64,000 nt of DNA from an uncultured Verrucomicrobia subdivision 3 bacterium (GTDB lineage: Bacteria; Verrucomicrobiota; Verrucomicrobiia; Limisphaerales; UBA11358): assembly GCA_903850425.1 (NCBI GenBank), contig CAINLR010000059.1, positions 1-64,000 of the forward strand. The letters run 5' to 3'. Below are positions 1 through 64,000 of the stretch, one piece after another (the first letter of the stretch is position 1; each line of letters starts with the position of its first letter). Under the pieces are notes generated by a model. The model had not been told where the DNA came from. It saw nothing but the letters and a program-made list of their open reading frames with translations, and made no database searches. The position numbers and the translations under genes are program-made.

Positions 1-1
1 C

Positions 2-118
2 TACTTGGCGGAGCGAAATCTGGCGCCCAAGCGATACGTCTGGCGCAAGAAGGGTGAGGAAATTCTGGCCAAGATTTCCAAAGCCCGGGCGGCCCAAGTC
101 GCCACATCACCGTTATGA
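2..118 (+). CDS. IS630-type transposase, C-terminal tail (partial at window start)
   Basis: The 38 residues before the TGA at 116-118 read YLAERNLAPKRYVWRKKGEE and then a Lys/Ala-rich end. This resembles the extreme C-terminus of IS630/Tc1-like DDE transposases, where a 'PKxFVWxxxxxEIL' segment precedes the stop. The catalytic core lies upstream of the window and cannot be assessed. The stop overlaps the ATG of the ankyrin gene (ATGA), which looks like an insertion junction rather than a true operon. The family call rests on a short tail only. Confidence 0.55.
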   Translation, partial: YLAERNLAPKRYVWRKKGEEILAKISKARAAQVATSPL

Positions 119-858
119 CCCCTCATTTACAGAACACTACATTAGCTCATGGGGCCAAAGTAAATTTGACCTCAAGTGAGGATAGTTCGCCTTTATACCA
201 AACGATGTCATTAGGCAAACGAACCGCCCCACATTTGACAGAACTGTTACTAGCGCGCGGGGCTGACGTGAATTTCAAAAGCGGAATTGGTGGCCAGACG
301 GCCTTGCATGAGGCCGCGATGAACGGCTTAACAGATTGCGTGAAACAGCTGTTGGCACATGGTGCGGACATCAAGGCCAGAGATTGGGAAGGGGAAACAC
401 CTTTGTGTCATGCTTCGTATGAGGTCATGGAATTACTTTTGTCTCATGGAGCTGACATTAATTCCAAAAACAAACTAGGCCAAACAATGTTACATCAGGC
501 AGTGTCATCGCCCAAATCGCGCGGCGCGGAATTTCTGCTGGCACACGGAGCTGAATTCAATGCCAAAGACAATGACGGTAACACACCGCTGCACATTGAG
601 GCATCTTATGGTTACACGGAAGTAGCACGTTTGCTCATAACCAATCACGCCGAAATCAATATAACCAACAACCGGGGTGAGACGCCTTTGCACATTGCAG
701 CGCTGGCTAATTCAAAGGGTATCGCTGAACTGCTACTGGCTCACAAGGCGGATATTAACATCAAGGATAATCAGGGCCGAACCCCATTGGATTCAGCAAT
801 GGTAAACAACAATCGGGCTTTGGCAGGATTTTTACGCGAGCATGGTGGCCGCGAATAA
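115..858 (+). CDS. Ankyrin-repeat protein, probably 5'-truncated
   Basis: This 247-residue protein is made almost entirely of ankyrin repeats, which are protein-interaction modules. Repeated signatures such as LLARGADVNFK, LLAHGADIKARD, LLSHGADINSKN and LLAHGAEFNAKD are followed by G-TPLH helices. There is no signal peptide or second domain. The N-terminus opens in mid-repeat: 'LAHGAKVN' near residues 11-18 lacks its preceding helix pair. The start codon also overlaps the end of the transposase tail, so the original 5' end was probably lost when the insertion sequence arrived. Base composition is lower in GC than the neighbouring housekeeping genes. The partner is unknown, and the truncated product may not be functional. 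Confidence 0.8.
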   Translation: MTPHLQNTTLAHGAKVNLTSSEDSSPLYQTMSLGKRTAPHLTELLLARGADVNFKSGIGGQTALHEAAMNGLTDCVKQLLAHGADIKARDWEGETPLCHASYEVMELLLSHGADINSKNKLGQTMLHQAVSSPKSRGAEFLLAHGAEFNAKDNDGNTPLHIEASYGYTEVARLLITNHAEINITNNRGETPLHIAALANSKGIAELLLAHKADINIKDNQGRTPLDSAMVNNNRALAGFLREHGGRE

Positions 859-975
859 TTTTCTCACCAATCCGTCTCGCGGTAATCCTTCGGAAATTGT
901 CCCCCCAGATGTGTTTACCGGTGTTGAAGCCGGCAAAAATTCTTTGCGCATTGTTAAATCTCACGCGTGATGGCG

Positions 976-1108
976 CATCCCCTCGCCCCATCGGAGGGGG
1001 AGAGAATTTCCCGAACATAAGTTCGCGCCTTAAACCCCTGAACCGGAGTGCGCCCGGGGACGGGCGCCCTCCGCCGGCGGTTCATGGAAGGAGTTAGGGT
1101 GAGGGGCC
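976..1108. repeat. Palindromic repeat, CCCTC/CTCTCCC family, intergenic copy
   Basis: The left arm reads CATCCCCTCGCCCCATCGG and the right arm ends GTTAGGGTGAGGGGCC, so the outer ends are inverted copies. Between them lie smaller G/C-rich hairpins. The same CCCTCACCCC/CTCTCCC vocabulary recurs inside dnaE (40056-40213) and cstA (20017-20071). It sits between the ankyrin gene and the convergent OmpA-like gene. No gene was seen elsewhere in 859-1127. Confidence 0.65.
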
Positions 1109-1127
1109 AGACGGCAACAGGCTGGCG

Positions 1128-1964
1128 CTATTTCACCAGGGTGGCTGGCACTTCTGGCACCGCGTTGGGCTTGGGCGCGGAATCTTCAACGCCAGCGGGC
1201 TTCACCGGCGGCACGGCGTCGGCGACGGCCAGTTCATCCGGCAGAATGGTGATGGCAATGCGTCGGTTCTTGGCGCGACCTTCGGCGGTGGCATTGTCGG
1301 CCAGCGGACGATATTCGCCATAGCCGACGGCCCCGACGCGGCGCGGGTCAACGTTTTCTTTCTCGGTGAGATAATGCACCGCGGCCAGGGCGCGGGCGGT
1401 GGACAGTTCCCAATTGCTGGTAAACCGGCTGCGGATGGGCACGTTGTCGGTGTGGCCAATGACGTGAATCTTCAACTGCGGATGTTGCGCCAGCAGCACG
1501 GCAATCTTGTGCATCACGGCCGCCCCGGCGGGCTGCAAAATTGCCTCGCCGGAATTGAACATGACGCGGTCCAGAATGTTCACCGTCAGCTTGCCTTGCA
1601 GTTTGGAGATGGTGACATCCTTGGACTCGAGGTCGGCCCGCATTTCCTCCTCCAAGCCTTTCGCCATCTGGCCGGCCAGTTCTTTCTCCTTCACCAAGTC
1701 GGCCACCTGGGTTTGCAGGGCGGCGATCTGGTCATGGTCCTGCTGATTTTCGGAGAGTGTGCTCGTGAGACTGGCTTGGGTCGCCGCCAGTTTCGCCGCG
1801 AGGGCTTCCAAGCTGCGCACTTTGCCCAAGGCTGTGGCCCAGAGCAGCAACGCCGCCACGAGCAACACCGCCAAAACGCCGGCCGTGATCCAGGCCGGCT
1901 TGGCATTGTCCCCGCCGCGCTGGGTTTTGGTCACATGGTCCGTGAATGGCTTGCGTTCGCTCAT
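1128..1964 (-). CDS. OmpA/MotB-like peptidoglycan-associated membrane protein
   Basis: Starting at the Met of MSERKPF (1964), the protein has a short cytoplasmic N-terminus and one transmembrane helix (about residues 25-45, AGVLAVLLVAALLLWATALG). A heptad-rich coiled coil follows (about 50-120), then a C-terminal OmpA domain (about 130-245). The OmpA domain carries the conserved VIGHTDNVPI, ELSTARALAAVHYL, VGAVGYGEYRPLADN and GRAKNRRIAI segments. The family binds diaminopimelate-type peptidoglycan. The TM plus coiled-coil plus OmpA layout resembles MotB-like or stator-like proteins rather than outer-membrane OmpA. An upstream in-frame ATG at 2024 would add 20 residues, but it abuts a decayed helicase fragment, so 1964 is preferred. 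The C-terminal tail is Pro/Val-rich. Confidence 0.85.
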   Translation of the reverse strand: MSERKPFTDHVTKTQRGGDNAKPAWITAGVLAVLLVAALLLWATALGKVRSLEALAAKLAATQASLTSTLSENQQDHDQIAALQTQVADLVKEKELAGQMAKGLEEEMRADLESKDVTISKLQGKLTVNILDRVMFNSGEAILQPAGAAVMHKIAVLLAQHPQLKIHVIGHTDNVPIRSRFTSNWELSTARALAAVHYLTEKENVDPRRVGAVGYGEYRPLADNATAEGRAKNRRIAITILPDELAVADAVPPVKPAGVEDSAPKPNAVPEVPATLVK

Positions 1965-2020
1965 TTTCGTCGGAGCAATTGTAAGCCAAGCAAGCACGCA
2001 CTGTCCAAGGGAAGAATTGC

Positions 2021-2170
2021 TCAAGCCAAACTGCCTACGCGCTGCAGCCGCGGGAACAGGTCGCCCAGCTTGTGCGACTCCGCCAGATCCACTTCAAACT
2101 CCGCCACCCAGTCGTTGTGCTATCATGGGTTTGCCAGCATCTGCTGCCACCACCAAATTGTTTTCTGGTC
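2021..2170 (-). pseudogene. Decayed second copy of the helicase 3' end
   Basis: Read on the minus strand, this stretch encodes [19 protein letters not shown] and RVGSLA followed by TGA. It matches the last ~45 residues of the intact helicase at 3231-5849 ([26 protein letters not shown]). Just upstream in the same frame, QQMLANP corresponds to QQMLVDP of the intact gene, but two consecutive stops (TGA TAG) replace the next residues. The nucleotides at 2070-2119 are almost identical to 3279-3328, while the rest has diverged. It is therefore a non-functional remnant. The unknown gene at 2331-3227 lies between this remnant and the intact gene. Confidence 0.85.
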
Positions 2171-2330
2171 GGGTCGCGTGACCTGACGGTGGCCGATATT
2201 TCGCGCTCGAATCACTTCTCAGCCGCGTCAGGAAATGAAACCCGGCTGCGAAAACGGAGGGAGACAATTGAATTGAGTTCAATGCCGCAATGTTTACCGT
2301 CTGGACGGAAGTCGAAATTACTGAGCCACC

Positions 2331-3227
2331 ATGCTAAAGAAAATTTACCGTATCCTCGTTGCCATAAGCCTCGTCATTCTGACGCTGCGCCTGATCAATG
2401 TAGCGGTGAAACGCGGACACCCGCTGCCCGAGCCGGCTCGTCCCAACGGCTATGAAGCGTTACTGGCCGCAGCAAATCTGCTCCACCCGCCACCGGGCGA
2501 CGTGACGGAGTTCACCACCTCGCAAGTTCAATCGGTGGCTGAACAAAATCGCTCGGCGCTCGCAGCCGTGCGCGCCGCGCTGGACCTGCCGTCGCAGGTG
2601 CCCATCAAACCAACCAAGGCTTGGGATGACAACCACCTGGACGAATTGAAGAGCCTCAAAAAGTTGGCGGTGGCTCTGGCCGTGGAATCACGCGCCGATT
2701 TATTACAGCAACATACCAACGCTGCAGCGCATTGCGACCTCGACGTATTGCGGCTCGCGCAGTCTCTGGGTCAGGGCGGCTTGTTGATTGACGGTGTAAC
2801 CAGCTTGGCCATTGAAACGATTGGCGCTGCACTGCTGCAAGGCAAGTTGGACACGCTCGAGGCTGCGACCTGCCGTGACCTGGCCACCGCGCTGGAAACA
2901 CTGGACGACCATCGCGAGAAGCCGGAACAAATCTTGCGCACCGAACACGAATGGTCACGGGCGCGCTTCGGGCTAGTCGGCATGGTTGGCGATCTTTTCA
3001 TGCATGCCGACTTGCAAAAACGACGCGCTGAATTTGTGAAACGCTCGCACGATGTCCACGCGCACGCCCAGCGGCTGATGGTGCGGTTTGCCGCGCGGGC
3101 CTGCGAACTTGAGCATCAACATCCGCCCACCACCGTTGCCGATCTCGTGCCGAAGTATCTGAAGGCGGCGCCGAAGAATTGGGAAACCGGTCAAGAAATT
3201 CTGGAAATTCCACCGCCCTTGAATTGA
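2331..3227 (+). CDS. Membrane-anchored protein of unknown function
   Basis: This 298-residue protein begins MLKKIYRILVAISLVILTLR, a signal-anchor-type hydrophobic segment, so most of it should lie outside the cytoplasmic membrane. The body is largely helical with no motif I recognise. The C-terminus (about residues 265-295) contains TTVADLVPKYLKAAP followed by a Trp/Gly segment. This resembles the 'Lvp.YL...P.DP.tg' ending common in secreted planctomycete and verrucomicrobial proteins. The gene is sandwiched between a decayed helicase fragment and the intact helicase, converging on the latter with only three bases between stops. That suggests it entered together with a duplication of the helicase 3' end. 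The function is not known. Confidence 0.7.
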   Translation: MLKKIYRILVAISLVILTLRLINVAVKRGHPLPEPARPNGYEALLAAANLLHPPPGDVTEFTTSQVQSVAEQNRSALAAVRAALDLPSQVPIKPTKAWDDNHLDELKSLKKLAVALAVESRADLLQQHTNAAAHCDLDVLRLAQSLGQGGLLIDGVTSLAIETIGAALLQGKLDTLEAATCRDLATALETLDDHREKPEQILRTEHEWSRARFGLVGMVGDLFMHADLQKRRAEFVKRSHDVHAHAQRLMVRFAARACELEHQHPPTTVADLVPKYLKAAPKNWETGQEILEIPPPLN

Positions 3228-3230
3228 AGT

Positions 3231-5849
3231 TTAATTGGCCAGGCTTCCCAACCGACGCAAAATCAAAAACGGTTCACCCAGCTTGCGCGACTCCGCCAGA
3301 TCCACTTCAAACTCCGCCACCCAGTCGTTGTGTTCCGTCGGGTCCACGAGCATCTGCTGCACGCGCCAGGTTAGTTTGTCCTCCGCAGGAACAACGTAGG
3401 TGTGGCGCGCGTTGCGGGCGTTCGGATCAAGGCAAAGCCGCTGGTGGTCGGCCTCGTAAGCTTTCATGAGTTCATCCAAACGGTCAGCGGTCCACGGAGC
3501 GCCCGCGCCATCCAGCGGTGAATTCAAATGCGCGATGGCCGGTTCGTAATCAGCCACGACCAGGCCACGCAGAAAAACAAAAATCCGGTTGCGAATGGTC
3601 GCGGTGAACGCTTTCACGTCGCGGGTAATATCGGCAGCGGCCTCCTCCGCGCCGGGCGGACGAACTTCCTTCGTTTCACCGGGCCGATAGTTCGGGTCGC
3701 GCATTTTCTCCCACTCATCGAGCAGGCTGGAGTCCACCTGTCGGATCATCGTGCTCAGGTAGAGTTCCATTTCACGCACTTGATCGTTCTTCGCGGCATC
3801 GGGCACGGTTTGCGCGAGGACTTTGAAAACACTGTTGATATGCCGCAGCAACACGCCCTCGGCGCGCTGCAATTCGTAAAGCTTGATGTAGTCGGCGAAG
3901 GAGCGGAACGCTTCAAACATCTCGCGCACGATGGATTTCAAATGGATGTTCTCCTGGCCCACCCACGGATGCCGCGCGGCGAAATTATTGAAAGTAGAAT
4001 AGACAAACTCGCGGTTCGGTTTGGGTGGTTCGAGCTTTTCCAGTTCCTCCATGCGCTGGTCATACTCGATGCCGGCCATTTTCATCTCGGCCATCTTCTG
4101 ATCCTTCACCCGGTCGAGCTGTTTGCGCAGGATGATGTCCGGGTCTTCGAGAATGGACTCGACCAGCGTGAGCAGGATGAGCGCGTAGTCCGGCGCCTGC
4201 GGGTCCATGAGTGGAATCGTCTCGATCAGATACAACGACAGCGCCTGATCCATGGAAAAATCATCCTGTAAATCCACGTTGACGCGGAGTTTGCGTAGCG
4301 GCGTCTCGGCAGAGCGCCGCGCTTCCGCATCGGATTCAAGATTCTGGCGGCGCTCTGCCGAGTCGCCGCTACGCGGATTGATAAACTCCACGATCTTGCG
4401 GCCCAGCAGCGAGCGAAACAATTGCCACGCGCGCTTCGTGTGCGCCTGCTTCTGGCGCGGCGTTTCGTGGCAATCGCGGATGAGTTGCCGCATCGCGGCG
4501 CAACCGTCGCCTTGGCGACTGAGCACGTTCAGCAACATTCCGTGCGTGACTTGAAAACGGGAGATGAGCTTTTCCGGCGGTGCGGCGATCAGGCGGATGT
4601 AAGTGTTCTTGTCCCAGTTGACGAAATTCTTTTCGGGCGGCTGACGCTTCACGGTTTTCTTGCCATCGCGTGCCGATTTTTCCGCGAGCTTCAGATTCTC
4701 GATGACGTGTTCCGGTGCCTGCGCGACGACCCAGCCTTGGTCATCAAAACCCTTGCGACCTGCGCGCCCGCCGATCTGATGAAAATCCCGCGCGGTCAGG
4801 ATGCCCGTCTTCTGGCCGTCGAACTTGCACAGACGCGTGAAGAGCACTGTGCGGATCGGCACGTTGATGCCCACGCCGAGCGTGTCCGTGCCGCAGATCA
4901 CTTTGAGCAAACCTTTTTGCGCGAGCTGCTCGATCAGCACGCGATACTTCGGTAACAGTCCAGCGTGATGCAGCCCGATGCCGTGCCGCAACCACTTCTT
5001 GATTTCGGGCCCGTAAGGACTGGTGAACTTGAACCCTTCCAGCACGCTGGCAATCGCGGCTTTCTCGTCGCGCGTGCAGACATTGATGCTCGTGAAATCC
5101 TGCGCGCTCTGCGCCGCCTCCAGTTGCGTGAAGTGGACGACATACACCGGCGCGCGACCATTGGCGATGAGGCTTTCCAGCGTTTTGGCGAGCGGCAACT
5201 CGGAATACTCGTGCGCCAGCGGCACCGGCCGGTCCGTGGAAGTTACCGCAATCGTCGGACGCCCCGTGCGCCGCGTCAGTTCCTCCTCGAAAAATGTCGT
5301 GTCGCCGAGCGTCGCGGACATCAGCAGGAAGCGCGTCTGCGGCAAAGTGAGCAACGGCACTTGCCACGCTACGCCCCGTTCGCGGTCGGCGTAATAATGA
5401 AATTCGTCCATGACCACGTCCTGAACATTCGCCGCCGCGCCTTCGCGCAACGCGATGTTGGCGAGAATTTCCGCCGTGCAGCACAGGATGGGCGCGTCGC
5501 GATTCACCGAGGCGTCGCCGGTGCAAAGCCCGACATTGTCCGGGCCGAACTCGCGGCAGAGCGCCATGAACTTCTCATTCACCAGCGCCTTGATCGGGCA
5601 GGTGTAAATCGAGCGCCGGCCCTTGGCGATGGCCTGAAAATGCAGCGCAGTGGCGACGAGCGATTTGCCCGAGCCCGTGGGCGTGTTGAGAATGACGTTC
5701 TTCTCGTCGAACAATTCCAGGATGGCCGCCTCCTGCGCTGGATAAAGCTGGAGCCGCCGGCCCGCCACATAGTCGAGAAAGCGGCCCAGCAACAAATCGT
5801 TGCTGAGTTTCTCAGCGCGCGGAATCAGATCGTAAAGAGTGGCGGCCAC
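3231..5849 (-). CDS. Ski2/Mtr4-like DEAD/DEAH-box RNA helicase
   Basis: This 872-residue superfamily 2 helicase shows Walker A TPTGSGKS (56-63), Walker B/motif II DEFH (148-151), motif III SAT (about 176-178) and motif [12 protein letters not shown] (about 360). The RAGRKG form and the long helical C-terminal half (about 480-870) resemble the Ski2/Mtr4-like group with a DUF3516-type C-terminus. The expected role is ATP-driven unwinding of structured RNA in the cytoplasm; the exact substrate is unknown. At about residues 493-518 there is an in-frame 78-bp palindromic repeat (4295-4372), encoding a charged stretch that interrupts the linker after the helicase core. A decayed copy of the 3' end lies at 2021-2170. 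Minus-strand start ATG at 5849; upstream is only ~115 bp to the next gene. Confidence 0.9.
4295..4372. repeat. REPIN-like palindrome inserted in frame in the helicase gene
   Basis: The left arm begins GTAGCGGCGTCTCGGCAGAG and the right arm, read on the other strand, begins GTAGCGGCGACTCGGCAGAG. These are two inverted hairpin units with GTAG at both outer ends. The element is exactly 78 bp (26 codons), so the helicase frame stays open. GTAG at the foot of a hairpin is the hallmark of REP sequences recognised by RAYT (Y1/TnpA-REP) transposases. No RAYT gene is present in the window. Confidence 0.85.
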
Positions 5850-5965
5850 AGGCCGCGCACTCTACCGCTTATCGGCGTGACTGTGAAGGAAGATGCGCGC
5901 CCGGCAGCCCTAGCTTACCAGTTCGCGTTCAAGTTGAGGGCAGCCGGTTGAACGCGACCGTTTGT

Positions 5966-7762
5966 TCACGGCGCGTTGGCGGGCAGGGGCAGATGCGCCA
6001 CGACCAATTGATACAGCGGGGCGGGAAACACAAACGCCCAGCGTTCGCCTTCCAAGGTCACGGCCGCCAACGCGGTCTGCATCCGCGGCACATACTCGCT
6101 AAAATCCACGGTGAATTTCTCGCCGGATTTGGCCTCGATGGTGAGCGAAAGATTGTTGGTGTTCAGCCCATATTTTTCCGGCACGGTGATGTTCCGTCCG
6201 ACCCAGCCAGCGGCGGTGAGTTCGCCCAGGCGGTGGACGGTTTCCTCGATGGCAAAGGGATCAATGATGCCCTGCGAGCCGGGGGCGAGCGACCATTTGT
6301 TCTCGCCGGTGCGGACGGCCTGCCGGGTGCGGCCGTTTTGATGCAGCGTGATTTGCGCGACGTTGGTTTCGGAGAAACTCCAGATCCGGCGTTCGCGGAA
6401 TTCCCAACCGCTTTCCGGCAGCCGGTTGAATTCCTCCGCCGCCAGCGCATAAACAAAATCCTCGTCCGCGCGCTTCACATAAACTTTGTTCGTCTGCACC
6501 GCGCTGAACAGCAGTTGCGCGATGACGTGGTTGGTGTCGCCCGCGACGCTGCGCAAGGTGATCTGCCGCGCCGGCGTGGCGAGGCCGAAGCTCGACAAAT
6601 CCGTGACGACATCCTTGACAAAATCCTCGATGCGGAAACCGGCGAGCAGTTTGACCAGGGCCAGCACGTTGTCGGTGTCCGCCGGAAATTTCTCACCGGC
6701 CAGCACCCAGCCGCTGCCGCTGCCGGGGCGGGCTTGCAGCGTGTAACTGTCCGCGCCGGCTTCGCCGCGCACCTCGATTTCCGCCACGGGCGTGGCCGGG
6801 GTGAGTTCCAACAGGTGCCGGTCGCGAAAATCATTGAAGGCGCCACGCCAGGGCGCGAGCGCTTCTTTGGCCACCGCCAGCACGCCGTTCCAGCCTTCGC
6901 GACGCGCGTAGATCTGCGCGGGATTTTCCGGCAACGCTTTGCCGGCATGGACGGCGGAGAAAAAATTTGTGCCGCGACCGAACCAGACGTCGAGTTCGGC
7001 GGGGGCCAGATCAAACGCGGACAAGTCGGTTTTGGGATCGTCCGTGACGAACTGTTCGGCCTTGGCGGACCGGAGCAGTTGCCAGGCGGCGAGAATGTGC
7101 GCGTCATCGGCGCGGGTCATGAGCGGCCGGATCATGCGCCAGAGATGATTGGTGGCGTCGCGCCGCAGTTCGATGACTTTCGCGCCGTTGGTGATGACGA
7201 TCCCGTCGAGCGTGTCGGCCGCGTCCACCAGCGCGGTGTTGCGCCAGACGTTGGCCGAGCCGGGCAGCAGTTGCAGCCAGCCGGCATCGGTGACGAACGC
7301 GCCGTCCAGGCCCACGATGCGGAGGTAAACCTGGTCGCCGGGCGCGGTTAGTTTGCCGACGCGCAGATGCCAGGCTTGTTCACCTGCCGCCAGTTCCAGG
7401 GTGTATTGCGGATTGTCAAAACCGAATTCCGCATCCGTGTTTTTGCCATGCACGTCACTGGCGGAGAGGCGCAGGACGGGAACCAGTTTGGTCATCGCGC
7501 CGAGCAGCGCTTCGATGCCGGCGGCCGGTGCCGGATACGCGAATGGTTTGTCCAACTGCCAGCCGCCGTTGGTGCGGACCACGCTGATTTCGCGCGCGCC
7601 GGCGGGACTGATCTGCACATGCGTGACCTCGGCGACACGGAGGCCCGGCAGCAAAACGGTGGGGGCCGGCGCGGCGGGCTGGAGCTGTTTTTCAAAAAAC
7701 CAGAGGCCCGCGAACAGCAGCACGGCGAGCACGAACCAGAGGGCGGTGGAATGGAATTTCAT
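5966..7762 (-). CDS. DUF4340-domain protein of gliding-type ABC operon
   Basis: The protein has 598 residues with an N-terminal signal anchor (MKFHSTALWFVLAVLLFAGL). Two or three tandem DUF4340-like units follow, each with a 'W.l..P....d...i..ll..l..l' pattern (WQLDKPFAYPAPAAG, LWRMIRPLMTRADD, KWSLAPGSQGIIDP). It is the last gene of a minus-strand operon: its ATG overlaps the stop of the GldG-like gene by 4 bp (7759-7762). DUF4340 proteins commonly accompany the GldA/F/G-type ABC system. They are thought to sit on the periplasmic face as an accessory factor; biochemical function is unknown. Confidence 0.85.
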   Translation of the reverse strand: MKFHSTALWFVLAVLLFAGLWFFEKQLQPAAPAPTVLLPGLRVAEVTHVQISPAGAREISVVRTNGGWQLDKPFAYPAPAAGIEALLGAMTKLVPVLRLSASDVHGKNTDAEFGFDNPQYTLELAAGEQAWHLRVGKLTAPGDQVYLRIVGLDGAFVTDAGWLQLLPGSANVWRNTALVDAADTLDGIVITNGAKVIELRRDATNHLWRMIRPLMTRADDAHILAAWQLLRSAKAEQFVTDDPKTDLSAFDLAPAELDVWFGRGTNFFSAVHAGKALPENPAQIYARREGWNGVLAVAKEALAPWRGAFNDFRDRHLLELTPATPVAEIEVRGEAGADSYTLQARPGSGSGWVLAGEKFPADTDNVLALVKLLAGFRIEDFVKDVVTDLSSFGLATPARQITLRSVAGDTNHVIAQLLFSAVQTNKVYVKRADEDFVYALAAEEFNRLPESGWEFRERRIWSFSETNVAQITLHQNGRTRQAVRTGENKWSLAPGSQGIIDPFAIEETVHRLGELTAAGWVGRNITVPEKYGLNTNNLSLTIEAKSGEKFTVDFSEYVPRMQTALAAVTLEGERWAFVFPAPLYQLVVAHLPLPANAP

Positions 7763-9261
7763 TGGCGACGCACGAGCCAGACGAGCCAGCCGAACACGAG
7801 CACGCCGCCGGGTAGCGCGCCCAGCAACAGCCAGTTGATTTGTTGCTGTTGATGCCGGGTCAGCAGCAGTCGGTATTCGGTGACCGGCCGCGGGCTGATG
7901 CCGGCCAGCAGTTCCTGCCGGTCCACCAGCCAGTTGATCGCGTAGTTGAGAAAATCACGGTTGGCGGCGGCGTCAATGAGCTGGTTGTCGAGAAACAGGG
8001 AATCGCCGGCGATGACGATGCGCGTGTTGCCGCGCGGATTGGCCACGCCAGCCACCGGTTTCTGCTCCACCGCCGCGATCAGTGGGTAGCTGTGCAGGGT
8101 GGCGGTGGGATCGCCCGCGAGGACCGCCGATTCGCTGGCGAAGACGAGCTCGTCCACTTGCGGGGCGTTGGCGGAGGGATTGGCCGAATTTATTTTTGCC
8201 ACCGGTCGCGGCAAGACCATCTCCAAGGCCAATTGGGTCAACGGGCTGACGAACGCTTTTTGATTGAATTGGCGGACCTGCACGAATGTATCGCTGGCGG
8301 AACTTTTCGGGTCTTTCACATAACTGGCCCCGACGCTGACTCCCCAGCGTTGCAAAATGGGCTCCAAACCGAGCGGCTGCTGGAGGGAAGCGTAGTTGAA
8401 CAACGCCAGCAGTCGGCCGCCTTGCGTGAGATACTTGTCAATTTTCTGCAATTCAGCTTCCGCCAGCCCGCGGATGGGTGCCGCGATGATGAGCAGACTA
8501 CAATCCGCCGGCACATCCGTGTCGCCGAGCAATTCCAGATAACTCACACCCACATCATTCTGCACGAGTGCGAGTCCGAATTTGCTGAAGCCATTATCGG
8601 TATTGTCCGTGAGCGACGACTCGCCGTGGCCCTGCAGAAAATATGCCCGCAGCGGCTGCGCGTGGGCCAGTCCGAGCAATTTGGAGGTGAACATGACTTC
8701 GCCGCTGAACGTGACGGGCTTTTTTCGAAATTGCAATTCCTTTTGCTTTGGATCATCCGGGGCCGTCTGCTCCAATTGGTAGCGCACAATGGCCTCGCCG
8801 GGAATGACGTCATGCCGGTCGCCGCTGGCGAAAATGATCAAGTCCTTGTTTGGCGGCGCGTTCGGGCTGGTGGGCGCACCGGGCAGGTTATATTGCGCCT
8901 TCACCTTTTCGGCTTCGGTCGCATCGCGCGTGTAATCCACCGTCCGCACGGTGATGTTTTTGTTGGCGTCGTGGTAGGCGTCCAGCAAGGCCCGGATGGT
9001 GGGATAAAAATTGGCCGCATCGTGCGTGTCATAATACATCGTCGCTGTCACTTGATTGGTCAGCGAATGCAGCACGGCCAGCGTGCGCGACGAGAGCGCG
9101 ACCTCGGTCTGCGCACTCAGATAAAAGCGGTGGTGGCATTTCGCGCCGAGATAATTGAGCATCACCATCACGGCCAGGACCAGCACCGTGCGCAGCACCA
9201 CATCGAAGCCGATCCGCCAGCGGCGCGCGGGCGAGTAACTGGTTTTGACAGGATCGCTCAT
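7759..9261 (-). CDS. GldG-like ABC transporter auxiliary protein
   Basis: This 500-residue protein has an N-terminal transmembrane helix (about 22-42, VVLRTVLVLAVMVMLNYLGA) and a large extracytoplasmic domain. It ends with a second helix (about 475-497, WLLLGALPGGVLVFGWLVWL) followed by VRRQ. The body matches the GldG/ABC_transp_aux layout: a thioredoxin-like segment (VTATMYYDTHDA), an LLIIAAPIRGLAEAE DUF4350-like region and the GNTRIVIAGDSLFLDNQ segment with its downstream NWLVDR. It follows the permease gene directly (1-bp gap) and overlaps the DUF4340 gene by 4 bp, so co-translation is likely. In Bacteroidetes GldG supports gliding; here the exported substrate is unknown. Confidence 0.88.
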   Translation of the reverse strand: MSDPVKTSYSPARRWRIGFDVVLRTVLVLAVMVMLNYLGAKCHHRFYLSAQTEVALSSRTLAVLHSLTNQVTATMYYDTHDAANFYPTIRALLDAYHDANKNITVRTVDYTRDATEAEKVKAQYNLPGAPTSPNAPPNKDLIIFASGDRHDVIPGEAIVRYQLEQTAPDDPKQKELQFRKKPVTFSGEVMFTSKLLGLAHAQPLRAYFLQGHGESSLTDNTDNGFSKFGLALVQNDVGVSYLELLGDTDVPADCSLLIIAAPIRGLAEAELQKIDKYLTQGGRLLALFNYASLQQPLGLEPILQRWGVSVGASYVKDPKSSASDTFVQVRQFNQKAFVSPLTQLALEMVLPRPVAKINSANPSANAPQVDELVFASESAVLAGDPTATLHSYPLIAAVEQKPVAGVANPRGNTRIVIAGDSLFLDNQLIDAAANRDFLNYAINWLVDRQELLAGISPRPVTEYRLLLTRHQQQQINWLLLGALPGGVLVFGWLVWLVRRQ

Positions 9262-9262
9262 C

Positions 9263-10012
9263 TTATTTCCACCGGCGGCTTTCCACCACGCGCAGGGTTA
9301 GGAACAAAAACACCAGCGTCGTGGTGGCATAAAAAATCACCGCGCGCGTGTCCACCACGCCGCGCGCAAAATCATGCATCTGATCAAACAGATTGAAGTA
9401 GGCGATGAGTTGCGAGGTCCACGCGGCGGTGCCGGGGATTTTAGCCAGGAAGCCCAGCGCGAACAGGCTCATGCCCAGCACAAAACTGATCATCGCCGCC
9501 GCCATCTGGCTGCGCGTGAGCGACGAGGCGAAGCAACCCAGCGACATGAACAAGCTGCCGACGAGCAGGATGCCCAGATACATCCCCGCCAGCGTCGGCG
9601 CATCCAGCGCGGCGTTTTGCTGCGTGAAATAACGCACGATGCCCAGGCAGCCCAGCAGCGGCAGCCAGGCGACGGAGTAAAAAACCATGGCGGCCGCATA
9701 CTTGGCCGCCACCACCTGCAGATCGCCCACCGGCGTCGTCATCAAGGTTTCAAAAGTGCCCGTGGCTTTTTCCAGGGCGAACAGCCGCATGGTGATGACC
9801 GGCGACAACAGGAGCAAAATCAGCCAGAGAAAATAGGTGCCGTAAAACATTTCGGTCACCGGCACCGTCACCGGGTCGCTGCCCAGCGTGAGGGTCAGCA
9901 CGACGAAGCTCAAGCCGGTCAACAAGGCCACCGCCGCGATGATGACGTAACCCGTCAGCGAGAAGAAAAACGACGCCAGTTCGCGCCGCAGCAGCACCCA
10001 GAAGATTCTCAT
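9263..10012 (-). CDS. ABC-2 type permease, GldF-like
   Basis: This 249-residue integral membrane protein has about six transmembrane helices. It starts MRIFWVLLRRELASFFFSLT, typical of ABC-2 permeases, and contains the characteristic FALEKATGTFETLMTTPV segment (about residues 77-95) of the GldF/NosY family. The ATG overlaps the stop codon of the ATPase gene by 4 bp (10009-10012). It would form the membrane channel for the upstream ATPase, with the GldG-like and DUF4340 proteins as accessory subunits. Confidence 0.9.
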   Translation of the reverse strand: MRIFWVLLRRELASFFFSLTGYVIIAAVALLTGLSFVVLTLTLGSDPVTVPVTEMFYGTYFLWLILLLLSPVITMRLFALEKATGTFETLMTTPVGDLQVVAAKYAAAMVFYSVAWLPLLGCLGIVRYFTQQNAALDAPTLAGMYLGILLVGSLFMSLGCFASSLTRSQMAAAMISFVLGMSLFALGFLAKIPGTAAWTSQLIAYFNLFDQMHDFARGVVDTRAVIFYATTTLVFLFLTLRVVESRRWK

Positions 10013-10968
10013 TCCGCATCCTCCGCGTTGGGTTTGGTCACCTGCACATAAATGTCTTCCAGCGAATGCCGGCTGCGCGTGAGTTCGCGCAGGCTCCAGC
10101 CGCGCGCCCGCACCAGCTCAAAAATTGCCGGCCGCAAATCCACGCCGTCGCGGGGCGTCAGGGCACAGCGGAAATACTCGCCTTCGCTGGGCGATACATC
10201 GTATTGCTCCACCTCGGGCAAGGCCTCAAAGGCCGCGTTCAGTTCGGCGGCGGGCGCGGCAATTTCCGCGATGACCTGGCTGCCGCCGGCCATGCGCTGC
10301 TGCAAATTTTCCGGCGTGTCCGCCGCTAGGATCTTTCCGTCAAACATGATGAAAACCCGGCTGCACATCATCTCCACTTCCGGCAAAATGTGCGTGGAGA
10401 TCAGCACCGTGTGCTTGCCCGCGAGACTCTTGATCAACTGCCGCACCGAACGGATTTGCTGCGGGTCCAGGCCGATGGTTGGCTCGTCCAAAATGATTAA
10501 TTCCGGCTCATGCACCAGCGCGTCTGCCAGGCCGACCCGTTGTTTATAGCCTTTGGAAAGCTGGCCGATCACGCGCCGCCCCACATCCGTCAAACCGCAT
10601 TGCTCCATCACCGTCGTCACGCGCGCGCGCGACTTGACCCAGCCAAGCCCCTTCAGCCGGGCGCGAAATTTCAGATACTCGCGGACGCGCATTTCGGGAT
10701 AGAGCGGATTGTTTTCCGGCATGTAGCCAATGCGCCGCCGGACCTCGTCGGCATCGTGAAACACGTCAAAACCCGCCACCCGCACCGTGCCGCTGGTCGC
10801 CGGCATGAAGCTGGAAAGAATCCGCATGGTCGTGCTTTTGCCCGCGCCGTTCGGGCCGAGCAAGCCGACGATTTCGCCGCGCGCGACCGTGAACGACAAG
10901 TCGTCCACCGCCGTGCGACCGGCGTAACGTTTCGTCAAATTGGAAACTTGAATCATGGCTTCGGGCAC
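10009..10968 (-). CDS. ABC transporter ATP-binding protein, GldA-like
   Basis: The protein has 319 residues and is the first gene of the four-gene minus-strand operon. It has Walker A GPNGAGKS (about 39-46), the Q-loop region, the signature LSKGYKQRVG and Walker B LIILDEPTIGLDPQQ with the H-loop STHILPE. A ~90-residue C-terminal extension (IAEIAAPAAELNAAF onward) is typical of CcmA/GldA/NosF-type exporters. The ATG at 10968 is used here, but the Met four residues later (MIQVSNLTKRY) is equally plausible. The system is expected to be an exporter; no substrate-binding protein is present. Confidence 0.92.
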   Translation of the reverse strand: MPEAMIQVSNLTKRYAGRTAVDDLSFTVARGEIVGLLGPNGAGKSTTMRILSSFMPATSGTVRVAGFDVFHDADEVRRRIGYMPENNPLYPEMRVREYLKFRARLKGLGWVKSRARVTTVMEQCGLTDVGRRVIGQLSKGYKQRVGLADALVHEPELIILDEPTIGLDPQQIRSVRQLIKSLAGKHTVLISTHILPEVEMMCSRVFIMFDGKILAADTPENLQQRMAGGSQVIAEIAAPAAELNAAFEALPEVEQYDVSPSEGEYFRCALTPRDGVDLRPAIFELVRARGWSLRELTRSRHSLEDIYVQVTKPNAEDAE

Positions 10969-11365
10969 CTTAAAACAGCTTTGTCAGTGTAGCCGGAAAA
11001 TCTCGGCTGCGGCGAACAAAAACTTCGGTGGGCCAACATTAAACAGGCAAGATTCCATTTGGTTGCGTTTGGAATTGATGGATGTTGCTGCGGTCAGCCC
11101 GCCGCCGCCTTTCCGGGTTTAGGAATCGGCGGTGGAATGGACCGCAACTTCATAGGTGCCTCAGTTTTTGAAGCCCCCGAACGGCTTGCTGGTCGGGTGG
11201 ACGCGGTTTGACGCTGGCCTGGGCTGCGGCGCTTTTCAAAACCATTGCCGTGCCGCTGAATAGAGATCGTCCGGCCCGGATCACCGCAGCTCCGGCGAGG
11301 TGTTGCGGGAAACGGCCAGGTTGGCCGTTCCACCAAAACCAACTCCGGCGTTTCGATTAGAAACC
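10969..11365. other. Intergenic region without a recognisable gene
   Basis: About 400 bp separate the ABC ATPase start from the end of the aminotransferase gene. Short open frames here have no recognisable motif and poor coding character. The ABC operon promoter should lie in its first part. A GC-rich imperfect palindrome sits near 11100-11140, but I could not assign it to any repeat family. Confidence 0.5.
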
Positions 11366-12517
11366 TTATGGCAACAAGGCCAGCAGACGTTGCAATTCCG
11401 CATCCGTGTTGTAAAAATGCGGCGAGAGCCGGAGATAGTTCTGGCCTTTGCGGTCGGTGCGCAGCGAAGTGATGACGCCGGCGTCCGCCAGTTTTTGGTG
11501 CAGCGGCGCGAGGTCTTGGCCCGGCTGAAAAAACGCCGTAATGCCGCTGGCGTTCTCCGGCTTTGGTTCGGCATTCAACACGGCATAGCCTTTGGCCTGC
11601 AACGCGGGCACCAGCCACGCGCGTTTGCGGAGCAGCTCGGCAGCGATGTTGTCCACGCCGATTTCTAGGGCTAGCTCCATTGAGGTGATGAGGCCGGTGA
11701 GGCCGACCAGATTGTGCGTGCCGGCTTCGAATTTGGCCGCGCCGCTGCGAAATTCAATTTTATCCTGCGCCACGAAATTCGGGTTGCGGACATTATGCCA
11801 GCCGTAGATGGGCGGATTTAACTTCTCCTGCAAATCTTTTTTGACGTAAAACACGCCGGCGCCGCACGGGCCGAGCAGCCATTTGTGCGCGTCGGCGGCG
11901 AGAAAATCCACCTGCTCCACCGTCGTCGGAAACGCGCCGAGCGTCTGAATGGCGTCGAGGCACAGCAGAATCCCGCGTTCGCGCAGAAATTTTCCGATGG
12001 CGGCGTAGTCGAGCCGGTAGCCGCTGATGAAATGATTGGAGGCGAGCGCGACGAGCCGCGTGTTTTCGTCCACCTGGCCCATCACATCAATCGCGCGGAT
12101 GGCCCCGAGGCCGCGCGTATTAAGCAGTCGGACTTGCACGCCTTTGGCCGCGAGCGCGAGCCACGGATACACGTTGGACGGATAATCGTCGTGATAAATC
12201 AGGACGTTGTCGCCTTTGCGGAACTTCAAGCCGGCCGCCACAAAACTCAATGCGAGCGAGGTCGGGCCGACGAGCGAGACTTCCTCGGGCAGGCAGTTGA
12301 GCAGCCTCGCGCCGGCCTTGCGTGCGTCATCAATGCGTTGCATGACGAACTCCTCCTGATCGCCGAGCGAGCCGGCGTGGGCACAGTCGGCGATGGCGTG
12401 GGCGACGCGGCGGGGCAGCGCACAAACGCCGGCGTGGCCGAGAAAAATTCTGTCGCGCGTGACCGGAAATTCATGGTGGCGGAGTTCCTCGTTCGTGAGG
12501 ATTTCATTCAACGTCAT
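11366..12517 (-). CDS. Class V (PLP-dependent) aminotransferase
   Basis: The protein is about 383 residues from the Met of MTLNEILTNEE. It is a fold-type I PLP enzyme of the class V/cysteine-desulfurase-like group. DAIQTLGAFP supplies the cofactor-binding Asp, and ADAHKWLLGPCG carries the Schiff-base lysine (K212). GVCALPRR near the N-terminus and LYHDDYPSNVYPW also fit the family. The Cys loop of true NifS/SufS desulfurases is not obvious, so the substrate cannot be named. An upstream in-frame ATG at 12568 would add 17 residues that overlap the thioredoxin terminator, so 12517 is preferred. Confidence 0.85.
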   Translation of the reverse strand: MTLNEILTNEELRHHEFPVTRDRIFLGHAGVCALPRRVAHAIADCAHAGSLGDQEEFVMQRIDDARKAGARLLNCLPEEVSLVGPTSLALSFVAAGLKFRKGDNVLIYHDDYPSNVYPWLALAAKGVQVRLLNTRGLGAIRAIDVMGQVDENTRLVALASNHFISGYRLDYAAIGKFLRERGILLCLDAIQTLGAFPTTVEQVDFLAADAHKWLLGPCGAGVFYVKKDLQEKLNPPIYGWHNVRNPNFVAQDKIEFRSGAAKFEAGTHNLVGLTGLITSMELALEIGVDNIAAELLRKRAWLVPALQAKGYAVLNAEPKPENASGITAFFQPGQDLAPLHQKLADAGVITSLRTDRKGQNYLRLSPHFYNTDAELQRLLALLP

Positions 12518-12535
12518 GGCGTGGAGTTTAGCGGG

Positions 12536-12577
12536 AAATAAAAAACGGCAAAGCGGAAATAAATCCACTTTGCCGTT
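12536..12577 (-). terminator. Rho-independent terminator downstream of trx
   Basis: On the minus strand the sequence forms a perfect 10-bp stem (AACGGCAAAG / CTTTGCCGTT) with a 14-base loop, followed at once by TTTTATTT. It lies 16 bp after the thioredoxin stop codon and just before the aminotransferase start. It should end the upstream housekeeping operon and separate it from the aminotransferase gene. Confidence 0.85.
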
Positions 12578-12592
12578 TCGGTAAAAGCTCTT

Positions 12593-12925
12593 TTACGCTG
12601 TGGCGCGGTCGAGGCTGGCCTTCAAATCGCGTTTGCTCTTGGCCCCGACCATCTGTTCGGCGACCTGACCGTTTTTGATGACCAGCAGCGTCGGGATGGC
12701 GCGCACGCCGAATTGCGCGGCGAGCGCCTGGTGTTCGTCAATGTTTACCTTGCCGATTTTGACCTTGCCCTGATATTCGGCGGCCAGTTCGTCAAGCACG
12801 GGCGCGATCATCTTGCAGGGGCCGCACCATTCCGCCCAGAAATCCACCAGCACGGGCACAGTGGCTTTCGTCGCTTCCGCGTCGAAATTGTCCTGCGTGA
12901 GCGTGACGATCAAAGGTGATGCCAT
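12593..12925 (-). CDS. trxA: Thioredoxin
   Basis: This 110-residue cytoplasmic thioredoxin has the canonical WCGPCK active site (redox cysteines C34 and C37), the upstream VLVDFWAEW strand and the cis-Pro segment VRAIPTLLV. Length and spacing are normal for the family, and there is no signal peptide. It follows a small membrane protein gene with 2 bp between them and is closed by a strong terminator. It should act as a general disulfide reductase for ribonucleotide reductase and other partners. Confidence 0.96.
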
Positions 12926-12927
12926 AT

Positions 12928-13401
12928 TTAGCTTTGGAAGTTTTCCACGAGATTTTTCAGCGTGATCAAAACCCAGACCGCGCCGCCAACCGCTGCGAGG
13001 CTGGTGACGAAGGCGGCGTAAATCAGAACTTTATCCACCGTCTTCATGCTCGCCACCACCGGGGCGGCGGAGCGGGCCACCACGGTGGCCGGGCGCTGTT
13101 GGGAGGTTGGTGCGGCCGCAGTGGTCTTGGGCGCGGCGGCCGCGGCGGCGGCGGTTTTTAGCGCGGGTGCGGGCGCCACCGGTGGGGCGACGGGCGCAGC
13201 GCTCGGAGCTCCCGTGGGACCGCCGGGCGGCAGCGTCGGCAGCTTGATGGTCGGCGCAGCCGTCGGCTTGGGCGGCAGATTAATGCGGACGGTTTCTTTT
13301 TTGGGCTGCACCTTGCCGGTTTCTTTTTTCGGCGGTGAGACAACTCCGCTCGGCACGGGTGGCGGTGTCGGAGCGGGCACAGAGGATTCAGGTTCAGACA
13401 T
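12928..13401 (-). CDS. Proline/alanine-rich protein with C-terminal membrane anchor
   Basis: From the Met of MSEPESS the protein has about 157 residues. It consists of a long low-complexity region rich in Pro, Ala, Lys and Thr (about 1-110), then one transmembrane helix (about 125-148, [20 protein letters not shown]) and a short tail. No signal peptide is visible, so the disordered part is probably cytoplasmic with a C-terminal anchor. It directly precedes trx. The function is unknown. A start 13 codons upstream at 13440 is possible. Confidence 0.65.
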
Positions 13402-13498
13402 AGCTTTGGTTGAAGATAAGCAGAGCAATGCGACTGTCAAATTTAATTCCGAAACAAAAAACAGCCAAAAATGCCCGGAGCAAAGTTAGCGGAGGAAA

Positions 13499-14881
13499 TT
13501 ACGTCTTTTCTTCGATCAATTCGCGCCGTGCCCCACCGAGCAGTTGGCCAACAAAATTGGTGGAGTAAACCCCGCGCCGGAAATTGGGGTCTTGCATGAT
13601 GGCCTGCTGAAATGAAATGGTCGTCTTGACCCCGGTGATGAGATATTCGTTCAACGCCCGGTTCATCCGGTCAATCGCCTCGCGCCGGTCTTTGCCGGTG
13701 GTGATGAGTTTGCCGATCATGGAATCGTAAGTCGGCGGGATGGTGTAGCCGGCATAGGCGTGGGTTTCCATGCGGACCCCGCGACCACCGGGCTGATAAT
13801 ACATTTCTATGCGCCCAGGGCTGGGGCGGAAATCGTCAAAGGGATCTTCCGCATTGATGCGGCATTCGATGGCATGACCTTTGAAAGTGATGTCGCCTTG
13901 CGAATGTTGCAGCGGCTCGCCCATCGCCAGCAAAATCTGATAGCGGACGAGGTCAATGCCGGTAACTTCTTCGGTGACCGGATGCTCCACTTGGATGCGT
14001 TTGTTGACCTCGAGGAAGTAATAATTGCCGTTGTCATCCACGATGAATTCTACCGTGCCGGCGTTCGTATAACGCGCCGCTTCGGCGATGCGCACGGCGG
14101 CCTTGCCGATTTTATCACGCAATTTTTTGTATTTGTATTCGAGCAGCGGTGACGGGGATTCTTCAATCAGCTTCTGGTTGCGTCGCTGCACGGAACAATC
14201 ACGTTCGCCCAGATGAATGATCTTGCCCTTGTTGTCGCCGAGAATCTGAAATTCAATGTGATGCGGGTTCTCGATGTATTTTTCGATGTAAACGCCGGAA
14301 TTGCCAAACGCCTTCTCCGCCTCGGTGCGCGCCGTGTGATAACCTTTGACCAACGAAATATCATTGTGCGCGATGCGCATCCCGCGTCCGCCGCCGCCGG
14401 CCACCGCTTTTATCATCACCGGATAACCGATGCGCTTGGCGACGGCGAGCGCATCCTGTTCCTTTTCGACTATGCCTTCCGAGCCAGGGGGCGTTTCCAC
14501 GCCGGCTTTTTTCGCAAGCGCGCGACTGACAGCCTTGTCCGACAACGCATTCATCGCCCGTGGTTGCGGGCCAATGAAACGGATGTTGCAGCTTTCGCAG
14601 ACTTCGGCGAAGTGCGCGTTTTCAGAAAGAAAACCGTAACCGGGATGAATCGCATCCACATCGGCAATTTCCGCCGCGCTGATAATGCGGTCAATGCGCA
14701 GATAGCTTTCCGACGCGGGAGCTTTGCCGATGCAGATCGCCTCATCCGCCATCTGCACATGCATCGAGTTCGCGTCGATATCCGAATAAACCGCGACCGT
14801 GCGGATGTTCAGCTCCTTGCAGGCGCGGATGATGCGGACGGCGATTTCGCCGCGATTGGCTACCAATACTTTTTCAAACAT
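13499..14881 (-). CDS. accC: Acetyl-CoA carboxylase, biotin carboxylase subunit
   Basis: The 460-residue protein matches biotin carboxylase throughout. The N-terminal domain has [20 protein letters not shown] and [17 protein letters not shown]. The ATP-grasp domain has the Gly-rich loop [13 protein letters not shown], the metal-binding [16 protein letters not shown] and the downstream [13 protein letters not shown]. It catalyses ATP-dependent carboxylation of biotin on BCCP, the first half-reaction of fatty-acid synthesis. It is 23 bp downstream of accB, the usual accB-accC operon. The canonical 'NTRLQVEH' is NKRIQVEH here, a minor variant. Confidence 0.97.
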
Positions 14882-14904
14882 GGAATAGGACGTTGGAGGC
14901 TGCT

Positions 14905-15366
14905 TTATGAAGGCCGCACTTTGAACAGCGGTTGTCCAAACTCAACGGGTTTGCCATTTTCAATCAGAATCTGGGTGACGATGCCTTTGACCTCCGCTTT
15001 GATTTCGTTCATCACTTTCATGGCCTCAATGATGCAGACGACCGAATCGGGATTTACTTCCGAGCCGACTTCAATGTATGCCGACGCCTCGGGAGACGGT
15101 GAGCGGTATAAAGTTCCGATCATGGGTGATTTGATGTCAACTTCGCCCGTGGCAACCGGAACTACCACTGAGGTCGCCACGGGAGCCGCCAAAGCCATCG
15201 GGGTTGGCATCATCATCGGAACCGATTCATCAGCTTGGGCGGGTTGCGGGCCACCATTCAAACCGCGCTTCAGGCGTAGTTTTGAATCTTTTTCTTCCAA
15301 TTCGAATTCCGTGATGGAATTCTTCTTCATCAAATCAATGATGGCTTTGATATCTTTCAATTCCAC
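14905..15366 (-). CDS. accB: Biotin carboxyl carrier protein of acetyl-CoA carboxylase
   Basis: This 153-residue protein has an N-terminal helical region ([20 protein letters not shown]), a Pro/Ala/Met-rich linker (about 38-75) and a C-terminal biotinyl domain (about 78-153). The biotinylation motif is EAMKVMNEI with acceptor K117; most homologs have EAMKLMNEI. It carries the biotin that accC carboxylates and is transcribed just upstream of accC. About 176 bp separate it from aroQ, so it may have its own promoter there. Confidence 0.95.
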
Positions 15367-15542
15367 GGTGCGTTTTCGTTAAAGAAATTAAATTTAAACC
15401 TAAACAGGACTAAACAGAGATTAAATAATTGCTCTGTAATAGCCAATAGGCAGTTAACTTTGGATATGCTAGCGACATCAATTGAGTTCGTCAAGGATGA
15501 ATTCGCCGCGTTTGCTAGCAGCAACCGGCTTGGAATTGGATT

Positions 15543-15980
15543 TTATTTAACATCGTTAACGTCAATCGCTGCTTCAAGTCCTAAAATGTAAGATTTTGCC
15601 CCAAAACCGCAGATTTGGCCGCGACATACGGGAGCAATGACTGAGTTGTGCCGGAACTCTTCCCGGGCGTGAATGTTGGTCAGATGAATTTCGATCGTTG
15701 GCACCGCGACGGCCGAGATGGCGTCACGCAAAGCAATACTCGTGTGGGTGTAGGCGGCGGCGTTTAATACAATTGCATCGAAGTTGCCTTTTGCTTGTTG
15801 AATCCAGCCGATCAATTCGCCTTCTACATTGGACTGACGAAAATCCACTGTCACTTCGAGTTGTTCAGCCTGCTGGCGAACTTGGGCTTCAATGTCCGCC
15901 AAAGTCATTCGGCCATAAACTTCCGGCTCACGCGTGCCGAGCAGATTCAAGTTCGGTCCGTTGAGAAACAAGATTTTCAT
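15543..15980 (-). CDS. aroQ: 3-dehydroquinate dehydratase, type II
   Basis: The 145-residue size is typical of the dodecameric type II enzyme. It starts [20 protein letters not shown], has the active-site loop with YG, the [16 protein letters not shown] segment, [12 protein letters not shown] with the catalytic His and the [10 protein letters not shown] end. It dehydrates 3-dehydroquinate to 3-dehydroshikimate in the shikimate pathway. The start is 11 bp from the stop of the upstream membrane gene, so it is part of the minus-strand housekeeping run. Confidence 0.96.
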
Positions 15981-15990
15981 CGTCGTGATT

Positions 15991-17382
15991 TTAATTGTTT
16001 AGTGAATTTTTGTCGAATTCAATTATCTTTTGCCCAAGCAAGTATCCCAATAACGTAAAAGCTGTCCAGGCTAACGCTGGAACGTAAAGTCCAAATTCGC
16101 CGAAGCTTTGTGCGAACCAGCCAGTCAATCCCAAAAAAATTGCCAGCGAAATCTCGTCGCGGCTGCGCCAGATTTTTTTGCCAGCGATGGCCAGGGCCAG
16201 AAAAATCCACGCGGCATAGGCCAATCCACCGACAACCCCTGAATCCGAAAACTGTTCCAAATAATCGTTGTGGGTCAGTCGCGCCATTTCGGATTCGGGT
16301 GCTTTCAACCGTGCGTAGGGCCGCTGAAAGGTTCCCGGCCCGGAGCCCGTCAGCGGATAGGTGGCGGTCGTTTGCACAGCGGCACGCCAATAATCAAACC
16401 GGGCACTGACGCTGGTGGCTCCAGCGGCAAAATAATTGTGAAAGCGAACCGCGAATAGTCCGAGGCCGCCGACCAGCACGATGGCAATCGTCGCCAGTTT
16501 CAGTTTTCTCGGCCAGTCGAGTCGCCGCAAGTAAATCCCGGCGAGGCCGAGGCCGAGCAGCCAGCCGAATTTCGAACCGCTCCAATAAAATGCCGAACTG
16601 CCGAGAAACAGGGTCAGTGCGATCGCGGCAAAGCGGATGGCCGGCTTCATTTTTTGTGTGGCAGCAAAAGCCAGGGTCAGGGACACGGGCAGCAGCAACA
16701 GGACGATCGCTGCCAGTGCGTTGGGATACACCAGCGTTCCGGAGACGCGGCCTTTGGCAAATTTCGAAAGAATCACCGGGTTAGCCACGTCGATGCCGTT
16801 GGTGGTGATGATCAAATGTTGATTTTTCATGTCCGCGACCAACGCGGGGGGGAAATTTGTCCAGCCGCTGCGTTCACCTTCGAGGAGCGACTGGTGGCTT
16901 TGGGGGTATTCAAAAAGTTTCTGATCCACGGCACGCATGAGGCAAAAGGTAAAGGCCGCGAGCAATCCAACCAGAAGCCAGCGCAGCAACTGTTCACGCG
17001 CAAACAGCAGCGCGCCGAGAAAGTAGCCGGCAATGCAGCCGAAAAACTGCCAGAGCGTCGGGGCGGTTAAATCGGCATCCACGGTTTTCGTGGCGGCCAG
17101 GAGTTGCCAGCCCAACCAGATCAACGGCAGCCGCCAGAGCCAGCGATTCGCCGGCCAGCGAAGTTGCTGTTGAAAAATCAAAACCGCGCCGACTGCGGTG
17201 AATGGCAACAAAATCCAGGTCGCCCAGTGGATTGGCCAGGCGTCGTTCAACCAGTCATTCGGTGATGACGGCCGGGAGATGACGTGGTCGAGGATGACGG
17301 GATTGCCAAATTTCCAAATGGCGAGGCCGAGGAACAATCCGAAGGCGAGCGCGTAAAGTTTTGTCGCGGTGAAATTTTTCAT
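15991..17382 (-). CDS. O-antigen ligase/polymerase-like membrane protein
   Basis: The protein has 463 residues and about ten to twelve transmembrane helices. A large extracytoplasmic loop around residues 140-200 contains [16 protein letters not shown] Wzy_C/WaaL-type signature [15 protein letters not shown] is followed by [20 protein letters not shown] (about 370-390), the typical 'G.G.g.f......HN.yl..l.e.G..G' pattern of O-antigen ligases and polymerases. It would join or polymerise polysaccharide on the periplasmic side. It sits between holB and aroQ, away from the main glycosyltransferase cluster at 22.7-32 kb, so its precise glycan is uncertain. Confidence 0.85.
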
Positions 17383-17391
17383 CTCCCGGCG

Positions 17392-18417
17392 TCAGAGCTG
17401 CAACTTCAGCAGGCTGACTTCCAGCGCCAGCGCTTCCTGCACGTTGGTGTGAAGGAGCCGCTGCGTCTGATCGAGCACGTGTAAGTTTTCCCGCGCCTGT
17501 TGCGGCGTGATCCGGCGGGCCACTTCATCCGCGCCGGCAACGTCGGGGAAGTGCAGTAATTCCTGACCCGCCGAGAGCGTCAGGAGCCAGACGTCGCGCA
17601 GCCACCATTGCAGGAGCAGGAGCACTTCCGCGCGTTGGTGGCGGTATTCCGCCTCGATGGCGGCGGCCAATTCATCCTCCCACTTTTCGCGCAGATCCTT
17701 TTCTGCGCTGTCGTATTTTTCCAGTGGTGAACGGGCGCTCAAGGTTTCTTCCACGCCCGCCTTGATGCCGTTGAGATATTGCAGCAGCGAATCCAGCAAC
17801 CGATAGCGGCCAAAGAGGCTTTTCTGCTCCAACGATGCCGCGGAACCAAACTTCGACAACCAGTTGGCTTGTTCGGCGGTGAGCGGGCGCGCGGTTTCGG
17901 CGGAAAAATTCAGACGCAGGCAACGGGATAAAATCGTTTCCAAAATCCGTCCCGGTTGAGTGGAGAGCAGAATTAAGATGGATTTGGCGGGCGGTTCCTC
18001 CAGCGTTTTGAGAAAGGCATTGGCGGCTTGATTGTTCAAGCGGTCCGCCGCGACAATGACCGCCACCTTATAGCGCGCTTCGGTGGGCTTGAGTTGAACC
18101 TCGTGCATCAGCGCGCGCGTCTGGTCAATCGTGATGATGCGGGATTTGGACTCGGGCCGGGCCCAATGGATGTCCGCGTGCGTGGCATTCTCGATCTTCT
18201 TGCAGCTCGCACACTCGTCGCAGCTATCCGTTGCCACGCCGTCGGTCAGCAAGGGCTGTTCGCAATTCAGGGTTTTGGCGAGCGTGCGGGCGACGGTTTC
18301 CAGTTCCTCAAGTTGATCACCGGTGAAAAGGTAGGCATGGCCCAGCCGCTGCCGGGCGAGGGAACGCTGGAGCAACTGAATGCCGGCAGAGGTTTCGGGA
18401 AAATGTTTGAAAGCCAT
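17392..18417 (-). CDS. holB: DNA polymerase III subunit delta'
   Basis: This 341-residue clamp-loader protein has an AAA+-like N-terminal domain. It shows the zinc-binding cluster SCDECASCKKIENATHADIHW-type segment (about residues 68-85), an ALMHEVQLKPTEARYKVAVI strand, NQAANAFLKTLEEPPA and LLSTQPGRILETILSRC with the SRC arginine finger. No P-loop lysine is visible in the HAYLFTGDQLEE position, as in E. coli delta'. It helps load the sliding clamp with the gamma/tau complex. It is the first gene of the minus-strand run. Confidence 0.9.
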   Translation of the reverse strand: MAFKHFPETSAGIQLLQRSLARQRLGHAYLFTGDQLEELETVARTLAKTLNCEQPLLTDGVATDSCDECASCKKIENATHADIHWARPESKSRIITIDQTRALMHEVQLKPTEARYKVAVIVAADRLNNQAANAFLKTLEEPPAKSILILLSTQPGRILETILSRCLRLNFSAETARPLTAEQANWLSKFGSAASLEQKSLFGRYRLLDSLLQYLNGIKAGVEETLSARSPLEKYDSAEKDLREKWEDELAAAIEAEYRHQRAEVLLLLQWWLRDVWLLTLSAGQELLHFPDVAGADEVARRITPQQARENLHVLDQTQRLLHTNVQEALALEVSLLKLQL

Positions 18418-18527
18418 GCTTGGTTCAACGAACTGCTACACAAACTGACATTGTAGCACCATGAACACGCAGGAGCTTGCATGTTCGAGATATGAGCGTC
18501 AAGGCGGCGTTTCGCGCGATCTTGCCA

Positions 18528-19352
18528 TCAAGTTGCTTGAGGTTTCTGCAAGCAATACGAGCGATACGAAAGCTCGCCGTCCGTCAGCGCGTTATGGATG
18601 CGCGAACCCTTGGTGCCCGCAAAATCGCGGCCCAGCGCGTGCAGAAATTTCGGCAGATGCCGCGCGATCAAGGCCTGGGAGCGCGACGAATTCAGATCCA
18701 TGCCGCGCTGAACCTCGGCGTTAATATCTCGGGTGCGCAATATTTTGAGCGGCGCGGCGGCGATGGCATTTTCCCATTCCGCCAGCCGTTCGCGGAAACG
18801 AAAATCGGCGTAGAGAAAATATCCGCCGGGTTGCAGCCCGCGCGCCACCTCGGCCAAAAATTTGGGGAAGTTCGGATAACAATGCGACGCCTCCACATTG
18901 ATGACGGCGTCGAACGTGTCGGGCGCAAACGGCAGGTTCTCCGCATCGCCTTGCAGGAAGTTCAAGTTTTCCTCGCGGTGCCGCTGCTGGCAAAAGCGAA
19001 TACCCGTCGGATTCAAATCCAGCCCGGTGTAGCTGGCGGGTTGCAGCGTGCGCGTGAGATAACTCGCGCCGCCGCCGTGGCCGCAACTCACTTCGAGCAC
19101 CTTTTTGCCACGCAGTTCCACTTGCGTGGCGACGTGATGATAAAGCTGGATACAGGCGCGATTCGGCTCGTCGCTGGTCGTTAACGAAATGCCCAGCGGC
19201 GGATTCTCCTCGTAGGCGTAGTTGAGAAACAACACTTCCTCGCCGTGCAGGCGCCGCGTTAAGAACGGATACCAAAGTCGCCAGATGGCCTTGCGGATGC
19301 GGCCGATGGAAAATAGATGGTCAATGACAGGCACGCGAAATGTTTGCGCCAA
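18528..19352 (-). CDS. SAM-dependent methyltransferase (class I)
   Basis: This 274-residue soluble protein has motif [17 protein letters not shown] (about 84-99), an acidic motif II ([11 protein letters not shown]) and motif [22 protein letters not shown]. These are the hallmarks of class I (methyltransferase type 11-like) enzymes. The N-terminal region ([17 protein letters not shown]) resembles phthiotriol/sterol-type methyltransferases, suggesting a lipid or quinone-like substrate, but this is only inferred. The neighbours do not name a pathway. Confidence 0.85.
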
Positions 19353-19409
19353 ACTGTCGTGGACGCCAGATTTGATTCACTTGACTGACTCCAAAACGCG
19401 GGGCGAAGG

Positions 19410-21770
19410 TCAGCAGCAGCGCCGGATGCCATTGAATTTTTCCTCGGTGACCTGCGCGAAGACTTTTTGATCGCTGGGCTTCTGACAGGCGCAGACCTGC
19501 TGCCGCGCCCGCTCGAACTGTGTTTCGCCGGACAACTCCTTGGCCAGTCCCACCGCCAGCGCTGCCGCACCCGCCGCCGTGCGAAGATTCGGACCGGATT
19601 CTTTCAGGGCGTAATCAGGCAAATAAATCGGCTCAGATTCGTGTAGCACCGATGGTTTGCGTTTGGACAAAAGCAGAAACCATTCGCCGATGCTCACGGC
19701 CACGATCACAGCGACCAACGCGAGGAAGGTTCCGGCCACGACGGCGTCGAGGAGATTGTTAAACGAAATTGTTCTTTGTTTTACGATCGCTGCTTCAATG
19801 GATTTCAAGCGTTCCTGCGAGCCGGGTTGGTTTAATCCAACATTAATCAGGGCAAGATTGTGCTTTGCCGTCAACTCCGACAAACCGTTGTTTTGAGCCG
19901 CCGCCAAAAATCCAATTCTCGGATCGGAATGAAAGATTTTCTCCGCGCCCGCCGTGAAGGTCACCGCCAGCAGCCAGACGAGCGGAATCAAAGTGATCAA
20001 GGCCAGTGCCGGTTGCGCCCTCATCCGCCCTTTGGCCACCTTCTCCCCCGCCGGGGGAGAAGGGCGGGATAGGATCGCCAGTTGCATCTTCAAAATAATG
20101 GTTGTGCCGAGGCAGAGCGCGATGGCGGCGAGCATTTGGTTGGCGATGCCGAATAGCGGCCAGAGCGAGTTGATGCCACCGAGCGGATCGCGCACGCCTT
20201 GAATCAGAAAATATCCCCACGCCCCCACCATCAGCGCGGCGGCCACGGGCGCGGCAAAAAAGTTTTTCGGATTGCCCAGCGGCTTCCACACACGGCCCAA
20301 AACGCCTTGTAACAAATAGCGTCCGACGCGCGTGCCGGCGTCGAGCGTCGTCAAAATAAACAACGCCTCGAACATCACCGCGAAGTGATACCAGAGGTCC
20401 AGCCAGCGACCGTTGACGGCTTTGGAAAAAATATGCGCCATGCCGACCGCCAGTGTCGCCGCGCCGCCAGTGCGGCCAAATAAAGTTTTTTCGCCCAAGC
20501 TGGCCGCGAGCGAATTCATTTGATCAACGGTCACGGGGAAATTGAGCGCGTTGATTTTCGCGACGGTGGCGACCGGATCACCTTTGACGTTCATGGAAAA
20601 ATAAACGCCGGGATCAAGTGTGCAGGCGGCGATGAGCGCCATGATGGCGACGAACGATTCAAAACACATCGCGCCATAGCCGATGGGCCGCGCGTAATTT
20701 TCGCGGGTGATCAGCTTGGGCGTGGTGCCGCTGGCGATGAGCGAATGAAACCCGGAAATTGCGCCGCACGCGATGGTGATGAAACAGAACGGAAATAATT
20801 TCCCAGCCACGACCAGGCCGGAGCCGTCGGTGAACTGCGTGAGCGCGGGCATTTGCAGATGCGGCAGCGTGAACAGAATTCCCAAGGCGAGCGCGAGGAT
20901 CGTGCCAAGCTTCATGAAGGTGCTCAGGTAATCGCGCGGCGCGAGCATGAGCCAGACGGGCAAACTGCTGGAAATGACACCGTAGCCGATGATGATCCAC
21001 GCGAGTGAAATGTCATGCAGTCCGAACACCTGTGACCAATGGGCGTTTTCGTAAACGAGCTTGCCGCCCCAAACCGCCAGCAGCAGCAACGCGATGCCGA
21101 TGGCCGTGGCTTCGAGAATTTTTCCGACGCGCAGAAACCGCATGTAGCCGCCCATGAGGAGGGCGATGGGAATCGTCGCGCCGACGGTGAAGACGCCCCA
21201 GGGACTTTCTGCCAGCGCCCGGACGACCACCAGCGCCAGCACGGCGAGGAGAATGGTAAGGATGGCGAGAATCGCGAACACGGCAATCGCGCCGGCAGTG
21301 GAATTCAATTCCTCCTTCAAAATTTCCGCGAGCGATTTGCCATCGCGCCGCATGGAGGCGAACAAGATCACGAAATCCTGCACTGCGCCGCCGAGCACGA
21401 CGCCAATCAAAATCCACAGCGCACCGGGCAAATAACCGAATTGCGCTGCCAACACTGGCCCGACGAGCGGCCCCGGTCCGGCAATCGCCGCGAAGTGATG
21501 GCCAAACAAAATCCATTTGTTCGTGCGGACGAAATCCTTGCCGTCGTCGTGGACTTCGCAGGGCGGAGCGCGGCGGTTGTCCAGCACGAGCACGCGGAGC
21601 GCAATCCACTTCGAGTAAAACCGGTAACCGATGACATAGGTGCAGATGGCAGCGATGAGCAGATAGGCGGAATTCACGGGCTCGCCGCGCTGGAACGCAA
21701 TGGTCGCGTAAGCCCACGCGCCCACCAAGGCGAGCGCGAGCCAGAACAGCGGGGCGAGAATTTTTTTCAT
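19410..21770 (-). CDS. cstA: CstA family carbon-starvation/pyruvate transporter
   Basis: The 786-residue polytopic membrane protein has about 16-18 helices. It carries the highly conserved CstA segments: NKWILFGHHFAAIAGPGPLV (about 83-102), PGALWILIGVVLGGAVQDF, HSLIASGTTPKLI and DAGTRVGRYLLQ. Family members take up pyruvate or peptides under carbon limitation. Around residues 566-584 the sequence SRPSPPAGEKVAKGRMRAQ comes from a palindromic repeat inserted in frame (20017-20071), probably in a loop. The C-terminal ~70 residues (YLPDYALKES onward, ending with a Cys-containing tail) are longer than in enteric CstA. Confidence 0.92.
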   Translation of the reverse strand: MKKILAPLFWLALALVGAWAYATIAFQRGEPVNSAYLLIAAICTYVIGYRFYSKWIALRVLVLDNRRAPPCEVHDDGKDFVRTNKWILFGHHFAAIAGPGPLVGPVLAAQFGYLPGALWILIGVVLGGAVQDFVILFASMRRDGKSLAEILKEELNSTAGAIAVFAILAILTILLAVLALVVVRALAESPWGVFTVGATIPIALLMGGYMRFLRVGKILEATAIGIALLLLAVWGGKLVYENAHWSQVFGLHDISLAWIIIGYGVISSSLPVWLMLAPRDYLSTFMKLGTILALALGILFTLPHLQMPALTQFTDGSGLVVAGKLFPFCFITIACGAISGFHSLIASGTTPKLITRENYARPIGYGAMCFESFVAIMALIAACTLDPGVYFSMNVKGDPVATVAKINALNFPVTVDQMNSLAASLGEKTLFGRTGGAATLAVGMAHIFSKAVNGRWLDLWYHFAVMFEALFILTTLDAGTRVGRYLLQGVLGRVWKPLGNPKNFFAAPVAAALMVGAWGYFLIQGVRDPLGGINSLWPLFGIANQMLAAIALCLGTTIILKMQLAILSRPSPPAGEKVAKGRMRAQPALALITLIPLVWLLAVTFTAGAEKIFHSDPRIGFLAAAQNNGLSELTAKHNLALINVGLNQPGSQERLKSIEAAIVKQRTISFNNLLDAVVAGTFLALVAVIVAVSIGEWFLLLSKRKPSVLHESEPIYLPDYALKESGPNLRTAAGAAALAVGLAKELSGETQFERARQQVCACQKPSDQKVFAQVTEEKFNGIRRCC
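20017..20071. repeat. Palindromic repeat unit inserted in frame in cstA
   Basis: The segment contains CCCTCATCCGCCC followed by the hairpin TTCTCCCCCGCCGGGGGAGA. It belongs to the same family as the element in dnaE (40056-40213) and the intergenic one at 976-1108, but only one half is present. The cstA frame stays open through it. Confidence 0.75.
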
Positions 21771-21862
21771 CGGGTCGGCCCTTTGCTAAAGGAAGCGCCG
21801 AGCCGGCGCAAGCGCGAACACGCTCGACAAGCCGGTTTTTTCGGCGTAAATGAAAATCAGTT

Positions 21863-22360
21863 ATGAACACAAACACTTTCAAAGCCCCGTGGGGAAAGGC
21901 GCTACGCTGGATGTCGGCTGGCAGTTCGCTGATCATTCTGGCGGCGACGATTCCCCGGTCGCTAACCATCGCGCCGGATTATTTGCGCTGGCTGATGGTG
22001 CTGCCGTTGCTGCTGTTGCCCGCCGCAGCGCTGTTCATCATCCGCAGCTACTCGATTGAACCGAACACGCTGGCAATCCAACGGCTGATGTGGACCACGC
22101 GACTGCCGCTCTCGGGGCTGCAATCCGCTGAACTCATTCCCGGCGCCATGCGCCGAAGCCTTCGGCTCTGCGGCAACGGCGGGTTGTTCTCCTTCACCGG
22201 TTGGTATCGGAGCCGCGCGCTGGGCAATTATCGAGCGTTCGTCACCGATTTGACCCAAACGGTGGTGCTGCGGTTTCCGCAACGCATCATCGTGGTCTCG
22301 CCGGAAAAGCCCGGGCAATTTGTCGCGGAAATTTCCCAGTTCGCTTTTCGCACGACTTAA
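21863..22360 (+). CDS. Membrane protein with bacterial PH-like domain
   Basis: The 165-residue protein has two N-terminal transmembrane helices (about 15-32 and 40-60). A PH-like beta domain follows (YSIEPNTLAIQRLMWTTRLPL, then a Gly-rich GLFSFTGWYRSRALGNYRAFVTD segment). This matches the bacterial PH domain family found in small membrane proteins (PF10882-type). The domain would sit in the cytoplasm next to the membrane. It is followed after 9 bp by a small zinc-ribbon gene. The function is unknown. Confidence 0.75.
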   Translation: MNTNTFKAPWGKALRWMSAGSSLIILAATIPRSLTIAPDYLRWLMVLPLLLLPAAALFIIRSYSIEPNTLAIQRLMWTTRLPLSGLQSAELIPGAMRRSLRLCGNGGLFSFTGWYRSRALGNYRAFVTDLTQTVVLRFPQRIIVVSPEKPGQFVAEISQFAFRTT

Positions 22361-22369
22361 AATTTCCAC

Positions 22370-22669
22370 ATGATGACCCGTCATTGTCACAACTGCGGCG
22401 AAACCTGGACCATCAACGGCAATCCCGGCCGCGGCGAAACCTGCATGAAATGCCGCGCCGATCTGCGCGTGTGCCTGAATTGCACGAGCTACGATCCGCG
22501 CGCGGCCGAACAATGCCGCGAACGCCGCGCCGACCTGGTGTTCGACAAGCACCTCGGCAATTTCTGCGAATACTTCGAGTTCATCCGGCGCCAATGGGTG
22601 ACCAAAGAAATCAAGCTGACCCGCGAGGAGGCGGCACGGGCGCATCTGAAAAAGTTGCTCGGCGACTGA
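22370..22669 (+). CDS. Small cysteine-rich (zinc-ribbon-like) protein
   Basis: The protein has 99 residues with three Cys pairs: CHNCGETW near the start, CMKCRADLRVCLNC in the middle, and later single Cys residues in QCRERR and FCEYFEF. A charged helical tail follows. The spacing suggests zinc binding, possibly two sites. The C-X-X-C-X(n)-Y-D-P-R core resembles a small family seen in planctomycetes and verrucomicrobia, but I know of no assigned role. It is nine bases after the PH-domain gene and 25 bp before a glycosyltransferase gene. Confidence 0.75.
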   Translation: MMTRHCHNCGETWTINGNPGRGETCMKCRADLRVCLNCTSYDPRAAEQCRERRADLVFDKHLGNFCEYFEFIRRQWVTKEIKLTREEAARAHLKKLLGD

Positions 22670-22694
22670 ACGGCGACGCGCTAGCATCTACCGA

Positions 22695-23570
22695 ATGACA
22701 GTCAGCGGATTCACCTTTTTGCGCAATGGCCAGCGGCTTGGCTATCCGTTCGTCGCGTCCATCCGCTCCATCCTGCCGCTCGTGGATGAGTTCGTCATCG
22801 CGCTCGGACCCTGCGACGACGACACGGAAAAAATGGTGCGCGAGATCGGCGACCCGAAAATCCGCATCATCCCGACGACCTGGAATGAGCGCCTCCGCAG
22901 CGATTATTCAGTGAAAGGCTTTGTGTTCGGCCAGCAGAAATCCATCGCGCTCTTCAACTGCACCGGCGACTGGGCGTTTTATCTCGAAGCCGACGAAGTG
23001 CTGCACGAAGACGAGCTGCCGAAAATCCGCGCAGCGATGGAAAAGCATCTGAACAACGAGCGTGTCGAGGCGCTGGCGTTTGATTACCTGCATTTTTACG
23101 GCAACAAAAACACCATCGCCTGGTCGCCCGGTTGGTATCGCAGCGAAGTGCGCATCATCCGCAACACCATTCCGACGTGGTCGAGCGAGTCGCTTTTTTT
23201 CAACGTCGTGGACGGCCATAAAAAATCGCGTTACCCGCGTGCGGCGCAAACCGGCGCGACGATTTATCACTACGGCTGGGTGCGCAGCGAGGCGCAGATG
23301 AATTTAAAGGCCGGTGCCACGCACAAATATTGGGAGAACGCGCCGGCGGCGAACGTGGACTACTCGAAAATTGACGCGGCGGCATTGAAATTGTTTTCCG
23401 GCACGCATCCCAAAGTCGTTCAAGACTGGCTGCCGCAGGCGGAAGGAATTTTTCTGTCTGATCCGAACCATCAACTAACTTCCCGCGAAAAAAAGCACCG
23501 GCGGATGTTGTGGCTGGAAAAAACCTGCGGGCTGAAGTTCAGCAAAACCCACTACCAATTGGTGAATTGA
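22695..23570 (+). CDS. Glycosyltransferase family 2 protein
   Basis: This 291-residue GT-A-type protein starts with FTFLRNGQRLGYPFVASIRS and has a DEFVIALGPCDDDTEKM nucleotide-binding strand. It has a DXD-like EADEVLHEDEL motif (about 97-107) and a metal/acceptor region with HFYGNK, HYGWVRS and a conserved Trp. It probably adds a sugar in LPS or exopolysaccharide synthesis. Its 3' end overlaps the convergent GT9 gene by 32 bp (23539-23570). Confidence 0.85.
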   Translation: MTVSGFTFLRNGQRLGYPFVASIRSILPLVDEFVIALGPCDDDTEKMVREIGDPKIRIIPTTWNERLRSDYSVKGFVFGQQKSIALFNCTGDWAFYLEADEVLHEDELPKIRAAMEKHLNNERVEALAFDYLHFYGNKNTIAWSPGWYRSEVRIIRNTIPTWSSESLFFNVVDGHKKSRYPRAAQTGATIYHYGWVRSEAQMNLKAGATHKYWENAPAANVDYSKIDAAALKLFSGTHPKVVQDWLPQAEGIFLSDPNHQLTSREKKHRRMLWLEKTCGLKFSKTHYQLVN

Positions 23571-24534
23571 ACGCCTTGCCAGTTTCGGCAATGACCGTTT
23601 CCACTGCGATGCTGTCGAGGTGATCTTTGCGTGGTGCCACCAACACCCAATCGCGGCGCTGAAATAAAATCGGCCGGCCGGGTGCCAGATTGCCGACCAG
23701 CATCAACGCCCGTTTCCCTTGAGCGAGGGCGAGATGCAACATGCCGGTGTCGCCACCGAGGACGAGCGTGGACAACTGCATCAAGCCGCCGGTGACCAGC
23801 AGCGGCACGCCGGCAAAAACGGGGAAATTTTCCACGCGCGCCGGTTCCAGCGCGGCGAGATCACCCGGGCCGCCGCCGAAAATAATTTGCACGCCCTGCT
23901 CCCGCCAATGCTGTGCCACGGCGAGATAGTTTTTCAGCGGCCAATTTTTGTGGGGCGAACTGGTGAACGGTTGGAGAAACAGCGTCGGCCTCGCCAAATC
24001 CAGCTTGTGCGCGGCAAATATTGTCTTGGCCGCTATCAGCGCATCTTCGGGCAGATAAAATTGATTTTGGATCGGGCCAATCTTCAGTCCGCACGCGCGC
24101 AGCAATTGGAGATTCCCTTCCGCCGGATGTAAATCCTCGTTCCGTTTCACGCCCTGTGTGTAGGCCCAGTCACGGCCACGGCCATAAACCGTGCCCCAGC
24201 GTTCGCCGGCGCCGGTGAGCCGCGTGAGCCACGCGGTTTCGCCGTAGCCTTGCAGGTCAATGACGAGTGAAAATTTCCCCGCGCGCAGCCGGCGAATTAG
24301 GCCGAAAAATTCCGGCACGGCGCGCAACGGCGTTTTTAGGGCGGCACGATCAATGGAAATGACTTCATTCACCGCGCGAAATCCCTGCAACAACGGGGTG
24401 TTTTCCTTGACGGTGAAAAACGTGATGTGCGCGTCGGGAAAATTTTCGCGGACGGCGTGGACGGCTGGGAGCGTGAGCACCACGTCGCCGATGGCTTTGA
24501 ACCGGACGATCAGAATGTTTCTGGGCGACTTCAC
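23539..24534 (-). CDS. Glycosyltransferase family 9 (heptosyltransferase-like)
   Basis: Taking GTG at 24534 the protein is about 331 residues. It starts MKSPRNILIVRFKAIGDVVL, the classic GT9 N-terminus, and has LFLQPFTSSPHKNWPLKNY and VLGGDTGMLHLALAQGKRAL in the C-terminal nucleotide-sugar-binding half. Family members transfer heptose from an ADP-heptose donor to the LPS core. The GTG overlaps the stop of the upstream GT4 gene (GTGA), which strongly supports this start over a longer in-frame ATG at 24633. One of three GT9 genes in the cluster. Confidence 0.9.
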   Translation of the reverse strand: MKSPRNILIVRFKAIGDVVLTLPAVHAVRENFPDAHITFFTVKENTPLLQGFRAVNEVISIDRAALKTPLRAVPEFFGLIRRLRAGKFSLVIDLQGYGETAWLTRLTGAGERWGTVYGRGRDWAYTQGVKRNEDLHPAEGNLQLLRACGLKIGPIQNQFYLPEDALIAAKTIFAAHKLDLARPTLFLQPFTSSPHKNWPLKNYLAVAQHWREQGVQIIFGGGPGDLAALEPARVENFPVFAGVPLLVTGGLMQLSTLVLGGDTGMLHLALAQGKRALMLVGNLAPGRPILFQRRDWVLVAPRKDHLDSIAVETVIAETGKAFNSPIGSGFC

Positions 24535-25721
24535 TTTTGCGCGGCGAGGGCGGATTCCACGGCGGCGACCAGCGCGGAACGGAATGCGCCGCGCGAACAC
24601 GTCTTGGCGTAAGCCTGCGCGCCTGCCTGCCACTTGGCGAGTTCCGTGGGCGCGGCGGCGGCGGCTTGCATGATGGCGCGCTGCAACTCCGGCACGTTGC
24701 CGGATTCGAATAGCACACCCATGCCGAATTGCCGCACGACGTGGCCGATCAAATATTCATCAGAAGCAATGGCCGGTTTGCCGGCGCCAGCCGCGCGCGA
24801 CAACACGCCGCTGCCGTCGAGATGGCGGATATACGGCAGCAAAACGGCGTCGCACGCGGCGAATAATTGCTTCTCCTCCTCGGCGGAAACGTAGCGGTTC
24901 ACAATTTCCGCACGACCTTGCGAACGCAATGTTTCCAGATCGCGAGACATCTGCTCATTCTTCGGCTGCAAGCCGGCGCAGAGCAGAAACGCCTTGCCGG
25001 GCGCGGACATTTTGAGCATGGCCTCGACGGCGAGGTGCAGACCTTTGCGCTTGTAACCGCCGCCGTAAAAGAGAAAGACGAACTTGCCTTCCGGCAGATT
25101 GAATTGCTTGCGCGAGGCGGCGCGGTCGGCGTGAAAATTTTCAGGATACGGATCGGCGAGCAGATGAATCGGCGCGCCGGGATATTCTTTCTGCGCGAGG
25201 CCGCAGAGCAACGGATCAATCATCAGCAACGGGTTCAGCCAGCCGTTTTTGACGAGGCGGCGGAAGCCGAGCTTCTTCATCGCCTGATTCGGCGACAGCG
25301 CGCTGGCGTTGAGAAACAGTGGTCGAAAATAGATGCCGCCGAGCCGTCCGCGCAGACGCTCACTGGGCATTAATCCAAAGGCCGCGCGACGCAACGAGGT
25401 CGAGGCGAGATCGTTGAAGTTCGCCAGGAATGCGAGCGCCGCGCCGGATTTTTTCAGACAGGCGGCGACCTGCGCGGGCGATGTGATTTTGGCCTCGTCA
25501 GATTTGTCGGCGATGGCGGGAATGATCTTCACCTGCGGCAACAGGTCGGCCATCTGGCCTTCGATGCGTTTCATTGCCGCGGGCCGCGTGTCCAGCGCGA
25601 GCGTCAGCGCGAAGCCGGCACCAAGCAAATCCTCGGTGATAAAGCGCAGCCAGCCGACGTGATGGCCATCCACGCTCGGCTCGTAAATCAAAACGCTGCG
25701 GTTCAATTTTCTTGCGTCCAT
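24531..25721 (-). CDS. Glycosyltransferase family 4 protein
   Basis: From the Met of MDARKLNRSVLIYEPS the protein has about 396 residues with two GT-B domains. The C-terminal half shows FVFLFYGGGYKRKGLHLAVE, LLPYIRHLDGSGVLSRAAGA and AIASDEYLIGHVVR, the usual acceptor/donor-site pattern of GT4 enzymes. The start is chosen because the upstream in-frame ATG at 25775 falls in a palindromic repeat. Co-transcribed with the following GT9 gene (4-bp overlap). Confidence 0.87.
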   Translation of the reverse strand: MDARKLNRSVLIYEPSVDGHHVGWLRFITEDLLGAGFALTLALDTRPAAMKRIEGQMADLLPQVKIIPAIADKSDEAKITSPAQVAACLKKSGAALAFLANFNDLASTSLRRAAFGLMPSERLRGRLGGIYFRPLFLNASALSPNQAMKKLGFRRLVKNGWLNPLLMIDPLLCGLAQKEYPGAPIHLLADPYPENFHADRAASRKQFNLPEGKFVFLFYGGGYKRKGLHLAVEAMLKMSAPGKAFLLCAGLQPKNEQMSRDLETLRSQGRAEIVNRYVSAEEEKQLFAACDAVLLPYIRHLDGSGVLSRAAGAGKPAIASDEYLIGHVVRQFGMGVLFESGNVPELQRAIMQAAAAAPTELAKWQAGAQAYAKTCSRGAFRSALVAAVESALAAQK

Positions 25722-25769
25722 GAATCCTATTCTAGTTCGCGATCCAGATGCGGCTGATTTGTTTTTCAA

Positions 25770-25907
25770 TAGCACCGGGCTTCCGCCCGGTGGTTGGTTC
25801 AGTTGCGGACGAGAGCCGTTTCAACGGCTTCTGCCATTGCCGCCAAGCCGTTAAAACGGCTCGATCGCAATCGCGACGCGGCACACCGGGCTGAAGCCCG
25901 GTGTTAA
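25770..25907. repeat. Composite palindromic repeat (CACCGGGC / AACGGCT arms)
   Basis: The outer hairpins are CACCGGGCTTCCGCCCGGTG on the left and CACCGGGCTGAAGCCCGGTG on the right. An inner pair (AGCCGTTTCAACGGCT and AGCCGTTAAAACGGCT) is nested between them. The whole unit is an inverted repeat of four hairpins. It fills the gap between two minus-strand glycosyltransferase genes and may also act as an mRNA 3'-end structure. Confidence 0.8.
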
Positions 25908-25937
25908 TGATAGGCTGAACTGGATCGCGCATCAGAA

Positions 25938-26729
25938 TCATTCGCTCGGCGGTTTTTCGTTTTGCACCTGATAGACCTTGAGGTAGCGCAGGAAGGTGTA
26001 GATGGCGATGATGCGCGCGATGGTCAAGCCCTGCCAGCCATCGAGAAAACCGAGCCGCAGAAAATAGGTGCGGATGAATCGCCACCACGGCCGGAACAGC
26101 ACCTCCGCAAAGTGAACTTTCTTCTTCTTCGCGGCGCATTCCTGCACGAAATAGTCCACCGTGAGCAGCGTCTTCTTCAGCTCGTGCTCCAGCGATTCCA
26201 TGCTGTGATGGAGCAGGTCGTTTTTCAAATCGCCGGTCGCGCCGCTGACGACGAGCGATTCGTGCAGATGCTTGTCGCCCCAGTTGGCTTGGCCGCGCTG
26301 CCAGAGCCGGGCCTTGCGGTCGGGATACCAGTCGCCGTGGCGGATCCAGCGGCCATGGTAAAACGTGCAGCGCGGAAAACGATAGGCGGCGCAGGGCGGA
26401 TTGGATTGATTCTGCGCGAACAGCCGGATGATTTCGTCGCGCAGTTCGGGCGTGATGATTTCGTCGGCGTCAATCGCCAGCAACCACGGCTGCGTGGCGC
26501 AACTCGACGCGAAGTCGCGGTGAACGGCGTGGCCGCGCCACGGCTGGCTGAAAACTTTCGCGCCGTAAGTTTGCGCAATTTTATCTGTGCCATCCGTGAC
26601 CTTGTCGTCAATGGCGAGAATGATCTCGCTTGTCCAACCTTGCACGCTGTCGAGCGCGCGGCGGATGCGGTGCGCCTCGTTGCCGGCGACGATGCAAACG
26701 GAGATGGGCAAACGTTGTGTAATGGTCAT
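25938..26729 (-). CDS. Glycosyltransferase family 2 (WaaE/KdtX-like)
   Basis: This ~263-residue GT2 begins LPISVCIVAGNEAHRIRRAL, has the DXD-like LAIDADEIITPEL motif, and continues with RFPRCTFYHGRWIRHGDWYP and LHESLVVSG. This layout is close to the WaaE/KdtX LPS-core beta-glucosyltransferases. The C-terminal region has a membrane-associated helix and ends with RYLKVYQVQNEKPPSE. The start is the ATG at 26729 (MTITQRL); an ATG five codons upstream exists. It is divergent from the GT4 gene at 26891. Confidence 0.87.
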   Translation of the reverse strand: MTITQRLPISVCIVAGNEAHRIRRALDSVQGWTSEIILAIDDKVTDGTDKIAQTYGAKVFSQPWRGHAVHRDFASSCATQPWLLAIDADEIITPELRDEIIRLFAQNQSNPPCAAYRFPRCTFYHGRWIRHGDWYPDRKARLWQRGQANWGDKHLHESLVVSGATGDLKNDLLHHSMESLEHELKKTLLTVDYFVQECAAKKKKVHFAEVLFRPWWRFIRTYFLRLGFLDGWQGLTIARIIAIYTFLRYLKVYQVQNEKPPSE

Positions 26730-26890
26730 GACGTCAGCTTCCACCCAAGCTCGTGCTTTCGCCGGTCGGAATGCTTGACGCCAGCATCATATTTGTAAAA
26801 GGCCCCACCGGCAAAAAGTTTATTGCGTCGCGCCGGGACATACGGGAGGCTGTTCGCTGGTTTTACGATTTTAGGCCGCGACCACCGCAC

Positions 26891-28108
26891 ATGACCAACC
26901 ACCGTCTAAGTCTGCTTTATCTGGGCAATGCCTTTCCGCCGGGCGTGACCTGGGTCTTCCGGCCATTGTGTGTTACGGCTTCGGTGTATGAAACGCGCAT
27001 GGTGCAGGCGCTGGCCGCCCAAGTCAAAATTTCCAGCGTGGGCCTGCTGCCCGCGAAAATCTGGGGCCATCTGGATGGCCCGAAGGATGATTCCGGAGGA
27101 TTAGAAAACGAGCTGCTGCTGTGGGACCGAAAACCTGAACTGTGGCATCGCTGGCGTTCGTGGCGGAAACTGCGCCGGTTTTATTTGGAAAAGACCCGGC
27201 GGGATGGGGTGCCGGATGTCCTGCTGGTTCGCAATCTGCAACCGGTTTACAATCATTTTGTGAAGTGGCTGCGGCGGCAACCCGGCCGGCCGCTCATCGT
27301 GCTCCTGCTGGGCGACAGCGGCGGGTTGGGTGAACAGATCTCCCCGAGCCGGCGACTGCGCTATCAATTCAAGCCGATGATGCTGCTGGATGAAGAATCG
27401 GTTTTATTGTATGACGCGTGCCTGGTGTCCGGGATCAACGCGAAGCGTTACTTCGAGCCGCGCGGCGTCCCGTGGATCTGGATTCCCTGCGCCTTTCATT
27501 GCGCCTACGACCCGCCGCCGCCCGATCCGGGCCGGGCCGGGCCGATCCAGTTCGGTTATTTTGGGGCGCTCTCGGACCATTCCGCCATTCTCCCGCTCGT
27601 GCGGACGTTTCTCGACAGCGGCGTGCCGGGATCGCTGCACGTTTGCGGGCACGGTCCCTTGGCGGGGGAACTGGAACAACTGGCCAAACGCCATCCGAAT
27701 TTTCATTTTGACGGATTTTTGCCGACCCAAGCGGATTGTCTCGCTTGGGCGCAAAAAGTGGATGTTCTCATCAATGTGCGCCTGCCACTGTGGGGCCAGG
27801 ACAACAGCGCCCCCTCGAAGGTTTTTGAATATGGGGTGGCCGGCAAAGCCATTCTGTCCACGCGCACCGCCGGCATGGATGAAATTCTCGGATCGGAAGG
27901 GATCTATATCGAAACGGATCATTTCGAAGACTCCTTGCGCCAAAAACTGCGGGCGGTGGCCGCCATGGAGCGGGCGGAACTCCAGCGCCGGGCCGCCATC
28001 ATTCGCACGCGGATGCTCAAGGAATTCAACTGGGACGAACAGTCGCGGCGCATCGTTGAGTTCACGAGGGGAATTGTCAATAAACGCCCAGGAGCTTCTA
28101 AAAAATAA
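26891..28108 (+). CDS. Glycosyltransferase family 4-like protein
   Basis: From the Met of MTNHRLSLLYLGNAFPPGV the protein has about 405 residues with a GT-B fold. The N-terminal domain has LYLGNAFPPG and VLLVRNLQPVYNHF. The C-terminal domain has IQFGYFGALSDHSAILPLVR, LHVCGHGPLAGELEQLAKRH and the SKVFEYGVAGKAILSTRTAG donor-binding loop with Glu. A longer frame begins at 26753 but its first 46 residues look non-coding. It is transcribed divergently from the WaaE-like gene. Confidence 0.85.
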   Translation: MTNHRLSLLYLGNAFPPGVTWVFRPLCVTASVYETRMVQALAAQVKISSVGLLPAKIWGHLDGPKDDSGGLENELLLWDRKPELWHRWRSWRKLRRFYLEKTRRDGVPDVLLVRNLQPVYNHFVKWLRRQPGRPLIVLLLGDSGGLGEQISPSRRLRYQFKPMMLLDEESVLLYDACLVSGINAKRYFEPRGVPWIWIPCAFHCAYDPPPPDPGRAGPIQFGYFGALSDHSAILPLVRTFLDSGVPGSLHVCGHGPLAGELEQLAKRHPNFHFDGFLPTQADCLAWAQKVDVLINVRLPLWGQDNSAPSKVFEYGVAGKAILSTRTAGMDEILGSEGIYIETDHFEDSLRQKLRAVAAMERAELQRRAAIIRTRMLKEFNWDEQSRRIVEFTRGIVNKRPGASKK

Positions 28109-28120
28109 TTCCGCAGAACC

Positions 28121-29154
28121 TCAGGCGGCACCGAGCAAGATTTGCCCGGCCCGGACCAATTGTTGCGTCTCGATTTTCCCGAGGTGATTCGCCCCCGGCT
28201 CGTTCGCGCCGACGATCACCCGATACGGCCCGCCGTTGGGCAGCCACTGGCGGATGCCGGGGTTGGGCCAGAACCACGCGACCGTTGGCGTATTCGTCAT
28301 CACGGCTAGATGGAACGGCCCGGTGTCGCCGCACCGCTGTGCTGGATGACCGCCGCGAGTTGCATCAAACTCAAGTTCCCCGCGAACACACGCCACGGTT
28401 TTTGCGGCAGTTGCGCGAGCAGTTGTTCCATTTTTTCCAACTCGCGTGGCACCGGCGCGCAGGACAGCGCCAGTTTTTTTTCGGGGAAATGTTTTGTGAG
28501 CGCGGCGATCAGCTCCACAAGCTGTTCCGGTGGCAGCTCCTTGAAATCCGCCGTGGTGAACGGGCTGATGTGAACGTAACTTCCCTTGTCCGCCCCGGAA
28601 ATGTCCGCCGCCCGCAACCCGGCCGGATCAACTTGCGCGTGAAACTCGGGCGGCGTGGACGGGAAGCCGGCCTTTGCCAAACAACGGCAGCGTTGTTCAT
28701 AAACCGGCTCTTCGGTGAACGGATGCGCCACGTGCGCGGTGAACATCCGCTGCCAAAACGGCGGGCCACCACCGTTCGGCATCCGTCCCAGCCGTTCGCG
28801 GGCGCCGCTCAAAAACGTCAGCCAACTGGAGCGATCGGAGCCGTTGAGATTGATGAGCACATCGAATTGCTCCCGGCGGAGACGGGCGACCATCTGAATA
28901 TTTTCGCGCAGCGTCGCATGGCGCGGATAGCGCATGTAGCCCCAGACGCGATTCACCCACGGCACGCAATCCATCAGCGAGGTGATGTGGGCGGCGACGG
29001 TGACGTGCAACTCCGCCTGGGGATAGGCCTGCCGCACCAGCCACAGCGCGGGCAGCAAATGCACCGTGTCGCCCAGGAAGCCAAGGTCCAGCACCATGAC
29101 TTTCTTCGCGGCGCGCGTGCGCTGGAGAAAATTTTCCGCGTTGGAGGCCGCCAT
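28121..29154 (-). pseudogene. Glycosyltransferase family 9, frameshifted near the 3' end
   Basis: The first frame (29154 down to about 28335) encodes a GT9 N-terminus and core: KKVMVLDLGFLGDTVHLLPA and YVHISPFTTADFKELPPEQL. It ends prematurely with AAVIQHSGAATPGRSI. The missing C-terminal part continues in another frame to 28121 with CGDTGPFHLAVMTNTPTVAW and FWPNPGIRQWLPNGG. The shift lies around 28335-28345, just before the 'GDTGP.HLA' donor-binding motif, and a few residues appear lost. Either the gene is a recent pseudogene or the assembly has an error. If corrected it would be about 340 residues. Confidence 0.8.
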
Positions 29155-29292
29155 GGTTAACGGGCGGGTTGCCGCAAGTTCATGGGGCCAGTCTTGGACA
29201 CGGCCACCGGAGCGTCAAGCCCGCAACGGCTGACGCGGGGCGCAACTGGAAAGAAAATTCTCGCCCGCAGTCGTGGCGCGGGCATAAATTGG

Positions 29293-31134
29293 ATGCCAGT
29301 GATTTATTTTCTACGCCAACTCTGGACGTTTGTTCACCCGTATCGCGGCCGTTTTTTTCTCGGCCTGCTCTGCGGGATTGGTTACGGCCTGGTCAACGGG
29401 GTTTTGCTCGGCACCGTCAAGGTCGTCGTCCAACTGGTGTTTGAAGGCGAAACCAACTTGCACCAGCAGCTCGCGCACGCCCCCAGGTGGATTCATCCCC
29501 TCTCGCAGCCGCTGGCCGCGCTGGTGCCGGAATTTCATGCCCCCGCCGCGAACGACACGCTCCGCTGGGCGCTCATCATCGGCGCGATCCCCGTCATCAT
29601 GCTCGCGCGAAACATCCTGCAATACCTGAGCATCTATCTCACGAACTGGTCGGCCCTGCATGCCATCGCCGACATCCGCACGAAGTTGTTCAGCCACCTG
29701 CAAAACCTGTCGCTCGGCTTTTTCAACCGCGCCAAAACCGGCGATTTGATTGCGCGCATCACCAACGACACCCAGGTGCTTTACGGCATCGTCGGCAGTT
29801 CGTTCGCCTCCGCCGTCAAGGATCCCATCACGATTTTCTGCCTGCTCGGTTATCAACTGGCGACGAACACGACGTTGACGTTGATTTCCATCGTGGTGTT
29901 TCCGGTCTGCATCGTGCCGATCATTATTTATGGTCGCAAAGTCCGTAAATCGGCGCGTGCCGTCCAGGAATACAACGCCGAACTCACGAACCTGATGCAC
30001 GAGTCCTTCACCGGCAACCGCGTCATCAAGGCCTACAACCTGGAAGAAACCGTCAGCGCGCAGTTCCGCGCCACCACCAAAAAATATGTCGGCCAGTTGA
30101 TGCGCGTCGTCCGCGCCAACGAAATCCCCAGCCAGTTGATGGAGGTTTTTGGCGCCACCGGCATCGCGCTGGTATTTTTTTACATCCAGCGCAGCATGCA
30201 GTTCTTGCCCAAAGATCAGCAGCCCACCGCGTCGGATTTTCTTACTTTCGTTTTGACCATCGTGATGATCTACCCGCCGGTCAAGGCGTTCACGCGGCTG
30301 CACAACCAATTGCATCAGGCCCGCGCCGCCAGCGAGCGCGTCTTTGAGTTGCTCGCCACGAAAAATTCCGTGCCGGAACCGGCGGAGCCCAAGATGCTCC
30401 ACGCCTCCAACGCCGATATTGAAATTCAAAACCTCGATTTTAATTACGGCGAGAAGCCGGTGCTGCGCAACATCAACCTCACCGTCAAGGCCGGCCAGCT
30501 CGTTGCGCTCGTCGGTCACAGCGGCTCCGGGAAGACAACGCTGGCCAATCTGTTGCTGCGCTTTTACGACCCGGTGCGCGGCACGGTGAAAATCGGTGGC
30601 GTGGATTTGCGCGACGTGTCCACGCGCGATCTGCGCAATCAAATCGCGGTCGTCGCACAGGAAAACATTTTGTTCAACGACACCATTCGCCGGAACATTG
30701 AACTCGGCCGGCTGGGCGCGACGAGCGAAGAAATTATCGCCGCCGCCAGGCACGCCTCCGCCTATGAATTCATCCTGCAGAAGCCCGAGGGGATTGAGGC
30801 TGTCATTGGCGAGAAGGGCGTCTCGCTTTCCGGCGGCCAGCGCCAGCGTCTGGCCATTGCCCGCGCGGTTTTGAAGAACGCGCCGATTCTGGTTTTGGAT
30901 GAAGCCACCAGCGCACTCGACACCGAATCGGAACGCGCGGTGCAGACCGCCTTGGACGAACTGATGAAAGGCCGCACGACCATTTGCATCGCCCACCGGC
31001 TCTCGACGATTTTGCACGCCGACCTGATTGTGGTTTTGGATCAGGGCCGGATTGTTGAACAAGGGCGCCACGACGAACTCGTCAATCGCGGCGGCATCTA
31101 TCAAAAACTTTACGAACTGCAATTCAAGTCGTGA
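29293..31134 (+). CDS. MsbA-like ABC exporter (lipid A flippase-type)
   Basis: The protein, about 613 residues from MPVIYFLRQLW, is a half-transporter with six transmembrane helices (about 15-330) fused to an ATPase. The ATPase has Walker A GHSGSGKT, the signature LSGGQRQR, Walker B ILVLDEATSALD and the H-loop CIAHRLSTI. The coupling-helix region (SLGFFNRAKTGDLIARITND) is typical of MsbA. Its place between heptosyltransferase-like genes supports export of lipid A-core or another lipid-linked glycan. An upstream in-frame ATG at 29182 gives a non-conserved extension and is not favoured. Confidence 0.9.
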   Translation: MPVIYFLRQLWTFVHPYRGRFFLGLLCGIGYGLVNGVLLGTVKVVVQLVFEGETNLHQQLAHAPRWIHPLSQPLAALVPEFHAPAANDTLRWALIIGAIPVIMLARNILQYLSIYLTNWSALHAIADIRTKLFSHLQNLSLGFFNRAKTGDLIARITNDTQVLYGIVGSSFASAVKDPITIFCLLGYQLATNTTLTLISIVVFPVCIVPIIIYGRKVRKSARAVQEYNAELTNLMHESFTGNRVIKAYNLEETVSAQFRATTKKYVGQLMRVVRANEIPSQLMEVFGATGIALVFFYIQRSMQFLPKDQQPTASDFLTFVLTIVMIYPPVKAFTRLHNQLHQARAASERVFELLATKNSVPEPAEPKMLHASNADIEIQNLDFNYGEKPVLRNINLTVKAGQLVALVGHSGSGKTTLANLLLRFYDPVRGTVKIGGVDLRDVSTRDLRNQIAVVAQENILFNDTIRRNIELGRLGATSEEIIAAARHASAYEFILQKPEGIEAVIGEKGVSLSGGQRQRLAIARAVLKNAPILVLDEATSALDTESERAVQTALDELMKGRTTICIAHRLSTILHADLIVVLDQGRIVEQGRHDELVNRGGIYQKLYELQFKS

Positions 31135-31149
31135 ATGCGCCGTGGAAAT

Positions 31150-31231
31150 ATAGCGGGACAGGCTTCCTGCCGGTCCAGTTCCGCGTCTGGGAGAAACACC
31201 AACTCGACCGGCAAGATGCCGGTCCCACCAC
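31150..31231. repeat. REPIN-like palindrome (GGGAC-GGC family), intergenic copy
   Basis: The left unit is ATAGCGGGACAGGCTTCCTG; the right unit read on the opposite strand is GTGGTGGGACCGGCATCTTG. These are inverted REP-like hairpins of the same family as 44876-44963 and 62810-62880. The left GTAG has decayed to ATAG. It lies between the exporter gene and the GTG start (31244) of the next glycosyltransferase. Confidence 0.82.
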
Positions 31232-31243
31232 CCAGCCCATCTT

Positions 31244-32269
31244 GTGAGCGCCCGGCTTGAAAAAACGCTCGCGCTCCAGTTCAAATATCTCGGCGATGCC
31301 GTCTTCATTACCCCGGCGCTGCGGGCGCTGAAAGAACCGCGACCGGACGCCGAACTGCATGTGCTGGTGGCGGCGGAAGTCGCGCCGTTGCTCGAAGATC
31401 TGCCGTGGATCAAAAAAGTCTGGGCATTGCCGCGCACGCGGGGCCAGGCGCGCCTGCGCGAATCGTGGCCGCTGATCCGCGCCTTGCGCCGCGAAAAGTT
31501 TGAGCGTGCCGTGGACTTCGGTGGTAATGATCGCGGCGCGATTCTCAGCTTTCTTAGCGGCGCAAAGACCCGGCTTGGCCCGGTGGAAAAGAAGAAGCTG
31601 CTCCAGAAATTTTGCTACACCCAGATGGTTTCCACCGACACGCTGCCGCCGTCGTGGGTGCAACGGCATTTGCAGTTGCTTTCGGCGTGGCAGATTCCGC
31701 CGCCGAAATCGGCCCACTTGGAAATCGCGGCTGATCCCGCACTAGCCGAGGAAGCTGCCAAACTGCTTCCAGATGGCAGGATTCTTTGCCATCTCGGCAC
31801 GTCGCAGCCGCGCAAAGAATGGCCGGTCGCGCGTTGGCAGGAATTTTTCCGGCTCGCCAGCACCGCCGGTTTCGCGCTGGCCTTTTCTGCGGGCACCAAC
31901 GAGCGGGAGCGCCAGTTGCTGGCCGAACTGAAGCGAGGGCAACCAGACATTTTCGCGCTGCCGCCCATCGGTGACTTGAGACTGTTTCTCGCCGTGCTCC
32001 GGCGCGCGCGGTTGGTGATTGCCGGCGACACCGGGCCGCTGCATTTCGCGGCGGGCCTCGGCGTGCCGGTGATCGGCTTGTTTGGCACGGCGGATTCACT
32101 GCTGCGCTCCGCCCCGATCTATGCGGCGAAACAGATTGTCAAAGGCGGCTATTGTTTTTGCGATGAGAAGGGTTTGCATTCAGCGAATTGTCAGGACGCC
32201 CAGCCCTGCATGAACGCCATCCGCACGGAACCGGTTCTGGCCGCGCTGCTACATTTATTGGCGCGATGA
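31244..32269 (+). CDS. Glycosyltransferase family 9 (heptosyltransferase II-like)
   Basis: This 341-residue protein begins (GTG start) MSARLEKTLALQFKYLGDAV. It has a GT-B fold with ILCHLGTSQPRKEWPVARW and VIAGDTGPLHFAAGLGVPVI, the signature of WaaF/WaaC-type LPS core heptosyltransferases. It ends with CFCDEKGLHSANCQDAQPCM, a Cys-rich tail also common in the family. The GTG is preferred because no in-frame ATG lies between it and the repeat just upstream. Its stop overlaps the start of the AlgX-like gene (ATGA). Confidence 0.9.
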   Translation: MSARLEKTLALQFKYLGDAVFITPALRALKEPRPDAELHVLVAAEVAPLLEDLPWIKKVWALPRTRGQARLRESWPLIRALRREKFERAVDFGGNDRGAILSFLSGAKTRLGPVEKKKLLQKFCYTQMVSTDTLPPSWVQRHLQLLSAWQIPPPKSAHLEIAADPALAEEAAKLLPDGRILCHLGTSQPRKEWPVARWQEFFRLASTAGFALAFSAGTNERERQLLAELKRGQPDIFALPPIGDLRLFLAVLRRARLVIAGDTGPLHFAAGLGVPVIGLFGTADSLLRSAPIYAAKQIVKGGYCFCDEKGLHSANCQDAQPCMNAIRTEPVLAALLHLLAR

Positions 32270-33447
32270 ACCCGGCCGCTGACGACATTCCGCCGCGCCG
32301 GCTTTGGGCTGAATGGCTCCTGATTCTCATTTTCGCCGCGCTGCTGTGGTTGCCCACAGTGGATTATTTCATCGGCCTTGACCGCACCCAACCGCCGGGT
32401 GAGAACCGGCTGCCCGCGCCGAAGCCGCATTTGGGTCAGTTCAATTTAGCCGGCGCGCAAAAATACACCGTCGCTTGCGAAGTCTATTTCAACGACCACT
32501 TCGGTTTTCGCAAGCGGCTCATCCGCTGGTTTCAACAATGGAAGCAGCGGCTCTATCACGACCAGAGCGTCAACAAAGTCATCGTCGGCCGCGACCACTG
32601 GCTGTTCTCGGGCGAACAACTGATGGTCGAACATTTTCTCGGCCTGGCGAAGTTCACGCCGGCGCAACTGAAAAGCTGGCAGACGTTGCTGGAAAAACGC
32701 CGGGACTGGCTGGGGCAACGCGGGACCAAATACCTCTTCGTGATTGCGCCGGATAAACAATCAATTTATCCCGAACAACTGCCCGTCTGGCTCGTCAACG
32801 CCGCGCCCACCAACCGCGAAACCAAGCTGGATCAATTCTTGAAATACATGCAGGCCAATTCCACCGTCGAGATTTTGGATTTGCGCGGACCGTTGGTGGC
32901 CGCGAAGCAAACCCGGCCGATCTATCTGCAAGGCGACTCGCACTGGAACATGTTTGGCAGCTTTGTCGCCTGCCAGGCGTTGATACAAACGCTGACCCAA
33001 CGGCTGCCCGCATTGCCACCGCTGCGCGGGCAGGATTTCATTTGGACAAATACGCCGGATACGGGCGGCGACCTGGCGCGCATGGCGGGCGCGGAGGCGG
33101 GCGAGAAAAATTCTTTCCAGTTCCAGCCGGCAACGGCGCTGCCAGCCCTGCGCATGACGGAAGATCTCCATTTCAAATCCAACTGGGGCATCAAGAAAGT
33201 GGTGACGGTGGAAAATCCCGCCGCGACCAACCGCGTGGTGGTCCTGTTCCATGATTCGTTTGGCGGCTCCTGGCCGCCATTCCTTGGCCTCAGTTTCAAG
33301 CGGGCCGTGTTCGAACTGGACAACCACGAGTTCTGCCCGGCGCTGATTGCGTCGAACGCCCCCGACGTGGTGATCAACGAGATTTTGGAACGCTACTTCG
33401 ATACCGCCGATCCCGAAGAGATGATCGCCAAGGATGCGCTGCCATGA
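32266..33447 (+). CDS. AlgX/AlgJ-like SGNH O-acetyltransferase
   Basis: The ~393-residue protein has an N-terminal membrane anchor (about 15-32, EWLLILIFAALLWLPTVDYF). An SGNH-type domain follows with YFNDHFGFRKRLIR, VGRDHWLFSGEQ, QGDSHWNMFGSF (catalytic Asp/His pair) and VVLFHDSFGGSW (nucleophile serine in the DSF motif). It would take acetyl groups delivered by the next gene's MBOAT protein and place them on a periplasmic polysaccharide, as in alginate acetylation. The start is the ATG overlapping the GT9 stop. The glycan substrate is unknown. Confidence 0.85.
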   Translation: MNPAADDIPPRRLWAEWLLILIFAALLWLPTVDYFIGLDRTQPPGENRLPAPKPHLGQFNLAGAQKYTVACEVYFNDHFGFRKRLIRWFQQWKQRLYHDQSVNKVIVGRDHWLFSGEQLMVEHFLGLAKFTPAQLKSWQTLLEKRRDWLGQRGTKYLFVIAPDKQSIYPEQLPVWLVNAAPTNRETKLDQFLKYMQANSTVEILDLRGPLVAAKQTRPIYLQGDSHWNMFGSFVACQALIQTLTQRLPALPPLRGQDFIWTNTPDTGGDLARMAGAEAGEKNSFQFQPATALPALRMTEDLHFKSNWGIKKVVTVENPAATNRVVVLFHDSFGGSWPPFLGLSFKRAVFELDNHEFCPALIASNAPDVVINEILERYFDTADPEEMIAKDALP

Positions 33448-33516
33448 ATCGTGCCCGTGGATTGCGCCCGCGCGCCGGGGCTTTTATGATGCGCTGCTGG
33501 CGGTCCCAAATTTAAT

Positions 33517-34968
33517 ATGGTTTTCAGTTCGCCCTTGTTTTTGTTTCTGTTTTTGCCCGTCGTCCTGACGGTTTATTTTTTGCTGCCCGGACGGCGCGCC
33601 CGCAACTCCTGGCTGCTGTTGGTGAGCCTCCTTTTTTATGCGTGGGGCGAGGTCGGTTTCATCCTGCTGCTGCTCGTTTCCACCCTCGTCAACTTCGAAC
33701 TGGGCAAATGGGTGGAACGCAGCGAGGAAATTTCGCGGCGGAAGCAGGCCGTGGCCGTCGCGGTCATCGTCAATGTCGGTTTCCTCGCGTTCTTCAAATA
33801 CGCGGGCCTGGTCGTGGCCTCGCTCAACCTGCCGCTGAAATTTTGCGGCGTTGGCGTCCTGCCCGTGCCGCACCTCGCGTTGCCTATCGGCATCTCGTTT
33901 TTCACGTTCCATGCGCTGTCCTACATCATTGACATTTATCGTCGCAAATGGCGCGCGGCCCGCGACCCGCGCGACGTGGCGCTCTACATTTTCTTTTTTC
34001 CGCAACTCGTCGCCGGCCCGATTCTGCGCTGGAACGCCATCGCGCCACAACTGGAGCAGCGTAATCATCACCGCGCCAATTTTGCGGAAGGGGTGCGGCG
34101 CTTCGTCGGTGGATTCGCCAAGAAAATGATCGTCGCCAACGCCGTCGCCCTGCCCGCCGACCAGATATTTGCTTTGCCCGCCAGCGAACTTTCCGCGCCG
34201 GTCGCCTGGCTGGGCGTGGCGTGCTACACGATTCAAATCTACTTTGATTTCTCCGGTTACTCGGACATGGCGGTCGGCCTGGGCAAGATGTTTGGCTTTC
34301 AGTTCATCGAGAATTTCAATTTTCCCTACACCGCGCAGTCCATCCAGGATTTCTGGCGGCGCTGGCACATCTCGCTGTCGAGCTGGTTCCGCGACTACGT
34401 TTATATTCCGCTCGGCGGCAACCGCGTTTCCGCCGCGCGCAACCACCTCAACCTCCTCGCCGTGTTTTTCCTGTGCGGCCTGTGGCATGGCGCGAGCTGG
34501 ACGTTCGTGGCGTGGGGACTTTTCCACGGAATTTTTCTGGTGCTGGAGAAAACGCCGTGGGGAACTTTGCTGGCGAAACTGCCGCGGCCGCTGCGGCACG
34601 CCTACATGATTTTCGCCGTGATGATGGGTTGGGTGCTGTTCCGGTCGGACACGTTCGCCGGCGCGGGCCATTTTTTTGCGGCGTTGGTTGGCGCGGGCCA
34701 CGTCCTGCAGGCCCAGCCGTGGCATCGCTACGCCGGCAACGAAGTCATCTGGGCCTTGTGCCTCGGGGCGGCCTTCAGCCTGCCGCTGTGGAACGCCGCC
34801 AAAAACGCCGGCGCGAAAATCGGCGAACGTGTTCCGGCTGCCGGCCGCGAACTCTACTTCGGCTTTGGGCAACTTCTCGAAATTCTGTTGATCGTCGCCG
34901 TCCTGCTGATCGCGGCGGCATGGCTGGCGGGCGGAACTTACAATCCATTCATCTACTTCCGCTTTTAG
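33517..34968 (+). CDS. MBOAT family O-acyltransferase, AlgI-like
   Basis: The 483-residue protein has about ten to twelve transmembrane helices, starting MVFSSPLFLFLFLPVVLTVY. It carries YFDFSGYSDMAVGLGKMFGF, FWRRWHISLSSWFRDYVYIP and CGLWHGASWTFVAWGLFHG with the catalytic His at H324. This is the standard AlgI/DltB-type MBOAT set. It moves acyl groups across the membrane for the AlgX-like protein encoded 70 bp upstream. Together they form a minimal polysaccharide O-acetylation module next to the LPS-type gene cluster. Confidence 0.93.
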   Translation: MVFSSPLFLFLFLPVVLTVYFLLPGRRARNSWLLLVSLLFYAWGEVGFILLLLVSTLVNFELGKWVERSEEISRRKQAVAVAVIVNVGFLAFFKYAGLVVASLNLPLKFCGVGVLPVPHLALPIGISFFTFHALSYIIDIYRRKWRAARDPRDVALYIFFFPQLVAGPILRWNAIAPQLEQRNHHRANFAEGVRRFVGGFAKKMIVANAVALPADQIFALPASELSAPVAWLGVACYTIQIYFDFSGYSDMAVGLGKMFGFQFIENFNFPYTAQSIQDFWRRWHISLSSWFRDYVYIPLGGNRVSAARNHLNLLAVFFLCGLWHGASWTFVAWGLFHGIFLVLEKTPWGTLLAKLPRPLRHAYMIFAVMMGWVLFRSDTFAGAGHFFAALVGAGHVLQAQPWHRYAGNEVIWALCLGAAFSLPLWNAAKNAGAKIGERVPAAGRELYFGFGQLLEILLIVAVLLIAAAWLAGGTYNPFIYFRF

Positions 34969-35109
34969 CGTCGCAACCTGGCAATCCGCGTAAAGGCAGG
35001 CCGCATTAGCGCCAAAAGCGCCGCCAGGTTTGCACAATTTGTTCTGTCCATTTCCGGCGGCTTTCAGGAATAATAGGTCTTCGCCACCTAAATCGATTTT
35101 ATACAAAAT

Positions 35110-36117
35110 ATGAATCCCGCCCAACCCGCCAACGACACCGCCACCCGCCGTTGGCTCTCCTACCGCCCGGAAATCAAGGTGGTGGACTGCACCATCCGCG
35201 ACGGTGGCCTGATGAACAATCATCATTTCACGGACCAGACCGTGAAGCTCGTCTATGACACCTGCGTCGCGGCGGGCGTGGATTACATGGAACTCGGCTA
35301 CAAGTCGTCGCGCAAAGGCATCAAGGTCGGCGAACATGGCGATTGGAAATACTGCACCGAGGAAAGTTTGCGCCGCATCGTGGGCGACAACAAAACGAGT
35401 TTGAAACTCTGCGTCATGGCCGATGCCGAGCGCAGTGATTATCACGAAGACATTTTGCCGAAGCAGGATTCCGTCCTGGACATGATCCGCGTGGCGACTT
35501 ACATCCACCAGATTCCCACCGCGCTGGAAATGGTCAAGGACGCGCACGACAAAGGCTACGAAACCACGCTCAACCTCATGGCCGCCTCGACCATTCCCGA
35601 GGGCGAACTCTGCGAGGGATTGGAGATGATGGCCAAATCCGAGGCCAAGGCGATTTACGTCGTGGATAGCTTCGGCGCTTTTTACAGCGAGCAGATCCGC
35701 GCGCTGGTGAAAAAATATCTCGGTTACTGCCAGGCGTCCGGCAAGGAAGTGGGCATGCACATGCACAACAACATGCAGCTCGCGTTTGCCAACACCATTG
35801 AGGGCATCATTGAAGGCGCGAATTACCTCGACGCCACCATGGCCGGGCTCGGCCGCGGCGCGGGCAACTGTCCGATGGAAGTGCTCCTCGCCTTCCTGCA
35901 CAACCCGAAATACGAACTCCGCCCCGTGCTCGACTGCGTGGCCAACCACATCGAACCGATGCGCGCGAAACTGCTCTGGGGCTACGACCTGCCGTATCTG
36001 CTCACCGGCATGTTGAACCAGCATCCGCGCACCGCCATCAAGTTCAAGGAAGCCGAACTCAAGGGCGAAAAGGGCGACATCCTCAAGTTCCATGACACGG
36101 TAACGGATCAGGAGTAA
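35110..36117 (+). CDS. DRE-TIM metallolyase-type aldolase
   Basis: This 335-residue TIM-barrel protein has VVDCTIRDGGLMNNHHFTDQ (metal/substrate loop, the D-x-T-x-R-D signature of HMGL-like aldolases). It also has MELGYKSS, YVVDSFGAFYSEQ, VGMHMHNNMQLAFANTIEGI (HxH metal ligands) and MAGLGRGAGNCPMEVLL. These place it near 4-hydroxy-2-oxovalerate aldolase and HMG-CoA lyase relatives. It follows the envelope cluster but is separated from algI by ~140 bp with no seen feature, so a link with glycan biosynthesis is speculative. Confidence 0.85.
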   Translation: MNPAQPANDTATRRWLSYRPEIKVVDCTIRDGGLMNNHHFTDQTVKLVYDTCVAAGVDYMELGYKSSRKGIKVGEHGDWKYCTEESLRRIVGDNKTSLKLCVMADAERSDYHEDILPKQDSVLDMIRVATYIHQIPTALEMVKDAHDKGYETTLNLMAASTIPEGELCEGLEMMAKSEAKAIYVVDSFGAFYSEQIRALVKKYLGYCQASGKEVGMHMHNNMQLAFANTIEGIIEGANYLDATMAGLGRGAGNCPMEVLLAFLHNPKYELRPVLDCVANHIEPMRAKLLWGYDLPYLLTGMLNQHPRTAIKFKEAELKGEKGDILKFHDTVTDQE

Positions 36118-36154
36118 TAAAAACGACCCCACCGGGGCCGGGCTGCTGCCAAAT

Positions 36155-36196
36155 GCAGTTTGGGTGGGACGAACGTGGCAAAGGGTGTTTGAAATT
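36155..36196. repeat. Near-direct repeat, copy 1 (GCAGTTTGGG)
   Basis: This 42-bp stretch starting GCAGTTTGGGTGGGACGAAC matches 36616-36656 at 35 of 42 aligned positions with a one-base gap. The two copies are in the same orientation and bracket the repeat-filled gap (about 36.16-36.66 kb) upstream of the AT-rich insert. Confidence 0.75.
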
Positions 36197-36225
36197 TCGT
36201 GCGGGCTGCGGGCGCGATGAAAAAG

Positions 36226-36325
36226 CGGTGGAGGGCCACCGCAGTCCAGGACGCTGGCGCGCTGGCCGAGGACCGCCGAACCGCGCGGAGCGTCCTGGAG
36301 TGCGCCAGCCCTCTGGCGCTTTGGG
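36226..36325. repeat. Palindromic repeat (GTCCAGGACGC / GCGTCCTGGA arms)
   Basis: GCAGTCCAGGACGC at 36241-36254 is inverted as GCGTCCTGGAGTGC about 35 bp later. Further GC-rich hairpins (GCGCGCTGGCC, GCCAGCCCTCTGGC) extend the structure to about 100 bp. No reading frame with coding character covers it. Confidence 0.75.
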
Positions 36326-36362
36326 GCGGAGACGGAATGGCCGCAACCGCGTGGCCGGCTTA

Positions 36363-36460
36363 TTAACCACGAAACACACGAACTACACGAAAAACTGAAA
36401 CCCGGAAAGTCGGCTTCATTCGGTGCCCGGTTTCGTGTGTTTGGTGTATTTCGTGGTTAA
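36363..36460. repeat. Palindromic repeat (TTAACCACGAAACACACGAA arms)
   Basis: TTAACCACGAAACACACGAA on the left pairs with an inverted TTCGTGTGTTTGGTG...TTCGTGGTTAA on the right, roughly 98 bp end to end. The interior is AT-richer and carries no gene. This type of 'ACCACGAAACACACGAA' palindrome is familiar from verrucomicrobial genomes (from memory, not checked). Confidence 0.8.
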
Positions 36461-36615
36461 AATTTTCCCGGTTCCACTGACCCAGGGCAGCTCGCTCCGC
36501 GCCGGACTGGCGGATCGCGCAACCTTGGGCTCTGGGCCGGAATCCCGTTGTGATTCCGAAGCGGCGGTAGTCGAATGCTGGCCTTCTGCAAAGAGCCAAT
36601 CCGCCGATGACAAAG

Positions 36616-36656
36616 GCAGTTTGGGTTGGACGAGCGAGGCAAAGGACGCTTGAATT
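36616..36656. repeat. Near-direct repeat, copy 2 (GCAGTTTGGG)
   Basis: This is the second copy of the 42-bp unit at 36155-36196. It ends eight bases before the start of the AT-rich cyclase-like gene. The region 36461-36615 between the repeats is G/C-rich with short hairpins and no recognisable gene. Confidence 0.75.
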
Positions 36657-36663
36657 CACCTGA

Positions 36664-37422
36664 ATGGCAAATATTAAAATCAGTCAGCCAAAAATTCAGC
36701 GCGGCTTTGTAGCTTTGTTCGACATCATGGGGTTTAGCCAAATGATTGCGAACAATGATTTGGAGAAAAGCGCCAGAATTATTTTCGATGTCTTTCATCA
36801 AATTTTGAAGGACGTGCGTTATGAACAATACCCAATGAATCTTTACGATTTAATTCCTGAATACTTCATCTTTTCAGACTCCATTTTGGTCTATCAAATA
36901 CCGACGCTTAACGGATCAGAGGAGGAGGCTGATCTTTCACGATCATCTTTCATCAAGTTTTGCGGGCGGGTAACCGCCGAATTTCTGACGCGCGGCTTGC
37001 CTGTAAAAGGTGCGATTGGAAAAGGCGAATTTGCAATAATCGATGGTAAATCCTTCACAGGGAAATGCATTATTGATGCCCACACTTTGTCGGAAGCATT
37101 GCAATGCTCTGGCTGTGCAGTCGTGCCGACGCTCGAATCCGAGTTTTCAAAAGACGGGGAAACATTGGAAGGCTCATTTCAAGAGGACTTGATTTACTGG
37201 CAAGCACCACTAAAAAATTCACCTCCACAAAAACTTTTGATGCTAAATTTTTTGAGACATATCACCAAACCAGCGGGAGAAATTTCTAGAATGGCATTGA
37301 TCGAACAATTTAGCGCGCATGGAAAGGGATTGAATCTCGAGGTTCTGAAAAAGGTGTCTGAAACAGAAAAGTTTCTCAAGGAATGCAAGAAGCATATCAA
37401 AATCGAGCAAAAGGGAATTTGA
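36664..37422 (+). CDS. Class III nucleotidyl-cyclase-like protein
   Basis: The 252-residue soluble protein begins with GFVALFDIMGFSQMI (D20), followed by YFIFSDSILVYQ (D72) and GLPVKGAIGKGEF (about 111-123). The spacing of the two aspartates (52 residues) and the '(R/K)GAI..GE' strand resemble the metal-binding core of class III cyclases and related proteins, including those of bacterial signalling and defence systems. I cannot confirm activity: base-specificity residues were not identified. The gene is clearly AT-richer than its surroundings and follows a repeat-dense gap, consistent with horizontal gain. It ends 30 bp before the Sel1/protease gene, so co-expression is possible. Confidence 0.6.
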   Translation: MANIKISQPKIQRGFVALFDIMGFSQMIANNDLEKSARIIFDVFHQILKDVRYEQYPMNLYDLIPEYFIFSDSILVYQIPTLNGSEEEADLSRSSFIKFCGRVTAEFLTRGLPVKGAIGKGEFAIIDGKSFTGKCIIDAHTLSEALQCSGCAVVPTLESEFSKDGETLEGSFQEDLIYWQAPLKNSPPQKLLMLNFLRHITKPAGEISRMALIEQFSAHGKGLNLEVLKKVSETEKFLKECKKHIKIEQKGI

Positions 37423-37452
37423 CACTGAATTTTTGTGTATCAAAATCTTAGC

Positions 37453-38823
37453 GTGAAAATTAAATTTTTAGCAAGGGTGCTTGTCTTGATGATTTGGGGT
37501 TCAAGTATTTTTCAGCTTTTGGCTCAGCAGTCCGCAGCCTACTCCAAACGCCAACTTGAAGAACTGAAAGCCAAGGCTGAAAAGGGCGATGCCAAAGCAC
37601 AGTGTGAATTAGGTATGTCATATAATATGGAAGTTTTTATGGGCTATAATTCTTCAACTACAAATTATGTCGAATCTGTGAAGTGGTATCGTATGGCGGC
37701 AGAACAAGGCGATGCTGAAGGTGAATATTGGTTAGCAGGTTGTTACAAGGATGGAAAGGGACTCCCCAAGGATTGCTCGGAAGCGGAAAAATGGTATCTC
37801 AAAGCTGCGGAGCAAGGCCACGCACATGCCCAAACAAGTTTAGGTTACATGTATCGGGCAGGCGAATGCGTGCCTCGTAGTTATGCTGAGTCAACAAAAT
37901 GGTTTCGCAGAGCTGCAGCACGAGGCGATGCAGTTGCCCAGTTTCAGTTGGGAATGTATTACCAAAATGGCTGGGGAGTAGATACGAACTTGGTCGAAGC
38001 ATACAAGTGGTTCCTTTTGGCAAAGGAATCTTTTCAAGCAAAAAAGGAAGCGCAAAATTGCATTATAGACATTGATGAAGAATTATCTGCGTCTCAGCGT
38101 TCGGAGGGACAGCGCCTAGCCAATGAATTCAAATTAAGGCGTGGTCAACCTGAAATAATTTCAAAATCGCCAGTTACTACTGAAACTACTGAATCACCAA
38201 AGGCAACCGGCACTGCTTTTTTCATCACGAACGATGGTTATTTGATTTCCAATTATCACGTCGTCAAGGTTGCGGCCAAGGTGCGTTTGGTCACGGGCGC
38301 AGGCTTGATTGACGCGACGGTGGTGGCGGTGGATGCGGCGAATGATCTGGCGTTGCTCAAGGCGGCCGGCACGTTCGCACCATTGCCGGTGGCCACCAGC
38401 CGGGGCGTCAAACTGGGCGCAACCGTCGCCACGGTCGGTTTCCCGGCCACGGGCTTGCAGGGCTTTTCACCCAAGCTGGCCAAAGGCGAAATCGGCTCGC
38501 TGGCGGGCGCGGCGGATGATCCGCGCTATTTCCAGATCAGCCTGCCGGTGCAGCCGGGCAATTCGGGCGGGGCGCTGGTGGATGCACGCGGGAACGTGGT
38601 GGGCATCGTCGCGGCCAAACTGAACGCGGCGGCGGCGCTGGCAGCCACCGGGTCGCTGCCGGAGAATGTGAACTACGCGGTGAAAAGCAGCCTCCTCTTG
38701 AGCTTCCTGGAATCGGTGCCGGAAGTTTCCGCCAAACTCAAAGAGCCGAACACGAAGGACGAATCGTTTGAGGAGGTGGTGAAGTCCGCGCAGGCGGCGG
38801 CGGTGCTCGTTCTCGTTTATTGA
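37453..38823 (+). CDS. Secreted Sel1-repeat/trypsin-like serine protease chimera
   Basis: Starting at GTG 37453, the protein has about 456 residues with a signal peptide (FLARVLVLMIWGSSIFQLLA). Four Sel1-like repeats follow (about 25-190; e.g. SVKWYRMAAEQGDAEGEYWL, AEKWYLKAAEQGHAHAQTSL). The trypsin/DegP-like protease domain (about 245-440) has ISNYHVV (His), ANDLALL (Asp) and QPGNSGGALVD (Ser), a complete triad. Sel1 repeats bind proteins, so they may choose the substrate. Base composition switches from AT-rich in the Sel1 half to GC-rich from about 38270 on, suggesting a recent fusion. A GTG at 37435 in the same frame is an alternative start. Confidence 0.83.
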   Translation: MKIKFLARVLVLMIWGSSIFQLLAQQSAAYSKRQLEELKAKAEKGDAKAQCELGMSYNMEVFMGYNSSTTNYVESVKWYRMAAEQGDAEGEYWLAGCYKDGKGLPKDCSEAEKWYLKAAEQGHAHAQTSLGYMYRAGECVPRSYAESTKWFRRAAARGDAVAQFQLGMYYQNGWGVDTNLVEAYKWFLLAKESFQAKKEAQNCIIDIDEELSASQRSEGQRLANEFKLRRGQPEIISKSPVTTETTESPKATGTAFFITNDGYLISNYHVVKVAAKVRLVTGAGLIDATVVAVDAANDLALLKAAGTFAPLPVATSRGVKLGATVATVGFPATGLQGFSPKLAKGEIGSLAGAADDPRYFQISLPVQPGNSGGALVDARGNVVGIVAAKLNAAAALAATGSLPENVNYAVKSSLLLSFLESVPEVSAKLKEPNTKDESFEEVVKSAQAAAVLVLVY

Positions 38824-38902
38824 GTAGCAGCGGACGTGAGTCCGCTCATTCTAATTTCGGGGCGCGGGAAATGAGTTGGAGCCGACTCACGTCGGCTGCT
38901 AC
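38824..38902. repeat. REPIN-like palindrome (GCGGAC-GTCCGC family)
   Basis: The left unit is GTAGCAGCGGACGTGAGTCC with a perfect GCGGAC/GTCCGC stem. The right unit on the other strand is GTAGCAGCCGACGTGAGTCG. Outer tetranucleotides are GTAG at both ends and the units are inverted, the REPIN layout. It begins one base after the protease stop codon (TGA at 38821-38823). Confidence 0.87.
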
Positions 38903-39015
38903 TCACGACGGGACGAGTGTAACCGCTTTGCGGTTTAGAATGTTTCCAAGACGGCGATTTGATTGTGAACATCCCTTCCTTGCGCGGGATTGGATTCAGA
39001 GGGTAAAATTCCTCC

Positions 39016-42000
39016 ATGTCGCACGCCGATTTTGTCCATCTCCATTTGCACACCGAGTATTCCCTGCTCGATGGCGCGTGCCGTTTGGACACCTTGATGG
39101 AGCGGGCGCATGAGCTGAAGTTTCCCGCGCTGGCCATCACGGATCACGGCGCGATGCACGGGGTCATTGAATTTTATCAAGCCGCCCGCGCCAAAGGCAT
39201 CAAGCCCATCATCGGCTGCGAAATGTATGTCGCGCCCGGCTCGCGCTTGGAGAAAAAAAAGGTCGAGGGCGACAAATATCATCATCTCGGCCTGCTCGCG
39301 AAGGATGCGATCGGCTACAAAAATTTAATCAAGCTGACCACGGCGGCGCACATTGACGGCTACTATTACAAGCCGCGCATTGATAAGGAAATTCTCGCGC
39401 AACACAGCGCGGGCCTGATCGCGATGTCCGGCTGTCTGGCGAGTGAGATTCCCGATTTGATCATGAAGGATCAAATCGCCAAGGCGCGGGAGGCGGTGGA
39501 TTGGTTCAAGCAGACGCTCGGCGCCGAAAATTTTTTCCTCGAACTGCAAAACCACGGCATCCCCGAACAGGCCAAGGTGAACCAGCAGTTGCTCATCTTC
39601 GCCAAGGAGTTCGGCTTGAAACTGGTTGCCACGAACGATGTGCATTACGTCGAGAAAAGTCATTCGCACGCGCATGATTGCCTCGTGTGCATCGGCACGC
39701 AGGATTTGTTGAGCAATCCCAAGCGCATGAGCGCGGGCTATGTGCCGGAGCAATTTTATCTGCGCAGCGCGGAGGAGATGAAAGCGCGTTTCGCCGAAGT
39801 GCCGGAGGCGGTGCTCAATACGCGCGAGGTCGCCGAGATGTGCAACTTGGAGATTCCTTTCCCGAAAGCGGGCGACACGCGTTTTTATCCGGTGTTTCAT
39901 CCGCCGGAACATTTCACCCGCGATGGCTATCTGCGCCATCTGCTGGCGGAAGGTTTGTTCCGGCGCTACACCATCCACGCGAAAGCGGAGGGCAAGGAAT
40001 TCATCGTCACGGGTATTGACGAACCAAAGCGGTTGCCGACTTTTGTTTCAACGTCCGCCCTCACCCCGGCCCTCTCCCCCGGGGAGAGGGAGAAACGCTC
40101 CCAGCTTTCGGGCGGAACGATGGCGGTCAGCGGCTCGAGAGATTCGCACCAAGAAGAAAGCGTCCAACTGCTGTCCCCTCTCCCAGCGGGAGAGGGTCAG
40201 GGTGAGGGAGAGCGCGGCACCCAACTTCACCTTCAGCCTGAAGTCGCCAAAGCAATTCAAGTCGTCATTGACCGCCTGCAGGTGGAACTCAAGGTCATCG
40301 AGATGCAGGGCTACATCTCGTATTTCCTGATCGTCGCGGACTTCGTGCAATACGGGCGCAGCAAGGGCATCTCCTGCGTGGCGCGCGGAAGCGCTGCCGG
40401 TTCCGTCGTCACCTATCTGCTGGAGATCGCGAACGTGGACCCCATCCGCTACGCGCTGCTGTTCGAACGCTTCCTGAATCCCGAGCGCGTCAGTCCGCCG
40501 GATATTGACATTGATTTCGCGGACGACCGTCGCGCGGATGTCATCGAATACGTGCGGGAAAAATACGGACGCGACGCCGTGGCGCAGATCATCACCTTCG
40601 GCACGATGGGCGCGAAATCCGTGGTGCGCGATGTTGGCCGCGTGATGGGTTTGCCGTATGGCGACGGTGATCGGCTGGCGAAATTGATTCCCGCCGAATT
40701 GAAAATGTCGCTCGAAAAAGCGCTCAAGCAGGTGCCGGAACTCAAGGAGGCTTACGAGAACGAAGACGTGACGCGCGAGCTGATGGACACGGCGTTCATC
40801 CTCGAAGACCTCACGCGCAACGCCAGTGTTCACGCGGCGGGCGTCGTCATCGGGCCGGAGCCATTGGTGAATCTGCTGCCGCTCAAGCTGGACGACAGCG
40901 GCACGCTGGTCACGCAATACGCGATGAATCCCGTCGGCGAACTCGGTTTGCTGAAGATGGATTTTCTCGGATTGAAAACGTTGACCGTCATCCGCAACAC
41001 GTGCGAGATGGTCAAGCGCACGCAGGGCATTGATGTGCCGATTGATAATCTGCCGCTCGACGATAAAAAAACCTACGACCTGTTGAACCGTGCGGAAACA
41101 CTCGGCGTGTTCCAGTTGGAATCGGGCGGGATGCGCGACCTCTGCAAAAAATTTCAGATCAGTTCCGTGGAACACATCACCGCGCTTGTGGCATTGTATC
41201 GTCCCGGCCCGATGGACCTGATTCCCGATTTCATCAAACGTCGGCATGGTGAAATCAAAGTGGAATACGAGCATCCGTTGCTCGAACAGATTTCCAAGGA
41301 GACCTACGGCATCTTGATTTATCAGGAGCAGGTCATGCAGGCGACGCAGTTGCTGGCCGGTTACACGCTGGGCGGCGCGGATTTGCTGCGCCGCGCAATG
41401 GGCAAGAAGAAGGTCGAGGAAATGCAGAAGCAGCGCGAGACCTTCGTCAAAGGCTGCCTCGAAATAAACAAGATTCCCAAGACCAAGGCGAACCAGATCT
41501 TCGACTTGCTCGAAAAATTTGCCGGCTATGGTTTCAACAAATCGCATGCCGCCGCGTATGCCATCGTCGCGTATCAGACCGCGTATCTGAAGGCGAATTA
41601 TCCGGTGGAGTTTTTCTGCGCGATGATGACCAACGACGTCGCGGACACCGACAAATTGAGCGAATACATCGCCGAGGCACGGGCGTTCGGCATCGAAGTG
41701 CTGGGGCCGGACGTGAACGAAAGCGGGGTTTATTTTGCGCCGGCACCAAGCCTAGTGGCAGGGGCGGTCCGCCCGGGCGAGCCAACGGAGAAGCCCACAG
41801 ACGGGACGTCCGTGCCACTACAGCGCATTCGCTTCGGCCTGGCGGCGATCAAAGGCGTTGGCGAAGGCGCGGTGGAAGCCATCTTGAAAGCGCGCAATGA
41901 AACCGGCAAATTCAAGACGCTGGCGGAATTGTGCGAGCGTGTGGACGGACGCACGCTGACGCGCAAACCCTTGGAAGCATTGATCAAAACTGGGGCCTGC

Positions 42001-42882
42001 GATGTGTTTGGCCAGACGCGCGCCACGCTCTTTGCCCAGCTCGAACGCACGCTCGCCCGGGCTGCGAGCATTTTATCCGACAAGCAAAAAGGACAAAGTT
42101 CGCTCTTCGGCGCGCTCGAAGAAAAGTCGCCACCCAAACCCGAAACCGCCGGCCAACTGCCCGAGTGGCCGCAGCACGAAATGCTCGCGCATGAAAAAGA
42201 GCTGCTCGGTTTTTACGTCACCGGCCATCCGCTCACTCCGCTCGTGCCGCTGCTGGAAAAATACACGCTGGCAAGCACGTCCAAACTGGCCGCGATGCCG
42301 AATCGTTCCCTCACGCGCATCGGCGGGATGATCGCGGCGGTGCAGCACGGCGTTTCCAAAAAATCCGGCAAGCCGTATGCGATGGTGACGTTGGAAGACT
42401 TGGAAGGCTCAGTCCAGATCCTCGTGATGAACGATTACGACAAGTTTCGGCCTCTGCTGGAAATCAACAAAGCCATTCTCGTCGTTGGCGAAGTCAGCAC
42501 TGGGGAGGACCGGCCGAAAATGTTTCCGCAGGAAATATTCCCGCTCGAAGATGCGCCCAAGAAATATACGAAGCAGGTGCATTTCCGCTTGAACGCTGCG
42601 CATTTGACCGAAGTGAGCCTGGCGCAAATCCACACGCTGGTGGCGGCAAACGCCGGAAAATGTCCGCTGTTTTTGGCCTTCCGGCAACCGGCGGGCGAGC
42701 TGGTTTTTGTTGCCGTCCACGAAAGATATTCAGTCAATCCGTCACTCGCCTTGGAAACGGCCGTGAACCAATTACTCGGCGAACAAACCTACTACGCCAA
42801 AGTGGACACGAGCCTGCCGGAAAAAGCCAAGCGCAGTTGGGAAAAGAAATCCAGCAATGGCGGCGGTGGCGACGACGAATAA
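39016..42882 (+). CDS. dnaE: DNA polymerase III subunit alpha
   Basis: The 1288-residue replicative polymerase has an N-terminal PHP domain ([16 protein letters not shown]), the C-family palm with catalytic [18 protein letters not shown], a [13 protein letters not shown] fingers segment, a helix-hairpin-helix part ([13 protein letters not shown]) and a C-terminal OB fold ([20 protein letters not shown]). It is some 130 residues longer than E. coli DnaE. Part of the excess comes from two palindromic repeats kept in frame at about residues 347-399 (40056-40213) and 912-935 (41752-41821). Both fall between conserved blocks. Start ATG at 39016 ([15 protein letters not shown]). Confidence 0.96.
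40056..40213. repeat. Palindromic repeat inserted in frame in dnaE (copy 1)
   Basis: The left part reads GCCCTCACCCCGGCCCTCTC and the right part ends AGAGGGTCAGGGTGAGGGAG, an inverted pair, with inner CTCTCCC/GGGAGAG hairpins on both sides. The element encodes [20 protein letters not shown] and similar low-complexity residues. It lies just before the conserved [20 protein letters not shown] block of the polymerase, a linker that tolerates length variation. Confidence 0.82.
41752..41821. repeat. REPIN-like palindrome inserted in frame in dnaE (copy 2)
   Basis: The left unit is CTAGTGGCAGGGGCGGTCCG and the right unit on the opposite strand is GTAGTGGCACGGACGTCCCG, inverted units with GTAG (left decayed to CTAG) at the outer ends. 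It encodes about 23 residues ([20 protein letters not shown]) just before the conserved [20 protein letters not shown] block. Confidence 0.8.
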
Positions 42883-42886
42883 ATTT

Positions 42887-44173
42887 ATGAAGACACGACG
42901 CAGCTTTTTCAAATCGGCGGCCGCGCTGGGCGTGCTCGGCGTTACCGGGTTGCCTCTGACCCGAGCCGCTGATTCCAAGGTAGGACTCGCCACCGGTGCC
43001 AATGACCGGCGCTATTGGGTTTCCGTCATGGAGAAAATTGCCCGGCCGGTGCTGGAAAATCTCGCGCGGCGCGAGTTGAGGAAAAACATGCCGGTCGAGG
43101 AACTGCCGAACGCGAAACGCAAATCGGTCACGCACCTCGAAGCATTTGGCCGGCTGCTCTGCGGTCTGGCCCCGTGGCTGACGGCGGAAAATCTCACAGG
43201 GGAAGAATTAAAGCTGCAACAATCGTTTGTAAAGCTGGCGCAAGCCGGACTCGACGCGGCCACGGACCTGCAATCGCCGGACTTCATGAATTTTTCCGAA
43301 GGCGGCCAACCGCTGGTGGACGCGGCCTTTCTCGCGCAAGGAATTTTGCGCGCGCCGAAAGTCTTGTGGGAGCCGCTGGAGCCGCGCGTGAAACAACAGG
43401 TCATCGCGGCCTTGAAATCCTCGCGCAAGATCGCCACGCCACAGCATAACAACTGGGTGATGTTTGCCGCGACGGTCGAGGCGGCGCTGCTGGAATTCGG
43501 CGAGCCGACGCTGGCAGAACGCTTGGAAAATTGCGTCCAAAAAATGCTCGGCTGGTATGTCGGCGACGGCGCTTACGGCGACGGCGAGTTCTTCCACTTC
43601 GACTATTACAACAGTTTTGTCATCCAGCCGATGCTCGTGGATGGGTTGCAAACACTGGCGAAACATGATGCGAAATTTGCTCCCGCGCTCGCGACGGTTT
43701 TGAAACGGGCCGAGCGTTACGCGGAAATCCAGGAGCGCTTGATCGCGCCGGATGGAACTTTTCCGTGCCTTGGCCGCTCGATGGCGTATCGCTTCGGCGC
43801 GTTTCAAACGCTGGCGTTGATGGCGTGGCGGCGAGCATTGCCCGCCCACCTGGCGCCCGCACAAGTCCGCTGCGCGCTGACGGCGGTGATTCGCCGGATG
43901 ATCGAAGCGCCAGGAACTTTTGATGCGAACGGCTGGCTGCAAGTCGGCTTTTGCGGTCATCAGTTGGCGATCGGGGAAAGTTATATTTCCACGGGCAGTC
44001 TGTATCTTTGCAGCGCCGGACTGCTGCCGTTGGGCTTGCCGCCGGGCGATGAATTTTGGAGCGTTCCGGCGGCCCGCTGGACCGCGCAGAAACTCTGGTC
44101 CGGAGAAAATCTGCCCGCCGACCACGCGCTGGGCGACGTCGCCAAAGTGGATGTCCCCACCTTGAGCCGATGA
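42887..44173 (+). CDS. Tat-exported DUF2264-domain protein
   Basis: From MKTRRSFFKSAAALGVLGVT the protein (about 428 residues) has a twin-arginine signal peptide, so it is exported folded. The mature part matches DUF2264, an (alpha/alpha)6-like helical domain seen in polysaccharide-related proteins of Verrucomicrobia and Bacteroidetes: ATPQHNNWVMFAATVEAALL, GWYVGDGAYGDGEFFHFDYY and GRSMAYRFGAFQTLALMAWR. It is thought to act on sugars, but no reaction is established. It starts 5 bp after the dnaE stop. A 10-residue longer frame overlapping dnaE is less likely. Confidence 0.85.
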   Translation: MKTRRSFFKSAAALGVLGVTGLPLTRAADSKVGLATGANDRRYWVSVMEKIARPVLENLARRELRKNMPVEELPNAKRKSVTHLEAFGRLLCGLAPWLTAENLTGEELKLQQSFVKLAQAGLDAATDLQSPDFMNFSEGGQPLVDAAFLAQGILRAPKVLWEPLEPRVKQQVIAALKSSRKIATPQHNNWVMFAATVEAALLEFGEPTLAERLENCVQKMLGWYVGDGAYGDGEFFHFDYYNSFVIQPMLVDGLQTLAKHDAKFAPALATVLKRAERYAEIQERLIAPDGTFPCLGRSMAYRFGAFQTLALMAWRRALPAHLAPAQVRCALTAVIRRMIEAPGTFDANGWLQVGFCGHQLAIGESYISTGSLYLCSAGLLPLGLPPGDEFWSVPAARWTAQKLWSGENLPADHALGDVAKVDVPTLSR

Positions 44174-44243
44174 TTTTTTGCGTGACGTCGGACGACAATC
44201 CGGCATTTTATGCATGAACAATCTGAACAATACTGATTAGAAC

Positions 44244-44810
44244 ATGAAATATTTAAACACCATTCTCCTGACCGGCTTTGCCGTTCTAAGTTATTCCGCC
44301 ACCGCCGCCACGGTGGATTGGAGCAAATTGCCGCCAGCGGCCAAGACTGAAGGCGTCACTTTTGAAAAGGACATCCAACCGCTGCTGAAGGAATCCTGTG
44401 TCCGCTGCCACGGCGCGGATCGTCCCAAGGCGCAGCTCCGGCTCGACTCGCTGGCAGGCGTGTTGAAGGGCACGAAAAAGGGCGCGGTTTTGACTGCGGG
44501 CGACAGCGCGGGGAGCCTGCTGGTCAAAGCCGTTTCCCAACTCGATCCCGAAAGCGCCATGCCCCCGAAACCGCGCGCCCGGCGTGGTCCCGGTGGACCG
44601 GGGGGAACGAATGCGCCCGCGATGCCGCCGCGCGAAGGCGGTCCGGGTGGAGCGCCGGAAGGTGATCATGGCGCGGGTGGCCCGCCGCCCGGTGGCGGTG
44701 ACGGCAACCGCCCGCCCGGTGGTCCGCGCAATTTTGGTCCGCCGGCAAAACCGCTGACCTTTGAACAAGTCGGCTTGGTGCGCGCGTGGATTGATCAGGG
44801 CGCAAAGTAA
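44244..44810 (+). CDS. Planctomycete-type cytochrome c domain protein
   Basis: The 188-residue secreted protein has a signal peptide (MKYLNTILLTGFAVLSYSAT) and one PSCyt1-type c-haem domain (about 40-110). The domain contains SCVRCHGADRPKAQLRLDSL (haem motif CVRCH, residues 52-56) and an MPP segment as axial-ligand candidate. A Gly/Pro-rich low-complexity stretch follows (about 110-170). A short conserved tail (TFEQVGLVRAWIDQGAK) ends it, as usual for PSCyt1 proteins. It would carry electrons in the periplasm. It is closed by a strong terminator. Confidence 0.88.
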   Translation: MKYLNTILLTGFAVLSYSATAATVDWSKLPPAAKTEGVTFEKDIQPLLKESCVRCHGADRPKAQLRLDSLAGVLKGTKKGAVLTAGDSAGSLLVKAVSQLDPESAMPPKPRARRGPGGPGGTNAPAMPPREGGPGGAPEGDHGAGGPPPGGGDGNRPPGGPRNFGPPAKPLTFEQVGLVRAWIDQGAK

Positions 44811-44830
44811 TTCCATTTCTGAAAAGCCAG

Positions 44831-44869
44831 ACGCCGCGTTGAAAGTCATTTCAACGCGGCGTTTTTTTT
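44831..44869 (+). terminator. Rho-independent terminator
   Basis: ACGCCGCGTTGAAA pairs with TTTCAACGCGGCGT across a 4-base loop, a 14-bp stem, followed by TTTTTTT. It sits 20 bp after the cytochrome gene stop and ends just before a REPIN element. Confidence 0.92.
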
Positions 44870-44875
44870 GAAACC

Positions 44876-44963
44876 GTGGTGGGACCGGCTTCCAGTCGGT
44901 CCAGTTCCGAACCCACAAAGCCCAAAAACACGAACTCGACCGGCCAGAAGCCTGCCCCACTAC
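44876..44963. repeat. REPIN-like palindrome (GGGAC-GGC family), provides yebC stop codon
   Basis: The left unit is GTGGTGGGACCGGCTTCCAG and the right unit on the other strand is GTAGTGGGGCAGGCTTCTGG. Both outer ends are GTRG and the arms are inverted, a full REPIN. The TAG at 44960-44962 inside the right-hand GTAG is the stop codon of the convergent yebC gene. Confidence 0.88.
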
Positions 44964-45691
44964 TTCACAGCGGCCCAGACGCGATGCACGTCGTCGTGCT
45001 CGTCGAGCGTGTGAAGGAACTCGCCGACTTCGGTGAGCTGCGCCTCGGTGAGTTCGGGGAATTGCTTCGGCACAAATCCGATTTCGCTCGTCACCACGGC
45101 CCAGCCATTGGCTGAAAGCCATTTGGAAACGGTCGCCACCGCCGTGCGTTCGCAGATGAACTTGGCCCCGGCCGCGCCTTCGGGAATGTCGTCGTTCTGC
45201 TCGTGCGTGAGGGTTTCAAATTCATTCGCGCCGGCTTCGATGGCGGCGGCTTCGCGGTCAATGGCCATGTCCGGATGATGCGCTTCGACGAGGCCGACAT
45301 GATCGAATAAAAACTTGTTGCTGCCGGTGGTGCCGAGCAGACCTTTCTTGAACAGCACGCGGATTTCCGGCGCGGTGCGGTTCACGTTGTCGGTATAAAC
45401 TTCGATGATGAGCGGAACTTTGTGCGGCGCGTAACCTTCATACACGACGTATTCCATGATGAGCTTCTCATCGCCGATGCCTGCGCCCTTGTTGATGGCG
45501 CGCTGGATGGCGTCCTTGGTGACGCTCTCCTTCTTGGCCTTTTCGACGGCGGTGAAGAGCCGCGCGTTCGCGCCCAGATCGGCCCCGCCCATCTTGGCGG
45601 CGACGGAAATTTCGCGAACGAGTTTACCGGTCGTCCGACCTTTTTTGAGGCCGGCGACCAGACGTTTGGCATGTAACCATTGGCGTCCCAT
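44960..45691 (-). CDS. yebC: YebC/PmpR (TACO1) family protein
   Basis: This 243-residue protein has the family hallmarks: an N-terminal MGRQWLHAKRLVAGLKKGRT helix, REISVAAKMGGADLGANARL, AVEKAKKESVTKDAIQRAIN and YEGYAPHKVPLIIEVYTDNV. YebC proteins act as DNA-binding regulators or as translation factors at polyproline stalls. The stop codon is donated by the REPIN end (44960-44962), so the C-terminus may be shortened or altered relative to homologs. The first residues (MGRQWLHAK) vary from the usual MAGHSKWANIKHRK. Confidence 0.93.
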   Translation of the reverse strand: MGRQWLHAKRLVAGLKKGRTTGKLVREISVAAKMGGADLGANARLFTAVEKAKKESVTKDAIQRAINKGAGIGDEKLIMEYVVYEGYAPHKVPLIIEVYTDNVNRTAPEIRVLFKKGLLGTTGSNKFLFDHVGLVEAHHPDMAIDREAAAIEAGANEFETLTHEQNDDIPEGAAGAKFICERTAVATVSKWLSANGWAVVTSEIGFVPKQFPELTEAQLTEVGEFLHTLDEHDDVHRVWAAVK

Positions 45692-45737
45692 GTGCGCAGT
45701 CTAACCGAACCGGGCGGGTAAATTCAATCCACGGTTC

Positions 45738-47123
45738 TTAACTTTTTTGACCGGCCGGCGGGCGCCCGTCGAGCGGCATCGTCAGGGCCACGACCAAACC
45801 GCTGCGATCCGTCCGGTTATGGGCCGCGATGTGGCCGTGGTGCAGTTCCACGATGCTTTTGCAGATGGCGAGGCCGAGGCCGGCACCGGAACCCGGTTCC
45901 GCGCGGGGGGTGATTTGCACGAAGCGCGCGAAGATATCCTGGAGCTGGGCCGGGGGCACCCCCTGGCCTTCATCCCAAACTTCCACCGTCCACTGGCCGG
46001 CGGCGCATTGGGAGGAAAAGGTGATCGTTCCGTTGGGCGGACTGAAGCGCAGCGCGTTGGAGAGCAGGTTGAACAGCACCTGGCGCATCCAGCCCTGATC
46101 AACGGTCGCGGTGCCCGGCTCATTTTTCGCCAGGACGACTTTCAAGCCCCGGCTCTCCGCCAGCAACTGTGCGTCCTCGGTGAATTGCCCGATGAAATTG
46201 CTGGTGGCCAGGGACTGCAATTTGAGCGACAACGCGCTGGAGTCGGCCTTGGCCAGCATCAGCAGCCGTTCGAGGGTGTCCGCGAGGTGGAGTGTTTCCT
46301 GCCACTGTTCTTCGACCGCGTGGTGATATTTCGCGGGCAACTGTGGGTCGTGCCGCAAGCGCTCCGCGTGCAGGCGAATGATGGCCAGCGGTGTCATCAA
46401 CTCATGCGAAACGTCGGCGGTGAAACGCTTGGCGTGGTTGAAGGATTTTTCGAGCCGGTCAATCATCGCATTTAGCAGCCGGGCGAGATCCGCCATCTCG
46501 TTGCGACCGGGCGGGACGAGGATGCGTTCGCCAAAATTGCTCGCGCTGATCCGCTGCGCGGCGGCCTGCATGGAGCGAACCGGACGCAACGTGGAATGAC
46601 GCAAGGCCAGGCCGAAGCCGATGCTCACCAGCGCGATGAGCGGCACGCCCACCAAAAAGACGCGGACGAAACTGCGGTTGATACTTTGAAAATTCCGCAA
46701 TGACATGGCAATCTGCACATGCACCGTGGGCGTGTGATATTCCGCCACGCGCAGCAGGCCGAGGGGAGGCAGGGCCACCGTGCGTTTGTCGAGCCCGCCC
46801 GTGAGGTCCAACAGCGGCTGTGCGCCGAGGTTGGGCGACTGGTAGATCACCTTGCCGTCCGGCTCATGCACCTGGAAAAAAAACAGTGCCTGGTCATATT
46901 CGGTGTGTTCTCGCAGCGCCGCTTCCAGCTTGCCGGCATCCACGGGCGGCGCGAGGTTCGCCACGCGGATCAGGATTTCCTTGCTCTCGGCATCGAGTAA
47001 AAAATCGTTGCCGGTGAGCATCTGCTGCCGGATGAACCAAAAGCCAAACCCCACCGCCAGCATGACCGTCAGGGTCACCACGGCGGCATAGAACACCACA
47101 TGGGAGCGGTGCAGCGGAATCAT
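45738..47123 (-). CDS. Two-component sensor histidine kinase
   Basis: This 461-residue membrane kinase has two transmembrane helices (about 11-31 and 152-174) flanking an extracytoplasmic sensor domain. A HAMP region follows (about 175-225). The dimerisation helix has H240 in FTADVSHELMTPLAIIR. The ATP domain carries NLLSNALRFS (N box), DEGQGVP (G1) and GSGAGLGLAICKSI (G2). The usual SHELRTP is SHELMTP here. Overlap of 4 bp with the upstream response regulator shows co-translation. The layout is like CusS/QseC, but the signal is unknown. Confidence 0.92.
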   Translation of the reverse strand: MIPLHRSHVVFYAAVVTLTVMLAVGFGFWFIRQQMLTGNDFLLDAESKEILIRVANLAPPVDAGKLEAALREHTEYDQALFFFQVHEPDGKVIYQSPNLGAQPLLDLTGGLDKRTVALPPLGLLRVAEYHTPTVHVQIAMSLRNFQSINRSFVRVFLVGVPLIALVSIGFGLALRHSTLRPVRSMQAAAQRISASNFGERILVPPGRNEMADLARLLNAMIDRLEKSFNHAKRFTADVSHELMTPLAIIRLHAERLRHDPQLPAKYHHAVEEQWQETLHLADTLERLLMLAKADSSALSLKLQSLATSNFIGQFTEDAQLLAESRGLKVVLAKNEPGTATVDQGWMRQVLFNLLSNALRFSPPNGTITFSSQCAAGQWTVEVWDEGQGVPPAQLQDIFARFVQITPRAEPGSGAGLGLAICKSIVELHHGHIAAHNRTDRSGLVVALTMPLDGRPPAGQKS

Positions 47124-47788
47124 GCGAGCTTGTAGCCCACGCCGCGCACGCTTTGAAACAAAGGCTCGGCTGCGTTGGGGCGGCGCAGTTTGCCGCGCAG
47201 TTTGGCCACATAGACATCCACGAGATTCGTTTCCATGTCGAAGTGGCAGTCCCAGATTTTCTCGGCGATCTGGGTGCGGGTCAGCACGCGCGCGGGATGG
47301 TGCAGAAAGAATTCCAGCAGCGCAAATTCGCGCTGCGTGAGCGGCAGGGGCGCGCCATCCAGCGTGAGTTCGCGAGTTAATAAATCCAGCCGGATGCCCC
47401 GGTGTTCCAGCACGGTTTTTTTCTGGCCGGCGTGGCGGCGGACCAGCGAGCGCAGCCGCGCGAGCAGTTCGCCAAAACTGAACGGCTTGGTGAGATAATC
47501 ATCCGCGCCGAGGTTGAGGCCGGCGATCTTGTCATCCACTTCGTGCCGCGCACTCAGGATCAGCACCTGAAAGGTGAGATTTTTTCCGCGCCATTCCGTC
47601 AGCAGTTGCAGGCCGTTGCCATCGGGGAGGCCGATGTCGAGGATGATGACGTCGAACTGGCCCGCCGCCGCCGCCTCGCGCGCTTCCTGGCAACTGCGCA
47701 CCCAGACGACGGCATACGAAACCTCCTCCAGTCCTTTCTTTACGAACTGGCCGATCTTCCGGTCGTCTTCCACTAATAAAATTTTCAT
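47120..47788 (-). CDS. OmpR-family response regulator
   Basis: From MKILLVEDDRKIGQFVKKGL the protein has about 222 residues. The receiver domain has acidic D8/D9, the phospho-acceptor D51 in VIILDIGLPDG and the K in LTKPFSFGELLAR. A winged-helix DNA-binding domain follows (LTQREFALLEFFLHHPARVL, then FDMETNLVDVYVAKLRGKL). It pairs with the kinase encoded next. The Met at 47788 is favoured over an ATG 13 codons upstream because receiver domains begin at 'KILLVEDD'. Target genes are not shown, though the adjacent divergent glycan operon is a candidate. Confidence 0.94.
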   Translation of the reverse strand: MKILLVEDDRKIGQFVKKGLEEVSYAVVWVRSCQEAREAAAAGQFDVIILDIGLPDGNGLQLLTEWRGKNLTFQVLILSARHEVDDKIAGLNLGADDYLTKPFSFGELLARLRSLVRRHAGQKKTVLEHRGIRLDLLTRELTLDGAPLPLTQREFALLEFFLHHPARVLTRTQIAEKIWDCHFDMETNLVDVYVAKLRGKLRRPNAAEPLFQSVRGVGYKLA

Positions 47789-47870
47789 GGGGCGAATGCG
47801 TTGAAACTGCGCGGCCCGGTCGTTCATGTCAACCTATCTGATGCTGGGCAGGCCTCCAAAGGGCGGCATT

Positions 47871-47918
47871 GGCAGGGGAATGGGAGAAGTTATTTCCCCT
47901 GACCCTCTTGCCCCTGCC
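47871..47918. repeat. Palindrome (GGCAGGGG / CCCCTGCC arms)
   Basis: GGCAGGGGAATGGGAG at the left is inverted as CCCTCTTGCCCCTGCC at the right. The arm sequence resembles the palindrome at 56177-56250. It lies between the response regulator start and the remnant upstream of the GH2 gene; 47919-48090 carries no gene that I recognise. Confidence 0.6.
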
Positions 47919-48098
47919 TCCGATTTCCGCCGCGCTATTTCTTTGCGTTGAATTCGGGCTGAAGAGTTACGACTGAGGCATGGCGGCGCTTGACGGAGCC
48001 GCGCTTCGATAAGATGCTCCTGCGCGTCCGGCAAAAATACGGGTGCAAAATCTCTGGAAATCATGGGTGGGCTGCTCCGCGGTTGGCTGATTGGGGGC

Positions 48099-48212
48099 GC
48101 ACTGCTGGAATCCACCAACGTGGCCGGGCCTTGGACGACCAATGCGGCGGCGGCGCCGTTCTCCCTGGCACCCAAGCAACCACAAAAATACTATCGGGTC
48201 ATTGTTCAATAG
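48099..48212 (+). pseudogene. 3' remnant of a secreted-protein gene
   Basis: The frame ending in TAG at 48210-48212 reads LLESTNVAGPWTTNAAAAPF and ends QKYYRVIVQ. This is the typical C-terminus of verrucomicrobial secreted proteins ('l..s.nl.gpW......p.....YYRv'), similar in style to the end of the gene at 60300-61289. No start or upstream domain survives in this frame, so it is probably the tail of a lost gene. Confidence 0.45.
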
Positions 48213-48259
48213 GCTTGGCGCGGCTAAGAATTTTATTAACATCTCGAATCTCCACGAAT

Positions 48260-51200
48260 ATGAACGCCCTACTAAAACGAACCGGGATGAATCTCGCCGG
48301 CATCATCGCCTGCGGCTTCGGCTTAACGATCTGTCACCCCTCAATGGCCCAGGCGACTTTGCCGCCGGAGATTGAAGATCCGCAGTGTCTCGGTATCAAC
48401 AAACAGCTGTTTCACGCGACGCTGATGCCGTATGCGAATTTGAAAGAGGCGCTCGTCGCCAAGCGGGATGCCTCTTCGTTTTCCCGCAGTCTGAACGGAA
48501 TGTGGAAATTCAACTGGGTGAAGGAACCCTCGTTGCGCCCCGTGGATTTCTACAAGCCGAATTTTGACGCGAGCAAGTGGAAGGAGATTCCTGTGCCGTC
48601 GTGCTGGCAGATCGAAGGCTATGGCACGCCATTTTACCGCAACAATGGATATACCTTCCAAAAAAACTGGCCAAAGGTGCTGACCGAGCCGCCGAAAAAC
48701 TTCACTGCTTACGTCGAGCGCGATCCCGTGGGCAGCTATCGCCGTGAATTTGAAGTGCCGAAGAATTGGGATGGTCGTCGGGTGTTTCTGACTTTTGATG
48801 GCGTGGACTCGGCCTTCTTTCTGTGGATCAACGGCGAGAAGGTCGGCTTCAGTGTGAATAGCCGCAATGCGGCTGACTTTGATGTTACCAAGTTTTTGAA
48901 GCCCGGCAAAAACTTGCTGGCGGCGGAGGTCTATACTTACTCGGCGGGCAGCTACATTGAAGATCAGGACATGTGGCGTTTGAGCGGCATCTTCCGCAAT
49001 GTGACGCTGTGGAGCGCGCCGGAGGTTCACATTCGCGACTTCTTTGTGAAGACCGATCTGGATGCGAAGTATCAGGACGCGACGCTGTCCGCGAGCGCCA
49101 AAATCCGCAACTTCGCAGAGCAGCCCGCCGCCGCCCGCGAATTGCAAGTAGAGATTTTTGATGCCAAAGGTCATTCCATCGCCAAAGCCAACACCACCGT
49201 TCCGATGCTGGCGGCGGGCGAGGAACAGGCGGTTGAAGTGAGCCTCCCCGTTTCCAATCCCGCCAAGTGGACGGCGGAAACTCCCAACCTATACACCACG
49301 GTGCTTTCACTATCAGGCGACAAGGCTGGAGAAATCATTTCCTCCAAGACGGGTTTCCGCAAAATTGAAATCAAAGGCCGCGTCTTCACGGTGAACGGCG
49401 TGCCGGTAAAACTCAAGGGCGTGAATCGTCACGAGAACTGGCCCGATAGCGGTCATTATGTGCCGGAGGAGAAAATGATTCGCGACTTGGAGGTGCTCAA
49501 GCAAGGCAACGTGAACCATGTCCGCACCTGTCACTATTCCGATGATCCGCGCTGGTATGAGTTGTGTGATGAATGGGGCATCTACTTGAACGCCGAGGCC
49601 AATTGTGAATGTCACGGCTACTATGGCGTGCTGGATCATGAACCCCAGTATGAGAAAGCCATCGTGGACCGCAGCGTGGCGAACGTGGAAAATTTCAAAA
49701 ACCATCCCTCCGTGATCATGTGGTCGCTGGGCAATGAATGCGGCGGCGGCAATAATTTTGTTTCCGCGGTCAAAGCCATCAAGGCGCTCGACGTGAGCCG
49801 CCCGGTGCATTATGAACCGTTTGGCATCGGTGAAAAAAATCCGGCCGACGTGGACAGCCGCATGTATACGGGCGTCGCCGAAGTTGAGAAGATTGCAACT
49901 GACAGCCGATACACCAAGCCTTTCTACCTGTGCGAATACGCCCACGCGATGTTCAACTCGATGGGTTCGATTGGCGACTACAATGACGTGTTTGACAAGT
50001 ATCCGGCGATCATGGGCGGCGCGATTTGGGAATGGGAAGACCAAGGCATCTGGAATCGCCGCGATCCGAAACGCCAGTTCCTTGCCTACGGCGGCGGCTT
50101 CGGAGATTTTCCGAACGACCATTACTTCATCCACAAGGGAGTAGTCTTTTCAGATCGCTCGCCCAAGCCGCATTATCCTGAAATGAAACATGTCTATCAG
50201 TGGATCAGCATCAAGGCGGATGATTTGGCTGCTGGCACGGTGACAATTCGGAATAGATACGCCTTTATCAGTCTCGACCGGTTCAAAGGTCGCTGGACCT
50301 TGGCAGAAGATGGAGCCGAGATAGACCAAGGTTCCTTGAAGACTTTAGCCCTCGCGCCCGGCGCGGAAGAGTCCGTGAAAATTGGTTTCAAGAAATTCAC
50401 GCCGAAACCCGGCGCGACCTATGATCTGCGGGTTTCATTCACACTTGCCCAGGATGAACTGTGGGCCAAGGCCGGCTATGAAATCGCCTCGGAGCAACTC
50501 AAGCTGCCGGCTCAAGTGCCGGCTTTGAGTGCTAGTTCCACGGCCATGGCCGCGGTTCATTTGGAAAATGCCGACCACAAGATCACCATTGGTGGCAAAG
50601 GGTTTTCCATCGTGTTTGACAAAGGCACGGGCCTGATCTCGCAGTTGCTGCGCGATGGAAAAGATCTGCTCATTGCTGGCGGCGGGCCACAGTTGAACCT
50701 CTGGCGTGCCCCGCATCAACAGGACGACATGTGGGCTTACCGCGACTGGCGCAGTTCTGGACTGGACAAATTGCAATGGTCGGTCACGCGCATCGAAGCC
50801 TCACAAATTGCTGATGGAGCTGTGAGGGTTGAGACGATTTTGAAGGGCACGGGCAAAGGCAGTTTCAGCGTCATTCATTCGGCCAACTATTGTATCTATG
50901 GTGACGGCACCATTGCCGTGGACAATGCCGTGTTGCCGCAGGGCCGGAAAATTCCGCTGGCGCGGATGGGCGTCCGGCTGCAATTGGTCAAGGCGTTTGA
51001 CCAGTTCACCTATCTCGGGCGCGGCCCGATGGAAAACTATTCCGATCGCAAACGGGGTTCGGATTTTGGACTCTACTCTAGCACGGTGCGCGCCCAAATG
51101 ACCCCTTACGCCAAGCCGATGGAATGCGGTAATCATGAGAATGTTCGTTGGGCGGCTCTGACTGGCAAGAACCTGCCGACCTTGATGGTCCAAGCCGATG

Positions 51201-51934
51201 AAAGCGATCTGCAAGTCTCGGCGCTGCCTTACACCGACGAAGTCATGACGCCCATTGAATACACCGTTGACCTGCCGGAAAGCACGAGCACGGTGGTAAA
51301 TGTTGCGACACACACGTTGGGCGTCGGTTCCAACGGTTGCGGTCCGCGTCCGCTGGAGCCGTATATGCTATGGTCCACGCCGGATAGTTTTTCCTATCTC
51401 ATCCGCCTGCTGCCGGCGAAGCAAACTGACTTGCCTGCCACCGGCAGGCTTTCCGCGCCTCAAGCTAGAGTGAAGCCCGCCATGCCAGCGCATGAAGCGG
51501 CCAAGACTATTCCCGGAAAAGTGATTGCCGCCAGCAGCTTTGAAAGTGGCGAGGGGGATCCGGCGCACGCGGTGGACGGCAACACGGAAACCTTCTGGCA
51601 CAGCCGCTGGAGTAATGATGAAGCCCAGCCGCCGCATTTTCTGGTGATTGATTATGATCATCCGCTGGAGATCACCGGATTGACCTACACCGCGCGCACG
51701 GATGGTGATAACGGGCATGTGCGGGACTATGAACTCTATGCGAGCTTGGATAATAAAGCATGGGGTAAGCCCGTAGCGCGCGGACGTTTTCGCCAGGATA
51801 CTTCAGAGGAAACGATTCAGCTTTCAACCCCGGTGCAGGCACGGTATTTGAAATTTGTCATGCTGAGTGAACAGCACGGCCGGGCTTTCGCTACCGTGGC
51901 GGAATTGAATGTGGTAGTGGCAAAATCAAAATGA
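48260..51934 (+). CDS. Secreted GH2 beta-galactosidase with C-terminal F5/8C domain
   Basis: The protein, about 1224 residues from MNALLKRTGMNLAGIIACGF, has a signal peptide. It then carries the LacZ-type GH2 domains: a sugar-binding N-terminal sandwich, an Ig-like domain, a TIM barrel (about 380-660) and the C-terminal beta-galactosidase small chain. Catalytic glutamates fit E493 in IMWSLGNECGG (acid/base) and E559 in FYLCEYAHAMFNSMG (nucleophile). A discoidin (F5/8 type C) module (about 1080-1215; AVDGNTETFWHSRW) follows a short Pro/Ala linker and should bind glycan. A longer frame from 47990 begins in a gene remnant and is rejected. It is the first gene of a three-gene operon. Confidence 0.92.
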   Translation: MNALLKRTGMNLAGIIACGFGLTICHPSMAQATLPPEIEDPQCLGINKQLFHATLMPYANLKEALVAKRDASSFSRSLNGMWKFNWVKEPSLRPVDFYKPNFDASKWKEIPVPSCWQIEGYGTPFYRNNGYTFQKNWPKVLTEPPKNFTAYVERDPVGSYRREFEVPKNWDGRRVFLTFDGVDSAFFLWINGEKVGFSVNSRNAADFDVTKFLKPGKNLLAAEVYTYSAGSYIEDQDMWRLSGIFRNVTLWSAPEVHIRDFFVKTDLDAKYQDATLSASAKIRNFAEQPAAARELQVEIFDAKGHSIAKANTTVPMLAAGEEQAVEVSLPVSNPAKWTAETPNLYTTVLSLSGDKAGEIISSKTGFRKIEIKGRVFTVNGVPVKLKGVNRHENWPDSGHYVPEEKMIRDLEVLKQGNVNHVRTCHYSDDPRWYELCDEWGIYLNAEANCECHGYYGVLDHEPQYEKAIVDRSVANVENFKNHPSVIMWSLGNECGGGNNFVSAVKAIKALDVSRPVHYEPFGIGEKNPADVDSRMYTGVAEVEKIATDSRYTKPFYLCEYAHAMFNSMGSIGDYNDVFDKYPAIMGGAIWEWEDQGIWNRRDPKRQFLAYGGGFGDFPNDHYFIHKGVVFSDRSPKPHYPEMKHVYQWISIKADDLAAGTVTIRNRYAFISLDRFKGRWTLAEDGAEIDQGSLKTLALAPGAEESVKIGFKKFTPKPGATYDLRVSFTLAQDELWAKAGYEIASEQLKLPAQVPALSASSTAMAAVHLENADHKITIGGKGFSIVFDKGTGLISQLLRDGKDLLIAGGGPQLNLWRAPHQQDDMWAYRDWRSSGLDKLQWSVTRIEASQIADGAVRVETILKGTGKGSFSVIHSANYCIYGDGTIAVDNAVLPQGRKIPLARMGVRLQLVKAFDQFTYLGRGPMENYSDRKRGSDFGLYSSTVRAQMTPYAKPMECGNHENVRWAALTGKNLPTLMVQADESDLQVSALPYTDEVMTPIEYTVDLPESTSTVVNVATHTLGVGSNGCGPRPLEPYMLWSTPDSFSYLIRLLPAKQTDLPATGRLSAPQARVKPAMPAHEAAKTIPGKVIAASSFESGEGDPAHAVDGNTETFWHSRWSNDEAQPPHFLVIDYDHPLEITGLTYTARTDGDNGHVRDYELYASLDNKAWGKPVARGRFRQDTSEETIQLSTPVQARYLKFVMLSEQHGRAFATVAELNVVVAKSK

Positions 51935-53040
51935 AGACGTTTTTCACGCCCGACTACCGATTTCTGGGACGCGTTGTTTGCATCACCTTGCTCTGTCTCG
52001 CGGTGAGTGGCGCGACGCTGACAGCTCGGGCTTTCACCGCGGCGGATGCCGACACCCTCTTCGAGGCGCACACCAAGGCCTTTTACCGCATCACGAATGG
52101 CCGCGCTTATTACCTCAAGAGCACCGAGGGAAACCGAGCGGCGGACTTTTGGACGGAGGCCGAACAGTTGGAGATGGTGCTGGACGCCTATGAACGAACG
52201 ACCAATGCGCAATCCTTAGTGATGTTCACCAACCTGTTTCGCGGATTTCTGGCCGAGCACGGCGCGACTTGGGAGCACAATCCCTTCAACGATGACATCA
52301 TGTGGATGGTCATCGTTTGCACCCGAGCGCATCTGCTCACAGGCAATCCGGAGTTCCGCGACGTGGCGCAGACGAATTTCGATCTCTGCTATGCGCGGGC
52401 GGCGTCAACCAATCTGGGCGGCGGGCTTTGGTGGAAAGTGGATGTCCGGTCAAAGAATGCCTGTGTGAACGGTCCGGGTGCCATTGCCGCTTTCCTGCTG
52501 GGGCGCGCGACGGGAGAGAAGAATTATTTCACGATCGCCACAAACCTGTTCCTTTGGGAGCGCGCCACCTTGTTCGATTCAACAACCGGCCGCGTGTTTG
52601 ACAACATTCATGAAAACGGCCGCGTGGGCCGTTTTGCGTTGACCTATAACCAAGGCACCTTTGTCGGGGCGGCCAACCTGCTCGGTTATACCAATGACGC
52701 GCGACTGGCCGCGACCTTCACCATGAAAGAACTATGTCGCGATGGCTATCTGCCGCCCGGCGGGGAGAATGGCGACGGTGGCGGCTTCAATGGGATCGGG
52801 GTTCGGTGGATCGCGCGCTATATGAAGGATCGTGGCGAGCAGGCGGCATTCGAGCCGTGGTTGCAAAAGAATGCGGAAGCCGCGTGGCAAGCGCGCCGAG
52901 TGTCAGATGACCTTTCCTGGTGTCGCTGGCCGGAGCCAACGCCGGCCGGGCGCAGATATTCGTGGGGTGCCAGCAGTGCGGTGGTAATCATGCAGGTGGT
53001 TCGACCGACGGAGATGGTCAAACTGGAAAACTCAAAATGA
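51931..53040 (+). CDS. Secreted GH76-type endo-mannanase-like protein
   Basis: The 369-residue protein has a signal peptide (VVCITLLCLAVSGATLTARA). Its (alpha/alpha)6-barrel resembles GH76 alpha-1,6-mannanases, with the catalytic pair D121-D122 in NPFNDDIMWMVIV. GGGLWWKVDVRSKNACVNGP and YNQGTFVGAANLLGY are also typical. The start ATG overlaps the GH2 stop by 4 bp, so both enzymes are co-translated. It probably cuts a mannose-containing glycan released in part by the GH2 enzyme. Confidence 0.88.
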   Translation: MKTFFTPDYRFLGRVVCITLLCLAVSGATLTARAFTAADADTLFEAHTKAFYRITNGRAYYLKSTEGNRAADFWTEAEQLEMVLDAYERTTNAQSLVMFTNLFRGFLAEHGATWEHNPFNDDIMWMVIVCTRAHLLTGNPEFRDVAQTNFDLCYARAASTNLGGGLWWKVDVRSKNACVNGPGAIAAFLLGRATGEKNYFTIATNLFLWERATLFDSTTGRVFDNIHENGRVGRFALTYNQGTFVGAANLLGYTNDARLAATFTMKELCRDGYLPPGGENGDGGGFNGIGVRWIARYMKDRGEQAAFEPWLQKNAEAAWQARRVSDDLSWCRWPEPTPAGRRYSWGASSAVVIMQVVRPTEMVKLENSK

Positions 53041-55646
53041 AAACCAACATCCTTCGCTTGATCAAATCACTGGCGCAGCGCGCCGCCGCCGCTTGGGTGC
53101 GTCTCACCATCATCGGCACCGGTGCGGCGGCATTGGTCTGGTTTCTGGTGCGCGTGCTTCCCAAGCCGAGCCGCGCGAGCTATCCCTGTCAGCGGGCTGC
53201 ATTCCCGGTCGCGTCAGGTTTTGTGATCTGGCTGTGCGGCGTGCTGGCGATCAAGTCCGGCTTGAAACATTTACGGCGCGGCAAGGTGATGGCGTGTTGC
53301 GGCGTGCTGACCGTATTGGCAGTGACGGCATGGACGTTGCTTTCGTTCACGAGCGACGGCTCCGCGCAAAACGCGGGGAAGCGGCCGACAGATTGGAATT
53401 TCATTCACACCACGCCCAATACTCCGGTGGGGATTGCACGCGGCGTCAACCCCGGCCGCGTGGTGTGGGCACGCGATCCGTTGGCGACCAAGTGGGCGGG
53501 GAATTGGCAGCAGAAGTCGGATCAATGGTGGCTGGACGGAAATACCGATCAATCACGCGTGGACGCTTTGCTGGCGGCCACGCTGGTAAAGCTGACCAGT
53601 GCCACCAGTGGTGAAAATGCCTGGCGGTCTATTTTCGAATACTACAATAAGCGGTCGCGCCAGATGGAGAAGCGCGGCTATCAGCCGGGCGAAGTGGTGG
53701 CCGTAAAAATCAATTTGAACAACAGTAGCAGTGACAAAAAAGATAATTACACCGACGCTTCGCCGCAGATGGTGCTCGCCATGGTCCGGCAGTTGGTAAA
53801 TCAAGCCCATGTCCGGCCGGAAGACGTTCTGGTCTATGACGTGCGCCGGATGATTCCACCTTACATTCTGACCAAGGTTTGGAGTGAGTTCAAAGACGTG
53901 CGGTTTGTGCAATGGTCGGCGCCCGAGAAAGCCCAGCCCAAGCATCCGGTGTATGGCGATTACAGCCGGTTGGAGGCGGCGAAATGGGTGGAAGGCATTG
54001 CTTACTCCAACGGCCGCTACAAGGACGCCAAGATGATCGCCCAGCAGGTGTATGATGCCACCTATCTCGTCAACCTCGCGCTGCTCAAGGCGCATGGTTA
54101 TCCCTATAACAACATGGAAGACGGCGACGCCGGACAAACGGCCATCACCATGACCGGAAAAAATCACTTTGGATCTATCAAGGGAACACCCGAGCTGCAT
54201 CCATCCATTGACACCGATGTTGAGGCGGTCAAGAACGCATACTCGCCGATGGTAGATCTGGCGGCCTCGCCGAATCTGGGTGGAAAGACAATTCTCTACG
54301 TGTTGGACGGACTTTATAGCGGACGCAAGTGGCGCACTTATCCCGTTCATTTTCCGAATCCGCCATTCAACAATCGCGTGGAGCCTTACGAAAATCCCGA
54401 CTGGCCGGCCAGCGTGTTGGCTTCGATGGACGGGGTGGCACTGGATTCGGTGGGGCTCGATATCTTGTTGGCCCAGACCAAAAACAACAATGATACCAAT
54501 GGTCATCCGCGCATTCTCATTCGCTGCAACGCCGACGATTATCTGTTTGAGATGGCCCAAGCGGATCATCCGCCGTCCGGCACGGTCTATAAGCAGGGTG
54601 GTAAAGTCGTTTCGAGCCTGGGCGTCCACGAACGTTGGAACAATGATGAGTCGAAACAATATTCGCGCAATCTTAATCCCACTAATGGCAAGGGCATTGA
54701 ACTGATTTATCTAGCGCTTGGCGGCTCAGCCAGTAAGCCCGCCGCAGCCACGAGCGCCAGCCCGTCGGTGACCAAGCCTTCGGCCCCGGCGGTTCTGCCC
54801 GGCAACGGGCTGGCACAATACGATTTCTTTTACGCCGGTGAGGCCAAGGAGGAGCGGATGTTTATCGTGCGCGCCGGCAGGATCGTTTGGGACTACACCC
54901 ATCCGGCGCAGGGCGAAATCAGCGATGCCACGCTCTTGCCCAACGGCAATGTGTTGTTTGCCCACCAGCGCGGCGTGACGGAAATCACCGCCGATAAAAA
55001 AGTGGTATGGGATCATGCGGCCCCGGCCAACACGGAAATCCACACCGCGCAACCATTCGGCACCAACAGCGTCTGGTTCATCCTAAACGACAACCCGCCG
55101 AAATTCATCGTCATCAACAAGACTACCGGGGCCACGGAGAATGAATTTATTTTACCAGCGGGCAATCCCAAAAGCACGCATGGACAATTTCGCCACGCGC
55201 GGATGACGGGTGCCGGCACGCTGCTGGTCGCGCACATGGACCTGGGGAAAGTTGCCGAGTATGACCTGACCGGCAAGGAGCTTTGGTCCTTGCCGGTTCC
55301 TGGCATCTGGTCGGCCACGCTCCTTCCAAACGGAAATATTCTGGTGGCCAGCAATAATAAATTCGTGCGGGAACTAAATCGCCACGGCGACATTGTTTGG
55401 GAATGGAAGCCGAGCGATACGCCGGACTATAAAATGTCCAACCTGCAACTGGCCACCCGGCTGCCGAACGGAAACACACTCATCAATGATTGGTTCAACC
55501 AATGGAATGCAAAGCTTGATCCCGCCACCGCCGAGGTGCAGGCCATCGAAGTGACGCCCGACAAAAAAGTAGTCTGGGCGCTGCGTTCGTGGGAAGACCC
55601 CGTGAACCTGGGGCCGGCCACGACGATTCAAATTTTGCCCAAGTGA
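53037..55646 (+). CDS. DUF362-domain/beta-propeller fusion protein
   Basis: The protein of about 869 residues starts MKTNILRLIKSLAQRAAAAW with two N-terminal transmembrane helices. A DUF362-like domain spans about 110-560 (e.g. EVVAVKINLNNSSSDKKDN, VNLALLKAHGYPYNNMEDG, TGKNHFGSIKGTPELH). The C-terminal third (about 585-869) is a repeat domain with recurring 'LLPNGN.L.......v.E....g..vW' units (ISDATLLPNGNVLFAHQRG, WSATLLPNGNILVASNNKFV). This is a WD/PQQ-type beta-propeller like that of arylsulfotransferases. Its start overlaps the GH76 stop by 4 bp. The fusion is unusual to me; its role in the glycan operon is unknown. Confidence 0.8.
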   Translation: MKTNILRLIKSLAQRAAAAWVRLTIIGTGAAALVWFLVRVLPKPSRASYPCQRAAFPVASGFVIWLCGVLAIKSGLKHLRRGKVMACCGVLTVLAVTAWTLLSFTSDGSAQNAGKRPTDWNFIHTTPNTPVGIARGVNPGRVVWARDPLATKWAGNWQQKSDQWWLDGNTDQSRVDALLAATLVKLTSATSGENAWRSIFEYYNKRSRQMEKRGYQPGEVVAVKINLNNSSSDKKDNYTDASPQMVLAMVRQLVNQAHVRPEDVLVYDVRRMIPPYILTKVWSEFKDVRFVQWSAPEKAQPKHPVYGDYSRLEAAKWVEGIAYSNGRYKDAKMIAQQVYDATYLVNLALLKAHGYPYNNMEDGDAGQTAITMTGKNHFGSIKGTPELHPSIDTDVEAVKNAYSPMVDLAASPNLGGKTILYVLDGLYSGRKWRTYPVHFPNPPFNNRVEPYENPDWPASVLASMDGVALDSVGLDILLAQTKNNNDTNGHPRILIRCNADDYLFEMAQADHPPSGTVYKQGGKVVSSLGVHERWNNDESKQYSRNLNPTNGKGIELIYLALGGSASKPAAATSASPSVTKPSAPAVLPGNGLAQYDFFYAGEAKEERMFIVRAGRIVWDYTHPAQGEISDATLLPNGNVLFAHQRGVTEITADKKVVWDHAAPANTEIHTAQPFGTNSVWFILNDNPPKFIVINKTTGATENEFILPAGNPKSTHGQFRHARMTGAGTLLVAHMDLGKVAEYDLTGKELWSLPVPGIWSATLLPNGNILVASNNKFVRELNRHGDIVWEWKPSDTPDYKMSNLQLATRLPNGNTLINDWFNQWNAKLDPATAEVQAIEVTPDKKVVWALRSWEDPVNLGPATTIQILPK

Positions 55647-55973
55647 CAACGCCGCTGGTTTGGGAGCCTGCAATTTTGCCGGCGATCCGGCCGGACTTCC
55701 TAGGCGTGAGGTTGCCGGCCACCACCGCGTGTTGATCGGAATTAAAGGCGACGTATTTGCGCCGCAATTTTTGCACAGGAGCGGAAGCAAGCTGCAGGCT
55801 GGTTTTCTTAATGGACGGGCTTTGGCCAATCGGCTCCAGCGATGGAGTTGAACCCAGCCGCTGCGCGGCGGGACGACCGGACATGGTGCGGGGCCGCGCA
55901 TGCCTTCGAAGCGCATTCCAAAGGCGATCCAGCCAAAGGGGAATTGAGCGAACCTCGCCCAAAGGGTTGAAAG
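55647..55973. other. Intergenic stretch before tRNA-Tyr, no gene seen
   Basis: No frame with coding character, terminator or known repeat stands out in these 327 bp. Short GC-rich hairpins (GCCGGCGATCCGGCCGG near 55677) are present. On the minus strand it is downstream of the tRNA and may hold its transcription end. Confidence 0.5.
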
Positions 55974-56059
55974 TGGTGGTAGGTGATGGATTCGAACCAT
56001 CGAAGGCGTAAGCCGACAGATTTACAGTCTGCACCCTTTAGCCACTTGGATAACCTACC
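55974..56059 (-). tRNA. tRNA-Tyr (anticodon GTA)
   Basis: On the minus strand the 86-nt gene starts GGTAGGTTATCCAAGTGGC and ends ACCTACCACCA, with an encoded CCA. The acceptor stem GGTAGGT/ACCTACC pairs perfectly. The anticodon stem-loop CAGACTGTAAATCTG holds the GTA anticodon, and the T arm is GATGGTTCGAATCCATC. A long variable arm is present, as expected for bacterial tRNA-Tyr. Confidence 0.97.
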
Positions 56060-56176
56060 ACGAAAGCGAGGCGCATTAAGCCAGACAGCGACGCGCTTGT
56101 CAATCCACACGCGTTGATAAATGCAAAGGGCGTGTCGCGGCGCTGGACGTGATCCTTGCTAACTCCCGCCGGTTAT

Positions 56177-56250
56177 CATTCCTCTGCCTCAATCGGTGGC
56201 GCGCCCGGTTCCGCCAGACACTTGGCCGAGGCATGGAGGGCAGAGGAATG
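56177..56250. repeat. Palindromic repeat (ATTCCTCTGCC / GGCAGAGGAAT arms)
   Basis: CATTCCTCTGCCTC at the left is inverted as GGCAGAGGAATG at the right, spanning about 74 bp, with GCGCGCC in the middle. It lies between tRNA-Tyr and hisF; no gene was seen in 56060-56330. Confidence 0.75.
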
Positions 56251-56330
56251 GGTTGCAGTTTCACCGCCCTAGGCCTGGGCGTTGAATTCCGACTGAGTTC
56301 GAGTTGGCCAGCGTCTCCGCACGTCGTCGG

Positions 56331-57104
56331 CTACAAGCGCACGGGAATTTGCTGTTGTTTCAAAAACTGCTTTACTTCACCAACCGTGTAGGTGCCAAAG
56401 TGAAAAATGCTTGCGGCGAGGACGGCGTCGGCGCGTCCGGCGAGCAGCACTTCGGCCATGTGTTCGAGGGTGCCCGCGCCGCCGCTCGCCACCACGGGCA
56501 CACCCACGGCTTCGCTCACGCGCCGGGTGATGACGAGATCAAATCCGGCCTTGGTGCCGTCGGCGTCAATGGAGTTGAGCACGATCTCGCCTGCGCCGAG
56601 CGCCACGGCGCGTTTGGCCCATTCGAGGGCGTCCAGGCCGGTATCCTTGCGGCCGCCATGCGAGCACACGCCCCATTTGTCGGGGGCGATTTTCTTGGCG
56701 TCAATCGAGACGACGATGCACTGGCTGCCGAATTTTTCCGCGCCTTCGCGGATGAGTTCAGGCCGGGCGATGGCGCTGGAGTTGATAGAAATTTTATCCG
56801 CACCCGCACGCAGCATGGTGAACATGTCGTCCACGGACTTGATGCCGCCGCCGACGGTGAGCGGCATGAAACATTGATCGGCGGCGCGCTCAATGACTTC
56901 GACCATCGTGCCGCGTCCGTGCGCGGTGGCGGTGATGTCGAAGAACACCATTTCGTCCGCACCCTGCTCGTTGTAGCGGAGCGCGAGTTCCACGGGGTTG
57001 CCGACGTTGCGCAGGCCGCCCGTTTCGGCGACGCCGAACTGGACGCCGCGCGTGACCTGGCCGTCGTGGACGTCGAGACAGGGAATGACACGTTTTGCAA
57101 TCAC
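56331..57104 (-). CDS. hisF: Imidazole glycerol phosphate synthase subunit HisF
   Basis: With a GTG start at 57104 the protein has about 257 residues, right for the family. The (beta/alpha)8 barrel is shown by [74 protein letters not shown] and [18 protein letters not shown]. Catalytic aspartates are the D in CLDV and the D of NSIDADGT. It makes IGP and AICAR with HisH in histidine synthesis. A longer ATG start at 57134 would add ten Arg-rich residues and is not favoured. No other his gene is nearby. Confidence 0.95.
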
Positions 57105-57231
57105 GCCATCATTGAAGCGCCAGCGGCGGCGCAACGCAAACGATTAGTCGCGGGCGGGTTTTTCCTTGTGAGCGGCGGGTGGTTGAACAAATATGGTTTG
57201 GCGGTGTCTGCATGAATGACGAGTTACTGAT

Positions 57232-57351
57232 ATGAATTTTCTGAAATCAATTTGGTCCGCAGTGATTACCAAGGTTTTGGCGATGGCCACAGGCGGCGGC
57301 GTGCCCAGAAATGCAATTCCCAGCCACACCGGCAATCTCGGGGCGGAATAA
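57232..57351 (+). CDS. Possible small ORF upstream of the COG3014-like gene
   Basis: A 39-codon frame begins MNFLKSIWSAVITKVLAMAT and ends at TAA 57349-57351, eight bp before the GTG start of the next gene. It is short and has no homology I recognise, but its amphipathic/hydrophobic start and close spacing make a translated leader possible. It may equally be chance. Confidence 0.3.
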   Translation: MNFLKSIWSAVITKVLAMATGGGVPRNAIPSHTGNLGAE

Positions 57352-57358
57352 TCGCGCG

Positions 57359-58756
57359 GTGAATTCCTGGCTTCGGCATCTCCTGCTGGTTGTGGCGGCG
57401 GCGTGGCTCACGACGGGTTGCACGACGTATCAACAAAAGAACCGCATCATCGCGCACTGGCAAGGCGGCGACATCCAAGGCGCGTCCGCCGAGGCGACCA
57501 AGCAGGCGGACCAACAGGCGCGCGGCAAGGACGGTGTCGTCTGGCGGCTCGAACAGGGCGCTACGTTGCGCGCCGGCGGAAAATTCGCCGCGAGCAATGA
57601 CGCGTTCGACCAGGCCCAAGCGGAGATGGAAAAATATGCTCAGGCCGCCAAAGTCAGTTTGAGCAGTGAAGGCCTCGCGTTATTTTCCAACCAGGCGAAT
57701 TTTCCCTACGAAGGCCGCGCTTACGACGGCATCATGCTCAATACCTACAAGGCATTGAACTATCTGGCGCTCGGGGAATTTGACAAGGCGCGCCCGGAAC
57801 TGATTCGCGCCTACCAGCGGCAGCAGGACGCGGTGGCCGACAATCAGAAGCGCATCGCAGCCACGCAGCAAGCGGCCGGCGAAGGCAAGGACGGCGCCGC
57901 CATCAATCGCAGCCTGGAAAATCCGGGCCTCGGCACGGCGCTGACTCCGGTGACGGGGAATCTCGAATCCGTTCGCGGCTATGCCGATTATGTGAATCCA
58001 TTCACGGTTTTTCTCGACGGGCTTTATTTCATGATCGCGGCGGCGGACCATTCGGATTTGGAGCGGGCGCAGAAATCGCTGGAGCGCGCCCGCCAGTTTG
58101 CACCGCAGAATGGCTACCTGAAACGAGACCTCGCGGTCGCGGGCGATTTATTGCACGGGCGCAAACTCGCGCCGACCACCTACGTTATTTTTGAAACCGG
58201 CTGCGCGCCGTTGCGCAGCCAGCTGCGCATTGATGTGCCGATCATTATTTCAAAAGTGTCCTATGTCGGCGCGGCTTTCCCGGTGCTGGTGTTTCAGGAT
58301 GATTTTCTGCCGCAGTTGACGGTGACCAATGCGGCCGGGCGCTTTGACACCGCGCTAGTGGCGAACATGGATGGCGTGGTGGCGCAGGCGTTCAAAAATG
58401 AAATGCCGATGATTATCACGCGCACCCTGGCGGCGACGGTGGCGAAAGCCACGGCGGCTTACGCGGTCAACGAACAGGCGCGGCGGCAGGACGACGTGGT
58501 CGGCTTGCTCGCGCAAATCGGCACCGCCATTTATGAACTGGCGGTGAACATCGCCGACACGCGCACCTGGACGACCTTGCCGAAAGAGTTTCAGTATTGC
58601 CGTTTCCCGACGCCGGCCGACCGGCGAATTGATTTGACCACGCCCACCGGCTTGAAAATATCCCTGACCCTTGATCCCGGCACCATCAATCTCGTGTATG
58701 TTAAATCCGTGAACCGCCGCGGGCCCTTGCTGGTCACCCAATTTCGAGTAAAATAA
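57359..58756 (+). CDS. COG3014-type lipoprotein with helical repeats
   Basis: From GTG 57359 the protein has about 465 residues. It starts with a signal ending WLTTGCTTYQQ, a lipobox-like site with the lipidated Cys at position 21. TPR-like helices follow (e.g. NTYKALNYLALGEFDKARPE, LERARQFAPQNGYLKRDLAV), then a C-terminal beta-rich part (IVYKD-like FETGCAPLRSQLRIDVPIII). It resembles the uncharacterised COG3014 family that is often encoded next to YcfL and LpoB. It should sit in the outer membrane or periplasm. Its stop overlaps the YcfL-like start. Confidence 0.8.
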   Translation: MNSWLRHLLLVVAAAWLTTGCTTYQQKNRIIAHWQGGDIQGASAEATKQADQQARGKDGVVWRLEQGATLRAGGKFAASNDAFDQAQAEMEKYAQAAKVSLSSEGLALFSNQANFPYEGRAYDGIMLNTYKALNYLALGEFDKARPELIRAYQRQQDAVADNQKRIAATQQAAGEGKDGAAINRSLENPGLGTALTPVTGNLESVRGYADYVNPFTVFLDGLYFMIAAADHSDLERAQKSLERARQFAPQNGYLKRDLAVAGDLLHGRKLAPTTYVIFETGCAPLRSQLRIDVPIIISKVSYVGAAFPVLVFQDDFLPQLTVTNAAGRFDTALVANMDGVVAQAFKNEMPMIITRTLAATVAKATAAYAVNEQARRQDDVVGLLAQIGTAIYELAVNIADTRTWTTLPKEFQYCRFPTPADRRIDLTTPTGLKISLTLDPGTINLVYVKSVNRRGPLLVTQFRVK

Positions 58757-59181
58757 TGCTTATGAAAAAAATACTGTTGCTCGGCGGCACCGCCGGCCTG
58801 CTGGCCCTGTGCGGCTGCTACACGCCCACCGTCAACTCCGTTGAAAACACGCCGACCGTGGGCCAGCGCCAGTTCATCACCGACCGCCGGGTGGTGGCGG
58901 ATGCCGACCTGGCCAAATCCGTCGCATTGGTGAAACTCAATACCGCCACCACGCCCGACGATTTGCTCCAGGTGCAAGTGGAACTCCACAATGGCACCTG
59001 GTCCCTGGCGCGGTTCGCGTATCGTTTCGAGTGGTTTGATGCCCAGGGCATGCAGGTGGACAATGTCCTGTCCGCCACCATCGCCAGCCAGATCGAAGGC
59101 GGCGAAGACAAATTCATTTCCGGCATCGCCCCCCATCCCGGCTGCAAAGATTTCCGTGTGAAATTCATCAAAACCAAATAA
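58756..59181 (+). CDS. YcfL-like (DUF1425) lipoprotein
   Basis: The 141-residue protein has a signal with a lipobox-like LLALCGCYTPTVN and a small beta-sandwich domain (VQVELHNGTWSLARFAYRFE, WFDAQGMQVDN). This matches YcfL/DUF1425, neighbours of lpoB in many bacteria. Two in-frame starts exist (58756 and 58762); the first overlaps the upstream stop codon (TAATG). The function is unknown, but the context suggests envelope/peptidoglycan work. Confidence 0.82.
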   Translation: MLMKKILLLGGTAGLLALCGCYTPTVNSVENTPTVGQRQFITDRRVVADADLAKSVALVKLNTATTPDDLLQVQVELHNGTWSLARFAYRFEWFDAQGMQVDNVLSATIASQIEGGEDKFISGIAPHPGCKDFRVKFIKTK

Positions 59182-59199
59182 CTCCATCCCCGATTCACC

Positions 59200-59778
59200 A
59201 TGAAAAAATTAATTCTTCTCCCCGTGCTCGCCCTCGGCACCGTTTTGCTCGGCCTCGGCTGCGGCACCAACGCGCATTATGTCGCCACCGGGGGACGTGA
59301 AAACATTGTCTCGACGGGCGAAATCAACATTCAGGACTACCTCCAGGCCGCCGAAGATTCCACGAAAAGCCTGCTGGCTTCCGGTGCCTTGAACCGCGTG
59401 CCGAATCCGCCCGCCGTCGTCGGCGTCGGTCGCATCATCAACAACACCAGCCAGCAGATTGACACCGACCTGCTCACCAAGAAAATCCGGGTGGCGCTGC
59501 TCCAGAGCGGCAAAGCCATCACCAGCACCACCTATGGACTGGGCGGCCAGGGCGAAGACCCACTCGCCCAACAAATGCAGCAACAGGACAAAACCGCCCA
59601 GCGCATTCCTGACTTTAGTTTGTCCGGCAAAATCATCCAGACCCTGGCCCGGGCCGGTGACACGCACCAAGCCACTTACAGCTTCCAACTCTCGCTGACC
59701 GATCGCCAGGGCCTGGCCGTGTGGGAAGGCGAAAAAGAAATCACCAAGCAAGGCAAGCGCGCGTCGGTTGGTTTCTGA
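59200..59778 (+). CDS. lpoB: LpoB-like penicillin-binding-protein activator
   Basis: The 192-residue lipoprotein has the signal MKKLILLPVLALGTVLLGLG followed by Cys. Its LpoB-type domain shows NPPAVVGVGRIINNTSQQID, TDLLTKKIRVALLQSGKAI, DFSLSGKIIQTLARAG and YSFQLSLTDRQGLAVWEGEK. LpoB activates a class A penicillin-binding protein from the outer membrane. It is 18 bp after the YcfL-like gene, completing the trio. The last residues (KRASVGF) are usual. Confidence 0.88.
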   Translation: MKKLILLPVLALGTVLLGLGCGTNAHYVATGGRENIVSTGEINIQDYLQAAEDSTKSLLASGALNRVPNPPAVVGVGRIINNTSQQIDTDLLTKKIRVALLQSGKAITSTTYGLGGQGEDPLAQQMQQQDKTAQRIPDFSLSGKIIQTLARAGDTHQATYSFQLSLTDRQGLAVWEGEKEITKQGKRASVGF

Positions 59779-59849
59779 TGCCAGCCAGGCGGCCTGCCGG
59801 AAAAAATTTGCTTGGAAAAAAGCGGATTCAACGCAAAGATAAATCGTTC

Positions 59850-60030
59850 TTTGAAACCGGCGGAAAAGTTTCCGCCCCTATCACAGTCAAATGTCTGGGA
59901 ACCCGGTGTGAATCCGGGACGGTTGCGCCACTGTAACGGCTACAAACTCCCAATGCCACCAAGCGAAAGCTCGGGAAGGCGGGAGTGAGGTTTGAAGCCG
60001 AAGTCAGGATACCGGTCTGATTGTGCTCGT
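59850..60030 (+). promoter_or_regulatory. Cobalamin (B12) riboswitch
   Basis: The aptamer core is present in order: GGGAACCCGGTGTGAATCCG (P4-P5 region), then GCGCCACTGTAACGGC, a variable stem-loop (59945-59990), and the B12-box-like AAGCCGAAGTCAGGATACCG near 59996-60015. A terminator with a U tract lies about 100 bp downstream (60120-60160). The switch should turn transcription of the following gene off when B12 is bound. Exact outer-stem ends are approximate. Confidence 0.92.
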
Positions 60031-60119
60031 CGCGGTTGAAGATTTTTCTTCAACCAACTTCTCCGCAAAGAGAAGGATGAGGCCAGCCCGACGAACTGTT
60101 TTCGTCAGGATTCGCTGAA

Positions 60120-60160
60120 TGCCTTCATTCCCCGTTTTGCCGGAGATGAAGGCTTTTTTG
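60120..60160 (+). terminator. Terminator of the B12 riboswitch expression platform
   Basis: GCCTTCAT (60121-60128) pairs with ATGAAGGC (60146-60153), followed by TTTTTTG and TTTTT. It sits between the aptamer and the next gene. Other hairpins lie between (GGTTGAAG/CTTCAACC at 60034-60055; CGACGAA/TTCGTCA near 60090-60107) and may be part of the switching structure. Confidence 0.85.
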
Positions 60161-60165
60161 TTTTT

Positions 60166-60220
60166 CGTCCCCGTCCCCGTCCTCGAAATTATTCGAACGC
60201 GGACGCGGACGCGAACGCGG
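60166..60220. repeat. Low-complexity imperfect inverted repeat (CCGTCC / GGACGCGGACGCG)
   Basis: CGTCCCCGTCCCCGTCCTCG on the left and CGGACGCGGACGCGAACGCG on the right are partly complementary across a short AATTATTCG centre. The element follows the riboswitch terminator and lies ~80 bp ahead of the TTG start of the next gene. It may modulate the leader RNA, but is probably just another palindromic repeat. Confidence 0.55.
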
Positions 60221-60299
60221 AGTCGTTCATTTCTGCGCTGGTCTCTCTACCAACCCGTTCCGTGAATTTTTTTCCCGGAACAGAAATGAAAGATCAGCC

Positions 60300-61289
60300 T
60301 TGAAATCTATCCATTCGCTGGCCGTTGCCAGCCTGTTCGTCCTGTCCCTCACGTCCGTGTCGGCCATGACCCTGACCGAAAATTTCTCCAGCGCCCCGTC
60401 GCTCGACGGCTGGCAGGTTTTCGGCAACCCCAATCTGTTCCAGTGGGATTCGGTGAATCAAAACGTCGCGGTCACCTGGAATTCCACGAACGCCAACAGC
60501 TATTTTTATCATCCGCTGGGCCTGACGCTGACCAGCGCCAGCAACTTCCTGTTCGCGGTGGATTTCACGTTGCAAGACATCGTCATCGGCACCACGCCCG
60601 GCAAGCCACAGAATTTTCAAGTCGCCTTCGGCCTGCTGAATTTCGCCGAGGCCACCGGCAGCGGTTTCCTGATCGGCACCAGCTACGATGCCCCGGACGT
60701 GGTGGAACTGAATTATTTTCCCGACTCCGGCTACGGTGCCACCGTGAGCACGCCGCTGATTTCCAGCGCCAATCACTTTGCCGCCGGCGGCTTCACCTAC
60801 CCGCTCGAACTGGTGCCAGGCGCGCTGTATCACGCGGTGCTGACTTACACCGCCGACAACCAGACGATGCACACAACCCTGGCGAGCAACGGGGTGCCGA
60901 TCGGTCCAATCAAGGATGCCAAACTCAGTGCCACCTTCGGTGATTTCCGCGTGGATACCCTTTCCATCAACTGCTATTCCGACGCCGGCCAGGACACGAA
61001 TGAATACTTTGGCGTGATTGACGCCGGCTCCATCGTCGCGCATGGTTCCGTGCACAAGCTGTTTTTCGCCACCCCGCTGCCCGTGACCAAGATCATCACC
61101 ACCGCGCCCGGCAGCATCCAGTTCATTAGCACGACCAACTGGAATTACGTCCTCGAACGCACGGCGGATTTCCAGGCGTGGACGGGCGTTTCGCCCATGG
61201 TGCCCGGGATGGAAGGGACTTTGAACCTGGCCGACACGAACCCGCCGACGGCCCGGGCATATTACCGCGTCCGCGCCGACCGGCCATGA
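60300..61289 (+). CDS. Secreted beta-sandwich protein under B12-riboswitch control
   Basis: The protein of 329 residues appears to start with TTG at 60300 because a stop lies four codons upstream and the signal peptide ([20 protein letters not shown]) begins there. The mature part resembles a concanavalin/jellyroll-like domain (about 25-230; [20 protein letters not shown]). It ends in the 'W.yvLerta.lq.W......YYRVR' tail of verrucomicrobial secreted proteins ([20 protein letters not shown]). No B12-binding motif is seen. It is the first gene behind the cobalamin riboswitch; its stop overlaps the next start (ATGA). Confidence 0.75.
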
Positions 61290-62260
61290 GCCTCCCGCCA
61301 TTTTTCAATCCCACCGTCTGCCCCTTGTGCGGCGCGGCGAACGCGTGCCAGCTCTGTTCGCCCGCCGCCTACAAGGGCCGGTGCTGGTGCGCGGACGTGG
61401 AAATCACCGGCGAACTCCTGGCGCGCGTGCCGGAACCGCTTCGCCACCGCGCCTGTATCTGCCAAAGCTGCGTGCGAAAATTCCAGCTCGACACGAGTTT
61501 TTCCGCGCCGCCGCCGCCGCACGCCACGCGCCGCGCGCCGGCGTTCACGCTGATTGAACTGCTGGTCGTCATCGCCATCATCGGCATTGTATCCGCGATG
61601 CTGCTGCCCGCGCTCGCCCGCGCCAAGGTTGCGGCGCAACGCGCCGATTGCCTGGGCAACCTCCGCCAGCTCGGCCTGGCCACGCAGCTCTACTGGGACG
61701 ACAACGCCGGGAAATCCTTTCGCTACAACCTCGGCCCGACCAACAACGGCACGCTGTATTGGTTTGGTTGGATTGACGACACCCAACCCGAAGGCCTGCG
61801 ACCCTTTGATTTATCCACGGGCGTTTTGCATCCGTATCTGCACGGCAGCGACGTCCGGCTTTGCGCCTCACCCGCGTGGCGCTCGGCGCAATTCAAGCTC
61901 AAGGGCACCGGCGCCATTTTCAGCTACGGCTGCAACGCGTATGTTTTTGGCGGGCCGGGCCACGCGCCGGTGCCGGCTGCCAAAATTTCCCGGCCGAGCG
62001 ACACCGCGCTGCTGGCGGATACCGCGCAGGTCAACACCTTTCAGGCACCCGCCTCGGTTAGCAATCCGATGTTTGAGGAATGGTATTACTTCGATTACAG
62101 CCCGCTGGCGAACGTCCATTTCCGCCACGCGCTAAAAGCGAATGTGGCCTTTGCCGACGGCCATGTGGATTTGGAGAAACCGGTCGCCGGCTCGCTCGAT
62201 CTGCGGCTGCCCGCGCAAAGCATCGGCCGGCTGCGGACCGAAATCCTGTCCGTTCCGTAA
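61286..62260 (+). CDS. Cysteine-rich CWC domain fused to prepilin-like protein
   Basis: This 324-residue protein has an N-terminal cysteine-rich CWC-like domain (about 10-66): [40 protein letters not shown] and [10 protein letters not shown]. After a Pro-rich linker it has a prepilin segment [20 protein letters not shown] (cleavage expected between A86 and F87, Glu at +5). A verrucomicrobial pseudopilin body ends with [20 protein letters not shown] (H-X9-DG-like). Prepilin peptidase would free an ~86-residue CWC leader, far longer than the usual 6-25. It is co-translated with the secreted gene upstream (4-bp overlap) and thus under the same B12 riboswitch. The function is unknown. Confidence 0.82.
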
Positions 62261-62340
62261 AACCGGCGGGGGGCTGGCGGAACCTGATTTCTTAATTTCA
62301 GTCTCGTTACCCCGCCGCCGGCGAATTAAATTAAGCCCGG

Positions 62341-63258
62341 ATGATTTTTCGCGCGCGCCAATTTGAATTCCGTTTTCCACGGCCGGCGCTGGTCATGGGC
62401 GTTGTCAACATCACGCCGGATTCTTTTTCGGACGGCGGGAAATTTCTGGAGGCGGATGCCGCCGTGGCGCACGCGCTGGAACTCGTGGCCCAAGGTTCGG
62501 AAATCCTGGACATCGGCGGCGAATCCACGCGGCCAAACGCCGAGCCGGTCAGTGAAGGGGAAGAACTGCGCCGGGTCATTCCGGTCATCACCAAGCTGGC
62601 AGAAATTCTCAGTCCCGCCGACCCGCACGTCAGCCCGGCCCGGCTTCCCGTGCTGCTTTCGATTGACACGATGAAGCCCGCCGTCGCGCGGGCCGCTTTG
62701 CAGGCGGGCGCGAGCATCGTCAATGATGTCGCGGCCCATCGCACCGACGATGCGATGTGGAAAATTGTCGCCGAATTCCACGCGGGCTACGTCTGCATGC
62801 ACGCACCAGGTAGTGGGACAGGCAGCTTGCCGGTCGAGTTGCACCCTCCAACTGGACCGGCTGGAAACCTGTCCCACGATAAAAACATCGTCCGCGAAGT
62901 CCGTGAGTTTTTTTTGGAACGACTGGATAAATTAAACGCGTGCGGCATCGCCTCCGACCAGATTGTGTTCGACCCGGGCATCGGCTTCGGCAAGACGCTG
63001 GAACAGAATTTGTCATTGCTCGCGGGCCTGCGGAGTTTTACAAATTTACCGCGGCCGTTGCTGCTGGGGGTCTCGCGGAAATCGTTCCTCGGAAAAATAT
63101 CCGGCGCGGCCGTGGGAAATCGGTTGCCCGCGTCGCTCGCTTGCGCGACTCTGGCGGTGGCCGCCGGCACCCGGATTATCCGCACCCACGACGGGGCAGA
63201 AACTTGGCAAGCCGTGCGGATGGCGGAAGCGATTTTACAACATGCGCATGTGGACTGA
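62341..63258 (+). CDS. folP: Dihydropteroate synthase
   Basis: The 305-residue TIM-barrel enzyme has the family motifs: VMGVVNITPDSFSDGGKFLE, DIGGESTRPNAEPVSEGEEL, SIDTMKPAVARAALQAGASI, NDVAAHRTDD, VFDPGIGFGKTLEQNLSLLA and LLGVSRKSFLGKI with a final IIRTHD. It joins pABA to the pterin pyrophosphate in folate synthesis. At about residues 157-180 the conserved 'MH..G.P..M' loop is replaced by a segment from an in-frame REPIN (62810-62880). This may affect the loop's function, yet the remaining active-site motifs look intact. Confidence 0.95.
   Translation: MIFRARQFEFRFPRPALVMGVVNITPDSFSDGGKFLEADAAVAHALELVAQGSEILDIGGESTRPNAEPVSEGEELRRVIPVITKLAEILSPADPHVSPARLPVLLSIDTMKPAVARAALQAGASIVNDVAAHRTDDAMWKIVAEFHAGYVCMHAPGSGTGSLPVELHPPTGPAGNLSHDKNIVREVREFFLERLDKLNACGIASDQIVFDPGIGFGKTLEQNLSLLAGLRSFTNLPRPLLLGVSRKSFLGKISGAAVGNRLPASLACATLAVAAGTRIIRTHDGAETWQAVRMAEAILQHAHVD
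62810..62880. repeat. REPIN-like palindrome inserted in frame in folP
   Basis: The left unit is GTAGTGGGACAGGCAGCTTG and the right unit on the opposite strand is ATCGTGGGACAGGTTTCCAG, inverted copies of the 31150 and 44876 family. The left outer end is intact GTAG; the right end has changed to ATCG. It encodes about 23 residues (GSGTGSLPVELHPPTGPAGN) in place of the usual loop of dihydropteroate synthase. Confidence 0.85.
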
Positions 63259-64000
63259 CTTCGAAAAGGGCTGGCAACCCGCGGTGGAGATTTTCATCCT
63301 CGCGGTGCTGATCTATTTCGCCTTCAAGTTCGTGCGCGGCACGCGCGGCTGGCCCGTGGTCATTGGGTTTGTCGTGGTGCTGCTGGCGCTGGCGCTGGTA
63401 ACGACGATTCTGGATTTGAAAGTGTTGCGCTGGATGCTCGGCAGCGCTTCCGTCTTCATTGCGCTCGGCGCGCTCGTCATTTTTCAGCCCGAACTGCGCC
63501 GGATGCTCGCGGAGCTGGGCAACCTGCCGCTCTTCGCCACCACGAGCGAGCAGCGCGAAAGCATTGAAATCATTATCCAAACCTGCGAGCGGCTGGCGGA
63601 TGTGAAAATCGGCGCGCTCATCGCGATCGAACAATCCATCCAGTTGCAAGAGGCGGTCGAGGCCGGCATCAAAGTAGATTGCGATGTGACGGCGGAAATG
63701 CTCGAGGCGATTTTCTTTCCCAACAACGCGATTCACGACGGCGGCGTGATCATCAAGGGCGACCGCATCGCCTACGCCGCGTGTATTTTTCCGCTGACGC
63801 AGCGGGCGGATTTGAACAAGTCGCTCGGCACGCGCCATCGCGCGGCCATCGGTTTAAGCGAGGAGACGGATGCGGTCGTCGTGGTCGTGTCCGAGGAAAC
63901 CGGCATGATATCGCACGCCTACAAAGGGCAGCTCACGCGCGGGGTTTCGCTGGAGGAATTGCGCGCGTTTCTGTCGCTGGTGATTTTGCGGCCGGCGCGC
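63242..64000 (+). CDS. cdaA: Diadenylate cyclase CdaA (partial at window end)
   Basis: The frame runs 253 codons to the window edge. Three N-terminal transmembrane helices (about 14-80, e.g. VEIFILAVLIYFAFKFVRG) are followed by the DAC domain. It has IFQPELRRMLAELGNLPLFA, FFPNNAIHDGGVIIKGDRIA (DGG motif) and LGTRHRAAIGLSEETDAVVV (RHR motif). It makes the second messenger c-di-AMP from two ATP. The start (ATG 63242 or 63248) overlaps the folP stop, so the two genes are co-translated. The C-terminus lies outside the window. Confidence 0.95.
   Translation, partial: MRMWTDFEKGWQPAVEIFILAVLIYFAFKFVRGTRGWPVVIGFVVVLLALALVTTILDLKVLRWMLGSASVFIALGALVIFQPELRRMLAELGNLPLFATTSEQRESIEIIIQTCERLADVKIGALIAIEQSIQLQEAVEAGIKVDCDVTAEMLEAIFFPNNAIHDGGVIIKGDRIAYAACIFPLTQRADLNKSLGTRHRAAIGLSEETDAVVVVVSEETGMISHAYKGQLTRGVSLEELRAFLSLVILRPAR

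Follow-up and report, generated by a model that had tools for sequence, protein, structure and literature searches.

The cyclase-like gene lies in an accessory insert

P0001, a class III nucleotidyl-cyclase-like protein of 252 residues, is encoded on the forward strand at 36664-37422 of the window (the whole stretch of 64,000 nucleotides that we analysed), with an ATG start codon. An HMGL-type, aldolase-like gene lies upstream. Downstream, beginning 12 bp after the P0001 stop codon, is a gene for a protein with Sel1 repeats and a Trypsin_2 domain (37435-38823, forward strand), and dnaE follows. The Pfam matches of this neighbour confirm the preliminary description, which had called it a Sel1 and trypsin-type protease. 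Also as described there, P0001 is AT-richer than the surrounding genes: its reading frame has a GC content of 0.415 and a GC3 of 0.447 (about 0.45), compared with a GC3 of 0.80 in the HMGL-type gene and 0.73 in dnaE.

Among relatives from the genus, the distance from the HMGL stop to the dnaE start is only 64 bp in L164, 74 bp in L166 and 127 bp in L171. In the window the same interval measures about 2.9 kb, of which about 2.8 kb is inserted, and homology to L171 picks up again at 38963. Because the spacing is so short in these relatives, the simplest reading of 36118-38962 is that of an accessory insert, with the P0001 gene as an accessory, lineage-specific and recently acquired part of it. 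Other relatives carry a different gene in the interval; L163, for example, has a 615-aa ORF. The ORF of 615/616 aa found there in L163 and L169 is serine-protease-like, which suggests that this is a general insertion spot.

The gap ahead of P0001 (36118-36663) is indeed dense in repeats, as first noted. It contains one direct repeat pair of 52 nt (81% identical) and four inverted-repeat pairs. The direct repeat, dispersed repeat A, has just two copies in the window, both on the forward strand, at 36142-36193 and at 36603-36654, the second ending about 10 bp before the P0001 start codon. The inverted repeats include one at 36222-36322 (34-nt arms, 79% complementary) and repeat B, of the AACCACGAAACACACGAA type, at 36363-36460 (30-nt arms, 87% complementary). 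On the far side of the insert, palindromic repeat C (38824-38902) lies directly 3' of the protease stop codon. The direct repeat, the AACCACGAAACACACGAA palindrome and the downstream GTAGCAGC palindrome have no further copies in the 64-kb window; shuffled controls gave on average 0.00, 0.10 and 0.00 matches respectively. Elsewhere in the window, a cobalamin riboswitch (RF00174, 72.6 bits) is found at 59872-60034.

P0001 has the predicted fold of a class III cyclase

The preliminary description had pointed to two aspartates and a (K/R)GAI..GE pattern with class III-like spacing, and both observations hold. D20 (codon 36721-36723) lies within FDIMGF, D72 (codon 36877-36879) within FSDSI, and K115-GAIGKGE122 (codons from 37006) within PVKGAIGKGEF; FTGKCIIDAHTL is a further stretch of the protein. 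The aspartates are 52 residues apart in P0001 and 44 apart in homolog L009, and the metal residues D102 and D146 of EaPycC are likewise 44 apart (PMC11224242).

With E values up to 10 allowed, P0001 had no match among the models of Pfam, NCBIfam or PADLOC, and thus none to PF00211, to DUF2652 or to the PycC-type cyclase model of PADLOC. The one profile that did match was phrog_23933, whose function is unknown (E 9.1e-6, residues 14-143); of the seven members of profile A1, six match it. The AlphaFold model, built on seven sequences, has a pLDDT of 79 and a pTM of 0.82. When this predicted structure was compared using Foldseek, the matches were class III cyclases, with E values down to 1e-6. 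The best VIA-align match was the guanylyl cyclase 3et6_B (Z 13.0 over 167 residues at 3.8 Å), and every structure listed by VIA-align was a class III cyclase. A family profile of 32 sequences, searched against all PDB sequences, found class III cyclases in seven of its eight matches, in register, though the matches are individually weak (best E 0.037). In a profile-profile comparison, the family matched four PF00211 proteins of the same genome (E 3.6e-5, probability 71%). Structure prediction, one of the checks proposed earlier, thus supports a class III nucleotidyl cyclase catalytic-domain fold for P0001.

The preliminary description had mentioned Pycsar-like systems as one setting for cyclases of this general type. 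P0001 resembles PycC in being a small class III-type protein with a similar fold in an accessory locus. The PycC cytidylate cyclase 8jsf is among the Foldseek matches (E 4e-5), and a distant relative, L074, lies two genes away from a CAP12/Pycsar-type TIR gene. However, other class III cyclases fit the model as well as PycC or better. The other six A1 members gave a single, chance-level match in PADLOC, to AbiEii (0.025). P0001 itself matched no PADLOC model, and the window holds no CNB, TM or TIR effector gene: where a cognate TM/TIR effector would be expected, P0001 has the HMGL-type gene, the Sel1-trypsin gene and dnaE as neighbours. We therefore consider it highly improbable that P0001 is a Pycsar pyrimidine cyclase, and membership of Pycsar is not supported.

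The family keeps the metal site but lacks the transition-state residues

Conservation was assessed in an alignment of 34 homologs and P0001. D20, G23 and D72 are invariant wherever aligned, so the suggested check of the aspartates in homologs came out in favour of a cyclase-type metal site. R/K115, G116, G121 and G133 are kept in 33-34 of the 35 sequences. The remaining active-site residues are different. In the alignment to 3et6, FGDTVNTASRME of P0001 lies opposite fGkalveAheleE. The position of the transition-state Asn (G133+4) is I137, and that of the Arg (G133+8) is T141; in the family the Asn site is mostly V/I and the Arg site is mixed. The base-selecting Lys, four residues before D72, is F68 in P0001 and is not conserved in the family. 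The roles of these residues in class III enzymes are general family knowledge, restated in PMC4886424.

Compared with class III nucleotidyl cyclases (PF00211; 3et6, Rv1625c), P0001 is thus alike in predicted fold, motif order and the two metal aspartates, and its family shares the R/K-G strand followed by the FG helix. It differs in having no Pfam match, an unconserved transition-state Asn and Arg, and F68 at the Lys position; the family also has an extra conserved C-terminal K..NT..F region. As the canonical Asn and Arg are both absent, we regard these proteins as a class III-like sister family and not as canonical cyclases, a status that the residues of P0001 do not support. The residues at the transition-state positions also mean that cyclase chemistry is not assured. 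The original cyclase reading therefore stands for the fold and the metal aspartate pair, for which the structural, profile and homolog evidence agrees, but not for the transition-state residues or the base-selecting Lys.

A published precedent is provided by the DUF2652 proteins, divergent class III-like proteins that lack the Asn and have been proposed to be active. They are mostly single-domain, cytosolic proteins of about 250 aa in which two metal aspartates are present and the Asn is replaced (PMC4886424). P0001 resembles them in each of these features. It differs from them in that the Arg reported for mycobacterial members (PMC4886424) is not kept and, again, no Pfam family is matched.

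These residues bear on whether P0001 is an enzyme at all. It could be a nucleotide sensor or scaffold without catalytic activity, which has kept the fold and the metal site but lost turnover, and which controls a partner through the NTP or cyclic nucleotide that it binds. The canonical Asn and Arg are missing throughout the family, and inactive cNMP cyclase domains have been reported in bacterial conflict systems (PMC7159879). On the other hand, a dead enzyme would not usually keep both metal aspartates invariant across some 30 diverse homologs, and the Asn-less DUF2652 proteins have been proposed to be active. We consider an inactive sensor somewhat unlikely.

Homologs are patchily spread

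The homologs, about 30 in number and with both metal aspartates kept, are sporadic. Profile A1 has a match in 16 of 320 genomes of the order, including the genome studied here and three others of its genus. Profile A3 has a match in 13 of 392 genomes of the phylum of the Planctomycetota homolog, L046. With P0001 as the query, tblastn matched one plasmid record and one phage record; with other family members, plasmids and phages gave little or nothing. P0001 and A2 found no relatives in viral contigs, and A1 has no stretch conserved enough to serve in a collection scan. We describe the P0001 family as unnamed, class III-like, single-domain, soluble and patchily spread.

Genes near the homologs include type I restriction (HsdS), DarT, SIR2-TPR, CAP12/Pycsar-type TIR, MBL and integron-cassette family genes. 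PADLOC counts of proximal and distal neighbours gave no useful contrast, so this list is descriptive and we do not claim enrichment in defence islands. In one subfamily (L027, L028 and L043), a conserved gene precedes the cyclase-like gene, with restriction, DarT or SIR2 genes alongside; in L027 the conserved gene matches the integron cassette protein family M1E1E6-like. The L034 contig ends inside its cyclase-like gene, which overlaps a gene for an MBL-fold protein; the operon also includes a deoxyribosyltransferase-like gene.

The neighbouring protease appears to be a chimera

The composition of the protease gene changes within one ORF. Its N-terminal part (37435-38202, forward strand), which encodes a putative signal peptide, identified by eye, and the Sel1 repeats, is AT-rich with a GC3 of 0.37. 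The part encoding the C-terminal Trypsin_2 domain (38203-38823, forward strand) has native composition, with a GC3 of 0.78. Nearly all full-length copies of the gene in other genomes show DNA homology from about 38203-38218 to the stop codon. GC3 was lower in the N-terminal part in 26 of the 30 copies measured, by 0.16 on average (Wilcoxon p 1e-7, a value that overstates independence because the copies are related). The composition of Sel1 repeats was considered as the cause of the switch and rejected, since other Sel1 ORFs of this genome have GC3 values from 0.41 to 0.79. The protease ORF looks like a chimera in which an N-terminal half of foreign origin has been joined to a native trypsin tail.

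Sel1-trypsin relatives occur in 174 of 313 genomes of the order (L115-L154, L179-L198). They are often 3' fragments that retain the VLVLVY end, and their N-termini and upstream genes vary. One P0002-like 3' trypsin remnant in the genome from which the window comes (L152; G000:C81, about 1525-2252) is 95% identical over aa 384-462. Immediately next to it are GTTTTGATCTCGCCCCCCCCGGGCAATTTGGTATT repeats separated by spacers, which look like a CRISPR array. A reading of the gene upstream of copy L120 as Trypco2 was dropped, as it has no Pfam match.

These findings raise the possibility that P0001 is unrelated cargo, carried by an AT-rich segment that was placed ahead of a native trypsin tail by recombination at an insertion site marked by repeats, and that its pairing with the protease is accidental. 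The GC3 switch within the protease ORF, in the same direction in most copies, speaks for this. The genes upstream of Sel1-trypsin loci also vary: eight of ten tested have no Pfam match, and one of the other two matches weakly. Against this, Sel1 or trypsin genes lie beside three independent cyclase-like homologs, one of them from another phylum. We think an accidental pairing is quite possible, though on balance we doubt it.

Six other Sel1-trypsin loci also have repeat A, in matching orientation and 1.9-2.9 kb ahead of the trypsin end; its homology there stops just short of the AT-rich part. In several loci, repeat B or C is found no more than about 310 bp 3' of the stop codon. It is conceivable that such loci form a recurring accessory-gene acquisition system in this bacterial order, with cassettes made of repeat A, a variable AT-rich cargo gene, an AT-rich N-terminus that varies and is joined in frame to a constant native trypsin tail, and a palindrome. 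The 3' trypsin segment would be the recombination anchor, the cyclase-like protein would be one cargo, and cargo and protease would form a signalling or defence pair. This proposal is speculative, and we rate it as distinctly improbable.

Does P0001 work with the protease?

In the closest homolog, L044, the cyclase-like gene overlaps (ATGA) a downstream Sel1 gene bearing a signal-peptide-like stretch; the contig (L029/L044) is 3.1 kb long and ends ahead of any protease domain. In the Planctomycetota homolog the next gene encodes Trypsin_2 without Sel1. The 34 family loci contain 474 ORFs, of which just three have such domains: two encode Sel1 repeats and one a trypsin domain. Each is an immediate neighbour of the cyclase-like gene, and in one case the two genes are divergent. 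By our own rough base rates about 0.2 adjacent ORFs would be expected against the three observed, although adjacency in one locus is partly forced by its contig of 3.1 kb. These neighbours make a functional pairing of P0001 and the Sel1-trypsin protein possible, but it is unproven. The proposal to look at the genes that accompany homologs thus had a mixed outcome: Sel1 or trypsin ORFs lie beside three of them, while L045 and L047 have no protease neighbour.

The preliminary description had remarked on a protease in place of a usual effector. This was fair, but such a neighbour recurs with homologs, and couplings of cyclases and trypsins are known in conflict systems (Kaur et al., 2020, PMC7159879). 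What the window has in common with these systems is the concept of linking a cyclase with a trypsin-like peptidase. It differs in that the two are separate genes and the protease is apparently secreted; inspection by eye of the ORFs at 30-44 kb showed no vWA, MoxR or VMAP genes.

The two genes might therefore form a single module in which the cyclase-like protein controls the protease or its substrate, whether P0001 is an enzyme or an inactive sensor. The 12-bp spacing, the same gene order in L044, the trypsin gene downstream in L046, the adjacency of all three Sel1/trypsin ORFs and the published couplings speak for this. However, upstream of most Sel1-trypsin genes there is a different partner or none, the majority of cyclase-like homologs have no protease, the putative signal peptide would place the two proteins in different compartments, and the numbers are small. 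A dedicated two-gene module is in our view somewhat unlikely.

A model for P0001

Based on these results, we consider P0001 to be probably a class III-like, non-canonical, nucleotide-handling accessory protein. We propose that it may bind a nucleoside triphosphate and a divalent metal at D20 and D72. It might then cyclize the NTP using non-canonical residues, for which R/K115, E/D138 and H/Y140 are candidates, or convert it in another way. The resulting nucleotide signal would serve a stress or anti-phage accessory module, and the protease encoded by the next gene would be its most likely functional partner in this genome. As the protease looks secreted and P0001 looks cytosolic, a direct relay between them is unexplained. 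We favour this model tentatively, at a little under an even chance.

The mosaic protease suggests that foreign genes can be joined repeatedly, in the same way, to the native tail of a secreted protease. A family that has both metal aspartates but lacks the transition-state residues is a candidate for a new nucleotide-handling enzyme, one that is thinly spread in accessory loci, several of which also carry restriction, TIR, SIR2 or DarT genes.
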